This document shows, piece by piece, positions 1 through 64,000 of a stretch of DNA of 64,000 nucleotides. Position 1 is the stretch's first letter, and each line of letters opens with the position of its first letter. The position numbers were made by a program, and so were the translations under genes. Below the pieces are notes generated by a model. It worked only from the letters and a program-made list of their open reading frames with translations, did no database searches and had not been told where the DNA came from. Origin of the DNA: Adineta ricciae (lineage: Eukaryota; Rotifera; Eurotatoria; Adinetida; Adinetidae); assembly GCA_905250025.1 (NCBI GenBank), contig CAJNOJ010000287.1, forward strand, positions 1 through 64,000, read 5' to 3'.

Positions 1-3000
1 TTCGACGGCCACGAACTTGTGCAACAAGTTGAATTGCATCGAAAAGACGTGGCATGGTTGGAAAGCCATAATCGGTTGGATAGAGTAAATGTGTTGAACT
101 TGTTCGACGTTGATATTCAACGATAAAATCATCATAGGGCATACGACCATCAGATGAATTCAGAAGAACAACAACATTGTATGCAAAAAACATTGGTGGA
201 GTCAAACGAACTGATTGATCAATCACCTAAATGGGCAAAGTATGCGCTTTGTCAATAAATGAACAAAACAATGGGTGAGTAACAGACTTCGATATAATCA
301 CGTAATTCGTTACGGCACATATTTAAACTAAGATCTTGTTTAAAACGAACCAACATTTCTTGTTTTAACTGCCAAAATGATAATTGACATTGTGAAAGCA
401 TCAATGTTAAAACAGCATTCTTTGCTAATTGCATCACACTTGCCGATGGTTCTTTAATCGAAATTGCAATATCCGATTCTGTATAATGAAACTAGAAGAA
501 TCAAGGAATAAAACACATGAAGTCATCTGGCCACGATTTACTTCAAGTTTATCAGTCATTGTTAAGAGTAATGCTTCCAAACTGGCAACCCCGAAGTCTT
601 CAGGATCAAGTTCGTTTCGATACACCTGCAAGTATTGTGCTTGTAAATCCTTTAGTTTTAATGGTCCATGGGATTTGCGAACTAATTGTTCAATATTCAA
701 TAGGATTGCACGCGTCATCATTGATGCAGTTAATTGAACGATTTTTTCGCCATTTTTATCTTCATTAATCTAAACGCGAGAAGAGAGAAAGATGTGAATT
801 TTGGTTTTAGAATTCAATGAATCTCTTTACTTTGACAACTTCGGTAAGTTCTTCGAGTAAATCAATTAAACGAGAGAAACCATAGTTTTGTACTTTGCAT
901 TGATAACCGAAGTGATGACTAAATTCGATCGAAGAAAATATCGAAATTAATCCACAAGGAAACGTCTTGACATACTGATATGATGGGATGAATTTTTGAA
1001 ATGGAATGCTAAAATCCGGTAGGATGCGAAGCATGTCGACAACATCTTTTTCGAAGTTACTTGTTGCGTAAATTTCCAATTCAGTTCTTTCTAAAATTTC
1101 CCCTTGAATAGAATTGTCGTATCGTTCATGATCAACGAACTTACCTTTTCGGTAGAGCTTAATAATATTCTTTTCCGCTTCGACAACCAATTCTTTGTTA
1201 TCCTTTACTTCATTGACTAAATCTGCCAATGAACACATGCCGAAATCACGAACATAGAAAGCTTTTTTATATGCCATTTCTGCAAGAGAAAAGCATCATG
1301 AATTCTGTTGGTCAAAAGACTTTCATCGTGTACCGTATTCAGTTGGAATATCACTAATCGACATTGATCGTTGCGGTTTATTTTTGAGAATACGAATAAT
1401 ATCATTAGTAAAACGCTTCATTTGACATCGATGTGTAATTGTCAAGATTCGTTTATTACCATCACCGAGAATCTACAGAGAGAAAGACAAGTAGAACATA
1501 AAGATAAGGACGTCAGGTTCAATCTGACTTGAACGGATTTCGGAATTGCAGCAAGAAGATCAATGATTTTAGAAAAACCATAATCGGCAACACGACATTG
1601 TCGACTAAAATATTGATGATAAGCCGACACAAATTTCGAAACAGGTAAACGACAATGTGAACCTTGATTTTTAAGCAAATCAAGGACTTCACGTGAGAAT
1701 TGTTGTAAGCGTTGTTGCACTTCAGCACACATGTCCACATGCACTAAACAGTTCCAAATTATCACGACGAAGAGAAACGTGTAGAATTCTTACTGTTCGA
1801 TGTGTCGAATGACGTTGGCATAAGTGGAACACCTTGTGTATGAGAAAACTGAACTTTTTTAATCACGCCTTGTCCTGTCACAATTTGAATATCTTTGATG
1901 CCTACAGCAAACAATATCTCATCAGAATATTTTGAAGATAAAACTCTCTGATAAATTTACATGAAATGTAATGTTCAAGTGGGACACCCTCATTATGATC
2001 GACCAAAGGTTCGAAGCTAAATGTATAACATTGAGGAAAGCTAGAAAAACAAAAAACAAGATTTTGTATCGTGTGAACTAGTAAGATGTGGATTACCTGG
2101 CTAAAGGCATTGAGCCATTGTGTTGGGTCAATAATTGACGAACGTTTTCAGCAAAGATGCTGAATGGAACTTGGACAAAAGGCAAGTCAAGGTCAGAATT
2201 AACAATGAAGTTTTTTGAACAATGTATCATACAATAAGGTTGTTCGAGTTGATTCTACTCAAATGAATAAAACAAAATTCGAATATGAGGATATCTTGAT
2301 GAGATCGATTTGACATACATGAACATGATTTTCATCAAAACGAACACGGAATGCTGGTAATAAACGGGCAACTCGATTACCTCCATAATCTTGAATATCG
2401 ATAACATGTTTCATTGTATATAATTCATTGACATGGAGAGGTTTTTGAAATCTAATCCAATCAAACATTTATCAGAATAATCTTTGCCTTCGTCAGTAAC
2501 AATAAAAAAAAACTACTAACCGGCTTTGATATTGTTGAATAAGTGTGACAAGTACACAAGTACAATCCGGATGTTCTTTGAGTAGCAGAGCAATTTCCAA
2601 TGCTCGTCTGAAAGAATTTGTACAAAGATAATAAAGACGAATAGAGACATAATGAAATGGCTTACTCAGCCGAATCGATCGATGTTAGTGGTAGAGATGG
2701 TTGTGGAAGAGTTTCACATACAGATGACATCAATGTCTGTGCGACAGATGGACGTTTCATCGCCGAAGACGACGATGACGACGACGACGCCGACGATGAT
2801 GATCGATTGTATAGATCAGGTGTACGTGAACGTATGGGTGTAGAAAAATCCAATTTTGGCAACGGTGGCAGTGCTGTTTGATTACTAATCATTGTTCGAC
2901 CAGCTTCATACAAACAAAGATAAATACTTCAATAACGAAAAATTGTCTCTTTTACTTGATGACCGATTGCTGACATCGGACAAAGGCAGTTTCGAGGCAG

Positions 3001-3550
3001 TGCTTCCAAGTGATTGCGATCCAAGTTCACTCATGACCGAGCGCGGTGTGTAGACATGTGGTTCAGGCATTAAAGCATGATTCCATCGTGATGGGCTCGA
3101 TGGCCACCAATGGGAAGTGAGACACGAGTCGATATAGTTATTATCACTAAGCAAATTGAATACCGTTTGTTTTTCGAAATCAGGTCCAAAACACCAAAGT
3201 TTGGTTAAATCCATTTCAGAATCGCTACCTATTGATTGCTGCTTTAGATAGTCACGTGGCCTACGCATACAGTGATAATAAGAATTCATAAACAAAAATA
3301 TGAACTAAGAAACAAACATTAAAAATGACATTGTTTGGTATATGTTGTTGTAAACAGATAGGAAACAAGTCGACGACAGTTAGAAAATGTACGAATTATT
3401 CGTACATCAGCCTTCTTATACTGACACATATAATGGCCGACGATGGCAGATAGAAAGAGAGAAAGAGAGAAAACGATCGAGATCGACTACTGATGAACAT
3501 CCGCTCGTTGTGTTTTGTCTATTTGGACGATGATACCTCGAGATATTCAT
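1..3550 (-). CDS. MARF1: LOTUS/OST-HTH multi-domain protein, MARF1 (limkain-b1)-like, 3' end off the window
   Basis: Multi-exon minus-strand gene whose C-terminal part continues past base 1. Repeated winged-helix LOTUS (OST-HTH) units are visible, each with the family pattern of a helix, a Y/F-rich core and 'DYGF/QNYGF..hhDLL': around 2100-2250 ([12 protein letters not shown]), 1510-1740 ([13 protein letters not shown]), 830-1270 ([16 protein letters not shown]), 434-721, 252-430 and 1-240 ([14 protein letters not shown]). MARF1 is an RNA-binding oocyte factor that represses mRNAs and retrotransposons. The N-terminal part (about 2660-3260) is Ser-rich and low complexity. Neither the NYN RNase domain nor the RRMs of vertebrate MARF1 is seen upstream. 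A 14-nt first exon at 3537-3550 (MNIS, phase 2) joins well to the exon ending at 3260, but this start is tentative. Family is fairly sure; full exon structure is not. Confidence 0.75.
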
Positions 3551-3866
3551 GCAAGAGAGTAAAGATGATGACGTGAAAACATACATACATCGATTGTAAT
3601 CATGATACATTGTACTACGAGAATTTTCGTCGACAAAAGGTAAAGATATATCTTTTCTGAATGACTACAAAACAAGTCTCTACATCGGCAGACATCCATG
3701 TCTATACTAGATGTACTTTTTTCAGTTCAATTCATGAGAATGAAAATCAATGATGATCAAATTATTCTTTTCAAATTTCTTTTTTTTTTGTTGTTTTTTT
3801 TTAATCTTTCAAGATTGAGAAAAAAGTAGAGCTAGTGTCTTTCTCGTCAGAAGAAATAAATAGATG

Positions 3867-5294
3867 TTAGGTATAATTTGGATAACAATTTGGACTTTCG
3901 AGACCACCATCACTTCGCGAATCAGCATCGTTAGAATTGTTTAGTTGGTTTGAACTCGAAGGACCGTGTCGTTTTTTATTTAATTTACGTTCTTTTGCAC
4001 GACGATTCTGAAACCAAATTTTTATCTAAATTTTAGAAAAAAACAGCATTGATTAACAAATGAGAAAAGTTTTTTTGATCTACCTGTCGTTCGCTTAATG
4101 ATAATGTTAATGAGAGGGCTGATTTTCTTGGAATAGATATATACTTCGATATGATGAATTCATTTTCTAATTCATAACGTTGTTGATCAGTATAAACAAT
4201 ACGATATTTATCGCGTGTGCGTGTTTTACCTGAAAAAAATTTTTTTTTGTAACATTCTGATGTTCGTTTAAGAAAAAAATGCAACTCTAAGATTAGTCTT
4301 ATCTTGCCTTCAACTTCAAATGCATATGTGTATCAACAATCGAAAGTCATAAAAGAATCTGTGTGTATTTCGGTACTATTTTATGGCACTCGACATTTTT
4401 TCCTTATGAAAATCAATCAAACAGACTGACTTATCAAATGCATTATTGTTAACTATGGTGTGTTTACATTCGATTCATATTGAAGTGTAACACCCATGTG
4501 GAAGCGCGTGTTTCAATAGAATGCCCTTTCACATTTTCATCTTGCTCTTCTTTACTTCGAAAGGTCAATTGATTACCGTTCAATAGATTTCTTGGTGGAA
4601 CCGGATTGAGGTGTGTTGGTGAAATGTCTTTCTTTGTCCATGTCGATTGCTGTCGAGATTCACATGCTTCTTCTTTCGATGTCTGTTCCCGACAATGACT
4701 TAAACTTTCCGACGACTCGATGTAGGAAGGCGGAGGTGTATAAGATGGTTCAAACTTTACTGATGCAGGCGATATCCATTGTGATGGCGGTTGGTCATAA
4801 AAATACTGTGGATGATAATATGAACACGGCGTGGAATAGTGACGATATGATGGTGGAGTTGTTATTGCCGTCGAATGTAATGCTTGATAATCACCTGAAC
4901 CGATCCATGTTGATGGAGGTGATGCTGATGGTTGTGGGTACAGAGGTTGATGATGTTGTATTGAAGAAATGGTAGTTGGTAAAGTATTTTGAAGTAAATG
5001 TACAGATGAAACGGATCCGAGTGTATCATGCGTTGGATGTGATGATAGCGGGGGTGAAACTTGATCAAGAACTGTGTGCGAGGAATTGTTCAAAATATTA
5101 TGTGTAGGAATGGTTGGCCAGCAAGTATATTCTATTGTTTCTGATTTGGATGTTGATAGTGGATACTCCGCGTATGTCATTGAATGTGAAGAATAATTGT
5201 GATAAGATGATGAATCGAATGGACGTATGGATTCAGCAGGTTCATGGCTTGCGCATACGATTGATGGGTAGGAAAGGATTGTATTGTTGTTCAT
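3867..5294 (-). CDS. cdx: Caudal-type homeobox transcription factor (Cdx)
   Basis: Three coding exons fit: 4556-5294, 4084-4229 and 3867-4025. The spliced homeodomain reads [20 protein letters not shown] through LSERQ, then [18 protein letters not shown], with a phase-0 intron inside the homeodomain just after Q. The DKYR.VYTD..R.ELE start, the SxYI.IxRK segment and the RAKERK helix-3 end are diagnostic of the caudal/Cdx class. Cdx proteins bind DNA and pattern the posterior body and gut of animals. The long first exon is rich in Ser, Pro, Tyr and His, as in other Cdx activation regions. The exon-1 donor at 4555 (GTAAAG) is preferred because it gives the required phase 1; a longer reading of exon 1 does not splice in frame. 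The protein ends shortly after the homeodomain (..NCYPNYT stop). Confidence 0.93.
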
Positions 5295-7441
5295 TTTCTA
5301 AATAAATAACAAGATTTTGTTGTTATAGACAATGTCAAAAGGGAAATAAATCAATAAACTTTGACTTACTTGTGTAATGATTGGGAAGTGTTGATGATGA
5401 TGCAATAAATGTCAATAATAATTTCACGGACAATCAATCGATCGAAAGGTATTGACAGTGGTTATAGCAATAAAAATCAGAACTTGTATATTGAGGTACT
5501 TCTTTTGTGATGATTTTAATCACATGGTACAATCATAAAACTAGTCGAAACTGTTTTTCTTTTCGATGGAGACGGGAATGATGTGACTGGTTTGTCTTGC
5601 CAAGAAATGGATGTGTGTGTAACTGCACTTTCTCTTCCTTTTTATGACTTCTCTTTGGAATAAATCGACAAGTAGAGAATCGAAAAGCAGCGCTCTCGCA
5701 AGAGAGAAAGAAAGGGAGAGAGATAAAACGAAGCGATGTGAATTTTCATTGGCTGAGAAGAGAAGAAAAGAGTTTATTGGTTGCTATTGATGGAAAGAAA
5801 AAATATACTGTAGTTAGGCCTGTTAATCATCATCGTGAGTATTACAAGAGGATTTTTGTAAAAAGAACTCTTCGTTATTGGAAATATTGTTCTTTGACTA
5901 ATGTATAGAATTATCTATCAAGAGTAAAATCCGATAATCGTCATTTTCTCTTCCGTTCATATGATTTTGCATTAGTTGATTCTGTTGAATCCTCAATCAT
6001 GGTATACTCGAAAAGATAAGCATACGTTTCATTACATGGTCATTCCCTTTTTTTCCTTAGTCGATCTCTACCTTCTGTCTTCTTCTTTTATTATTATTCA
6101 TTAAGTTCTATTCACCTTCTTGTTCCTTTATCTCCAAAGCAAACACATAAAAAACAATCTGTCTCGAAATCATCTCATGATCTAATTATATTAAACATAT
6201 GTCTTCTTCGAATTTCAACATACACACCTACGGAGACAAGACAATCCATTGATTAGAATTATCGATAGCTTGAGCTTGTTGGCACTTTACTGATGGCTGG
6301 CTTGACTTCTCCATCTTATTTTCTCTCTTTCACTCTCTCTCTCTCGATCGCACCTAAGTGTGACCAATCACATGATGAACTGATTTAGTATTCATTCTAA
6401 TTGATTCAATGTTTCGTCTCAATTGACATACGATCGAATGTAAAAAGTCAACTTGTGCATAAAATCGATGCAGTTATCGAGATTTTAATGGAGCTAGAAT
6501 AAATAGAGTGGTCTTAAATGCCATTTTGAGGCACGGATATGAGTGAGAATGACACATTAATTTCTTTTTTTTTATACTGAGAAGCTGCATAGACAGATTA
6601 AACCAAAAGAAAACTGTTCCACAAGAGCGCGAAATTTTCAGTCTTTCCACAATTTCAAATTTCAAGTATAATGGGTAGGGTTGTTTTTCATTTTCAACGG
6701 CGAAATAGTATATGATGAATAGATAGCTTTGATATGATACAGTTGGCAATGCTTTGTAAAAGATTCTGAAGCTGTTTTATCGGGTTCTGAGTTTCTTGAG
6801 TCTTTTTCGTACATGAGCAGAACTCATTTCTCTGCTGACGAACCAATTCACATCACTCAAAACAAAAGAAAACCATGAAATCACGTCATATACACGATAG
6901 ACTTCTGCATAAAATTGACACATCTACCGAGATCTCCATCTAGTTAAAATCCGTTGAGTTGCATTGCATATCGTTTTAGAAAATAATACGGAATAACAAA
7001 GACACATTTTATATTTTGTTTTACTATAGTGCTCGAAATACAGTTACAAAGAAAAAGAATGAAAGAAATATCACAAGTACAAAAGTATTTAGAAAGAGTA
7101 TATATGTACGTGGAAGAACCACCGGTGAGATAGAATGTCGAGAAAAGAGCAAAATAAATGCATACAACAATCATGTTGTTACACTAATGCGTTTTTTCGT
7201 GTCAAACCAAACATTGGTTCATGCAGCGAGAATTAGTATTTAGCACCGAAACATAGCCATGCAGGAAAGGAAGTAAAAAGAAGGTTGAAAGAAAAAAAGT
7301 CATGGTCACATATGTAACTAAACGTTTCGTTATTTACTCTTTTAAAGTATTAGTTTTGAATAGATTACGAAAAAATGTTGTAGCTTGAAGTTTAGAGTTT
7401 TGTAATTGAGATATAAGTTCGTCGAATGTGTCTGAATGGAA
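5295..7441. other. Intergenic region upstream of Cdx
   Basis: No supported gene in about 2.1 kb. It holds the presumed Cdx promoter and 5' UTR, with a possible UTR intron near 5300-5370. GA-rich purine tracts occur around 5690-5725 and CT-rich tracts around 6315-6350. Short open frames at 6474-6749 and 6944-7243 have biased, low-complexity composition and no recognisable domain. The 3' UTR of the downstream SH3BP5 gene occupies the low-coordinate end. Confidence 0.6.
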
Positions 7442-9121
7442 TTAATACAACATAGATTCGGGAATGATGTTTTTCGATGGGTCTAACGATTGGCAAGTCA
7501 TACCTGTTTCCGTAGGATACGGATAATACATAGAAGATAGATGACCGATTTGTTCGTCGGATAGAACATGAAGCGACTCAGTTCTATCGTCACTGTCATT
7601 AGTCAATTGAGATGAATAACTGAAGCCTCGATCGCGCATCCCATCAGTAGATGTGGTTTGTTTAGAGCTGAGAAAGAATTCGTCGTTGAATTCGCTTGGA
7701 TGTTTGATTGGTTCGATCGGTCCAGGTGACAGCTGACTATGTGTTTTACTAAAAATTCCAGTTGGTAAACTTTCTGTGCGAAGTAAACATGAAACAAGTT
7801 GGTTATCTGATGAATCTGTTCGTTGTGATGTATTAAGATTGTCGGTAGCAGGAGATTCTGATGGTTTTGGTTTCTACAAGTAAGAGCAAATATCCAGTGG
7901 CATTCCTTTGTTTGAATCAAAATCGAAGGATTTACTATTTCTGGAATTTCTTCTCTGACGACGTCTAATGTCGGTCCTTCCAGTTCGCTGAGTGATTTTC
8001 CGTGTTTTCGTTGTTCATGAATTTCATTACTAATAAGTTCGAGATTCTTTAATGATTGTTGATACTGAGCTTTGGCTTCTTGGACGCAGTTCTCCAAGCC
8101 GGATACTTTACGTCTTTGAAACTGAAAAGAAAGCTGATAAAATTTCCGACTAATTTCTTTCTCGCCTTACTTCTAATTCTTTGTTGAATTCAACTTTCTT
8201 CTCGTAATACGGTCTATGAATGTAAATCCACCATTCTAATGAAGTGAACATATTCAAATAAATGTCTATACTTTGATTTGTTAATCGATCTTCGCGAATC
8301 TTTTTCTAATTTTTCAACTAACATTTCAATGTCTGCATAGACTCGTTCAGCACGCTGTTGATCATAATCAGCTAAATATTTCTCTCGCTCTGCATCGGCA
8401 GCCTACGAACAAAATATTTTTAATGTATCGAGAAAACGTATCTTTGGACAAACTTTTTCTACAGCTTGTCGATAAGTTTCACCCCATGCTGATGCATTTT
8501 CATTGGACATTCCTGCTCCTGCTTCATCGACATAATCCGCCTATTCGAAACCAGACAGACTCTTCTTTGCATGAAAATGAACTCGATTTAGTCTTACTGA
8601 AATAATGGCTAATTCTTTTGCTGCAACATGCAAGGCTTGTGCGCGTTCGAATCGATGTTTTGCTTTCGTTAATACTTCTCTTGCTTCTCGTAGTCGAATT
8701 CGCGCTTCGTAATAGCTTCGTGCTTTGATCACAGCTGAACCAATGCTTTTCTCCAATTCAGCTAGTTCTTCGTGTGATATTTTCAAAAGTTCTTGCAATG
8801 CTTTTCGTGCTTCCTATATTAATTTGAAATAGAGGACATGAATATTATTTGTTATTCAGTTATTTACATCACGCTGTAGTTCTAAATGGTTGATAGCTTC
8901 GTTCGCATAATTTAATCGATCTAGTTCAATCTGTACGATAGCAAGTGAGATAAATAGATATATGGAGGAGAACTAACTTGAATCCGAGGATCGAGATCTT
9001 CATTAGCTGATGGGCTGGTCACAGCTGGTGATTGAATTTGATTATCTGCTGAGTTATCCATACATAATCTAGAAGACGACAAACGATTGATCGCATTTAA
9101 TATGATTTCTATATTTTCCAA
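7442..9121 (-). CDS. SH3BP5: SH3 domain-binding protein 5 homologue (SAB, Rab11 exchange factor family)
   Basis: Multi-exon coiled-coil protein. Diagnostic stretches in order: DLDPRIQ..ELDRLN near the N-terminus, SYYEARIRLREAR (8700s), the KSKPYFE-type segment region, then ENCVQEAKAQYQQSLKNLEL and ISNEIHEQRK (7980-8090). SH3BP5 proteins form an anti-parallel coiled coil that activates Rab11 by nucleotide exchange; the vertebrate member is also a mitochondrial docking site for JNK. The C-terminal third is low-complexity Ser/Thr-rich, ending ..IPESMLY. Start: ATG at 9121 gives the longest frame. A second in-frame ATG at 9061 lies 7 nt after a TTCTAG acceptor-like site (AG at 9069-9070) and aligns better with the family N-terminus. 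The upstream kinase stop codon ends at 9145, so the two coding regions are separated by only 23-84 nt. Confidence 0.9.
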
Positions 9122-9144
9122 TATACAACAAGAAAAACAATCTA
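9069..9144 (-). promoter_or_regulatory. Short intercistronic spacer with candidate trans-splice acceptor
   Basis: Between the phosphomevalonate kinase stop and a TTCTAG acceptor-like hexamer (AG at 9069-9070) there are only about 76 nt, including a T-rich stretch and an ATTAAA variant poly(A) signal at 9096-9101. The next in-frame ATG is 9061. The arrangement resembles an operon intercistronic region resolved by spliced-leader addition; an ordinary promoter is hard to fit here. Inference only. Confidence 0.4.
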
Positions 9145-10913
9145 TTAAGAATTGATCATATGTATTAAATGACTCATTTGTTGATCAAAACTATCTTCTT
9201 CATTGTTTGTAAAAGTAAATGATCTTTGTACATTCGTATCTAATTGACATTCGGTGTTTGCGGTATCGACAATAGTCCAGCCTCGTTTTTTTCGAACATC
9301 ATCTGATGCTTCGATATATACAAACAATAAACGATCGTAGAAATAGCTTTGAAAATATTCTATTTCTTTCGTGTGCTGAACACCACTGATGATCCATAGT
9401 GGATTCGACGAACAAGATTCATTTTTTTCGTCTAACATCACTCGACAGAAATATGTTGGATCGGCATGGTATTTCTCGTTTGTCCATCTGAAAAGAGTAA
9501 TTATGAGGCAAGCTCTTTCGCAACAAATGAACAAACGTACTGATTTACAGTTGGTTGAGCAGTATCCACACGATCATTTGTCTTTTCATATTCGTGTTGA
9601 CCAGATTCATTAATATTCAGTAGTATGGCAGAGAGTTTTTCTGCCAGTTTTCTTCCAATATAGTTTTTGCCCGATTTGTTTTTACCCAAAAGCAGAACGA
9701 CTTTTTTCACGTGAGAGTATTTCGATAGATCGTTGAGATCAGATCTAGAACGGTGATGATATTACAGAAATTATCATTCGAGACAGACAAGATTCAGTGA
9801 ATTACTTTTTTTCGAAGTCTAAATTGAGTTTTTGTAGAATATGTTTCATAACACGATCACATCGCTCGTGTATGATTAAACTCGCTATAGAATCCATCGA
9901 TGTCTTCTGTAGATTAACAATAACTACTTTTCCACCATTTTTCTTTGTTTTTCGTGGTAAATCCCGACACGGACGGATTTGTAATGACGTTCCCAAACAT
10001 AAACACAGATCTGCTTTGCTGGAAAGAGGAACATAGATAAAATACAAACTTAGATTTCAAAGGTTCAATTTATATAACTTACGCGCAGTGTTGTTCCGAT
10101 AGTTTAAGCGCTGTCTCCGGTAATGCATCTTCCCAGTCGAGGACAGTATCACGTAGTTTCCCGCGACATGACAAGCTTTTATTGCGTCCTTTCATGGAAT
10201 TACAAACATTGCCTGTCCGTTTACGACAATAAGAGCCAACAGCGGTAGGACGGATGACCTAAACAACCAAAATTGTCAAATGAAGAAACATTGTTTTATC
10301 TATAGCAAGTGAGCCTGATCCATGAGTTTTAATCAACGACTGATTTCATTCAACATACCTGCATGTGGCAAACTTCGCATTCTTCCGCAAAAACGTTGCC
10401 ATGTAACTCTGCTAATTTGTCAACTGGTAATCCCGATCGGTGATGCAGTCCATCGATATTTTGACTAATGACGAAATGTAGATAATTGGCTTCTTCCAAT
10501 CGACACAGAGCTCGATGTGTATAAGTTGGTATTGCTTTTTCAAAACTCGTATTGAACGTTGGTTTTTCACCACGTTTTTCCAATGTCCACACACCTGAAA
10601 GGAAACTTTACTTAATGAGTTACATTTTCCTTCGTCGATGAACAATAGCAACCATTAGGTCCTCGAAAATCAGGTATGCCTGCGTCAGTTGATATACCAG
10701 CACCAGTGATGACAACTGTATGATGACTTTGACGAATCATTTGCTCTAATTGATTGAGTTTTGCTATGTAATATAAGTGGGCAATGAATTCAAGTACATG
10801 ACACTGTATTGATATTTACTTTGTAGGTCTTCGACATTTTCAGTTAGTTCGGGCATACCAACTTTGCCTTTGTGAGGAAAGTAAGAGAGACTTTCGGCGT
10901 AGGATAAACTCAT
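9145..10913 (-). CDS. SIRT6-PMVK: SIRT6-like sirtuin fused in frame to phosphomevalonate kinase
   Basis: N-terminal part: [20 protein letters not shown], then [47 protein letters not shown], Zn cysteines [26 protein letters not shown] and [13 protein letters not shown]. This is class IV SIRT6, an NAD-dependent chromatin deacylase/ADP-ribosyltransferase with its catalytic His. C-terminal part: [14 protein letters not shown] (P-loop), [30 protein letters not shown] and TECQLD. This is animal-type phosphomevalonate kinase of the mevalonate pathway. The last SIRT6 exon (9806-10018) ends in phase 2 and the kinase exon (from 9744) supplies the third base, giving [19 protein letters not shown] across a 61-nt GT..AG intron. 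The kinase frame has no ATG of its own: codon 9708-9710 is GTG and an upstream stop closes the frame. The long vertebrate SIRT6 tail is absent. The kinase is about 20 residues short near the phosphomevalonate site. A single fused transcript is inferred. Confidence 0.85.
9745..9805 (-). other. Junction intron between the sirtuin and kinase parts
   Basis: A 61-nt interval starting GTAATT and ending TTCTAG. If it is spliced, the reading frame runs from SIRT6 into the kinase. If it is retained, the codon spanning the donor is followed at once by TAA, so the product is SIRT6 ending EKK. Either outcome is possible from sequence alone. Confidence 0.65.
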
Positions 10914-11291
10914 TGTTTTCTGTCACGTTTTTCAATTAACTGAACGAACAAACGACATATAACGAACGTAGTCTGTCGTTCCTAAATGGTCCAAAAATAA
11001 GTATCATCGTAAAAATTGCCCACAGGTGTCGCTGGTTAACAGGAGAGCATCGGTACAAAATCGAATCTTTCCGGTACGCTCTGTTTTCAATAGTTGCTCA
11101 GCTTAGGTTTGTATTCTTACCTTTTAGATATTGTTTAATCGATAAGTGCGAAATAAAATGATAATTTGTTCATTTTTCAATAAAATTATTTATGTTAAGA
11201 AATAAATGTCAAGAAAATTGTACAAGAAAGAAAAACAAATAAACAAAGTGCACAATGCTTAAGAAGAAAAAACACATTTTTCTTGTTTCAA
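10914..11291. other. Intergenic region between SIRT6-PMVK start and MYB stop
   Basis: About 380 bp with no supported gene. It contains the presumed promoter of the SIRT6-PMVK gene and the 3' UTR of MYB. AATAAA-type signals on the minus strand occur near 11180-11200. Confidence 0.5.
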
Positions 11292-13510
11292 TCAAGTAAA
11301 ATTAGCTAATGACGAACAAGAAAGATATCGTCTAGCTTGCTCTGTCACATGTCGTTGAATAGGAGTTTGACCGATTATAATTTCTTCGTAGGTTGGATCA
11401 TACTAAACGAATAACAGTTAATGATAGTTAGTCATAAAATTCTTTCAATCTTACGCCTAGTTCGTCTTTGAGCTTTGTCGAAGAATGGAACAAGTTCTTC
11501 GCAAGTTTTTCACGTTTTTTCGTTTCAAGAATGGTAGACTGGTATTTATGCAGACGTTTATTCCGTCGCATAATGGTCGGTCGTGTAGATACTTGGGTAT
11601 CCTGAAACATTGTTGTCGTTGTTGTTTGCTGAGGATATGAAAAATAATCACTAAATAATAGAAATTCCGAATTATTCTAGTGTTTTATTCTTGTTAGACA
11701 ACTTACGCGAACCAATCATGTTCTGTAACGTGAATTCGATGTGGCTGAAAAATAAAAGGCATCTATGCTTTTTATCAGAGTAAAGATGAAAATTTTACTT
11801 GATCTAGACGTTCAGGAGTATTAAGAACACGATGTTTGGAAGGCGATGACGTGTTCGAGATCGTTTTGGGAGAGATGACGAGATCTCCTGTTTGCTTCGA
11901 AGAAGTTAATTCAATTAATAAATGCTCCGTTTCGTCTTTGATTTCGTTTTGAGAACTGTAGGTAAAGGAATATGAATTATCTGTAGTAAAGACACTTCGA
12001 TTGTTATGATTTCTCGTTTCTGGTGAAAAGTTCGTTAATTGCGACGATGATTGAGACGATGAAGCAGTAAATGTGGATATTGATGAAGTTTGTGATGAAG
12101 GAAGAGGAGGATAATATGAAAGATTTGGTGGAAATAGAGATAAATGATGATCGGTTTGAGAGTTTTGACTTGAAGTCGTATAATCCGCACAAGATGAGAG
12201 CATAGGTAATTGTTTAGCAGGAGATGGTGGTGTACAATAGAATAAACGTTCGAGATCTTGCGAAGAATTCGATGTTGCTTGGGATGATACGGGCTAAATG
12301 AATTATAAAAGACAAACAATTACACATCCAAATGAACAAGCTTTGATAATATTTTTCTTATGTGATAAACTAATAGAAGAGTTTTAGTCGTACCTGTAAG
12401 TGATCAGAATAAACTGTTGTTAAATGATTGACAGGCGCGACATCAATATTATTGTAATCAGTCGTTGGGAAAAAATGTTGAAGACTATTGTCACTGTTCA
12501 CAATCGGGACAGAAGTTTCAGTTTTAACAGCAGGCATTGATGTAGATAACTGCGCGTGTCCTTTGGAAGATCTTTTGACAGTTGAACGAATCGTTTGATT
12601 AGTAATTGTTGTCAAAGCTGGTCGTGGAGAAGTTGTTTTGTCCAGTTTAGGCCATGAGAAGTCTGATGGAATTCTATAACAGAAAGGATATGATGAGCAA
12701 GACAGTCGATCAGTTTTTTTTTCTTACAATGCAGTCCATTCGAGTCCTTGTTGTTTTAGATTAGTTACTTCCAGTTCGAATTTTTTCTTCATCGAAGAGT
12801 TCCAATGATTTTTTATGGAATTGTCCGACCGACCATTGAAATATTTGGCTATTTCTGCCCATCTATTACCAAAATGTTGATGCAAGACAAATAACAGAAG
12901 ATTTTCATCATTTGTCCAAGGATTTTTATTAATAGCAGGATTGAGATGATTATGCCATCTAAAAGAATACAAACGGATATTACATACTGAAATCATTTTG
13001 ACAGCAGCAAACCTTTCTCGGCATTGTTTCCCCACACGTCCTTTGAGTTCCTTAGCAATCAAACTCCATTGGCGAGCACCATAGTCACGCACGAGTTCGA
13101 TCACTCTTCGATCTTCCTCGTCTGTCCATGGACCTTTCGTAATCGATGGATCGAGAAATCGTTCCCAACGATGTTGACATTGAGCATCGGTACGACCATT
13201 ACCAACATACTGTGAGATACGTGACCAATCTGTTAAACCGCCATTACAATTAATAAAATCTTTCAAGCGTTCATCCTAAACCAATAAAGATTAATAAGAC
13301 AACAACAATTTCCGATTCTTACTTCTTCTTTTGTCCATTTTTTATACGATTTTTTCCTTGATGATGAACTTTTTCTATGAACAAGGATATTCTCATCATG
13401 GTCAGAATCATCGTCTGTGAAACTACTTCGACTACAGCTGGCTCTAGATGACACAAAACAATGGAATTTTTTTGGAAAACAAATCAATTAGCCTACCGTT
13501 GGGAAAGCAT
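11292..13510 (-). CDS. MYB: Three-repeat MYB transcription factor (c-Myb/A-Myb/B-Myb family)
   Basis: Multi-exon. The first exon (MLSQR) begins at ATG 13510 and splices to a Ser/Asp-rich lead-in. Three Myb repeats follow: R1 (KKWTKEE..WSRISQYVGNGRTDAQCQHRW), R2 (KGPWTDEEDRRVIELVRDYG, WSLIAKELKGRVGKQCRER) and R3 (NKNPWTNDENLLLFVLHQHF, WAEIAKYFNGRSDNSIKNHW). Spaced tryptophans are in the expected places, including the first R3 Trp. Animal Myb proteins bind YAACNG sites and control the cell cycle. A long Ser/Thr/Gln-rich region (about 11790-12620) with no clear domain follows, then a short conserved-looking C-terminal block around 11450-11610 with a basic segment. The protein ends ..LSCSSLANFT. 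The upstream gene on the same strand starts about 470 bp away. Confidence 0.92.
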
Positions 13511-13977
13511 TTCAAAAAAAAGGATTCAAGACAACTAAAACAATGCCTTACATCAATGAACGCATGTGCATACAATTGTGATACAATGAACGTTCAATGC
13601 GTGTGAATATCCGTCCGTTCTTTTTCTTTCCTCGTCGGCTATGTTCGAAGCAAATTGAACAAAAGATATAGATGTGCGCGTTCCTTCGCGCGCATACGAT
13701 CAGACAAAGAAACGAAATCACGGATACGGACAATCGAATATCCAACGATGAAGAAGGACAGAAAGAAAAAAAAAGTTGTAACACTTCTTCTATTTTCTCT
13801 ATCGAACGAAACGAATCGATGACTGGCGAGTGTTATATGTGATCGTTGTTTGCGTTTCAATACTGATTTTATTAAGAAAAATAGTTGCAAAAAAATAAGG
13901 TCAAAGAAGAACCGTGCGGAAAAGTTTCTCTCTTATGAAAATAAACGATTGTCCTCAAAAGAAAATGATTGTAGATT
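13511..13977. other. Intergenic region upstream of MYB
   Basis: About 470 bp without a supported gene. It is rich in short A/T runs and carries the MYB upstream region and the 3' UTR of the EF-hand gene. Open frames here (13548-13890, minus strand) are Phe/Ser-rich with no domain and appear to be chance. Confidence 0.5.
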
Positions 13978-16900
13978 TTAAGACATAATCGTGTCAATTA
14001 TGGTGCGGAAAAGATCGATATAATTGAACTGATCACGTAATTGTCGGTCATATTTCGAAAAGACTTGGTAGTAATCTTCATCGGTTTTCTTCAAATTAAC
14101 ATCATTGTCATGCAGTAACGAAATATATTCGTCATTTGTTAAATAACCTGAACGAAAGACACGTCAGTGACATCTGTTTAGATGTTGGAAGGAAACATTT
14201 ACCTTTTCGTGATTTATCATAGGATTGAAACAATCGCATAAGATTTTTCAAATCACGTGAGTTCTACAATAAAGAAAGATAAATTAATCAGTATGAATTG
14301 GTAGGAAAGATAGATATTCTACATATGCAGTAAATACGGATGTTATTCACCATTGACAAGCAAATACACACGGTCAGTAAAAACAATGTCACAAAGACGG
14401 ATCATTAGAAACCAAAAGAAAACAGACTAATTCAAACTAAAACCTGTGTTCGTTGATCATGAACTTCTTTGGCGGGTCGCTGAAATCAAATAATCTATAT
14501 GATATGATTTCTGTCATGTACGAATAGTATTACTTTTGCGTATTGTTTCTGAACGATTTGTTCGTAGATTGGATGTACACGTAACCATGGACTCTGAAAC
14601 GTTGAAATAAGAAAATAAGTTTGAATAATCTATGCTAGAATCCTATAGTTACAATTCGTATAACAGGTCCATCCGGATGATATTTTCGTATGAAAAATGG
14701 ATATTGAACTCTTGATCCATTCCGTGGATCATCTAGACGAACGAGTGCACCTAATTCGTCTTCGCTAACAGGCACTGCATATTGATTCAATATATCCTAC
14801 GAGATAAAGTGCTAGCAAATGCGTAGACAAACATAATGGACTTACTCGTAAGATAGAGAAATCGACTAAGCCACAAGCTGTTGGATCATTGTTAAGCAAA
14901 TCATTTTTGATTCGAGTATAATTTTGGCGAATCTAGATGAAAGATTTGTTTGAAACATCGGTTTCTTTGTATATACACTTTAATGCAAAATGCAATCTCT
15001 TACATAAGGAAGAATGCGATTGTATAATTCTCGATAATCTACCGATTGATTAACGCAAACAAGTTCACTCAAACGTCCTGATGATCCGATATTTCTCGAT
15101 GATGCTGTTCGGGGTGCCGAATAAGCTAAACGGCCATGTGCTGCTTGAGAACGTTGCACTACCAATTCAAACAGATAATTAGAATAGATATTTTTCCGAA
15201 GAATTCATACTGACATTGTTTGACTGCTGCATGTTTTTCGTCATGAGTAAACATGACCATTTGTCGAATGAGATTTGCAAATGGAACACTTCTATCCATA
15301 CGAAAGCCACTTGCTGCCCATACTAAATTCGCTTCCGATTGTGTTAGATCAGTTTCCACACTATGACAAAAAGGTAAATAGGAATTTGTCTTAACAAGAC
15401 TTTAGTGAAGGAATTTTACTCTTGAAGGACTTTGTAGAATTGTTCTTTGTTAATTCGATCTGTTCGAGGTTGGTCAATATTTGAAAATGCTTTTGTAAAC
15501 GAATGCATACGAAGACGAATTAGATCATATAAGGTTTTCTCAATCTGAACAAAGCAAGGCATTCTTAAAAAGAAAATAATTAACAAAAAGTATTTACGTA
15601 GGATAAATTTCGTGGCGGTGTCATTGGTTTTTGTGCTGATTTCTTTTCCAGAGGTTTCTTTTCGGTAGTTCGTTCTTTTTGTGGTACAATTGTTCTAAAA
15701 TATGATATTATGAGACTAGAATGTGAAAAGTAACAGATAAAGAAACTAACGGTTTGATGATCAAGTAGAGAAAACGTTTGTATGGTATATGTCGTTTTTG
15801 TCGCATATCATTCGTACAGTTCAGTGCATTGTAAATTTCATCTTTTTGATAATCAGTAAATTGATAAGTATCAGCAATACCAAGTTCCTTTTTCAAGACA
15901 AGAAAGAATTCTTTTTCAGTACATAAATCACCATTATCTCTCGAAACATAACTAAAAAACATTTGATGTTTTATCATCGATGTTTAGTCAAATTAGGACA
16001 GACTTGATCATCGCGGCTGTTAGGGAAAGAAAAGTATCGTGTAATAAATCAATCAGACTATCTTCAACCTCCGTTAGGTTTGATGGAGGGATTTTTGATC
16101 TTAAATGCAAAGAAAGTGAATCGAACGAACACTTTAGTGGTTTTCTTACTTATCCTTTTTCAAATCGCCCACTGCCCGAGCAAGAAAACTAGAATCCGAA
16201 CGGTCTTGGAAGTATTTCAAAAATGCATTGTAATCAATGATTGTTTCGTTGTTCGTGTTTTTCGCTGTTTTACAATGATATCTAAACCAAATGTGTTATA
16301 CAAAACATTGCTGTTACATAAAATATCGAATTTACTTTTGTAAAAATTGATCGACATTCTCAAATGTCAAAGGAATATCGAATTGATGGAGAACAGCGAT
16401 CAATTGCTCTTTTGTAATGAAATTAGTATAATCTGGATCCAAGTAAGAAAAGATGGTTTTCAAACAATAATAACCTTCGTTAACCTAAAGAATGAAAATA
16501 CATGATCACTCTACTATTCTTCGGAAATACATGTTCTCACCTTTCGGTCTAAGAATGGAATGAAATCATCGCCTTCATTCAATTGTTTGACTAATCTTCT
16601 ATGTTTCAGTACCAACATTCGATATTTTGTTGCTAATGTTTTCAATGACATGTTCGTTGATGATGGCCCTACACTTGATCGGACCGTTGTTTCATCTTCT
16701 GATTCATCCGATGGCAGTGGTGTTGTATATTTCTTCTGTGTATCATCGGCATTCTCTTCTCGACGCTTATTTGTTGTTACTGGTCGCTTTTTCTTCGCGT
16801 ATGATCCTTCGATAATCGCGGAAGCGTACGGTGTACTTCGATCGGTAGCTAATCTTTGAATATTCGCGTTAATTTCATCGGCAAGATTAACACCATAATC

Positions 16901-18038
16901 TAATAGACGAAGAAAGACATTGGTTCGAACCATACCGACATTATCCAAATCGAATTTTGCCCAAAGTTTCTCCAATTCTTTTTCATTATTAATAATGTCG
17001 TCCAGATGAAAGTTTTTCAAGATGATTTTCAAATGATCACGAATAATCAGACCGTCGTTGAGACAATCATTGGGGAAATAATCATTAGGTACAAATGATC
17101 TAAGTGAAAATCACATTTTCGATTTGGAAATAGAAGTACATGTCTTTGTCTATACTTACGGATCACGACATCTTGCCTTCATTAATGAATAACAATAGCT
17201 GGCAGTCAATCGAGGTAAAAAACGTTTTGACTGGCTTGTTGGTAAATTTTGGCTGAGAGTTAGTAGTGAGGAATTCTGACGTTCAGAATAAAATGCTGCT
17301 AACTCATGTTTCACTTTCTAGAAAGATCAATATCATGAAAAGACTTCTATTCATTATTTGGTTTCTTCTATAAACCTCATTTTCAGGAAAGTAGGAAACA
17401 AACTCTTCGAATGTTATCGTGGCATCCCGATCGCCCATACGGAACCTAAAATTCGTCTTCATTGAAAATCATCTCATATCAAAATTAGACTCAGTTACAT
17501 TTTTGCAGCTTTTTCAAATTCTTCATTGTTAATATAACCACATAATTGTCCTAATACTCGTCGAAATCCTTCTCTACAAAAATTAATATATATATATATC
17601 GAACTTTTCTTTCGTTAGTTTCACATACCTCGATAGTTTTCCTGCCCGATTTGGGTCATTGGCACGAAATAAATGTCGCACACCATGAATACCGGTTTGC
17701 AATTTTCGTTCAATCAATTGAAAGATCTGAAATTCAATTGATTATGACAATGATTCTTCGTTAAAATTCGCTTTGGTTACTTCATCCGATTTAGCTGAGC
17801 GATTTTGTGTTGAAATCTGTTTTCGTTCGTATTGTTTTTCCCCAGCGAAAGCTGAAGATCGAAGTGGTAAACCAGAAGAATTGACTGAATTGGTTTTTTG
17901 ACTTCGAAGAAATTCCGTATCCAACATCGATCGTTCGCGCCGTAATGGAAGAATACTCTGATAGACTTGAGGTGTTCGCCGACATCCTTCCTGAGACAAA
18001 TCACCAACGCTGTAGGAAGACGCTACTGCAGTAGCCAT
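13978..18038 (-). CDS. Large multi-EF-hand calcium-binding protein (EFCAB6-like)
   Basis: At least a dozen short exons. Recognisable units are paired helix-loop-helix EF-hand-like blocks: LFRANDPNRAGKLSREGFRR (about 17650), FRMGDRDATITFEEFVSYFP (17400s), LWAKFDLDNVGMVRTNVFLR (16930), FSYLDPDYTNFITKEQLIAV (16430), LCTEKEFFLVLKKELG (15900) and a last GYLTNDEYISLLHDNDVNL near 14120. Several loops lack one or more acidic ligands, as in EFCAB6/DJBP, so many may not bind calcium. A Lys/Glu/Ser-rich linker with no domain lies at 16600-16830. The first in-frame ATG is 18038 (MATAVASSYSVGD); the frame upstream has no ATG. The stop is TAA at 13978-13980. A cytosolic or ciliary role is typical of related proteins but is not shown here. 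Confidence 0.75.
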
Positions 18039-19046
18039 TCGATGGAAAAGAAACAAAGAAAGACTTTTTTCTGAAAATAAATTAGAATTTTTCACTCATA
18101 CTGACATTGAAAGTATGCATTTTAATAAAAAGACGGTAGAAATGTTTGTGTTACATTATGCTGTTTGGTGATTTCAAACTTGAATGCTTTTAATAGACAT
18201 ACATATCTCTTGAAATAAAAAGAAACACTTGAAAGTCTTTGAGCCTGACTATAGACAACGGATGCAAACATGTGCTAATTCGAAATCATTGCGCTTGGTT
18301 TAAAACTCAATTCAATTCCATCTTAAGATTGGAAGTAGAGGTCACTAACTCTCAACATTATGTTGAGATATAGTTTTTTATTAAAAGATAATGCTGACCT
18401 TGATATTTGCTTATCTATTTCATAGCATAGACAATACGTATTTACCTTATTTACATTGCTTTGCTTTTTTTCCAAGACGGAGATATTGAATAATCAGGTT
18501 TTCTAAAAATCGATTTCTGAAGACCTTGATTTTTAATATCAGACTAAATAGCGCTTTCTGAAGGTCACTTTTGATGATTTGTCTAACTCCTTGACGAATT
18601 CATTCTTATCGGAAGCTAGGAGTTGAAAAGAAGCAAATTGATACCCACGCGTTTTCGTTTTAATAATTGCCAACAAATGAAAATATTTATGCGAATATTG
18701 AAATTCATCGATTAACATATCAAACATCAAATTTTCTATCAAAGCACTCCTTTGTTTTGCTACCTAGGTAATCCTTTAAAGTGACACTTTTTTTCAATTG
18801 AAAATTGATTTTTCAAAATTCAAATGTCGTAGTGTGTTAGAAAGTAAATGCGTTTTGTCTCTAGAAAGCAAATAACCAATGGTAAATTTTCTTTTTTTAG
18901 CAGCGCTGTTAGTAACATTGCTTGGGATTGGTTTGCAACGCTTAAGAACCTTACACGATGATGCGATGATGAGGTTGATTGATTTCATATGTTACATTTT
19001 TTTCTTCAATATGTTAATGACCTAATTGTGTTTATCATTGCTCTAG
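18039..19046. other. Divergent intergenic region
   Basis: About 1 kb between the start of the EF-hand gene and the start of the plus-strand zinc-finger gene. No supported coding sequence. Minus-strand open frames at 18539-18742 and 18794-18988 have no recognised domain. A pyrimidine-rich stretch ending TCTAG lies directly before the ATG at 19047, a possible splice or trans-splice acceptor. Confidence 0.5.
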
Positions 19047-22024
19047 ATGAATTCGTCATCATCTCCACCAGTACTGTACTTAGAAGATGATGGTGGCGAT
19101 GATGATAATCAGATTTATCAGACATCATTATTAAATGATTTACACTTACCACGTAAAAAACGGAAACTAACAAATGCAAATGTTCAAATAAATTCGTCGG
19201 CTTCGAATTGGCCAAAGCGACAACGAAATGGCGATTTTCATCGACAATCATCAAAAATCACGATGGATTCGGAGCCTGATCCTGAACCTATTTTACTTGA
19301 CCCAGATGAATATATCATCGAAGAGCCTGATACGGCACATTCTTTCTGCTCATTTGATTGGACAATCCAGCCACGAACGCCGCCACCGCCCCTGCTACCA
19401 CCACCTCCTCTTCCCTCGTTATCAAATCGAATGTATTCAAGCCCCATTCAAACACCATCCCGTATATCATCAACATCATCAATGAATACTACTTATGCAA
19501 CTAAACGACATCCGGATAAACTTGATCGAATGCCTAGCAATAATAATTCACATGATAGACATATTCAACAGTCCAGAAATCCAATATCTGTGCCAGTACC
19601 ACCAGCAACACCACCGCACACGTCGAGATCATCGGTGGTCGCTTTACCATTACCTCTACCTAAACCAACAGCGTCATTTGCGCAACCAAATACACGACGC
19701 GGACGACCAATAAAAAATTCGCGAGTTCCATATCCCCAAGATGTAAGATTAAATGTTTAAATTTTGTGATACTCTCAACGAATTAGAAGTCGTAGACAAG
19801 ATTAAGAACGAAATAAGATTTATTGTGAAGTCTCATTAACATCTGATTGAGTACCATAAGTAATCTTGTAAGATACGGATAAGCGAGAGTGAATGCCACA
19901 TTTTTCGATTTACGAGTCGTTGTCTGACTTATGATATTTGACAAACCATCAAATATTATTTAGACATTGAGTGTGATGGTCTGTATCAATTCTGATCGAC
20001 TAATTCAAATATTGACATCTACTTTCGATTATTTTGACGAATTCGATAACTGTCTATTGGAAAACGAAAAAAACTATATTTAGACTACACCTCATTCACC
20101 CATACGTCATCGATCTGAACCAAATATATATTCACAAGCGCAACAAGCATTGCGGACAGCAGCAGCAGCAACAGTACAACCTCCTCCGCCATCCTCCCTA
20201 TCTTCACCATCATCATCTGGGGCAATATCTGCCATACCAACAATGCCCAGTAATTCATCAAACAATCATACATCTGAGATTCGCCGTCAAACACTCAATG
20301 GCACTGGATTATTCTCAGCTTTTCATGATAGTAAATACTATCAATGCAATATCTGTAAATTCAAAAGTGTTACAAGGTACAGATTAGCACCTATTTCTAA
20401 AATTATCCTTCAACAATTTCTTTTTTGTAGCTCAACTCTTCTCCAACATCTCTTTACTCATATGTTCTTTTGTGATCAATGTTCATTTTACACTTATTCG
20501 CATTACAGTCTGACTCAGCATACGTTTGAAAAACATCTGCCACCTGTTACTGAACATGCGCGTGATTTTAGTAACCCAAAATCATTTGACCTACTTTATG
20601 TTACACGTTGTCCAGATGGTACATTTGCTTTGTGTATGGATTCATCGCTATCAGCGGCAGCATCGACGAATAAAACAACAACAACAACAACAGTGGAAAA
20701 ACGACTCATTTTATCTTCAGCTGTACCAAATGATCAACAACAGCAACTTCAGCCACAACAACAGGTAGCGAAATCATCGAAACCAAAACAAATTAAAGAG
20801 AAAAAATCGTCAAGTACAATGGAAGATAATGATATTGTCTTATTGTCACCAGAAAAACGTGACACAACTACCCATCGATCGGTAGTACAACACAAAGCGA
20901 AAGAGAAACCATCTCAGAATTATATATCGATAAAACATCGACGAACTTATTCGTTGAAGAAACCATTTTCTTGTCATGCATTGACGTTAGAATATGATAT
21001 TTGTCGAGAGCACATGACTCGACTCATGTGTAATACACAAGATACATACAAACGACGGAAATATTTAAACGAATTTCAGAAAACAAGATTAATTGACGAA
21101 GTCGCCGATTGTCTACGAACTGTTGTTAACGATATCATCGATAGTGAAGATAACAGGTTAGAATACACAGCTAATTGTTTTACAATCACATCATTATTGA
21201 TGAAATGGTCATTTTTCAAGATAAAGAATCTTGAACAGATGCATCAATTCACCAATCTAAAAAGCTGAGACAGGCTGGAAGAAGAATAAGAGCTGATATT
21301 GTCTTCTTTTTTGAATTTTAGTGTTCAATCAACTATGATTTGTGCTTTACCAAATCATGTTCTCAGTTCAATCTTATCTACAAGTGACCTGAATGAAATC
21401 ATGAGTTCATTGAAACTAAACAATAAACATGAACAATGTCAAGAACAAAAGATATTATATGATCGTGAACATCTCATGCGGGAAAATCGTAAAAATACTT
21501 TTGTTATAACTTCTCCGGACACAAATCATAGTGAACAATCGATTATCACTTCATTACATTCTTCCATGACAAACGGAGATTCAATATTTACTCAGACAAA
21601 AATTATCAAAACTCCAATTGTCAACGAAAATCTCCGACGATATGCTCAAAGAAATCCAAGTAAATCATAACAAGTGTTCATCTGCCGAGAGATAACTCGC
21701 TCATATCTTTTAGATGTACAACTTCAAACAACTGTTTCGAAACCAATGTCTCAGAAAAAGATCAATGTAACACAATCATCATCACCCTCACCGCTGCCGC
21801 GACCGAATTCCCCCCGTAAGATGTTTATATGCAGTTTCATCTCAAAAATGCAATTTGTATTTCTATTAGAACTAAATTCAGTTCGTCCCACCATTCCCAA
21901 ATCGTCACGTTCTGTGTCAAATTCTTCAATACCATCGATAACCGATCGAAATAACAATACAATTCCGACATCGCATCCCAAAGTTGCACCTTCGAAATGT
22001 CCTCGCGTCATTACTCTTGATTGA
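19047..22024 (+). CDS. C2H2 zinc-finger protein with AT-hook, function unknown
   Basis: Exons read 19047-19742, 20084-20376, 20431-about 21155, about 21322-21670, then two small exons to 22024. Frame holds at every junction proposed (for example PYPQD-TTPHSP). The first exon is disordered, with acidic, basic and polyproline stretches, and ends in an AT-hook-like NTRRGRPIKNSR. The spliced middle carries two adjacent C2H2 fingers, CNICKFKSVTSSTLLQHLFTH and CDQCSFYTYSHYSLTQHTFEKH. Gln/Ser-rich and basic regions and an alpha-rich block around 20950-21150 follow. It is probably a nuclear DNA- or chromatin-binding protein. No specific orthologue recognised. The donor near 21156 (GTTAGA) is weak, so the C-terminal third is less sure. 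Confidence 0.7.
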
Positions 22025-22773
22025 AAGCGTACCTTTTTTTTGTCTCTTTGCCTTTCATATGTGACTTACGTTCTTTTACTTTTCTGGTTGTTTGTTTATT
22101 TCATTTTTCTTTCTTTCATACGTATGTATACGTGTTAAAGTATTTTAATCTACAATTGGTTTTTGCTCAAGAAAACCAAAGCTCTTGCTACATGTGATTC
22201 ATAAGCTAAAAATATTTGAGCGATTCAATTCTGAATATTTCGTTTTTTTTTTGTGCTTTTTGTTACTTTCACTCATTTTGTAAATGATATAGAAGTAAAG
22301 ATGAAAAATATCGACATCCGACCTGTAAATACAAATAGGTTACAAATACAAGGTTTCACCTGCCGCACGAATAGTATTTGCATAAATCTGCTCGTTCATG
22401 TGTGCGAAGCATAATTTTTCATCGATTAGCATAATCTTACTGAAAGTACGAACGTTCTTATCGATCGAATGATGTTTTCTCTAAATGGTGATAGGTTAAG
22501 TGTGAATCATCGTACGAACGAAAAATATACATTTGCATTTTCTCTCTCGATTTTAATCATGCGTGAAATGTACTAAGCCTAATCCTTTCGTGCAACGAGG
22601 TGCGTACATATATATATCTTGGTGCATATGTATGTGTTTTCATTCTCGAAATCGAATCGATTAGATCGAGGGGAGAGTCTGTTTTGTTTATCCGTTTGGT
22701 TGTTATATTACATTGGATAAATGATTTTAATACCTTTCGTATTTGTTATTTAGTATAATTTATTGGAAAAGCA
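22025..22773. other. Intergenic region between the zinc-finger gene and INO1
   Basis: About 750 bp with the 3' UTR of the zinc-finger gene and the upstream region of inositol-3-phosphate synthase. AT-rich with homopolymer T runs; no gene supported. Confidence 0.5.
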
Positions 22774-24694
22774 ATGCCTGGTAACGGTCACGTCGCACCC
22801 GGACATCAAATTACTAAAGCACCTGCCATTGTTGCAGTCAACACGCTTAGTGAAGATGATCAGGCAATCAATCCAGCTGATCATGATGGTAAATTTTTCC
22901 AAAAGCTCATCTTGATGAGAAAATCTTTTTGCTATTCTTTCGTATCAAGGTGTACCATCCGATTATTCGATTGAAGTGAACAGTAGAAATACAATCTATT
23001 CGAATGAATTCATCGAAAGTAAATATATCTATGACATGAATCACTGTGAAGTTGATCATCAGAAGAAACGAGTCAATATCACACCACGAAAATATCAATA
23101 CGATTTCCGTACAAAACGACAAGTACAACGTACAGGTGTTATGCTTGTTGGATGGGGTGGAAACAATGGTTCTACTGTCACAGGTGCTATCATCGCAAAT
23201 CGAGATAAAATCACTTGGATGCGTAAAGGTAAACTTCACAAATTGTTTTCTTGAAAACCGCAATAGTTCACATTCTACCAATATAGAGGGTGAACAACAT
23301 GCCAATTACTATGGCTCATTAACTCAATCAACTACTATTCGACTTGGAAGTAACAAAGATGGAAAAGAAGTTCACATTCCATTCAATACTATCCTACCTA
23401 TGTTACATCCCAATGATATCGTCATTGGCGGTTGGGATATTAATGATGCCAACTTATACGATGCTATGCGACGGGCATGCGTTTTTGATTATGAATTGCA
23501 AGAAAAACTAAAAGCGAAAATGATTAAGATGAAACCATTACCATCGATTTATTATCCTGATTTCATCGCTGCTAACCAAGAGGATCGGGCAAATAATTTG
23601 TTACCCAAAGGAACGAAACAACAAGATTTAGATCGTATCCGAAATGATATTCGAACATTCAAAAATGCACATGATTTAGAACAAGTGATTGTTTTATGGA
23701 CCGCAAATACTGAACGTTACGTCGATGGTAAGATATCAAGCTAATTTATTCAGTTAGATTTACTTGTTGTTTTCTCTCCTTCAGTTCGAGCAGGTCTCAA
23801 TCAAACAGCTGATGATATTCTTCGATCCATCGCTAACAATGATGACGAAGTTAGTCCTTCGAATGTGTTCGCTTGTGCAGCTATTCTTGAAAAATGTCCA
23901 TATATTAATGGAAGTCCACAGAATACGCTAGTACCAGGAATAATTGAATTAGCTGAAAAATATCATGTTTTCATTGGCGGTGATGACTTCAAGAGTGGAC
24001 AGACAAAATTGAAATCTGTTCTTGCTGATTTTCTCGTCTCAGCTGGTTTGAAATTACAATCCATTGTCTCATACAACCATCTAGGAAACAATGATGGTAA
24101 AAATTTAAGTGCACCACAACAATTTCGTTCAAAAGAAATCAGCAAATCCAATGTCGTAGACGATATGGTCGGAGCCAATCATTTACTTTACGATAAGAGA
24201 ACGAATGAACATCCTGATCATGTTGTCGTCATCAAATACGTTCCATTTGTTAAAGGTAAGACTTAACAATAGAAAATATTATTCAATCTAAGAAAATCTG
24301 ATTTCTAGATTCTAAACGTGCTATGGATGAATATATCTCATCGATATTCATGAACGGTCTTAGTACAATCGCTATTCATAATACATGCGAAGATTCTTTG
24401 TTAGCATCACCATTAATTATCGATCTTGTTATTCTAACGGAATTAATGACACGTATTACATACAAAACAAATGATCAAGAGGAATATCACTCTTTCGAAG
24501 CTGTTTTATCAATCTTATCTTATCTTCTTAAAGCTCCAATGGTTCCACCGGGTACACCAGTTATTAATGCACTTTTTAAACAACATCGTTGCATAACGAA
24601 CATTCTCTCAGCATGTGCTGGTATTGCTATGGATACGGATATGTTGTTGGAACATAAAACACAATTGCCAAAACCAATGAAAATTCAACTATAA
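22774..24694 (+). CDS. INO1/ISYNA1: Inositol-3-phosphate synthase (myo-inositol-1-phosphate synthase)
   Basis: Converts glucose 6-phosphate to 1D-myo-inositol 3-phosphate, the committed step of inositol synthesis, using NAD. The NAD-binding loop [18 protein letters not shown] is intact, as are [77 protein letters not shown] and [10 protein letters not shown], and the C-terminal [18 protein letters not shown]. Exon 1 (22774-22888) carries an N-terminal extension ([17 protein letters not shown]) before the usual YS.EVNSRN start of the core; splicing across 22889-22950 gives [13 protein letters not shown]. Five exons with introns of about 55-65 nt. A canonical AATAAA lies at 24782-24787. No missing catalytic segment seen. 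Confidence 0.97.
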
Positions 24695-24781
24695 CCCAAA
24701 CTCATTGATTTTAGGATAATGTATTGTTTGACAACAAAAACTCCGTTTTTATCGCACATTTCATAAGAATTTGCTTTTTAA

Positions 24782-24787
24782 AATAAA
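24782..24787 (+). terminator. Poly(A) signal of INO1
   Basis: AATAAA, 88 nt after the INO1 stop codon, in the 280-bp convergent spacer before the Kunitz gene. Confidence 0.5.
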
Positions 24788-24973
24788 ACGTACGTAATTG
24801 ACAATCATTCCGAATTTCTCGATGTGAAAAATTTTTCTTCCTGATCATGAAAATGTTTCGTATCTTTCAACGCATAGTAGAATCGAGAAAGTCAAGAGTT
24901 GTTTTATTAATACAAAACCAACACACTCACAAAAAAACACAACTTAAGCAAAAAAGTCTTCGCAAACTTTTAA

Positions 24974-26521
24974 TTATTGTCCATTTGTTAGTCGATCGAT
25001 ACATGTCGCCGTACATTGTTCCTTTTTTAAGAATTTATTTTCATTTCCTTTACATCCAGAGTATTCGAATTGCCGACATTCTCGACTTTTATTATCATAA
25101 TACCACATATCAATACGTCCTAAACATTCACCGCGATCGAATGATGGGCCACAGGCTACAAATAACAAAGTATTTTTTCTCGGGAGAGATTCTCTCGAAT
25201 AAACTTACTAATACATTCTAAATGACAATCATGTAACGAGAGAAAATTGTTTTCATTTCCTCCCAAACCACGATAAACAAACAGATGGCATGTGTCTTGA
25301 TCAGGATGGTAATACCAACGATTATGGTATCGTAAATCGGTATCATGATAGCCAGCATCTCGTGGTTGATAGCAACGTGTTGGACGGTCTACAGTGGAAA
25401 AGTGACTATTAGAATTTAAAGTGTTTAGATCTAAGATTTTACCATGTTCAGTGCCGTTCGCCGGTTCACAATAAGGATGTCCTTCTTCGGTTATAACACA
25501 TTCATCAGTGCCAAAGCATGGATAGTTCTATTCAAAGGTCGAATTTTTCTAGAATTTACTTCGCTGGTACTCACTTGACAGGGTGGAGTGCATAGGCATG
25601 TGTCGTTGAGAATTTCAAAACCATAAAGACATTCTTTTAAGCATTGACAGGATAAATCACATAAGGGAGTTGCTGCTTCCTTTGATGTTAAATTGGAAGA
25701 TATATTTAAATCTTGAAATTCGGTTTCGCTGAACAAGAAGTCTGAATCAACGGGAATAAGTGCATCTTTTTGAGAAAGATGCGTATTATTGAAATCGGTA
25801 TAGATCAAATCGGTCGTCACTGAGTCATTTAATGAATAACTTGTTGGATAATCTGTTGTAACATTTGAAACTAGTACTATAGTAGAATTGAAAACAACAT
25901 CAGATGTCACTGATTCGGTTTGTTCGATGATTTGAGTGGAAACGATTGCAATCGTTGTCGATTCCAATATTTCTTCCGTTGTCACCAGAATTGTTGAATT
26001 TGTCGCTGAATAACTTGTATTATTGCTATTTTCAACATGATCACTTGTTGTTTGATCGTCCGTTTGATTTAGTTCTGCTAAATCTTGCCTTAATAACAAA
26101 TGTCTCATTGTCGTCTGTTCATCTGTTGTTCGATTGTTCGTATCATTTTCCATTACTGATAAATCCTCTGTAGTACTTTCGAAATTGAATACTGTTGTAC
26201 TCAATGAAGCATTGCTATCTGATGTATCCAAGGCAATTTCGACTTCATCATTATCACCATGTCTTGACCAACGTTTCAATCGCTTCAACAACGGTATTTG
26301 AGAATTCATATACTCTGATTGTGAATATTCATGATTGATAATTGAAGTATTCTGCTCATTTTCAAATGAATACATTGGGAAACGAAGAGTTGCTGCATTC
26401 GTGTACTACAAAAAAAAACAGAACTTCGGTATAATCAATACAAATATACAGCACTTACATGTGTGATGAACAGCAACAACAACAACAATAGAGATAACAT
26501 ACACGAACAAGAGTTAGTCAT
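24974..26521 (-). CDS. Secreted Kunitz-domain protein with two inhibitor-like domains
   Basis: Exon 1 (ATG at 26521) encodes MTNSCSCMLSLLLLLLFITH, a clear signal peptide. A long Ser/Thr/Asn/Asp-rich region (25740-26360) with many N-x-S/T sites follows, then a Cys-rich stretch CDLSCQCLKEC..CLCTPPC, and two Kunitz/BPTI domains. The C-terminal one (24990-25160) has all six cysteines: CGPSFDRGEC..WYYDNKSREC..FEYSGCKGN..CTATC. The first (25220-25380) keeps the fold signature RWYYHPDQDTCHLFVYRG, GGNENNF and four cysteines but lacks both members of the Cys2-Cys4 pair. Kunitz proteins normally block serine proteases through the loop held by that pair, so the first domain may not inhibit. The protein ends ..RLTNGQ. 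Confidence 0.85.
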
Positions 26522-27944
26522 ATTTATGTTGCGTTAACACAATGTTGAAATGAACAAGAAAATTCCTTCGGCCGATACAAAATGATGATTGTTGTTGTAG
26601 AACATCTAAGAAAAAAACTAATACATCCTTCGTTTCTGTTTTTTTTTCTGCTATGCTTTTATCACGTAATCCTCATCATGATAACGGACAATCAATATCT
26701 GTTATGTTGCGCTTTCCTTCTACTGTTCGATGTAATTTCTTGATAATCGACCTCTGGTCAAGCAAACAATTTCTCTTTTATCTTCTCAGTTAGTTTACAT
26801 TATCATTACAAAACATCATCTTTCTTCGATGTTGTTTTATTTTTCTGTCATATTTCTTTCCTTGTATCGAATGGTTAACGAGCTAAAGTAAACTGACCCT
26901 TTCTAACAAAAATACAAACACATTTCATAATCAGTTTCCTCTCGCGAAGAGATTTTCTACGTGTTTGTTTGAACGTCCACATCATTTATGTAAATTTCAA
27001 CGAATCATTATGAAAGAAGAAGAGAAATCGGGCAGTTCTTTTGTTTATCTTTCAAGGTCTTCGTATAATTAAGATTGTTGTGTTGTTATGATGAACAAGC
27101 AAACGCGAGAAAGGAAGAATTTTCGGTTACATCATCACATTTTTTTTGTCTTCATTTCATGAGATGCATACCGATAATAGCTGTCCTTTATTCAGATTGT
27201 GTAATCGTATCACTTTCGATGATGGCATGAACAAGAAGAGCCGTCGGTCACTGTTCGCGTGATTGCTATCGACTTCTTTCAATATGATTATGCTCATTAG
27301 GACGGCACACATAATTATCCAAATTCTTCGTTTGTTGTTCATGACGTAACCAGGAAAAAAGAAAACTCGACGGAGAGAAATTCAACAGAAATCTCTCGCA
27401 AAGTTAATAAAACAATCACTTTCAACTGAACTTTTGCTGGCATTCGTTTTCTGTCAATCATTTTTTTAGGACAAACATTCTTCTTTATTAAATCGCATCG
27501 TCATCCATTATCGCATTGAAATGTATGTTTCGCCTGCAGCCAAGAACTTTTTGTCTGTTCACTCACACTTGAAAAATGAATGTTACAGATACCTGAGATT
27601 TAATTGTACCGTTTGAATCAAATTCAGACTTCATTCTCTCTTTTCTTCTATCGTCTTTTTTTTTTGACATATGTACTCTCAGACTTTTGCACGCAAATTT
27701 CTCTCACAAAAGAACAAGTGAAAAAGAGAGAAAAGAAAAGCTGAATAGAGAGAAAGTATAAAAAAAAAAGAATGGTATTATATTCTCTTCTGAAATACAA
27801 GGTAACGAACATTTTATGGAGTAGTTTTTCTGTCAACAGTGATTCTTAGATCATATCTTCACTATTTGAAATTATCAACTATTTTTGTTTTTTCCCTTCC
27901 CTTCTAATCGATTAGTAAGTAGGTCATCTTTCTGCATAGATCTG
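26522..27944. other. Divergent intergenic region with one small candidate gene
   Basis: About 1.4 kb between the Kunitz gene and the MYND-finger gene. AT-rich, with T runs near 26640 and 27650. The only frame worth noting is the small signal-peptide-like one at 27157-27342. Confidence 0.5.
27157..27342 (-). CDS. Possible small secreted peptide (61 codons)
   Basis: ATG-initiated frame starting MNNKRRIWIIMCAVLMSIII, a basic N-terminus followed by a hydrophobic stretch typical of a signal peptide, then about 35 polar residues including a dibasic RR. A GTATGC donor-like site lies before the end of the frame, so it may be only a first exon. No family recognised. It could be a chance frame. Confidence 0.25.
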   Translation of the reverse strand: MNNKRRIWIIMCAVLMSIIILKEVDSNHANSDRRLFLFMPSSKVIRLHNLNKGQLLSVCIS

Positions 27945-29676
27945 ATGATTTCAACGAATGATACTTATCAGCATTATCCTGTGATCAAACAATCGAAAGT
28001 ACGGAAATTGTCTACATATGCATCGTCCATTAGTAGCAGTGGAAGCGCAAGTTCAGTGAGCAATTCTCCGAATAGTAGCAAACAGAAACTTTTCTATCCG
28101 AACGGTGATAACGATGAAGGCTATGCAAGTTTTACCACGACAAGCACACTCTTAGGCAGTAATAATAGTTCCACACTACATCGAGATGATAGTTCGTATT
28201 ATACATTCGGTTCGGAACGTTTTTTGTCGAAGAAGACGCCTTCGGTCTCTCGAGTTCTGGCTGAAAGTGGATCGGATAAGTCGCAAGTGTCTGACGACGA
28301 TGAACTAGAAGGATTACTCGATTGGTCTTCGTTGAATCAACAAGTTCAAGCATTGGTTTCGCGTTTTGATAAATGGCTACATGAACCATTGCCTGATCGT
28401 AGTATCCCGATTAAAAAGTCTCGTGTTGAACATGCATATCCAGTTTTACAACGACGAACATCATCAATTCCGTTAGCAATTAATTTAGCTACCGATAATA
28501 CGAATAAAATACCAAATCAGTCGAATTATGTTGTTAATTTTGTACAGAATAATTACATTCCCAAACAAAAAACGGGAAAAAACATTCGATCGCGTGTGAA
28601 TTTCAACTTTCCAACTGAAAAGGTTAGAAATACGTCAGTATTTGACAAAACAAGTTTGAACTTTCTTGTTCTTAGCTTCAACATTGTACAACTTGTTCAA
28701 GACTCATCCAATTAACCTCTGCAATTCATACACAACGACTTTCAATCACATGTCCCTATTGTGAACAAATCTATTGTAGTAAAACATGTCAACAGTCAGA
28801 TTGGCCTATACACAAACGTCAATGTCCGCTAGCAAATTCTTATTCATGTTGCGGACATATATTACATTTAATGAAAAGTAACACGTGTGTAGTGAAACGT
28901 TTGAGCACATTGGCATCAAGTGGATATTTGTCATCGGGACGCGGTGCAACATTACTCTATTTTGATAATATGAAAGAAGCTGATCTTTACATCCAATCGG
29001 GCACTATTGAAAATACGCGTTTAATGGCTGTTTATTGGGCGTTGACTGACCCGACAACAATATCTGCAATCGAAAACCTTCGTCCAACGGATTATGAGCG
29101 TTTGAAAGCACTTTGCGTAAAATATGATCCTAGTACAGAATTCGTTTGTCATGTGACCATACGAGTCGATGATACAAAAAGTAAGACTGACCATTTAATA
29201 CAATAAATTCGATCGAATCTTTCCATTGATTAGATATTCCACCCAACACATGTGTAAGTCAAACAATGGTTTTTAAACTATTAGAAAATTCTTCGAGTTC
29301 TCAAGCCGATCCGTCGTCATCCTCAGGCACTTATCCAACCTTGTACTTAACATCCTTAAATTACGATCAAGCGGCAGTTTCTGATCGTCATCATATGCGA
29401 CAAGTATTCTTTGCTAAATTACAAGTTGAATTACGCGAACGTGGAATCGAAATCGAACAACACTATCCTGAATTATATCATAAACTATGTGATTATATTT
29501 CAACTAAATCCGACCAAGAATACGCGTTACCATTTACACCGATATGTTTATTTATGCGACATAGATACTCTCAACAATTGTTCATGTGCGTGATCACACC
29601 TGAATCAGAACCTGATCGTTCGTGGCTGCTCGATCGTTGTTTAGTGGAGAAACCATTAACTCATTTTTCTAGCTAA
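27945..29676 (+). CDS. MYND-type zinc-finger protein
   Basis: Three exons, 27945-28622, 28676-29180 and 29234-29676, join with frame kept and give 541 residues. The first exon is disordered and Ser-rich, with a short acidic/amphipathic block (DDELEGLLDWSSLNQQVQAL) around 28290-28360. Exon 2 opens with a complete MYND-like zinc cluster: CTTC, then CPYCEQIYCSKTCQQSDWPIHKRQC, that is C-x2-C..C-x2-C-x4-YC-x3-C-x7-H-x3-C. MYND fingers bind proline-containing peptides. The remainder (about 28870-29676) is a well-ordered region with no domain I can name. A weak similarity in layout to the apical-junction AJM-1 family is possible but unproven. The chosen start is the first in-frame ATG. Confidence 0.75.
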
Positions 29677-30583
29677 CCTTCCAGGATTCGTATAAATATA
29701 TATATTTTTTTTTCGATGTCATAGAACAAAGTGAAAAGACCTTTATGCCAATACTTCACTTGATTTCGATCGTATTTGTTTAGCTGCTAGGACACGATAG
29801 ATTAGTGAACATCGTTAATCAACCAATACTTCTTTCCAAAGAATGGATATTTACTCATGCAGTAATAAATGTCTTCAGGTGATATATGTGAGACGATTAG
29901 AAGAATGCGTATTGCTGATGAGAAAGAATAAGTGGTTGAATGGTAACTCAAATGAAGATTATATAATACAACTGCCGTCCGTTTTTCTTTAGCTAATTGA
30001 GAGAATGTGTTACTTATCTTCTTTTTTTTTATATGTATTTTCAAAAGATTTAATAAGTTTTTATTAGCTTTTATATTTTATAACAGAATTTTATGCAAAG
30101 CAATATTCATTGGCTTCACGAAACCATTTTCTTTCTCACTAAGTGTATTGACTTTCTTCAGCAGACAATCATTGAATGGATTCGTTCTAATTAGCGACGA
30201 AACAGTATATTGAATTGAAGATAGAGGCGTGATATTTGTCATCTCAGATCTGTACCGAGAGAAAAACAATCCTTTAATTCTTTCGAATATGTATGACGAA
30301 ATATCGCCTACGACGCTGGCTAATAGAAGTTTGATGAGCTTAAATGATGTGATTACATATCGATGTGCTTTTCATCAATAACGAAGAAAATATAAAAGAT
30401 TTCGATAACAACAATATAATGGCAGATTGATTAAGCGAAAGACGAGAGAATATTTGTAAGTTCGATGAACTCAACCTTCGATGTAGTTCGCCATTTTTGC
30501 ATCGTCCTATAAGGTGAATAATCAACGTCTGACGAACAAGAAAGGATATTCGATTTGTCATTGTAGAACATTTTCGGTTGCAG
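29677..30583. other. Intergenic region upstream of the DOMON-EGF gene
   Basis: About 900 bp. A T run near 29708 follows the MYND gene stop. Short open frames on both strands overlap each other and carry no domains; no gene supported. Confidence 0.5.
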
Positions 30584-33500
30584 ATGAAACATCAACTTTA
30601 TTTATTATTATTGTTATTATTATTAATCAGTGATTTTCTTGAACGTATGTTTGACAGATGATTGAGTCGAAATGAATTCTATCTTCGTACTTCCATATTC
30701 TAGCTATTCACGGTCAATGTGCAGGTGGAATATGGTCCATTCAACAGTCCAACATTGGTTCATTTTCTGTTTCATGGAGATATAATATGGCTTCGAATAC
30801 AGTTCAGTTTATCATTGAGGGTAGATTTTGTCATTCGAGATGATATTCATTTCATCTGATAATCGATTCTGCATTTGATAGGAAAAGCAACAGATAGTAT
30901 TAATCTTTCAACAACTTACATTGCACTCGGTTGGTCTGACACAGCACCAACTATGGTTTGTATTCTATTTCTATACAAGGATCTCTTTGATTGAATTGTA
31001 TGATTCATGTCTATTTAGACTAAGATGGACGTGGCTATGTTCTTCCCTGGAACTCAAATCGTTCAAGATCGGTAAAGAGGCTCTGGTTTTTTTTCTCTGC
31101 TATCTTCATATAACTGATACTTTCAATAGATTTTCTCAAGGGCATAGTGCACCAACATTGGATAATCAACAAGATTTTTGTGTTATTCGCACTAACACGA
31201 CGGATAAAAACATTTATGCCGCATTTGAACGTTTCCTCGCCACAGGAGATACAAAGGATATTAGTTTCACATCAGATGTCTATTTAATGTTTGCAGTGGG
31301 ATCATATACATTCACAAATGGTTACAACCCTCAGCAGCATTCTTTTCGTACATCATATCAAACGAGCATCAGCTTGCTCAGCTGTAGTTCAAGTATGTAG
31401 TAGAGATGATCTACTCGAAGACGAGAATTAAAAGAATCTTTACTAATTCATGTATAATTTAGGTGGTTGTTCAACAACGAGTTGTCCTATTGCTGCTTGT
31501 CCATGTTTACAACAAATCACCACCGGTTCTGGACAGTGTGTTTGCTTTCCGCCATCGTCATGTGTTTCAGGTTCAACAGTGACACCACGAATAAGCACAA
31601 CAATATCTGTCGCAGGAGGAATATCGTCCGTGGGGACATCATTGACTGGTTCATGTCAAAATCAAACGAATCCATGTACATCCAATGGAATATGTATTCA
31701 ACTATCAGCAACGCAATATATGTGTCAATGTAAAAATAACTACACGGGTGTATATTGCCAAACGCCATTGGGAGATAACAATACTGGCCTGTCGAATTCG
31801 TGTCAATGTCTTAACAGTGGTACCTGCTTAACAAATGGGTCTTGTTTGTGTAGCAATCTTTTCCGAGGAAAATTTTGTCAAATAAGTATGATCGTGTCGA
31901 GTGAATACATTTATCGAGTGAATTTCAATATTCAGATAATCCGTGCAATAATTATTGTCAATACAATGGCAACTGCTCCGTAGTTTGTACGGATACGGCG
32001 TGCAATAGACCAGTATGCAGCTGTGGAAATGACAGTACTGGTGCACAATGTGAAACAAGCGTAAGTGGACCATGTCAAGCAAGTACATGTATAAATGGAA
32101 ATTGTGTGACACTATCCAATGGAACAATGCAATGTCAATGCAATTATGGCTATTTTGGAAGTCGATGCAATTTAGGTAAGAGAGAAAAACAATAAAACTG
32201 TACACAAGATGCTTATTTTCATGTCTTCTCTTCTAGTCAATAGTTGTCTATCAAGTCCATGCAATCAAGGTACTTGTGTACCATCATCAACTTGTCAAGG
32301 CCTTTTGTGTAGCTATGCGTGTTTGTGTCCAACTGGAGTGACAGGTTATTATTTTCGAATATTTTCATACAATTACAGTTCATCTATTTTGATCATCATA
32401 CAATAGGGAGCAATTGTGAAAATAATAATAATCCATGTCAAAGCAATCCATGTCAAAATAATGGTACCTGTCTTTCATCGTCGAACAAATTTTCGTGTAG
32501 ATGTCAACTTCCATATGGTGGAACACTTTGTGAATTAACAATTAATGTTTGCACACCCAATCCTTGTTTTAATAACGGTGAATGCGTTCGAAGTACCAAT
32601 ATACAGGATGGTACTTATCGATGCAATTGTCCGACTGGATTTATCGGTACAAGTTGTGAATACAGTACGATGGAAGTTGTTTTCTTGGAATGGAAGTTTG
32701 ATTTATATGTTTAGTAAGTGGTTGCATATCGTCACCATGCCGAAATGGTGGTCAATGTATATCATCGACTACCAATTGTTCTTCAACAACATGTCCTGCA
32801 ACTTGTAAATGTGTCATTGGCACAAGTGGAATTTTTTGCGAACAACTAAGTCTTTCATGTTCAACACAACCTTGTTTGAATGGTGGCATTTGCTTGACCA
32901 ACTCGACAACGAATATTTCTTATTGTCAATGTCTCTCAAATACAACCGGCGTTCGGTAAGATGACAATTTTTAAACTTATATTTCTAATAACGACCACTT
33001 TCCCCGTTGCTTAGTTGCGAAACAATTGTACCGCTATGCACAGCTTCGACATGCGCAAATAATGGTGTTTGTTATGTCGATGCATCAGGAGGAAACAATG
33101 TACTACGATGCATATGTGCATCAGGATATACTGGTGCAGATTGTCAAATAGCAAGGAATACCTTGGGTTCTTGTGCATCAAATCCTTGCGGATATAATGG
33201 TACTTGCTTTGCAATAACAAATGCGTCCTATTATTGCGTTTGTTCTAACGGTGCAGTTGGATCATCATGCAGTTCAAGTAAATTCTAAATGTTCCAAAAA
33301 TCAATATCTATTTGTTCTTCATCTTAGCTGCCATAACATCGTGTGATAACTCTCCTTGCTATTATCTTGCAACATGCCAAGCTGTATCCAATAGCAATCC
33401 AAAAACTTATGAATGTATTTGTCCAGATTATTTGACGGGTGATCGTTGTCAATATGTAAATAGTTGCCAAAAACAACCATGTTACAACCAAGGAACTTGC

Positions 33501-36142
33501 ATTCCATTGGGTCCACAAAATAATTTCATGTGTGTATGCCAACGAGGTTTTGGGCAATATGATTGTTCGACATGTATGTCGCTTGACGAAGATGTTTTTT
33601 TTTCTTGATAATTGAAGAGATTTCTCGTAGATCTGGGCTTAACATGTAATTCAAGTGTATGTTTAAATGGTGGTACATGTGATTCTAACAGTACAAGTAT
33701 ACGATGTATCTGTCCAGCTAGTTTTGCCGGAGCACGGTGTGAATGGAGTAAGGAAGTCGACTCATTTTTTTCGATGTTAGATGTAAATATGAAAAATCAT
33801 ATTTAGCTTCGGTTTGCTCAATAACTACTTGCTCAAATGGTGGAACGTGCAGACAAATAGCAGCAACAATGGCTGAATGTCTATGTCCACTTGGTTTTAC
33901 TGGTCCAACATGTGGATTACGTATGTTGTTCGATCGAACATGATTCAGTGTATTCATATATGTATAGGTGACTCGTGCGCCAATTCTCCATGTAAAAATG
34001 GTGCCGCTTGCACGACTTTGCTTGGTGAGACAAGTAACAATTGGTCTATGTATCGATGTAATTGCCCACCGCAACGTTATGGTGAACTCTGTGATACACG
34101 TAAGAATAATTATTGGAAGCAAATTACCTAGTTTTGAGCGATTTTTGTGTGTAGCGATCAGTTCCTGTGCTAATATGTTATGCCCATCGTTCAAAATTTG
34201 TAGTGAACAATCAACTGGGCCGGTGTGCACATGCACCGGAAATAAAGTGGGCACATTTTGTCAATACGGTTAGTGATCAAATTCTACTTAATACTCATGA
34301 ATAATAGATGTGTGTCTGTTTAGAAAATCCATGTACACTTTCGACATCAACAGCATATTGTCAAAATGGAGGCACTTGTATTTCATCGAATACAGATCCT
34401 CCGGTCGCTACTTGTCTGTGTCGCACAGGTTATACAGGTTCTCGGTGCAATACAATTCTTCAAAATGATCCATGTGGTAGTACGCCATGCTTAAACCATG
34501 GCTACTGTGCACTATCCATGGTCAATACGACATTTGCATGTATTTGTAATGCCAATTATACCGGTTCTCAATGTGAAAGATGTAAGCCAATTGTAGTTTT
34601 TCTGAGAAGTTTTCTTTCATTCTGGTTCTTCAGCCAATCCGTGTCAATCATCTCCATGCTTAAATTCAGCTGTTTGTCAAAGTCAATGGAATACCACGAA
34701 CACATGGTATACATGCCGTTGTCTCGAAACATTCACAGGAACTAGATGCGAAACATCCCTACTCAATCCATGTGGCGGATTATGTATGAACGGGTATTTA
34801 TTTCCTTAATACTCTCTTGTTAACCATTTTACATTTCCTTACATTGCAGAAGTCCGTGTGTTGATGGTGTATGTGTATGTTCGTCGCAATACATTGGCAC
34901 ATATTGTGGATACGGTATGTCGTTTCTCTTCTTCTTGAACATTTTCGATTCATCCATTTCATTAATTAGCTAATCCATGTCAAAGCTCAATCTGTCGAAA
35001 TGGTGGTCTCTGTGCGTCGAGTTACAATATGACCAGCGCTTCATTTTCATGCACGTGTCCACCTCTGTATACTGGTCAATATTGTGAGAATTATCTCACT
35101 ACACAAACAGCGGACTGTACTCTGCCATGTTATAATGGTGCCACTTGTCAGAATGGTATCTGCACGTGTACATCACAATACGTTGGACCTTCGTGTCAAT
35201 ACGGTAAAGGAGTGTCGAAACAAAAACTAAAAAGTTATGCGTGTTTCTAATATTTCAGAAAATCCATGTGTCAAAAACAATCCATGTTTGAATAGTGCTA
35301 CTTGTTTCGGTCGATATTATCTTAATGGAACTTTGTATACCCAATGCTTTTGTTTACAGGGATATACAGGAGCGAATTGTGAAAGTATGACGTATATATT
35401 ATTTCGTCCGTTCACTTCTGTTCATTTAGCTCCAATTTGTTCGTTAACGTCGTGCAATAGCGGCAACTGTACTGCAGTTCAAAACAGTTTTGTTTGTACA
35501 TGTCCAAGTGGAAAATCTGGTGATCAGTGTCAAGTAAATCTATTCATTTGAAACTATTCATTCACTCACACTCTCTCCTTGTTTAGTACACTAATGCTTG
35601 TGTAAGTAACCCATGTTCTGCAACAGAACAATGTGAACAGAATGGCAATAGTTACAAATGTATGCTCGACATAAAACTAAGAGAGAGATTTTGATTAATA
35701 TCTACATTTGATCTTTCTAGGTGTTTCGTGTTACGATAAAAGTACATTCTGTTCAATCTATCAAACTAATCGCGAATATTGCAGTAATCTCTACGCTCTT
35801 TCGGTCGATAACAGCTCTTATTCCGTGTTGGAAATGTGTCCGCGTTCGTGTGGTCAATGTGAATCGACACAAAAGTCGAATGAGCAAAATACCGATATTG
35901 TAGTACCATCCAATGACACTGATAGCAGTGATTCGACAACGACAACAACGACGACGACTACGTCGAGCTCAACTACAACAACATTCGGACTTAATATAAT
36001 CTTCTCACGTGCAGACAAGTGTGTCGATCGACGACATGATTGTGCAGAACAAAAAGTCTTGGGCTTTTGTGAAATTTGGAATGCAAAATATCCCGACGAT
36101 TGTATGAACACATGTCATCCAGCTTGTAATACACATATCTAA
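30584..36142 (+). CDS. Giant secreted DOMON - multi-EGF - double ShKT protein
   Basis: Exon 1 (30584-30644) encodes a signal peptide, MKHQLYLLLLLLLLISDFLE. A DOMON domain follows (30704-31390; motifs SFSVSWRYN, YIALGWSD, KMDVAMFFPG, FSQGHSAPTLDN, YLMFAVGSY), a beta-sandwich family that binds haem or sugars. Then come about 26 EGF-like modules from 31460 to 35660, each C-x-x-x-PC..NGG/NGTC..C.C..G..G..C. Introns fall mostly between modules in phase 1, so modules are cassette-like. The C-terminus has two ShKT six-cysteine modules (35720-35870, CPRSCGQC; 36015-36130, CMNTCHPAC) separated by a Thr/Ser run. AATAAA at 36194-36199. Probably an extracellular-matrix or mucosal surface protein; no transmembrane segment seen. 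No named orthologue. Confidence 0.85.
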
Positions 36143-36345
36143 CTTTTTTCCGAAACTAACCAGTTCGACAAGGTTTTAGTTCTCACATTGAAGAATAAAT
36201 ATCTCATCATTTACTATTTTTGAAATCAAAATAAATTCTTTGTTTCTAATTCTTCGAAAAAAGAGAATTTCCTTGCTTTTGTCTAGCATTATTTGCGTTC
36301 GCTCACAATCAGTTTAACACAGTGAAATAGCTAGTGAAGAAACAC

Positions 36346-36417
36346 AGCAGCGTGGCGCAGTGGAAGCGTGCTGGGCTCATAACTCAGAGGTCGGTAGATC
36401 GAAACTACTCGCTGCTA
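36346..36417 (+). tRNA. tRNA-iMet: Initiator tRNA-Met (CAT anticodon)
   Basis: 72 nt. The acceptor stem AGCAGCG pairs with CGCTGCT, then discriminator A. Initiator hallmarks: first pair A1:T72, B-box region GATCGAAAC with A at position 54 in place of T, and a G-rich anticodon stem around CTCATAA. The A box reads TGGCGCAGTGGAAGCG. The stem pairing to the usual GGG/CCC has one G:T pair (GGG/CTC). A T-rich pol III terminator begins about 6 nt downstream. No intron. Confidence 0.95.
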
Positions 36418-36743
36418 CTATTCTTTTTTTTTCTTTCCTTCCTTCCCTCTCTTCCCTTTGCGTCTAACAACGCCCCTCACGTTCGATTATCATTGAGGAC
36501 AAAATTCTTTTGCTGTGTGTTGAATCGAGTTGATGGTCGTACAGATTTTACACGTAATCACATGTTAAATAAACAAAAGTCTATTAACTTTTGTCAGTCA
36601 AATATTGTTTCTAACTGTGATTCAACGAATTAGTTAATCGAAAATAAATAAAGTTAACGCAACCGCGATTTCGATCATCTAAAACGCTAACTGCTCACGG
36701 GTGAATTTATTCGATTTTTAAATACGAAAAGGTACAGTCTATC

Positions 36744-37469
36744 CTAATGATAAATTGTATAAATAATCAGATTAACAATGATCAAAACTTCGAAGAAGTT
36801 CTTCAAAAGGCCACTATTTGTTTTCGATGTAAGACGATCACCAAACCAGCTTACATTAAACCACAGGCAAATATTGACGATCAACATTGTTATTGGATAT
36901 TCAATGGTTTTTATTATTAAATAATAAATTTTCTCAAACAGAATCCTATCGATATTGTAGCCATTTGAATTCTTGAAAACGTCATGACGATCGATGGCTT
37001 GTTCGAAAATAGAATTTCGATAATAATAAATGAGGATCAGACAGAGAAATAGAAGTAATGATGAGCAGATCATACGAAGATTTCTCAATTGCTCTTGAGT
37101 AACTCGTCGTACGTTTCCGATTCTGTTCATCAACGATGCGGAATATAATTCACATTCATGTTCGAATTGCCCTCGACGACGAACTGTATGACAACGAGTA
37201 CAGCGTACTAACAAATCATCCAACATGTTCCGTATTAGACGATTCGCTTTCGGTAAATGTAGATTATATTGCAAAGGTACGGAATCATTCCAAGTCCAGC
37301 GACATATTGGACAGTACGGTTCGGATAATTTTAAGAAGCAAGAACGACAAAATGCACTGTCACATTGAATATGCGTGTGAGGTTCTTGAAGAATATCCAA
37401 ACATATCGGACAGATCAGCGAAGGTGAAATGGATCGTTCATTAACGTAAACGTATGCGGTTTTATTCAT
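36744..37469 (-). CDS. RING-finger membrane protein with atypical RING
   Basis: Single-exon frame of 241 residues from ATG 37469. An N-terminal RING reads LICPICLDILQEPHTHIQCD then SAFCRSC..YCPICRWTW: cysteines are in place but the usual CGHxFC histidine is Ser (CDSAFC). A second small zinc-binding-like motif CTRCHTVRRRGQFEHEC follows. Two to three hydrophobic segments lie at about residues 136-152, 188-205 and 225-241, so it is likely an integral membrane E3 ligase-like protein. Membrane RING proteins pass ubiquitin from E2 to substrates at membranes. Intronless, unlike most neighbours. No specific orthologue. Confidence 0.8.
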   Translation of the reverse strand: MNKTAYVYVNERSISPSLICPICLDILQEPHTHIQCDSAFCRSCFLKLSEPYCPICRWTWNDSVPLQYNLHLPKANRLIRNMLDDLLVRCTRCHTVRRRGQFEHECELYSASLMNRIGNVRRVTQEQLRNLRMICSSLLLFLCLILIYYYRNSIFEQAIDRHDVFKNSNGYNIDRILFEKIYYLIIKTIEYPITMLIVNICLWFNVSWFGDRLTSKTNSGLLKNFFEVLIIVNLIIYTIYH

Positions 37470-37938
37470 GATTTATAAAAAAAAAAGAAAACGTGTAAAA
37501 GAGGAACAACAACATTCGTAGTACTTCACCGGAATAGAACACACGTACACAGAAATTAATCGATCAAAGCCGAAATGAGAGAAAAAGCACAAAGATCAAG
37601 AGAAAGAAATGTGGCAACTGCACTTGTTCCTTTATTTTTTTTGCCTTTTGTGTATAGATGGTCATGAAACCGAGATGAGAGTATAGCGTTTCTTTCCCCA
37701 TTACCTTTCGTATCATCTACCAATCAATACAAGTGCAAAGATGATGACTCATTTGTGTGATTTTTCGTAGTTTCTTCTTTTTTTTTTGTCGAGTACTTAA
37801 ATCCAAAAAATAATATTTTCGAAAGTCAAATGCGCATGTATACACACACACAAAACAGAACACACGTACACACACAAACATAAGCACTCATGTACAAATA
37901 CACGTAACATCCTAATGGAGATGTATCATATTTGTCAA

Positions 37939-38627
37939 TTAATACAAATGATTGATCATCATTTGTTTAATAACCATTTTGAATGGACTTAGCCACATCG
38001 TTTGCTCGATGAGTCGACGGATGGGCGAGACGCATTCTTCAAGATAATAATCATGTTGAGAAGACACAAACGGTATGATTAGTTTCGATGAATGAAGCGG
38101 CATCGGGCATGGTTGATGTTGTTGTTGCTGATGCTCGGTATCATCAAGTGAATGTGTCGAATAGCCATCGTCATTATCGGAAGTTTGTTCATCGAAGCAC
38201 GATGATGTAGATGAGGATAAGGATGATGCAACCATCGTCTCACAGAGATTGTTTTCATTTTCGTCGAATATATCATACACATAGATATTGGATACTTCGA
38301 TGCAAATCTTCGGTTCATCATCGTCGTCCCTGAAGGATAAGTCGGTTATCTCATTCTCAATATCTCCTAGAGAAAATTTCAATCAAATTAAATGATAACG
38401 ATCTGTGTACACGAACTTTCTTGTATTTGAGATGATTGAAGTAGATAATCTTTATTTTCATTTGAATGGAGATTTATCTGCGATGGATAGTGACTTTGAT
38501 GACCAGTATTTTTCACGAAGATATTCAATAAACCATGAGAACAATCATATTCCACACCAATCTTGAGCTCATCGGTGAGCTGGATACTCCGGCAAATGAG
38601 ATTCGACGTTTGCAACATAGTAGACAT
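37939..38627 (-). CDS. Protein of unknown function, acidic/Gln-rich
   Basis: Two exons (38417-38627 and 37939-38366) join in frame to give 212 residues: MSTMLQTSNLICRSIQLTDE at the start and a conserved-looking C-terminal block ECVSPIRRLIEQTMWLSPFK. The N-terminal part (LKIGVEYDCSHGLLNIFVKN) has the alternating pattern of a C2-domain beta strand pair, but this is weak. The middle is acidic with a short Gln/His run. The donor GTTCGT is unusual. No family recognised. A longer N-terminus from 38696 is possible. Confidence 0.5.
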
Positions 38628-39802
38628 GAATGTTGGAACTCTACGAATGAAAATACGAATAATGTACAAGTTTAATGTGAAGAAGATATTCAACATACGA
38701 TGAAATATTTGACATATGATGCAAGCAACCTAGAATGTTTCGATCTGTACTTGATAAGATGTGCCTCGATGTCGAAGATGTGATGTATTTATATGTTTCT
38801 TTACTGTTTAAAGAGAAATAGATTGGCTACATCTTTTTCTTCTTCTCTCTACTTCTTCAGCTGATAGTCAGAGAGAAAGAACGAGAGAAAAGAAGAGAAG
38901 GAGAATGAGAGAAAGAGAAAGCGCGAACTCTTCGTTCTTTCTCATAACAAACGTACATAGACCATGCTGTGTTATTTCTAAATGATCACACTCAACTATT
39001 GTTGGTTATAGTCAGAAACGAATGAATAAAAAAAATACAAATAATGTCGATGACGACAACTCTTTTCCTTTGTCATTTGCGTGTAACTGATTACATAAAA
39101 GATTAGTCGCATAACAAGAAGACGGAAACGATTTATACTATCATTTTTCATGTAGACAAGGACATTTTTAGTAGTTATCGATTCCCGAATCAGAAGGACA
39201 TGAAAGTGATACTTGAAGAAAAGAAGAACGGTAGATAATTAAAGCAATATCGTGAAACATCTGAGCTAAAACCGCATTGATTGTCATAGAGGATCATTAG
39301 TACAATGAAGTGATGAAAGATAAGAAAAGGACAAGTGAATGATGTTTTCTGAAAGAATTTCATTTGTTTCTGATCTGATCGATAAGTGTAGTATGCATTT
39401 CAATCATGCAATCATTATTTGTGTACGATATGGATATCGCCACTTATCAAGTACGAATATGCATTGAAAATTTAGACGACGTATTGTTAGTCTGAGGAAA
39501 TTGAATGATGATGGAAGCTTAAGTACTTCAACCCGAATCACAGAAAATGTGGTAGATTGAGTTTTAATGTACTATATGAGAGAAAACGGGACTTATTGTG
39601 TAATGATAAATGGCTTTTAGCATTGAATCGAATGAAATAATATACTGTTGTATGGAATTGTTTATTCATTTGATAGGTCAATTAAGAACTTGTCTGCTTT
39701 ATATCATGGCCGACGATTGATCAGACGACATGATTCAGCTGTTGAAGAAATCTTTTTTGGCATGGTTAGTTAGAGATATTGAGATTTTATTGTAGTTAAA
39801 AA
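38628..39802. other. Intergenic region with purine-rich tract
   Basis: About 1.2 kb without supported coding sequence. A purine-rich GAGA-type stretch runs about 38870-38930, preceded by a CT-rich stretch at 38840-38860. The 3' UTR of the next minus-strand gene lies at the high end. Confidence 0.5.
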
Positions 39803-40548
39803 TTAAACAGTTTTACAAGGATGAGATTGTTGTTGTGACGTGAATTTTAGTTGAAATTTATTTTCACCACTATATGATTTTGTTCGTATATACCATTTAC
39901 CTTCGAATTGACTGCTTTTCGCATTCCACACCAATTGAACTAACATTTGATATTTCAAATCTTCAGATCGCTTGCTAAGTTCCATCTGATACGTTTTCAC
40001 TAAACCCATACGTTTAGTTGCCAGCGAATAAACTCCGTCGAGAAGAAAAACGCCGTTGTTGTCTGATCCTGAACCTGTCACTTTACATAATTGAGGATCA
40101 AACGTGAGTGTTAAACGATGGAATCCATACCAGAGTCCATCTTGAATGTGTCGACTCGACCAAATACCTGATTTGAAAAGCGTATCGTCTGTCGAATTAT
40201 CTTGAGAATATCTTTGATTGGTTGACTGAATAAATTTCGGATTTGTTTTCAACGGACGACCTTTACAATGTTTCCAACACAGCGCGAAAATAATCAGCAA
40301 GAAAATGATTCCAACACCACCGCCTAGTATACTTCCAGCGATGATTGTTGCATGGTGACGACAATTACCATCTGTACATGAAATGCTAATACTACTGTAA
40401 AGACCTTGATTAGCAATATTCGCTAAAATAATGGATAAAGATGTGTTTTGAACAAATTAGAAACGAGATATTTACTTCGTTGACTTTGACAACCGATAAA
40501 ATTTCCAAGATAAATGATTAGAAAAGCAAGACAATAAAAATAATTCAT
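39803..40548 (-). CDS. Single-pass membrane protein with short Cys-pair ectodomain
   Basis: Exon 1 (40476-40548) gives signal peptide MNYFYCLAFLIIYLGNFIGC; exon 2 (39803-40422) completes 230 residues. After a short ectodomain with SCTDGNCRHH comes a Gly-rich transmembrane segment GGGVGIIFLLIIFALCW followed by a basic stop-transfer (KHCKGR). The cytosolic part has a beta-rich domain: GIWSSRHIQDGLWYGFHRLT, LTFDPQLCKVTGSGSDNNG, FLLDGVYSLATKRMGLVKTY. No named family. The C-x4-C plus TM layout and a phase-1 first intron are shared with the two small proteins near 41 and 43.6 kb. Confidence 0.75.
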
Positions 40549-40833
40549 TCCGATTAGATCATCGAACTTCTATGAGAATGTCATCGTTCCTTCTTTGTCA
40601 AAAAAGAAATGTCAGCAAATGTGTTTTCGGGTTCGAGCAATATTTACAGAAAAATGTTAATCAGTTTATTCCCGAATGTTTTCTTAAAATAGTCATATGT
40701 CAATTAGATGTATATTTCATTGAAAACACTAATTGTGAATAATAAAAGATCTTCAACAAGGTTATATGTTCTCGTCCTTCAAGTAAAACGGAATGTTCGT
40801 CACTTCTATTCTGTTCAAATGTACACCTTGCTT

Positions 40834-41179
40834 CTAATTGTAACGTAATGGTTTACATATAGGGATTTTGTCACGTTTGAAGTAGACTAGTAGAATAACA
40901 CCACCGAGTAGGATTGCTCCACCTATACATCCAACTATAATACCAATGTATGCACATGAGTCTGCATTACACGATGAACCTCCGCTTGAACCTGTCCTTA
41001 CAGAAGAACCCCCGCGAGATGTGTAACGTGCGCTTGAGCCAGCTTTGAAATTAAAACAAGATTCAGATTACATTTCAATATTCCTGTCATCATTTTCGAG
41101 AGAAATACATACATCTTCGACCATCAACAATTACAGCTGATAATATTCCAATTATTACGATGTATTGAATGGTACGCAT
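40834..41179 (-). CDS. Small signal-peptide/transmembrane protein, copy 1
   Basis: Two exons: 41113-41179 (67 nt) and 40834-41042; 91 residues. Signal peptide MRTIQYIVIIGILSAVIVDG, a Gly/Ser/Arg linker (SARYTSRGG..), CNADSCAYIGIIVGC, then a transmembrane helix (GGAILLGGVILLVYF) and a short basic tail. It matches the protein at 43475-43785 in exon-1 length, intron phase, the SARYTSR linker and the C-x4-C-x-YI motif. Too short to be found as one open frame. Function unknown. Confidence 0.7.
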
Positions 41180-41773
41180 TATGAATTAAAGCTAGTGAGT
41201 TTTTTTTTTGTGATATATATAAATGATGTTGCGTTTATTTCTCAATATATTGACGTCAGCACATAAAAATTCTCTTGTTTGTTCTTTGGTTTTGATCACG
41301 ATCACCATGGTGAAATCGGAGTGTAAAGCTGCAATATGAGAAAAGAAGAAAAATAATACACATACATTGATTTGCGGTGACGTCTATTCTAGAAACGAAA
41401 GAATTTCTATGGTCTTTCAGAGAAATGTGGGAGTACTGAAACAAACTTCAAGGCATCGTATAAGATGTATGAGTGTGTCGTTTCAGTATATTTATTTTTC
41501 GACGTTTACGTCATTTGTGTTTTTTACTTTTTATAAAAAACGGGAGTGTCCGATCTTCAATTCGAAAACTACGCTGATTAACCTTTACATTTGCTGTGCT
41601 TTTTTATTGTTTTCTAAGGATAATGATACAATTCTTTGAAAGAATGAATCTAAATCGGTTTGTTTCTGTTGATATCTTCGATGTAAAGTGCACCTCAACG
41701 ACACGTGATAATCGACACAAAAGAATAAAAGTGACGATAATATAAAATAAATGTCATAATATACGTCCATACG

Positions 41774-43201
41774 ATGCAGACAACATATTCTTTTATCATG
41801 CTGAAAAGAAACATGTTGTTAGTTTTCCTTATCATTAGTGTCATTAATGTTGTTTCCAATGCTCAACAAATGGAATTTTGGCTTACAGATCCCGATGCGA
41901 AAGTTCTCTTTCAACAACAACCATCCATTTCGCCTAACTCTGACAATGATGTCACCAATGACGTTATCACAATCAATGAAAACGTAAAATATCAATCAAT
42001 CGATGGTTTTGGTTATACCTTAACTGGTGGAAGTGCAATGCATTTGTACAATCTCGATAATACAACGCGTGCACGAATCCTTCAAGAACTATTTGCTGTC
42101 GATCAGAATAATATTGGTGTGAGTTATCTTCGACTTAGCATTGGTGCGTCTGATCTTGACGAAGCTGTCTTTTCCTATGATGATCTACCTGCAGGTGAAG
42201 TTGATTACAACATGAATCGGTTCGATTTAGGACACGATCGTTTATATTTGATACCAGTTTTGAAGGAAATTTTGGCGATTAATCCTGCAATAAAACTGTT
42301 AGGTTCACCATGGTCACCACCTGTATGGATGAAAAGTAATAAAAATAGTATTGGAGGAACTTTATTAGCCGAATGTTACGATGCCTATGCGCTCTATTTC
42401 GTTCGATACATTGAAGAGATGAAAAAGGAAGGCATAACTATCGATGCCATTACAATTCAAAATGAGCCGTTACATCCTGGAAACAATCCATCATTGCTGA
42501 TGATAGCACCAGTTCAAGCACAGTTTATAAAGCAAAGCTTGGGACCCACATTTCGACAACATTCAATCACTACGAAGATTATTGTTTATGACCATAATGC
42601 TGATCATCCGGACTATCCGATAACGATCTTGAAAGATCCTCAAGCAAAACAATACGTCGATGGCTCAGCATTTCATTTGTATGCAGGACCCATTGAAGCT
42701 TTATCCGCTGTCCACGAACAATTTCCAGATAAAAACCTTTACTTCACTGAACAATGGGTAGGCGCACCGGGAAATTTGAAAGGTGATTTAGTCTGGCACG
42801 TGAAAAACCTTATTGTAGGCGCCACACGAAATTGGGCACGCAATGTTTTAGAATGGAATTTAGCAGCTGATTCCAAGTTAGAACCGCATACTCCTGGTGG
42901 ATGTACATTATGTCTAGGTGCTTTAACAATTGATGGAAATGTCGTGGCATCACCAAGAAATCCTGCTTATTATATTATTGCGCATGCAGCTAAATTTGTA
43001 CGACCTAATTCAATCAGAATTGATTCCAATGTTGTGTCCGGTCTTCCAAATGTCGCATTCCAACGACCAAGTGATCAAAAAAGAATAGTGATAGTTGTTA
43101 ATGACAATGATCTCACGAAGAAATCATTTCAAATACAATGCGGAGGAAAAGTGTATGATACATCACTCAATGGAGGTAGTGTTGGTACCTATTTATGCTA
43201 A
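41774..43201 (+). CDS. Secreted GH30 glucosylceramidase-like glycoside hydrolase
   Basis: 475 residues in a single uninterrupted frame. Signal peptide at residues 9-30 (MLKRNMLLVFLIISVINVVS; ATG at 41774 or, equally likely, 41798). GH30 motifs: YQSIDGFGYTLTGGSA near the N-terminus, LRLSIGASDL, LLGSPWSPPVWMK, acid/base Glu in ITIQNEPLHPGN, nucleophile Glu in LYFTEQWVG, and a C-terminal beta domain. GH30 enzymes split glucosylceramide or related beta-glycosides by a retaining mechanism. The sequence style, with no intron in an intron-dense genome, resembles bacterial GH30 and suggests horizontal acquisition (inference). AATAAA at 43245-43250. It lies between two small membrane-protein paralogues on the other strand. 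Confidence 0.92.
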   Translation: MQTTYSFIMLKRNMLLVFLIISVINVVSNAQQMEFWLTDPDAKVLFQQQPSISPNSDNDVTNDVITINENVKYQSIDGFGYTLTGGSAMHLYNLDNTTRARILQELFAVDQNNIGVSYLRLSIGASDLDEAVFSYDDLPAGEVDYNMNRFDLGHDRLYLIPVLKEILAINPAIKLLGSPWSPPVWMKSNKNSIGGTLLAECYDAYALYFVRYIEEMKKEGITIDAITIQNEPLHPGNNPSLLMIAPVQAQFIKQSLGPTFRQHSITTKIIVYDHNADHPDYPITILKDPQAKQYVDGSAFHLYAGPIEALSAVHEQFPDKNLYFTEQWVGAPGNLKGDLVWHVKNLIVGATRNWARNVLEWNLAADSKLEPHTPGGCTLCLGALTIDGNVVASPRNPAYYIIAHAAKFVRPNSIRIDSNVVSGLPNVAFQRPSDQKRIVIVVNDNDLTKKSFQIQCGGKVYDTSLNGGSVGTYLC

Positions 43202-43474
43202 AACAAAGCTTTAATCTTCTACAGAAGACACGTCTTTTGTCAAAAATAAAAATACATCAATAAAGGTCGACTGTGTGAGTGATGCGTGCGTTCGAATATA
43301 AAAGAAAAGAGACTAGTGCAATCTATTACATCGAACTAGAAGAAGTACGAAGCCAAATCATCTATTGTACGATATTAAGAAAATGTAACTTTGATATAAA
43401 TACAGCAGGCTGCTTTCAAATAGATGTAAACTTGTACAACAGCATGAATACATGACAACGGAATTTTACGGCAA

Positions 43475-43785
43475 CTAGCAGCAACATTTGCATCTACCAA
43501 GGCGTACACAGCGAAAATAGACCAATAAACCAACTGCGATTAGAATGAACAGACCAGCTGCACATCCGACTCCGATAGCAATGTATGTGCATTGATCAGT
43601 TGAACATGAAGCTCCACTTGAATAACTTCGACTGGTATAACGTGCTGATGAATATCGATCTGCAAGGAAAATGATGTTGAAAAGAGGGTCTTTCAGAAAC
43701 TAAATCCTGGATACATACATGTACCATCAACGATCCTTGTTAAGAATAGTTCAATGACTGCGATACACAATAGAAAAATACGCAT
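43475..43785 (-). CDS. Small signal-peptide/transmembrane protein, copy 2
   Basis: Two exons: 43719-43785 (67 nt) and 43475-43659; 83 residues. Signal peptide MRIFLLCIAVIELFLTRIVD, a linker with SARYTSRSYSSG, CSTDQCTYIAIGVGC, a transmembrane helix (AAGLFILIAVGLLVYF) and a Cys-rich tail ending CKCCC. Its first exon has exactly the length and phase of copy 1. The CCC near the membrane may be palmitoylated (inference). Function unknown. Confidence 0.7.
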
Positions 43786-44144
43786 ACTGTTTAAAATATG
43801 AAGTAGATTAGAATGATTCTGTCGTCGATGAGATCATATGTTTTTATATTTGAATGGTTTGACGTCAACGTAGTGACTAAGTTTTTTTGTTGATTCCCAC
43901 ATGTTGTTTACAGTTGCCATAGAAAAGCGAAATTTAAACGGGCGCAAGAAGAAAAGTAAGTTAAAATATACGTTAAAAAGAAGCATGACGTCAATCTTGA
44001 TGCGAATTATTAAGAAAGTCTTGTATGAATAACTGTAACTTGAATTAAAAGTACAAAAATTGCATTTGTGTAATCTTCGTCGATGTACGTACATCCTAAA
44101 GATGCAATAATTCGATTAGGATACTTACAAAATAATTACGTACG

Positions 44145-45638
44145 TCATGTTGAATATTGTGTTAAGCAGAAAGAAAGGAAACAAAGCTTAAAACTTTGAT
44201 TTAAACGTGTCAGAATCTTGAGAATAAATTTCCAATTATTGTGTACGAAATTTTGCACGCGATGGTTATATGTATCAGCCACACACGAATTACATTCGCT
44301 ATGGTAGTACCGTTTGTCGATCCTCATTTGAAAATTTGTATACGATAATTGTAGATACCTGCAACAATCATATTTCCTAAGAGATCGAATGTCACACTGC
44401 AAGGACTATTCAGTAATATCAAAGACAGGCCACTTAGCCCGTTACCATCGCCAGCTAGAAGTGTCCAGGTAGTGTCAACGATGATCCACCGAATGATATC
44501 ATTAGCAAATCGATTGGTAATAACAAGACTATCGTTTACTAAGCCGAAATAAATGCCAAATGAGTCGTTGAATTGCGTCCTGTTCGATCCAGCACCAATG
44601 CCACCAGCAACGACAATATCGTTTTTGCTCTGAACAGATATCGCACGACGCAATTGCTAAATCTTATTGGAGCTTTGGTCTAATGCAATACCATACGAGT
44701 TAGTCAACTGATTTATTCCACTTCCATACCCACCTAAAAGTATTGATGCATCTGAACAGATGACAATCGTTTCAAGTTATTATTTCCTAATCTGTTCCAG
44801 CAACGTCGATTCCCGTGGAGGAGCCATTTAGCTATAATTGAACTCGATCATAGAAAGGATTTGTTACATACATGGCTCCTTTCAACTCAACAGCAACACC
44901 GCCAGTACGATTTAAAAAATGTAGGTTCTGCTCCTCCTGTTCCATTAACTTGGCCAGCGACTGTTAAACCATATGTTGCATTTGCTAACTATTTTTGTAC
45001 TCTAATATTACGACAATCAGGAATAAATATTGCTGCCGATGAATCCATACATATATATATATATATATATATATAACGTGGGGTTAGTAGGGAAGAGTTG
45101 ATGCGGAATCGACTGAGCCTGTTTCACCAGCTACATTCATATCTACTAACTTTCATTTAACTGCAGCGATTGTTATTGATGTTACTGAGGAAAAAAATAA
45201 CTGGAAAGTTTCACAGATTGTAATGCATGTGCTATTTTACAAGATGATATCTTTTGTCTGCCTCATTCCTACCATTACAACTACACTTTCACACACAGAA
45301 TATGTGAAATACTCAATGATCAACTATCACATACATTGATGATCATCCAATAAATCGTGAATCAAACATATTAATTTGTAGGGTCTAGTTCTATTTGTGC
45401 TGCTGGTGCTAGTTGAAATGGTTTTAATAGTAGTGCTAGTAGAACTAACTGTTATATTGAAGTCGGATACGGCAACGGTGATAGTTATCGCGAAAATAAT
45501 GGAATTGAGTGTGTATTTATTGTAGGAGAAAACTATTGGTAAAAGAAGAATTAAGACAATAACAATCATTCCGATAATTGAAAAGATCCCAACCAACATT
45601 GTTCGCCTTTTCCTCTGGAAAAGTACTAATTGATTCAA
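44145..45638 (-). pseudogene. Broken transmembrane NHL-repeat gene
   Basis: Pieces of one gene in different frames. From high to low coordinates: a hydrophobic TM-like segment (LVGIFSIIGMIVIVLILLLP) with a Ser/Thr linker at 45400-45620; NHL-repeat residues GYGSGINQLTNSYGIALDQS near 44700; VVAGGIGAGSNRTQFNDSFG to IVAGIYNYRIQIF (44330-44620); then ADTYNHRVQNF (44230s) in another frame. Stops and frameshifts separate the pieces and no start is found. NHL repeats form a six-bladed beta-propeller. It is read as a decayed member of a family that is common in rotifer genomes. Confidence 0.6.
45051..45075. repeat. (AT)n microsatellite
   Basis: Uninterrupted alternating A and T for about 25 nt, just beyond the decayed NHL region. 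Confidence 0.9.
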
Positions 45639-46075
45639 CTTCTTTGAATTTATAAAAGACGAACGTTACTAATCCCTCGGTTTCTTTCTTTGGAGCCTAG
45701 AAATTAGCGTTTCTTCATACAACTCGGTACGCATTCATTGATATACAATTCCCTTGTTGTTTTATATTTACATATACATTACCGGATTATTCCTAATTCT
45801 AAAAATTAAAATATCGACACTGGAGATGTATATACGCCGAATAAAAGTGCATCTAATGTCAACATATACACTTTCGATATATACTGTGCTACCATTTAAA
45901 CTTTCTAGTACTACCGTCTTGGCTCCCAACCTGCGCATCATTTATTCGTAAACGCTCCCGTGCTCTTGCGTAGTTCCTAGCGATTGAATCGGTACCTTTT
46001 TACAAAACAATATAAACAGCAAAATTGTTGATATTTCCAGCTAAAACAACACAGTTTTAATGAGTCATGTATTCA

Positions 46076-46078
<3 letters not shown>

Positions 46079-46152
<74 letters not shown>
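46079..46152. repeat. (CT)37 microsatellite
   Basis: 74 nt of perfect CT dinucleotide, 53 nt upstream of the start codon of the four-pass membrane protein gene. It may form triplex or GAGA-factor-bound promoter DNA (inference). Confidence 0.95.
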
Positions 46153-46157
<5 letters not shown>

Positions 46158-46205
46158 CAATAATATAAAAGGAAAAGACGCATTCTATACTCCACCATCA
46201 CTATA

Positions 46206-46885
46206 ATGTCACACCAATCCTACACTGGTGAACTGGGTTTAGCCAGGAATAGTCCCCCAAAACCGCTATTAAGTGAAGATCTACGAATTCGACGTACTCG
46301 TCTAGTTCATTTAATTATTCATGCAATTATTCTCGTAGGTTTTTATCAACAAAGATATCGATCAATAGAAATATGTTTCTTTCATACAGATGTTGGCGTT
46401 TGTCTATATGATCTTAAGTCTCGTCTTAAGACCCGATATGTATCGTACAGCGTTGTCTGCTCTGATCTTTTGGTTTCTTCATGGCTTAATTTGGACTTTG
46501 CTAAGTGCTTTTGGACTCTTAGTTGCTTACAAATATCATGATAAAGGTTTGCGCATAGTAAGTTAATTTTCTCCTATGTAAAGACTATGTCGATCAAACA
46601 AATGAAATCCTTTCAGTTTGGATGGATACATATTATTCTACTGGTCATTGATGCTCTTTTAGTTGGGATTCCAGTATCCATGATTTTGTATGGAAACTTT
46701 ACGGACCGCTCCAAGAATTATCACGAAGCATTAGAATTCATTGGCATCGTATCGATTATGTATATCACTATTTTTATCTTCAGAGTATGAAATACAATTG
46801 GATTTTTCTGTTTTTTCTATAGGTGTCAATTATCGCTCTCGCTTTTCTGTTGAGAAGATTAATCATTGCAAACAAAACATCTTAA
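46206..46885 (+). CDS. Small four-pass membrane protein
   Basis: Four exons, 46206-46334, 46390-46557, 46617-46784 and 46823-46885, all phase 0, give 175 residues. Hydrophobic segments: HAIILMLAFVYMILSLVL, ALSALIFWFLHGLIWTLLSA, WIHIILLVIDALLVGIPVSM, and SIMYITIFIFR continuing into VSIIALAFLL. The N-terminal 30 residues are polar with RRTR before the first helix; the C-terminus is short and basic. No family recognised. Two of the exons are both exactly 168 nt. Confidence 0.75.
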
Positions 46886-47431
46886 ACACAAATAAATAGA
46901 ATTAGTTTTCATTCGCCGCTCTTTCCCATGACTGTTATTTTAAAGCGATCTACGTTCTATTTGATTGGAAGAGTATGGTGGATTAAACGAATATCCTATA
47001 TCATCGTGATTGTCTGTCCGATAAAAATGTAACTATTCATCGATATTTCGATAAATAATTATCACTTCGCTTTGCCCATCTTTCTGTTATTGTTAATTTA
47101 GTCGAATAAACGTCTATTCGTTCTATTCAGTTCGTCGTGTTCGAACTTGAAGTCGTCTGATTCATTATATAACTCACATGGACAAGTTTTCTTAAGAGCA
47201 AAATTTAAAATGCGATATTGGATGATTCATATAATTTCGAAATTCTATGCAAACAGGTGATATACTATGTAAGACAAAAAAAACATCCATGTTGGCGTCT
47301 GTAATTATGCAAGACTTGAAATTACTCAAACTCGTGCAATTCGTCGCGCATATAAAAGGTGGAATTTTATAAAAAAAAGTCATTTTTACATTCGAAATAT
47401 TTTTCGCTTTGTTCGCCTTTCGAAATACAAC

Positions 47432-47986
47432 ATGACATCGCTTGATTTCAACTTTGCCGAACCCATCGCCTCGTATGAGGACTCGCATGATGATGACATG
47501 GATATGAGTCCAGAAGAAGTTGGCTCTATCAAAAAGTCAGATTATGTCGTGCTCAACGGACGTCCAGCGAAGGTGGTTGAAGCTACCCATTCCGCCCCAG
47601 GAAAGCATGGTCATTCAAAGGTTAACTAAACGATTGATTTCTTTCCTCTCGTCTAACTCCTGTATTGTCTAATTTAGGTTCATATGGTCGCTATCGACAT
47701 ATTCACAAGTCGTCGATATGAAGATATTAGTCCATCGGATCGTATTATTCAAGTACCCCATATTACGAAAAAGGATTATCTTATCGTTCAAATTGATCGA
47801 GATGGCTACATAACCTTACTTGATGAAGTAACATGCAAAATCCGTAGTGATATGAAATTAAACAAGGAATCGGATGTTATCCGTCGTCTGCTCGACAAAC
47901 ATAAAAGCGGCAATGGACAGATAAAAGTTACTGTTCTCAAAGCACTTGGTGAAGAGCAGATCATCGCATTCAAAGATATAGCTTAG
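47432..47986 (+). CDS. eIF5A: Eukaryotic translation initiation factor 5A
   Basis: Two exons (47432-47620, 47678-47986). eIF5A binds the ribosomal E site and relieves stalling; its Lys is changed to hypusine by DHS and DOHH. The hypusination loop reads SAPGKHGHSKVH: GKHGH, with the target Lys, is intact, but the flanking K-T before it and A after it in the usual KTGKHGHAK are replaced by A-P and S. The OB-fold C-terminal domain follows (IDIFTSRRYEDISPS, VPHITKKDYLIVQ, DGYITLLDEV, ITVLKALGEEQ). Acidic N-terminus (EDSHDDDMDMSPEE) is typical. AATAAA at 48075-48080. Stop codons of this gene and the convergent DUF229 gene are about 109 nt apart. Confidence 0.95.
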
Positions 47987-48095
47987 TTTACATGAATGCA
48001 ATTGCTTTTTTTCTCTTGTGTGTTTGAGAGCACAGGGTTTTTTGTAAAAAAAAACGAGAAGAATATTTTACCGAAATAAATTCATTTGTCAAGAT

Positions 48096-50691
48096 TCAAA
48101 ACAGAAGACTACTACTATTCGTAACAGTCTTTTGTGTTTTTATTAAAATTTTCTCATTATTCATAACAGTATCAACAATTTTTGCACTCGGTTTGTTCGT
48201 GCTTATTAACAAATTTGAACAATAACAAATCTCGCGAAATTCAGGTCTTTTAAGCGCAATACAAACTGATGTTTGACCATATTTATTCATTCGACTCAAA
48301 CGCTTCTTCTTAATTAGAAATGTTTCATTCGCTTGATGATATTCAGCAGTTAATTCAAATAGAGCATGTCCAGGGACAGTTTCAAATTGTATTTGATAAA
48401 AGTCGGTTTGATTCGATAGTAGATTCTTCGTTGCATTCGTTATGGCTGTATGATTTTGAAAAGTAGGTATACGTCCATCGTAATCCACCGAACCATCAAA
48501 TTTTAATAAACGATCATTCGCCTCCAATTGACTGGCTTTGTGTATACGAAATAAGCTCAATTGTGCACAGTCGCTTTTGTAATCAGAAACGAAAGCGTTG
48601 AGAAACGCAACAGCTTGTTGTCCGAATCGTCGAATAATCGGTTGATCGATTGAGATGTTATTCCAGTTTAAACATGCACACCAGTGTTGTTCGATATCAG
48701 CTTGTAGACAAGTTCGATTTTCAGGTATTAGTTGAAAGAGACTGTATGAGCGGTTGGTTTTCGGTTGATATGGATCAGACGAATGGAAGTCAAACAGATG
48801 TTCGAATGTTTCATGTAGATCGAATGGCGTTGTTAAACGATGAGAATTTAAACGTAAGTTCGACATGATTTCCGGATATTTTTCTTGAAATTTTCTCGGC
48901 ATACGAATCGACAGGAATGGCAAACGTTCTTCAAGTTTACCTTGATAAGTTTTTCTCAATGAAGAGAAACGAGCACCATGATCACTCATTAAAATAAACA
49001 TTGTATTATCAAAATAACCACGTTCATTCATCAATTTCAGAAATTCCAGCAGTTCATCATCACCATACGGGAGACGATCGTTAGTATCGTGAGAATACTG
49101 CGAATGAAATAAAAACGAAAATTTCGGTTGACTTGGATACATATCAAACAAATCACGCATCCAGTTGAGCATTGTTTGCAATCGTGTGATAGAACCAAAA
49201 CAAAACGGTTTTGATGTTCGCATCGATTCAGCGACGAGATAGAATGGACGACCATAGTGATCCACCGGCTGTTCACGAAAGCCTTTCAAGCGCATTTGAA
49301 ATGTACCCACATTTTGCAAATCTTCAGCCCATTGTGTGATATAACCATTATCTAATTGTGAAAAAGAAATGTTCTACCTGTTAGAAAAGATTGCATTGGT
49401 GAACATCAAGGGAAATCCCATAAGTGTATTACATTAGATTTATTGATAAGCTCAGAGAATAGAAAGAGGAGAATTATGGCATACAGCGTATTTTTTCCTC
49501 AATGGAGAGTTCTGTGGAAAAAAAAGAAATCGCACTGATGGAATAGACTGAAGATCGATGCACCAGTTGTCATCTGTGCTCTATCGGACTGAGTCTGAAA
49601 GCATACAAACCTTTAAATTTATTCCAAATCCAAGGAAACCGATCAACGGTATCTGCACCCTCACGACCACGTCGAGCTTCAGGTAATTCTTGTTCGGTTT
49701 GGCCAGTTAATATCGGTAAAAGAGCAGCAGGCGTGCCATCACCAACAATATTATAACCTATCAAATAAAAAAACGAAGGAAATTTTTATCACCCACACAT
49801 ATTTGTCGAGTGTTTTTTGCCTTTGAAAACAATTCCACCCAGTTCTTTCACCATATAAGAATAACTCTTCGGTAAGAAACGCATGAATGTCATACGCGAC
49901 ACAGAATCGAAGCCAAACATCAAAACATTGTATCCTAGATGAGTTTTCATCATCGGATTCCAGATATGTCTAAAATAACGCTAACAATGCTAATCGATAC
50001 GTCAGAACGAAGATCAATTACCTCATATGTAGACCAGCATCAAATGTAATACCTAAATGTATATTCGAGTAAAAACTGCCATCACGTGCCCGACAATCAG
50101 CACGAAAAAAGTCAGATACTAATGGCATTTTATCAACAACAGGAAATAAACGAGCACCCTCCATTGTGGAAAAATCATCTTTAGATCGAAGAATAGGACG
50201 ATAAGCACAGACAATAGGTCCATGTTTTTGCAAGGCTTGTTGTGATAGTCGAAAAGTACCTAAATGGTATAAAACATTCATAATGATTGGTATTATTCTC
50301 AAGATGATTCTTCTCTTATTGACGAACCATTTTCAACATAGACCCAATTCGTTGATTTCTCACAATCTGGCTGTGATTCTTTGACTGGATTGAGATGTTT
50401 CCAAATTTCCGGATTATCAATTAACAATTTCGGATACCGACACGCCAGATGTGTTGTATTGAAATAATCTTCATGTAACACTCGAATGTCTTCACTTAAT
50501 TTGATGTGTGCATCATCAAGATCTCTTTTATCAACAAGAAATCGTTGATATTGCTCATTTCTTCGACTCGAGTAAATGTTCGAATAAAAATTATACGAAA
50601 GTATTGCTGTTGAACACGTCATTAATAATATCAGTAAGTGAAAAGACGTTCGACTGAAACAATAACGTCGACATCGACGACGAAATTGCAT
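48096..50691 (-). CDS. DUF229 sulfatase-fold type II membrane protein
   Basis: Multi-exon. The start is ATG 50691 (MQFRRRCRRY); the frame further upstream has no ATG. A basic cytosolic N-terminus and a signal anchor (FHLLILLMTCSTAILSYNF) precede a luminal part. DUF229 (alkaline-phosphatase/sulfatase fold) motifs: CAYRPILRSKDDF, YNVLMFGFDSVSRMTFMR, GDGTPAALLPILTG, WNKFKGLGYITQW, FHSQYSHD, NTMFILMSDHGARFSSLRKT and a metal-site DHG. The family is animal-specific and its substrate is not established. No catalytic Cys/Ser of true sulfatases was confirmed. The C-terminal third (48100-48700) is less conserved and Cys-containing. Confidence 0.88.
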
Positions 50692-53565
50692 GGCGGATGA
50701 AATATTTAATCCGAACTTATGCAATTCAAAGCAAAAATATGGTTTTCTTTTCTACGACGATATTTCCAATAATATTCGATTACAATGTTCATTAGGTTTG
50801 ATTACGAGTGTCGTCTTGTATTTATAGAAGAACTAAAAGAAAAGATAGATAGAATAGATTTGCATCCTTGAAGCAAAAAATGAAACAAAACGTATTAGGA
50901 AATTTTTCTCTAAAGGGACATTAATTATTTCCACCCGCTGCATTCATAAATAATCTAACGGGCTTTCCCATTTTTCAGTATAGTTTTTACATATTCAACA
51001 AGATATTTGCAAATCTTGCAGAAAATCTTTTTTTGTCGCATAGTAGATGGCATTATTTGAAACATGTCTTTCAGACAAAGTTTTATTGAAACATTTGTTA
51101 ATCACGTATACTTACCGTTCTGAAATAAAGCGGGAAAAGCACATCGCCTCTCTACTGCGCGTGTCAATATGCCGTACATATCAAATAGATCTTATTTTCA
51201 TCTACACAAATGACAACTTCCTCAAGATTAGCATTAAACCTGATGAATAGATCCCCTCGAGTGTGCTCACATAGATTTCCTATTTGAGATTGATTTAATT
51301 AACGTATTGTAAGGTTTGATTTAAAGATTCGCGCGAAAGACGATAAGCAGGAAAAAAAAGCAAAGATTGTTTCTGCTATGATTCCTACCATAATATACAA
51401 ATAAGTCTCTGACAGCTTACTCAAAATATTCAATTATGGTCTTAGCGCTTCGTTCTGTTTTCTTTTTTGTCTCCTATCAACAATAATATTGCTCTTTTGT
51501 AAACTGTCGAGTTCACCAGGCAGAAGAAAAAAAAAAGTACCAATGTCGAACGTTCTGATAAACAAAAAATACTGTCGACCGACCGGTTACAACTGACATA
51601 GATGCATCTTCTGCGATATAGAGAGGCGAGGGCAAAGCAATACAAGTAGATAAAATAGTCTCCCTTCATCATCATTCAACATACGCATCTTTCATAGCAC
51701 TAGAATTCTATTGATGCATATGTGTGGATGTCTTTTCCTTTAGTCGCGTAACGGCGGTACCAATTACGTCGGTTTTTCTATTCCGTTCTGTTTTTATTCC
51801 CTTTTGCTTCTTATCCGATGAATGTTGTAGTCGTCTTTGTCGGTCGCCGTCTTATTTCTCCTCCTTTTCTCTTTTTTTTCTTTCGATTTTTCTTTTTTAG
51901 GAAAGTCCCTTGTTGATGTTAGCCATGTAGAATAGGCCAGCTTTGCTATCATCCTTGCTAATATTCATTCATTGTTCTTTTTTTTTTGTATTAGACTTCA
52001 TTGTCACGAGTCGAATGCGTCTGTCAACGACAGAGCCAAGAAGACGAGAGCCTGTAAAACAAAACCAAATATACAATGATCGATTCTCAGCTTTACGTGT
52101 TTTGAAAATTGAGAGATCTTATAATTATTAATGATCTTTTTAATCATGTGTGTGTCTAACGCGTGCGAATGGCAACGATGGAGAATGAGCAGAAAAACAT
52201 ATACGAAGGACATATGATTATAAGTGTAGGAGATTAGTCATTCCGTTCCATTAGCCTTTGCTTGTGAAATGCTTGAATAAAAATTACAGTCGGTTGATTT
52301 GTCTCTATGTGCGTGAACGTCACTAGATTTCCGGTTGGTTTATCGACATTCGAATGCATCGGAAAAAAGAACAGAACCAGCTCTTCAAGTGTACACAGCA
52401 GGCAATGGCAAGACGGCCTGTATTTCTTCTCTTCTTTTGGATTACTTTGCGTCATGCAGAAAGGAAAACACTTCTGAGAGAATTCTTTCTCTTCTACTTG
52501 ATTTCGAATAAAATAAAGAACAGACACTTGACTAGTGGATTCTATTTTCATATCGAAGTACTTCAACGGGAATCACCATACGCAACGCGATTCGGCTTCA
52601 GTGAATGTTAATGAATAGATAACAGACTATTTTTGAAAATCTGACACTGCTGACGAATGAATTATTCATACACTCGAACGTGTTTATAATTACCGATGTT
52701 ATTCAGTTTTCAGAAGTCTTCAACAGAAAAGAATTCTGTACTACTACCTTCGTACGTTGAATTGCCAGCGAATCGTACAGTTTCAATGATCAATGATGGT
52801 TAGATGTTCACGAAGATTCGCAAATGAAAAGCGCAAAAGAAGTTCATTATCAAGTTTAATTAAACTGACCGATAACTACATGCTTCTTTGAAAGAATTGT
52901 ACAAATAAACATGATTAAACTATACATAAAAAGGTCAAGAGTATATTTATCTATTTATGATAGAATGTCACAGAAAATGAAGCATAGACTATACAATGGA
53001 ATAATTATAGAAGACAAGCTGCTTTTTTAATCGTACTAATTGACCGTATTCGTGACATGTCACTATATGTAAGACACGTGTTTCATTCTAATTTTGATCA
53101 ACCATTACTTAACAAGAAGAATCGAGATTTCTGTGGAGAGACAAAGAAAGATATTTAATCGAATTATTCATAGACTCGATTCAATTGATCTTTCAAATGA
53201 AATGTTATTGGAGTATCCTAGATAATCAAATAACCATCCTCTCGAATGGATTTTTTTTAATAGGTTTTGCATACAATTGTACTTTACGCCTTCGAGAATG
53301 TCTTCGGGTCACCATTATGAATGTATGAATCGTGATCTGAGAGAATGAAACTGTTCGAGATCATATCGATGACATCAGACGTACTTTTAACAAGATATTA
53401 ATCGATAAACAATTGAAAATAAATCTATCAATTACTTTTTGATCGATTTCTGCGCAATGATGACTAATGAGGAGAAAAGGAAGTCTTTTATACAAAATCC
53501 TATGCATATAAATATTCAGACATCTCAGTTCTGCAAATATTTTCACTGTGACATTCATTTGAAAT
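50692..53565. other. Long intergenic region without supported genes
   Basis: About 2.9 kb, the longest gene-poor stretch here. It includes AT-rich DNA, T-runs (51860-51900, 51968-51985) and a few short frames (51943-52131, 52354-52611 plus; 51442-51675, 52234-52566 minus) without domains. A pyrimidine-rich TATTAG acceptor-like site lies at 51990. Confidence 0.5.
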
Positions 53566-54172
53566 ATGTTTTGCCTATTGCAAACGAATTTCATTCTATT
53601 TCATGGTAAATACTTTGATTTAACTTGCGAACGAAGAAAAGCTTATTTTTCTAGCGTTCCAACTGATCAGTGAATTCAGTGTAAATGCTCAATCGACGAT
53701 TGGCACTACTTCTAACCAGCCCATCTCTAATTCAACTTTAATATCCTCTATAAACACCATCAATCAAACATACTCACCAACATTCCTATCCTCTCAATCA
53801 AATAGCAATCCAATTGGGATAACATCCGTCTATTCCAGTATTATTCTATCAACACTTTTCCCATTTACTTCAGCATCACCGGCGAGTATCAGCAGTAAAA
53901 CGATTCTTTCCACAACTGCCACGTCTTGGTCAACAAATACCAATCATATTAGCAGTTTTACTAGGCAATCGCTTCATGTAACATCGCATGCTGATCGGTT
54001 CTCGTCCGTCATCTATACACGTCGTCCGCGACCAACATCAACTGCTGTTCATTCGATTACAACTCAACAAACATTTAATACGACTTTCAAAAATTGTGCC
54101 TGCAAAGATGAACAATACATAATCTTATGCATTCTTGTTCATTTTCTTTTATTCATTTATCCCTTCCATTAA
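53566..54172 (+). CDS. Ser/Thr-rich secreted, probably GPI-anchored protein
   Basis: Two exons (53566-53605, 53655-54172) spliced by a 49-nt intron give 185 residues. Start MFCLLQTNFILFHAFQLISE is a signal peptide; the middle is dominated by Ser, Thr, Asn and Ile; the end has KNCACKDEQ followed by a hydrophobic tail YIILCILVHFLLFIYPFH directly before the stop, the layout of a GPI-attachment signal. Mucin-like surface coat proteins have this form. No family recognised. It is missed by an ATG-based search because exon 1 is tiny. Confidence 0.65.
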
Positions 54173-54529
54173 ATATCTGTACAAGTATATTTAAAAAATA
54201 CTTCATACGGTAAAAGAATGACATAAAAAAAATTCATATAGATAGAAATATATATATATATAGCCAAAAACAAAACGAAAAAAGATATAGAGAATAGTAA
54301 TAAATGAGCAAAGAAGTATATCTAAATAAACTCTACTTACTACATATAAATATGTCTCGAGTATTGTATAAAGAAAGATTTAGCATTCTAGGATCGATAA
54401 ATGAGAAAGAAAAAAAACTCAACATAGGAAACTTGCGCAACGTTGAATGAGATCAATGTTTTTGAATGTTTCTAATTGAAAAAAGTTACACAATAAGATT
54501 TTCTTTGATAATACAAATGTGATGTCTAC
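54173..54529. other. Convergent intergenic region
   Basis: About 360 bp of AT-rich 3' sequence between the Ser/Thr-rich gene and the EGF gene. A further small 3' exon of the EGF gene (see that entry) may fall at 54456-54480. Confidence 0.4.
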
Positions 54530-57227
54530 TTACAATACGCGACATTTCGGTATGCTACCTTCATAAACACAAGTTGTACCTGGTGGACAGTTTAATGAAC
54601 ACCATTGATGATTACTGGGCATTATTGTTTGTTCACAAAGTACACCAGTGACACCATTTTTACAAACGCATTTGTAACCATCTTTTGTTGCTATACATTG
54701 ACCATTTCGGCCACATGGACTTGGATTGCATGTGCGAGGTCGATTAACTAAATGATTTTTTCGGTGAATAGATTTCAATTCAAGATTGCGTATTTACTTA
54801 ATTCACAACGTTCACCAAAATATGGTTTAGGACAGGTGCATTGAGGTCCCTTTTCATCCATATGACATTCGCCACCATTCAAACATGTTACATTTGCACA
54901 AGGAGCATTGCTCAGAGATCGTTTTCGTGCTAAATTTCATAATGAGTATGAGAAAAAAAAGACTCAACAGAACTAAACTACTCACTATATTGACAATAGT
55001 AGCCGGTAAATGCAGGTTGACAATAGCATTGAGGATTATTTTGAACTACAGCACAGCCTCCGTTATTTTGACATGGGTTCGGCAGACCTAAACAGAAGAT
55101 TTACCAAGAAAATATTAATTGATTCTAGCAAATATGTTTTAATACAAACATGGATTAGTAGACATTGGTGCAGGTGTTGGACATGGACAAAGAATGCAAG
55201 CGCAACTCGGTTGAGGAGCTCGTGTAGCTATTGCCATTTCACAATTACTACCCGAATATGGATATGTGCATTGACATATATAAGCGTTGGTTGTAGCAAC
55301 ACAAGTACCACCATTATAACTAGATAATTCAAGGAAAAATAATTCAAAATACTGCGAAATGTTTGTATTACCATGGATTTGGTTGACAAAAATTGCGAAC
55401 TTCACAACAACGACCGTAGTAACTCGCCGTACATGTACACACAAATGCTAAATCAAAGTCGAGAGTAAAATATCACCACACGAGTATGAATTCTATGTCG
55501 AAATTTACCTGTAGCACTTGTTGCAGAGCACGTGCCTCCATTTTGGCATGGATTTGAACTGCATGGATTAGGTGCTGCAGTAGTTATCAAGAGAAGTTCG
55601 CAACAACGACCAGTATATTGTGGCGGGCATTGACATTGAAAGCTATTGAGATAGGGTAGGCACACACCACCATACAGACATGGATTTGGATCACATAAAC
55701 GTTGTTCACATTGAGCACCAAGATAACCGCTTGGACAAATGCATCGGCGTGTATTAATGTTAACTATTTGGCATGTTCCACCGTTCATACAAGGATTAAC
55801 GTAACAAGGATTTATTGCTGACAGAGCTAATTCACAACATGTGCCACCAAAACCCGTTGGACATGCACAAGAAAAGCTTGTCTCATTCAGATAACAGCTA
55901 CCGCCATTTCGACTAGATGGAAACTCTTTGTATACATATACATGTGCGTTTCAAAGTATTCTTACCAAGGATTTGGTTGACATAAATTGCGTACTACAAG
56001 TGCTAAATAAATTGAGGATAATAAGCGACGAAAGTTTTCTTAAATGTATTCAAAATACCTGTATTTTGACAAGGATTCGTTACGCAGTCGATATTTGTGA
56101 GACCAGCTTAATAGAAGAGATAAAATGATGATAAAATAACATTTATCTTGATATGTTACTTGGTAATTCACAAAAAAAGCCTGTGAAACCCGGTGGACAA
56201 ATGCATCGAATACCACCACCAGTAACATTGACGCATACACCGCCATTTTGGCAATTATTTGTTGAACAAAGTGTGATACCACCCGTAGTGCCGTTAGTAG
56301 TTGCATTATTTGCTCCACCTGCTTTATCGAAAAAACTTTGGTCGAAAAAAGAGCTATTCTTAAGTATTTAATGTTTCATACCGTCTGGATAATCGCATAA
56401 AGGGCCAGTCCAACCAGGTCCACAAGTACATCCGGCGAATGTATCAATCGTCCCTACTGCCGTGATACAACTTCCTCCATTAAGACAAGGATTACTAGTA
56501 GCGTTGCAAGTCGCAACAGCTCGCGTATTAAGCGCATATTCTATTTAATAAAATGATATTGAAAATAAATCTCTTCTGATCTTTCAATATCATACGTGCA
56601 ACTTGACACCGAACACCAACGAAGCCAGCTGGACAACGGCAAGTTATTCTTTGGCCAACAAGCACACAGGTGCCTTGATTGTAACAATACGATGAGCAAC
56701 CGAACTGTCTCGGTGTACCAGAAACACTAACATCGCCTGAAAGAGATTTTTGCATTGGCACCTCTAATGCATTTAAGTCAGCCTCGATTGTTGGATAATC
56801 ATCCTGTTCGCTTGGATTTGTGTTTGAACTAACTGTTACTTCTGTAGAACAAGAAATATATTGATTTCGCATAAAGGAATCAATCCGCAATATTTAACTT
56901 ACCAATTCGATTCTTTGAATCATTACAATCATCAACTAATTCTTTTGATACACATGTTTGTAGTTCTGGAACGTACGCAGCACCAGATGCGCAGGTAAAT
57001 AAAACTCTTAGATTATGAAAACAACGTATAAATCGTTGACAATTTGAAAGATCGCCAGCAAAATCACGACATTCATCTCCTGTTATACATTAACAAACAA
57101 TGATTTACTTTCATCGATTTCAGCCGTCAAATTATCTTCACTTACTTTTCACTGCTTGATCACCATCGGTAATTCGTATTATAAGACAAGCCAGAACAAT
57201 TAAAAGTCGAGTATATTCGACTTTCAT
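54530..57227 (-). CDS. Secreted chitin-binding (CBM14) and multi-EGF protein
   Basis: ATG at 57227 opens a signal peptide (MKVEYTRLLIVLACLIIRIT). A chitin-binding type-2 (peritrophin-A/CBM14) domain follows: DECRDFAGDLSNCQRFIRCF, LFTCASGAAYVPELQTCV. About 12 EGF-like modules come next (for example CSSYCYNQGTC..RCPAGFVGVRC, and NPSPCGRNGQC at the end). Several modules carry an extra adjacent Cys pair (CCEL/CCEV). A proline/cysteine-rich linker with CACILCPCPTPAP interrupts them near 55160-55200. The stop used is at 54530 (..PKCRVL), but a strong GTAAGT donor overlaps that stop, and an exon beginning after TTAG near 54480 would end in ..NIQKH. Role probably in cuticle, gut lining or egg coat. 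Confidence 0.82.
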
Positions 57228-57919
57228 CTTCGTTCTATCAAAGATACTTTTCAATTGGAAGAAGTTCTTCAATGATATCGTAACCAACTATGTTGAGACT
57301 GTTATCAGTCGGTAAATTCGACTAATAATGAGACGATAGGATTTTTGTGAGGATTGTGTTCACTATTTAAATTCATCCCCCGCGAGAATGTAGGTAGATC
57401 GACATTTCAGTGCACGCGCTCTGCCTCTCTCTCTCCCTCTCTTTCTTTCGCATTCACGACAAATGTCGCATTGTTTTAAACACCCTTCAACATTAAACCA
57501 TCATCGGTATTCCTTCTTCCTCATTGTTCATGTGCATTTCGATGTTTTATAAACAAGTCTATGAGTCATATATCAATGCTCCTATCAATGTCAATCGACA
57601 TGAATCGCAAGGTTAGTATGACAGCTGTAAGCTGCTAAAATGTTTTGTTTTTAATTGTTTTCTTCACCTTGACAGTGTCTTTTTAAACCAGACAGATTTA
57701 TTCGTCATAATCTCTTTGCACATTGCTCGCATTTAAATATATACCCTTCATTTGTCTATCCACTAGTTCATGGTCGATGCACTTTCAGTCTTTGATGTAG
57801 TTTCTTTTTAAATTTCTTTCAAATACCAGTAGATTGTGATTGCATACAAGAAAAGGTCGTAGCAAAGACGATTTGAACAAGAGACAAGACTGATTTAGCA
57901 TGAGAACGGAATATTATTA
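57228..57919. other. Intergenic region upstream of the CBM14-EGF gene
   Basis: About 690 bp with CT-rich stretches (57420-57450). No gene supported; promoter of the EGF gene and 3' UTR of MTRR. Confidence 0.5.
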
Positions 57920-60570
57920 TTAACTCCAAATATCGAGTAGATAACGGCGAGATGTTTCTAATGATTTCATATACTCCTCAATATTCTGTATGTCTAAACG
58001 AGAACAAAATCCGATTGAATATGTCGCAGAACGAAAACAACCAATACAAACCGAAAGTTTCTTTTAGAATTTGAGCGATCGTTTCACGCACATCACGAAC
58101 CATCACTTTAATATCACCACAAACGTAGATAACAGCGTTTCGATGATATATTAAATCCGCTATGTCTTTTCCATTCGCACGAAGTTGATCTTGCACGTAC
58201 CGATACTATTCCAAGAGAAAAATAATCATTAGCCTAGAAATTGAATATGGCTACGCGTACAGGGTAATTGTCTTCTCTAGAAGCCGCGACGAATATATGT
58301 TTGAGTACATTGATTTGTTGATACATTTGAATTTGCTCCCTAAAATTTTTTCAACATCCGACAAAGAATACATGATGAAGTTGATATACTCAAAAAGAAA
58401 ATCACGTCGCCGATGGCGACATCCATAAAATAGCCAGGTATTCAAATTGTTCACATCAAAGCCATTTATTGACTTCGATGAAAGATGCCTAGATAGATAC
58501 AATCAGTGTCTGTCAATTGAGTATAGAACGAATTACAAATGTTCAAGAAAGCCAATAAATGGTGCTACACCTGTTCCTGGTCCAATCATAATCACCGGTG
58601 TATCAAGAGTTAACGGTAATCGGAAATGTTGGCTGATTCTTGTTTGAATCAGAACTTTCGTTCCAAGGTCAATTTCGTTTAACCAGTTCGTACAAACACC
58701 ATTTCGTTCGTATGTTCGACCGTTTTTCGGCTCAAATTTCAGTAAACTATAAACGAACTGAATACTTCGTGCATCGTCCAATGGTGAACTAAAACAAAGC
58801 AAAACTAAAATATTATAAAACGAAAACTTAAACGCAGACCTGCAAATAGAATAGAATCTCGGCATTAATGATGGTAAAAATTCTACACAGAGAGTATTTC
58901 TTCATCAATGATAAATATAAAGTTGATTACTCATACCAATCAGAATTGGAACATCAGGTTGACAACTTGGAAAGTGGTTGAGAATGTCAAGAACAGATAG
59001 ATGCTCTTCAAGGATGTATTTGATATAAATTTCGGATCCTTCTTTACTACATAGTTCTTCTAAACGACGTTTTTCATCTTCATCTGTCGTACAGTCAACA
59101 AATAATCTCAGCAAATTCTAGGAATAGTAGCTTGTTCAAACACTCGAATCACTAGCCTTGATTTTCTCACTTTTCTTGGTGAAGAACGAATATCAAGACA
59201 GTTTGTCAATGCGTATCGCAATGAACACATCGATGGTATATATGTAGGTACTTTGGCTGATTTCTTGGTATTGTCCGGAGATATACTAATATCTAGTTGA
59301 TAGGGTGCTTTATCAATCCATTGCAAACTAAAAAAGAAGATTATTGAAGCAAAAGACAAGCTGGAATCTACCGTTTTAAAAGAAGATCAACTTCATTTTC
59401 ATTATTAGCACAAACAACTTTGACGGCATCACCTGGTTCAAAGACAAATTCTTCTTCCTAAAATCAAGTCACAGTGAACGGTACGAAAAATGAGAAAATC
59501 AACAAACAGAAAGCTGTAAATCAATAGACATGACAGGTTTCACAGCAGCATCATGTGTCAAACATTCTCGGCGAGTTAGTGTCGACGCATGATATTGTCC
59601 TTCGATTGATGCTTGATGTGCGCTCTTCGATGAGAAACAAGAAAGTTCAGAAAGAAATCAATTATTTCCAAATTACTTCAGCAGATTCGATCAATTTAAC
59701 TGCTAAGGTATGCGTGGGTTTCGGTGGTAATGTTAATGTTGTTAATTCAGCTAAACCCGATGAGTAAGTAATAGTATCTTTATCAGATTTAAATTTATTC
59801 GATGATGATAATTGTCGATCGACTGTTGGTTTGTTTTCCGTACTCAAATTCAATTGATTGATCGAATCAGAAAGATTATTGACCGATGCATCAGTTGAGT
59901 TACCGATCTTGCTCAAAGTCTCCTTCAAAGCAGGCCATAGTCCTTGTAGCCAAGGTTCGATAGTCGAATCCATACTAGAATTCATTCAAGTATGCGAAGA
60001 ACATCGAGTGATCAAATTTTATGATACCCAACAGCATCATCGGCCCATGCCGATGGATAGAATCGGGTTGCACCAAGTTCTTCGAAACGACGATCAAGTA
60101 CACGACCACAATTACAAAAATTCGAATAATTCGTATCACCCAATCCTAGGCACGGAAGCTATTCTAAGACGATGTATTCGCATGATGTTCATTTATACCT
60201 AATACTGTATACTTCATATGCGAGAGAAACTGTGGATTCTTTTCTCGTCGGATTTTTCGCCAGAATTTACTCGCATTACTTGGTGGTTCACCATCACCTG
60301 TCGAAGATGTGACGATAACCATGACCGGTTCATCTTCTAGTTTGAACTGTGACAGACAAAAATGAAAATTGAAGATCAAGTCGAATGTGTGATGAAGAAG
60401 ATTCTGAATGATTCGAACACGTGTCTCACTTGTTTATCGATTTCATCTAACTCAAAAATATCGGCGCAGATTTGATGTTGATCGGAAGCGATATCACCCA
60501 TTCCTTGAGCAATCGATTTTGATTGACCTGTCTCGCTTCCAAATCCGAGCAGAAATCTCCACTTTTTCAT
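57920..60570 (-). CDS. MTRR: Methionine synthase reductase
   Basis: Diflavin reductase that re-activates cobalamin-dependent methionine synthase using NADPH. Order of signatures: FMN domain [62 protein letters not shown], then [21 protein letters not shown] part CSKEGSE.., [62 protein letters not shown] and the family C-terminal [10 protein letters not shown]. Start is ATG 60570, immediately preceded by AG (TTGTTGTTAAAG). A linker of about 60 residues separates the domains, shorter than in vertebrates. Upstream TMX3 ends 144 nt away on the same strand. Exons are short with about 55-nt introns. Confidence 0.93.
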
Positions 60571-60714
60571 CTTTAACAACAAAAAAGCACATTCACATAG
60601 ATATATTAAATCAATTGATATAAAACAATGAGTGAGATATAAATACGTTACAGAACAAACATTGACTAGAGAGGTTCAAGCAAACAAGCAAACAAACGAA
60701 GAAAAGATTCATTG
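60571..60714 (-). promoter_or_regulatory. TMX3-MTRR intercistronic spacer
   Basis: 144 nt between the TMX3 stop and MTRR ATG. T-rich (GCTTTTTTGTTGTTAAAG) with AG directly before the ATG, a plausible trans-splice acceptor. No separate promoter evident. Confidence 0.35.
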
Positions 60715-62387
60715 TCAATCTCGCTTTTTCTCCAGGATCGGCTTTTGACTTTCATCTGGCAAAACTGGCCATATGGGAATATCACGTGCGTCAGCTGGTT
60801 TATGAATCTTCTTGATAAATTTTGGTTGTATCTGAACAATACGTTCTTCATATTCTTCATCATCCTCTTCGCCAGCACTTGCTTGTCCATCTTCATCTGG
60901 CTCAGTACTTCCGTCAGCTTTAAGTTTTTTCTTCGAATTTTTCGATTTATTCGTTGAGTTATCATTACTCGATGAGCAACACAAACAATAACATATCAAC
61001 GATATGACAGCTGTCGGTATACCAATAATCAGTAAGGATATGAATGGTGCTTCGATAAACATGGATATAACTGTTCGATAGATTTCCCAAAATGGTCGAA
61101 ACAAACGTTTTGACCATGTATCACCTGAATATTGCACAATTTCAGAATGATTTTTAATAAGATAATCAAGAATGGGTTCTAGTTGTATATTGCTATCCAT
61201 CATCGACGATAAAGGATAGATACCATATTTATGTACACTACTATCGTAGAGGAAAATTAATGGTTCGTCAAGTGTCCACACCGCTGAAAGAATAGAATGT
61301 TAGATGAATGATTGGTGTGAGGAGTTAACCTACCGATATTGCTGAGTAGATCGAGATCGTTCGACCAGGAAAACTGGAATGTTTCGCGAAGTGTGGAGAG
61401 ATGTTTCATCACATAACTACGCATTTGACCTTTCAATTCATTTCTAAAAGCAAGGAGAAGAAATGTTTGACAAAAACTGATTTTGATATCCAACCTTTTC
61501 TGTCTTTGTGCAGCAACTTCATGTTGATCTTTGAATGCATATATGATCACAAGTCTTTTTGTGACTATCAGATCATGGATATTTCCTGATGATACTTGTG
61601 GAAAAGTCGCAACTTTTTCTTTGATGATAAATTCGTCTATACTATTGTTATAATCTTCGGGTTTATATAAATAGAAGCCTTCATTTTTTATTGCAAAGAT
61701 ATGAGATGTTTCATCGGTTTTATATTTAGCAAAATACGTTTGTTGAATAATTGAAACGTTCGTTGCGTAGAAGTAAGTTTGACTAAGATATCGATTGACA
61801 ATGTCTTTATATTGTTTGAATAGAACATCATTTTCATCATGATTCGTTGTTACAAATAGAAAGAACACTTCATGTTCACGGCGTATTTCATTGAATTTAC
61901 CAATGGATGGAATCCAACGTAAGGCGGGACCGTTAACACGCCGTAGAAATTCTAGAACAGCTGCTTTCGATCGTTCGTTTTCGTATGCGAATATTTGTGC
62001 GCCACGAATAAACTTAATTGTTGGATAACCGCGAACATCATAGCGACTGGCAACATCCGTATAAACAGTTGCGTCGATGCGAACGACACGAATGTTTTTG
62101 AATTCATCGGTGGTTGACGATAAATCATAGATTTCCTTAGCAATTTCTTCGTAGATTGGTTCAAATTTTCGACAATGACCGCACCTAAATGAGTAAAACT
62201 AACTTTAGTCGTGTCATTAGTTGCAAATCTGAACGAACCATGGCGCATGAAATTTGATAAGATAAGCGACGGACGGATTTTGGTTGATTTCATCGACAAT
62301 CTTTGAGTCCACATCACGTACCCATTTGGCGCTCACAAGTGCGACAAAACCTTGCATTAACAATATCACAAGCCAAACGAATGCCAT
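60715..62387 (-). CDS. TMX3: Protein disulfide-isomerase TMX3
   Basis: ER membrane thioredoxin-like protein. N-terminal signal peptide MAFVWLVILLMQGFVALVSA. The CGHC active site is split by an intron: exon 1 ends ..KFHAP plus TG of Trp and exon 2 begins G-TGC GGT CAT TGT, giving APWCGHCRKFEP. Following are VDATVYT-type segments, RYDVRGYPTIKFIRG, then two redox-inactive thioredoxin-like domains, a transmembrane helix (FISLLIIGIPTAVISLICY), an acidic cytosolic tail and a C-terminal KKRD, a KKxx ER-retrieval motif like the KKKD of vertebrate TMX3. It introduces or rearranges disulfides in secreted proteins; this window is rich in Cys-rich secreted genes. Upstream acceptor TTTTGCAG at 62413. Confidence 0.93.
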
Positions 62388-62521
62388 TCTCGATTCTTAA
62401 TTACAACTAAATCTGCAAAAGAGACAAAAGTAAAGATTTTCATTAGTTGTTACCTATATACATCGATACACAGAAGAAGATTTTATTCAACAAACAAAAA
62501 AACAAAGATGAAAAATCGAGT
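62388..62521 (-). promoter_or_regulatory. NKAP-TMX3 intercistronic spacer
   Basis: 134 nt holding AATAAA on the minus strand (62482-62487) followed by a pyrimidine stretch and TTTTGCAG at 62413, then the TMX3 start 25 nt on. It matches the poly(A)-then-acceptor layout of trans-spliced operons. Confidence 0.4.
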
Positions 62522-63487
<966 letters not shown>

Positions 63488-64000
63488 CTAAAATACTGAA
63501 GGAAAATTATGTTTAACAAAAGGTAATTTTTCTACAAGAAATTTCATGTCTGAAGTCAAGCGTAGGTAACCGTCTTAGACAACACTTTGAAATCTAGAAT
63601 TCCTGTAGAAAAATGACTCGTCAGAGGATTAAAAATGGAAGGAAAGAAGGAGATCGATGTAATGATGTAAAAAAAAAGGAAAAAAGAAGAAAATCCTTAG
63701 ATCTTTTTTTCATTGGCTAGCAAATAGAAAAACAGATGCGTATAGATGACGCTGATCTACTTGAAAATAGGTTAAGAAAATAAGAAAATACTCATCTTTG
63801 GTTGAGACACAGATTTATTCTAGACGGTAATCTAACTTCATTCGAGGACAATGCAATGATGCAGAGAAGAGAAAGCATTCTATAAAGCTGAATGGATTGA
63901 TTTGAACTGTAAAAGTCAAGTTTATTGCAACAAATACGAACGAAACAACGGTGAACTTGAATAAGAAAGACATAAATACGGAGAAGAAGAAGAAGATAAT
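63488..64000. other. Upstream region of NKAP to window edge
   Basis: About 510 bp, A-rich with no supported gene. Contains the NKAP promoter. Confidence 0.5.

Follow-up and report, generated by a model that had tools for sequence, protein, structure and literature searches.

Introduction

SIRT6 is a class IV sirtuin, represented here by the human structures 3zg6 and 5x16. H133 was taken to be its catalytic histidine, and C141, C144, C166 and C178 were presumed to be its zinc cysteines. Phosphomevalonate kinase (PMVK) of animals is described by the curated equivalog TIGR01223 and by the human structure 3ch4. According to one report, residues 17–23 of PMVK are necessary and their mutant lacks metabolic activity; in the same report, the contacts of a modelled inhibitor are given as K17, S20, G21, K22, D23, R73 and R141 (PMC10131864). 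Another report assigns R141 a part in the binding of ATP (PMC4823745). Moreover, a single 23-nt spliced leader has been described as common to two bdelloid species, in which more than half of the transcripts carry it (PMC1925144).

The gene examined here lies in the window, i.e., the 64,000-nucleotide stretch of Adineta ricciae DNA that was analysed, and joins the two families. Its product differs from SIRT6 in that a kinase-derived domain of approximately 180 residues stands where the tail would follow the sirtuin core, and it differs from animal PMVK in being fused. The author of the initial annotation knew of no description of such a fusion, and none was found among the titles and abstract openings of the literature on sirtuin–PMVK fusion, rotifer sirtuin fusions, rotifer PMVK and bdelloid fusions, a search whose scope took in little of the subscription literature. 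The fused protein is already in public databases, where it is listed under generic names.

Results

Structure of the Fused Gene

The fused SIRT6–PMVK gene was located on the minus strand of the window at 10913–9145, exactly where the initial annotation had placed it, and comprised seven predicted exons joined at GT-AG signals. Exon 1 (10913–10820), with its ATG at 10913 and a product that matched human SIRT6 from residue 1, was followed by exon 2 (10763–10653), exon 3 (10594–10359), exon 4 (10258–10083) and exon 5 (10018–9806), which completed the SIRT6 half. The presumed catalytic histidine, the zinc cysteines and the end of the sirtuin core were encoded by exons 3–5 (9806..10594). Exon 5 ended in phase 2 at the junction intron (9745..9805, minus strand, 61 nt, GTAATT...TTCTAG, phase 2). 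The PMVK-derived half was formed by exon 6 (9744–9541), which carried the P-loop GKNKSGKN and had no ATG, and exon 7 (9487–9145), which ended with the stop codon TAA at 9147–9145. All six introns were of the GT-AG type and measured 53–100 nt. The coding sequence had 1,377 bases including the stop and gave 458 residues, and this predicted product matched the deposited A. ricciae protein P0001 from end to end with 100% identity.

The base missing from exon 5 was given by exon 6, and the frame stayed open across the junction intron; the phase, the supplied base and the intron length reported earlier were all reproduced in the spliced model. Retention of the junction intron would end SIRT6 at EKK-TAA, the TAA (9804–9802) being within the splice donor. 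In the kinase frame, no ATG was found between the upstream stop (9762–9764) and the P-loop, as the initial annotation had claimed. For the kinase intron (9540–9488), GTACGT at 9540 was the donor that kept the frame, and a nearby GTAAAT was rejected. The repeats surrounding the fused gene and the Rfam RNA families in the window contained nothing bearing on the join. The only hit in the window that reached the Rfam gathering score was a tRNA gene at 36346–36417 (plus strand).

Occurrence of the Join in Bdelloids

The search of rotifer relatives proposed in the initial annotation was carried out with the joined protein. Among the best 120 of 7,351 matches (8,000 candidates scored), 10 homologues spanned the join, and no fusion was found outside bdelloids. 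Five were full-length fused proteins with both Pfam domains, namely, those of A. ricciae, A. vaga (81% identity to the A. ricciae protein), R. magnacalcarata (71%), Rotaria sp. Silwood1 (71%) and Didymodactylos carnosus (53%). The fused protein of R. sordida was N-terminally partial, and four further database frames of 263–278 residues (three from the source jgi and one from ncbi/lgn/ena) also spanned the join. A. steineri was represented by a stand-alone PMVK only (P0123), with no fused sequence among the same best 120 of 7,351. A separate search with the kinase region returned 2 of 229 candidates and missed known fused relatives; its sensitivity was therefore low.

We infer from similarity and from the tree that the four further frames are bdelloid. 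They started in apparent intron sequence before the last SIRT6 exon and continued to the kinase end; their join was free of stops, left no space for an intron and lacked a linker methionine. Because these frames were uninterrupted across the join, the single reading frame held independently of splicing models, and an operon mis-annotated as one gene was unlikely. The linker methionine was absent from nine of the ten fused sequences. The linker of D. carnosus was longer and held a methionine, and this sequence may represent either an active fusion or two neighbouring genes that annotation has merged. In the nine copies with eroded kinases, the frame was open to a common C-terminal end, and many residues were shared, including the P-loop. 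The single SIRT6–PMVK reading frame of the initial annotation was thus borne out, and the join is not a product of chance because other bdelloid proteins carry it. Judged from these sequences, a true gene fusion encoding a single polypeptide is very likely.

SIRT6 Half

Residues 1–274 of the fused protein matched human SIRT6 from end to end (E 6.6e-89), and the sirtuin core was closest to SIRT6 among the solved sirtuins (302 bits, versus 153 for SIRT7). As a control for the losses in the kinase half, conservation was evaluated with 19 stand-alone SIRT6s from the 110 homologues that did not span the join and with five of the 10 that did. The A. ricciae protein retained 74 of the 78 positions that were invariant in the stand-alone set, and the numbers lost in the five full-length fused proteins were 4, 4, 4, 5 and 3. 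H133, C141, C144, C166 and C178 were among the invariant positions and were retained in all five. The SIRT6 half is most likely a SIRT6-type NAD-dependent deacylase, as predicted from this conservation.

Further SIRT6/7-class genes were present in the A. ricciae genome. Those on the contig pairs C122/C176 and C212/C73 had 41–44% identity to the fused gene; when one copy per pair was compared with solved structures, SIRT6 was the best match, far weaker than for the fused gene. A copy on C5 matched SIRT7 best, and other sirtuin-like copies had identities to the fused gene of 41–42% (C103/C37) and 28% (C144). Given these genes, the fused gene is not claimed to be the sole SIRT6 of the genome. Divergent SIRT6-class genes were located at C212:149976-150557, C212:173249-173848, C73:388695-389246 and C73:414879-415427, with 41–43% identity to the fused SIRT6; the comparison with solved structures covered two of these four.

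Kinase Half

The likeness of the kinase half to animal PMVK extended along its whole length (E 1.4e-13 against human 3ch4), with the Pfam domain PF04275 at residues 297–394 scoring 39.6 bits, above the gathering cut-off of 33.8. However, it scored 70.1 bits against TIGR01223 and failed the cut-off of 188.15, which the stand-alone PMVK of the same genome (P0121) passed with 189.8 bits. The reference for conservation consisted of 19 stand-alone PMVKs (4 bdelloid and 15 others) from 44 matches; the other 25 were fragments, near-duplicates or sequences left out by choice, and all nine eroded copies and that of D. carnosus were kept. The A. ricciae kinase half kept 17 of the 33 positions invariant in the reference and lost 16, among them D23, K69, R73, R84, R110 and R111 (human numbering). 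The losses amounted to 16 in A. vaga, 15 in R. magnacalcarata, 13 in Silwood1, 12 in R. sordida and 11, 13, 9 and 11 in the four further frames, and to only 2 in D. carnosus.

Fifteen positions (basic residues and D23, in human numbering and mapped through sequence alignments) were examined separately, the list being largely our own assumption of which residues are functional. A. ricciae kept 6 of them, so that 9 were changed; the eight other eroded copies kept 6–11, D. carnosus 14 and the 19 stand-alone proteins 14–15. The eroded frame with the most positions kept (P0017, 11 of 15) could retain some kinase activity. R18, K69, R84 and R111 were gone from all nine eroded kinases. K17, K19, R138 and R141 were retained in all nine and K22 in eight, and D23 was retained in six, being lost in both Adineta species and in R. 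magnacalcarata. The P-loop was kept in outline in all ten fused sequences. With the active-site residues assigned to either the ATP or the substrate, an assignment that we partly presume, the pattern suggests that the fused kinase may still hold nucleotide, much of the rest of its active site being lost.

In the AlphaFold model of the A. ricciae fused protein, both halves were confident (mean pLDDT 86.9), and the kinase half was modelled as folded, with most blocks above a pLDDT of 78. The alignment of the fused protein by VIA-align gave only sirtuins among the 50 matches listed; the fold of the kinase half is predicted from sequence homology and pLDDT.

In the tree, the nine eroded fused kinases formed one clade (support 100/100). 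Their closest relatives were the bdelloid stand-alone PMVKs, which were weakly grouped (44/54). The D. carnosus kinase was placed, weakly (89/83), outside the group of fused and stand-alone proteins, and two alternative placements were compatible with the data (AU p 0.19 and 0.18). Because this placement was loose, a fusion before the duplication and one after it are both possible.

Stand-Alone PMVK and the Matching Region

An intact PMVK of 196 residues with its own ATG was found on two similar contigs of the A. ricciae genome, C26 and C34; the two copies differed at 16 of 591 bases (dN 0.009, dS 0.108). The four bdelloid stand-alone PMVKs (P0121 of A. ricciae, P0122 of Rotaria sp. Silwood2, P0123 of A. 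steineri and P0124 of R. magnacalcarata) differed from the fused kinase in having their own ATG and all 15 functional positions. Both kinds of protein were present in A. ricciae and R. magnacalcarata. The initial annotation had counted a separate kinase with its own ATG as evidence against the fusion. Such a gene exists at another locus; the fusion stands, and the metabolic role proposed for it is weakened.

Like the fused gene, the PMVK on C26/C34 lay downstream of Myb and upstream of SH3BP5, with gene order and strand unchanged, and its intron was identical in position and phase to the kinase intron at 9540–9488. In contrast to the fused kinase, no SIRT6 adjoined it, and no SIRT6 remnant was found between Myb and SH3BP5 on these contigs (best E 3.1). 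From gene order and divergence, we infer that C26/C34 and the fused region (C287) are homoeologues. A search of the assembly for a near-identical second copy of C287 around the fused gene found none. The fused and stand-alone kinases were compared by dN because dS was saturated; dN between the two regions was 0.41 for the kinase, 0.16 for one Myb exon and 0.20 for one SH3BP5 exon, the second Myb exon being left out because it contained TGA.

Neighbouring Genes and Spliced Leader

Downstream of the fused gene was an SH3BP5-like gene (7550..9061, minus strand; far end approximate), with its ATG at 9061, an acceptor AG at 9070–9069 and Pfam SH3BP5 on 8544–8813. Upstream was a Myb-domain gene, whose conserved part was located at 12156..13647 (minus strand; gene ends approximate), with Pfam Myb on 12727–13275. 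Both were colinear on C26/C34. The distance from the PMVK stop to the end of the SH3BP5 acceptor was 24 nt on C26/C34 and about 76 nt in the window (9061–9147). The 24-nt gap is too narrow to contain a promoter and points to an operon; this closeness and the conserved start suggest a bdelloid operon. The first PMVK exon started with AG followed by ATC in both regions. The start of SH3BP5, AG followed by ATTATG, was conserved between the window and C26/C34 (L024 and L025).

A 23-nt query that we took to be the spliced leader matched the A. ricciae genome at 46 sites with at most three mismatches (41 of them with one), and the reversed control matched at 0. In all eight loci that were read, the leader-like exon was followed by gtaa, as expected of a leader exon. 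These exons with gtaa were clustered (L036–L043; C6, C8, C43, C77, C79, C99 and C146), often as inverted pairs approximately 150 nt apart, and the clusters are probably spliced-leader RNA genes. The leader sequence contained no ATG. In a two-cistron operon, a start codon of the downstream cistron would follow the trans-splice acceptor, and the kinase frame had none there.

Discussion

The analysis makes it likely that the fused protein is a SIRT6 deacylase in which a PMVK-derived pseudo-enzyme domain has replaced the C-terminal tail and which arose, perhaps from operon neighbours, via duplication. Prior to the genome duplication of bdelloids, SIRT6 and PMVK would have lain side by side, probably as members of a single spliced-leader operon; the chances that an old SIRT6–PMVK–SH3BP5 operon was the origin appear about even. 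In one duplicate region, SIRT6 would have been retained and become joined to PMVK, and the other would have kept PMVK and lost SIRT6. The spacer with the PMVK trans-splice acceptor perhaps became the cis intron, the donor of which overlaps the SIRT6 stop. Because four fused relatives are intronless at the join, this origin of the intron is not unique, and a gain of the intron in Adineta is as possible. The fused kinase, free of pathway duty, would then have lost many active-site residues, with the P-loop lysines and R138/R141 staying in place. It would now be a pseudo-enzyme that may still bind nucleotide and whose effect on SIRT6 would be regulation, stabilisation or tethering. Such a domain probably serves regulation or stability rather than isoprenoid synthesis, and a more specific role as a nucleotide-binding regulatory domain is proposed tentatively, being somewhat doubtful.

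The same open frame might be read as two cistrons of a spliced-leader operon joined by annotators, with SIRT6 ending at EKK and the kinase trans-spliced at 9744. The use of a 23-nt leader by bdelloids (PMC1925144), the leader-like genomic sites with none in the reversed control, the 24-nt spacing on C26/C34 and the TAA within the donor at the join all agree with this reading. Nevertheless, neither the kinase frame upstream of the P-loop nor the leader offers an ATG, the frame is uninterrupted in four relatives, and nine of the ten fused sequences lack a linker methionine. An operon alone was rejected mainly on the uninterrupted frames and the want of an available ATG, and it appears extremely improbable. 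The initial annotation had proposed an active bifunctional enzyme, in which SIRT6 and a working PMVK would link NAD and chromatin control to isoprenoid synthesis. Such an enzyme would fit D. carnosus, in which 14 of the 15 functional positions are intact, and the P-loop outline in all fused sequences. This proposal did not hold against the A. ricciae losses (9 of 15 functional and 16 of 33 invariant positions), the TIGR01223 score of 70.1 against 188.15 and the intact stand-alone PMVK beside the fused one in A. ricciae and R. magnacalcarata; it is very improbable, and in Adineta the fused kinase is highly likely not to be a working phosphomevalonate kinase.

A further possibility is that the kinase remnant is a passive tail, translated with SIRT6, tolerated or serving as a folding aid, and decaying without a regulatory role. 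When the two A. ricciae regions are compared, the kinase half evolves faster than the flanking exons (dN as given above). Between A. ricciae and R. magnacalcarata it is 54% identical, the SIRT6 half reaching 86% and the stand-alone PMVK 75%. However, a decaying tail is at odds with the common C-terminal end, open frame and many shared residues, including the P-loop, of the nine eroded copies and with the folded model of the A. ricciae kinase half, and we consider it unlikely.

A more far-reaching proposal, speculative and rather unlikely, is that the collapse of an operon gave bdelloids a new regulatory SIRT6, in which a nucleotide-binding pseudo-enzyme tunes the NAD-dependent deacylase to the energy or phospho-metabolite state, possibly in connection with desiccation or DNA repair. 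The locus would offer an example, open to testing, of the origin of a domain architecture, in which adjacent genes passed through genome duplication, the parts were divided, fusion followed and the chemistry was lost. Furthermore, a lineage in which the SIRT6 tail has been swapped for a small domain predicted to be folded would provide a natural SIRT6 variant to test.
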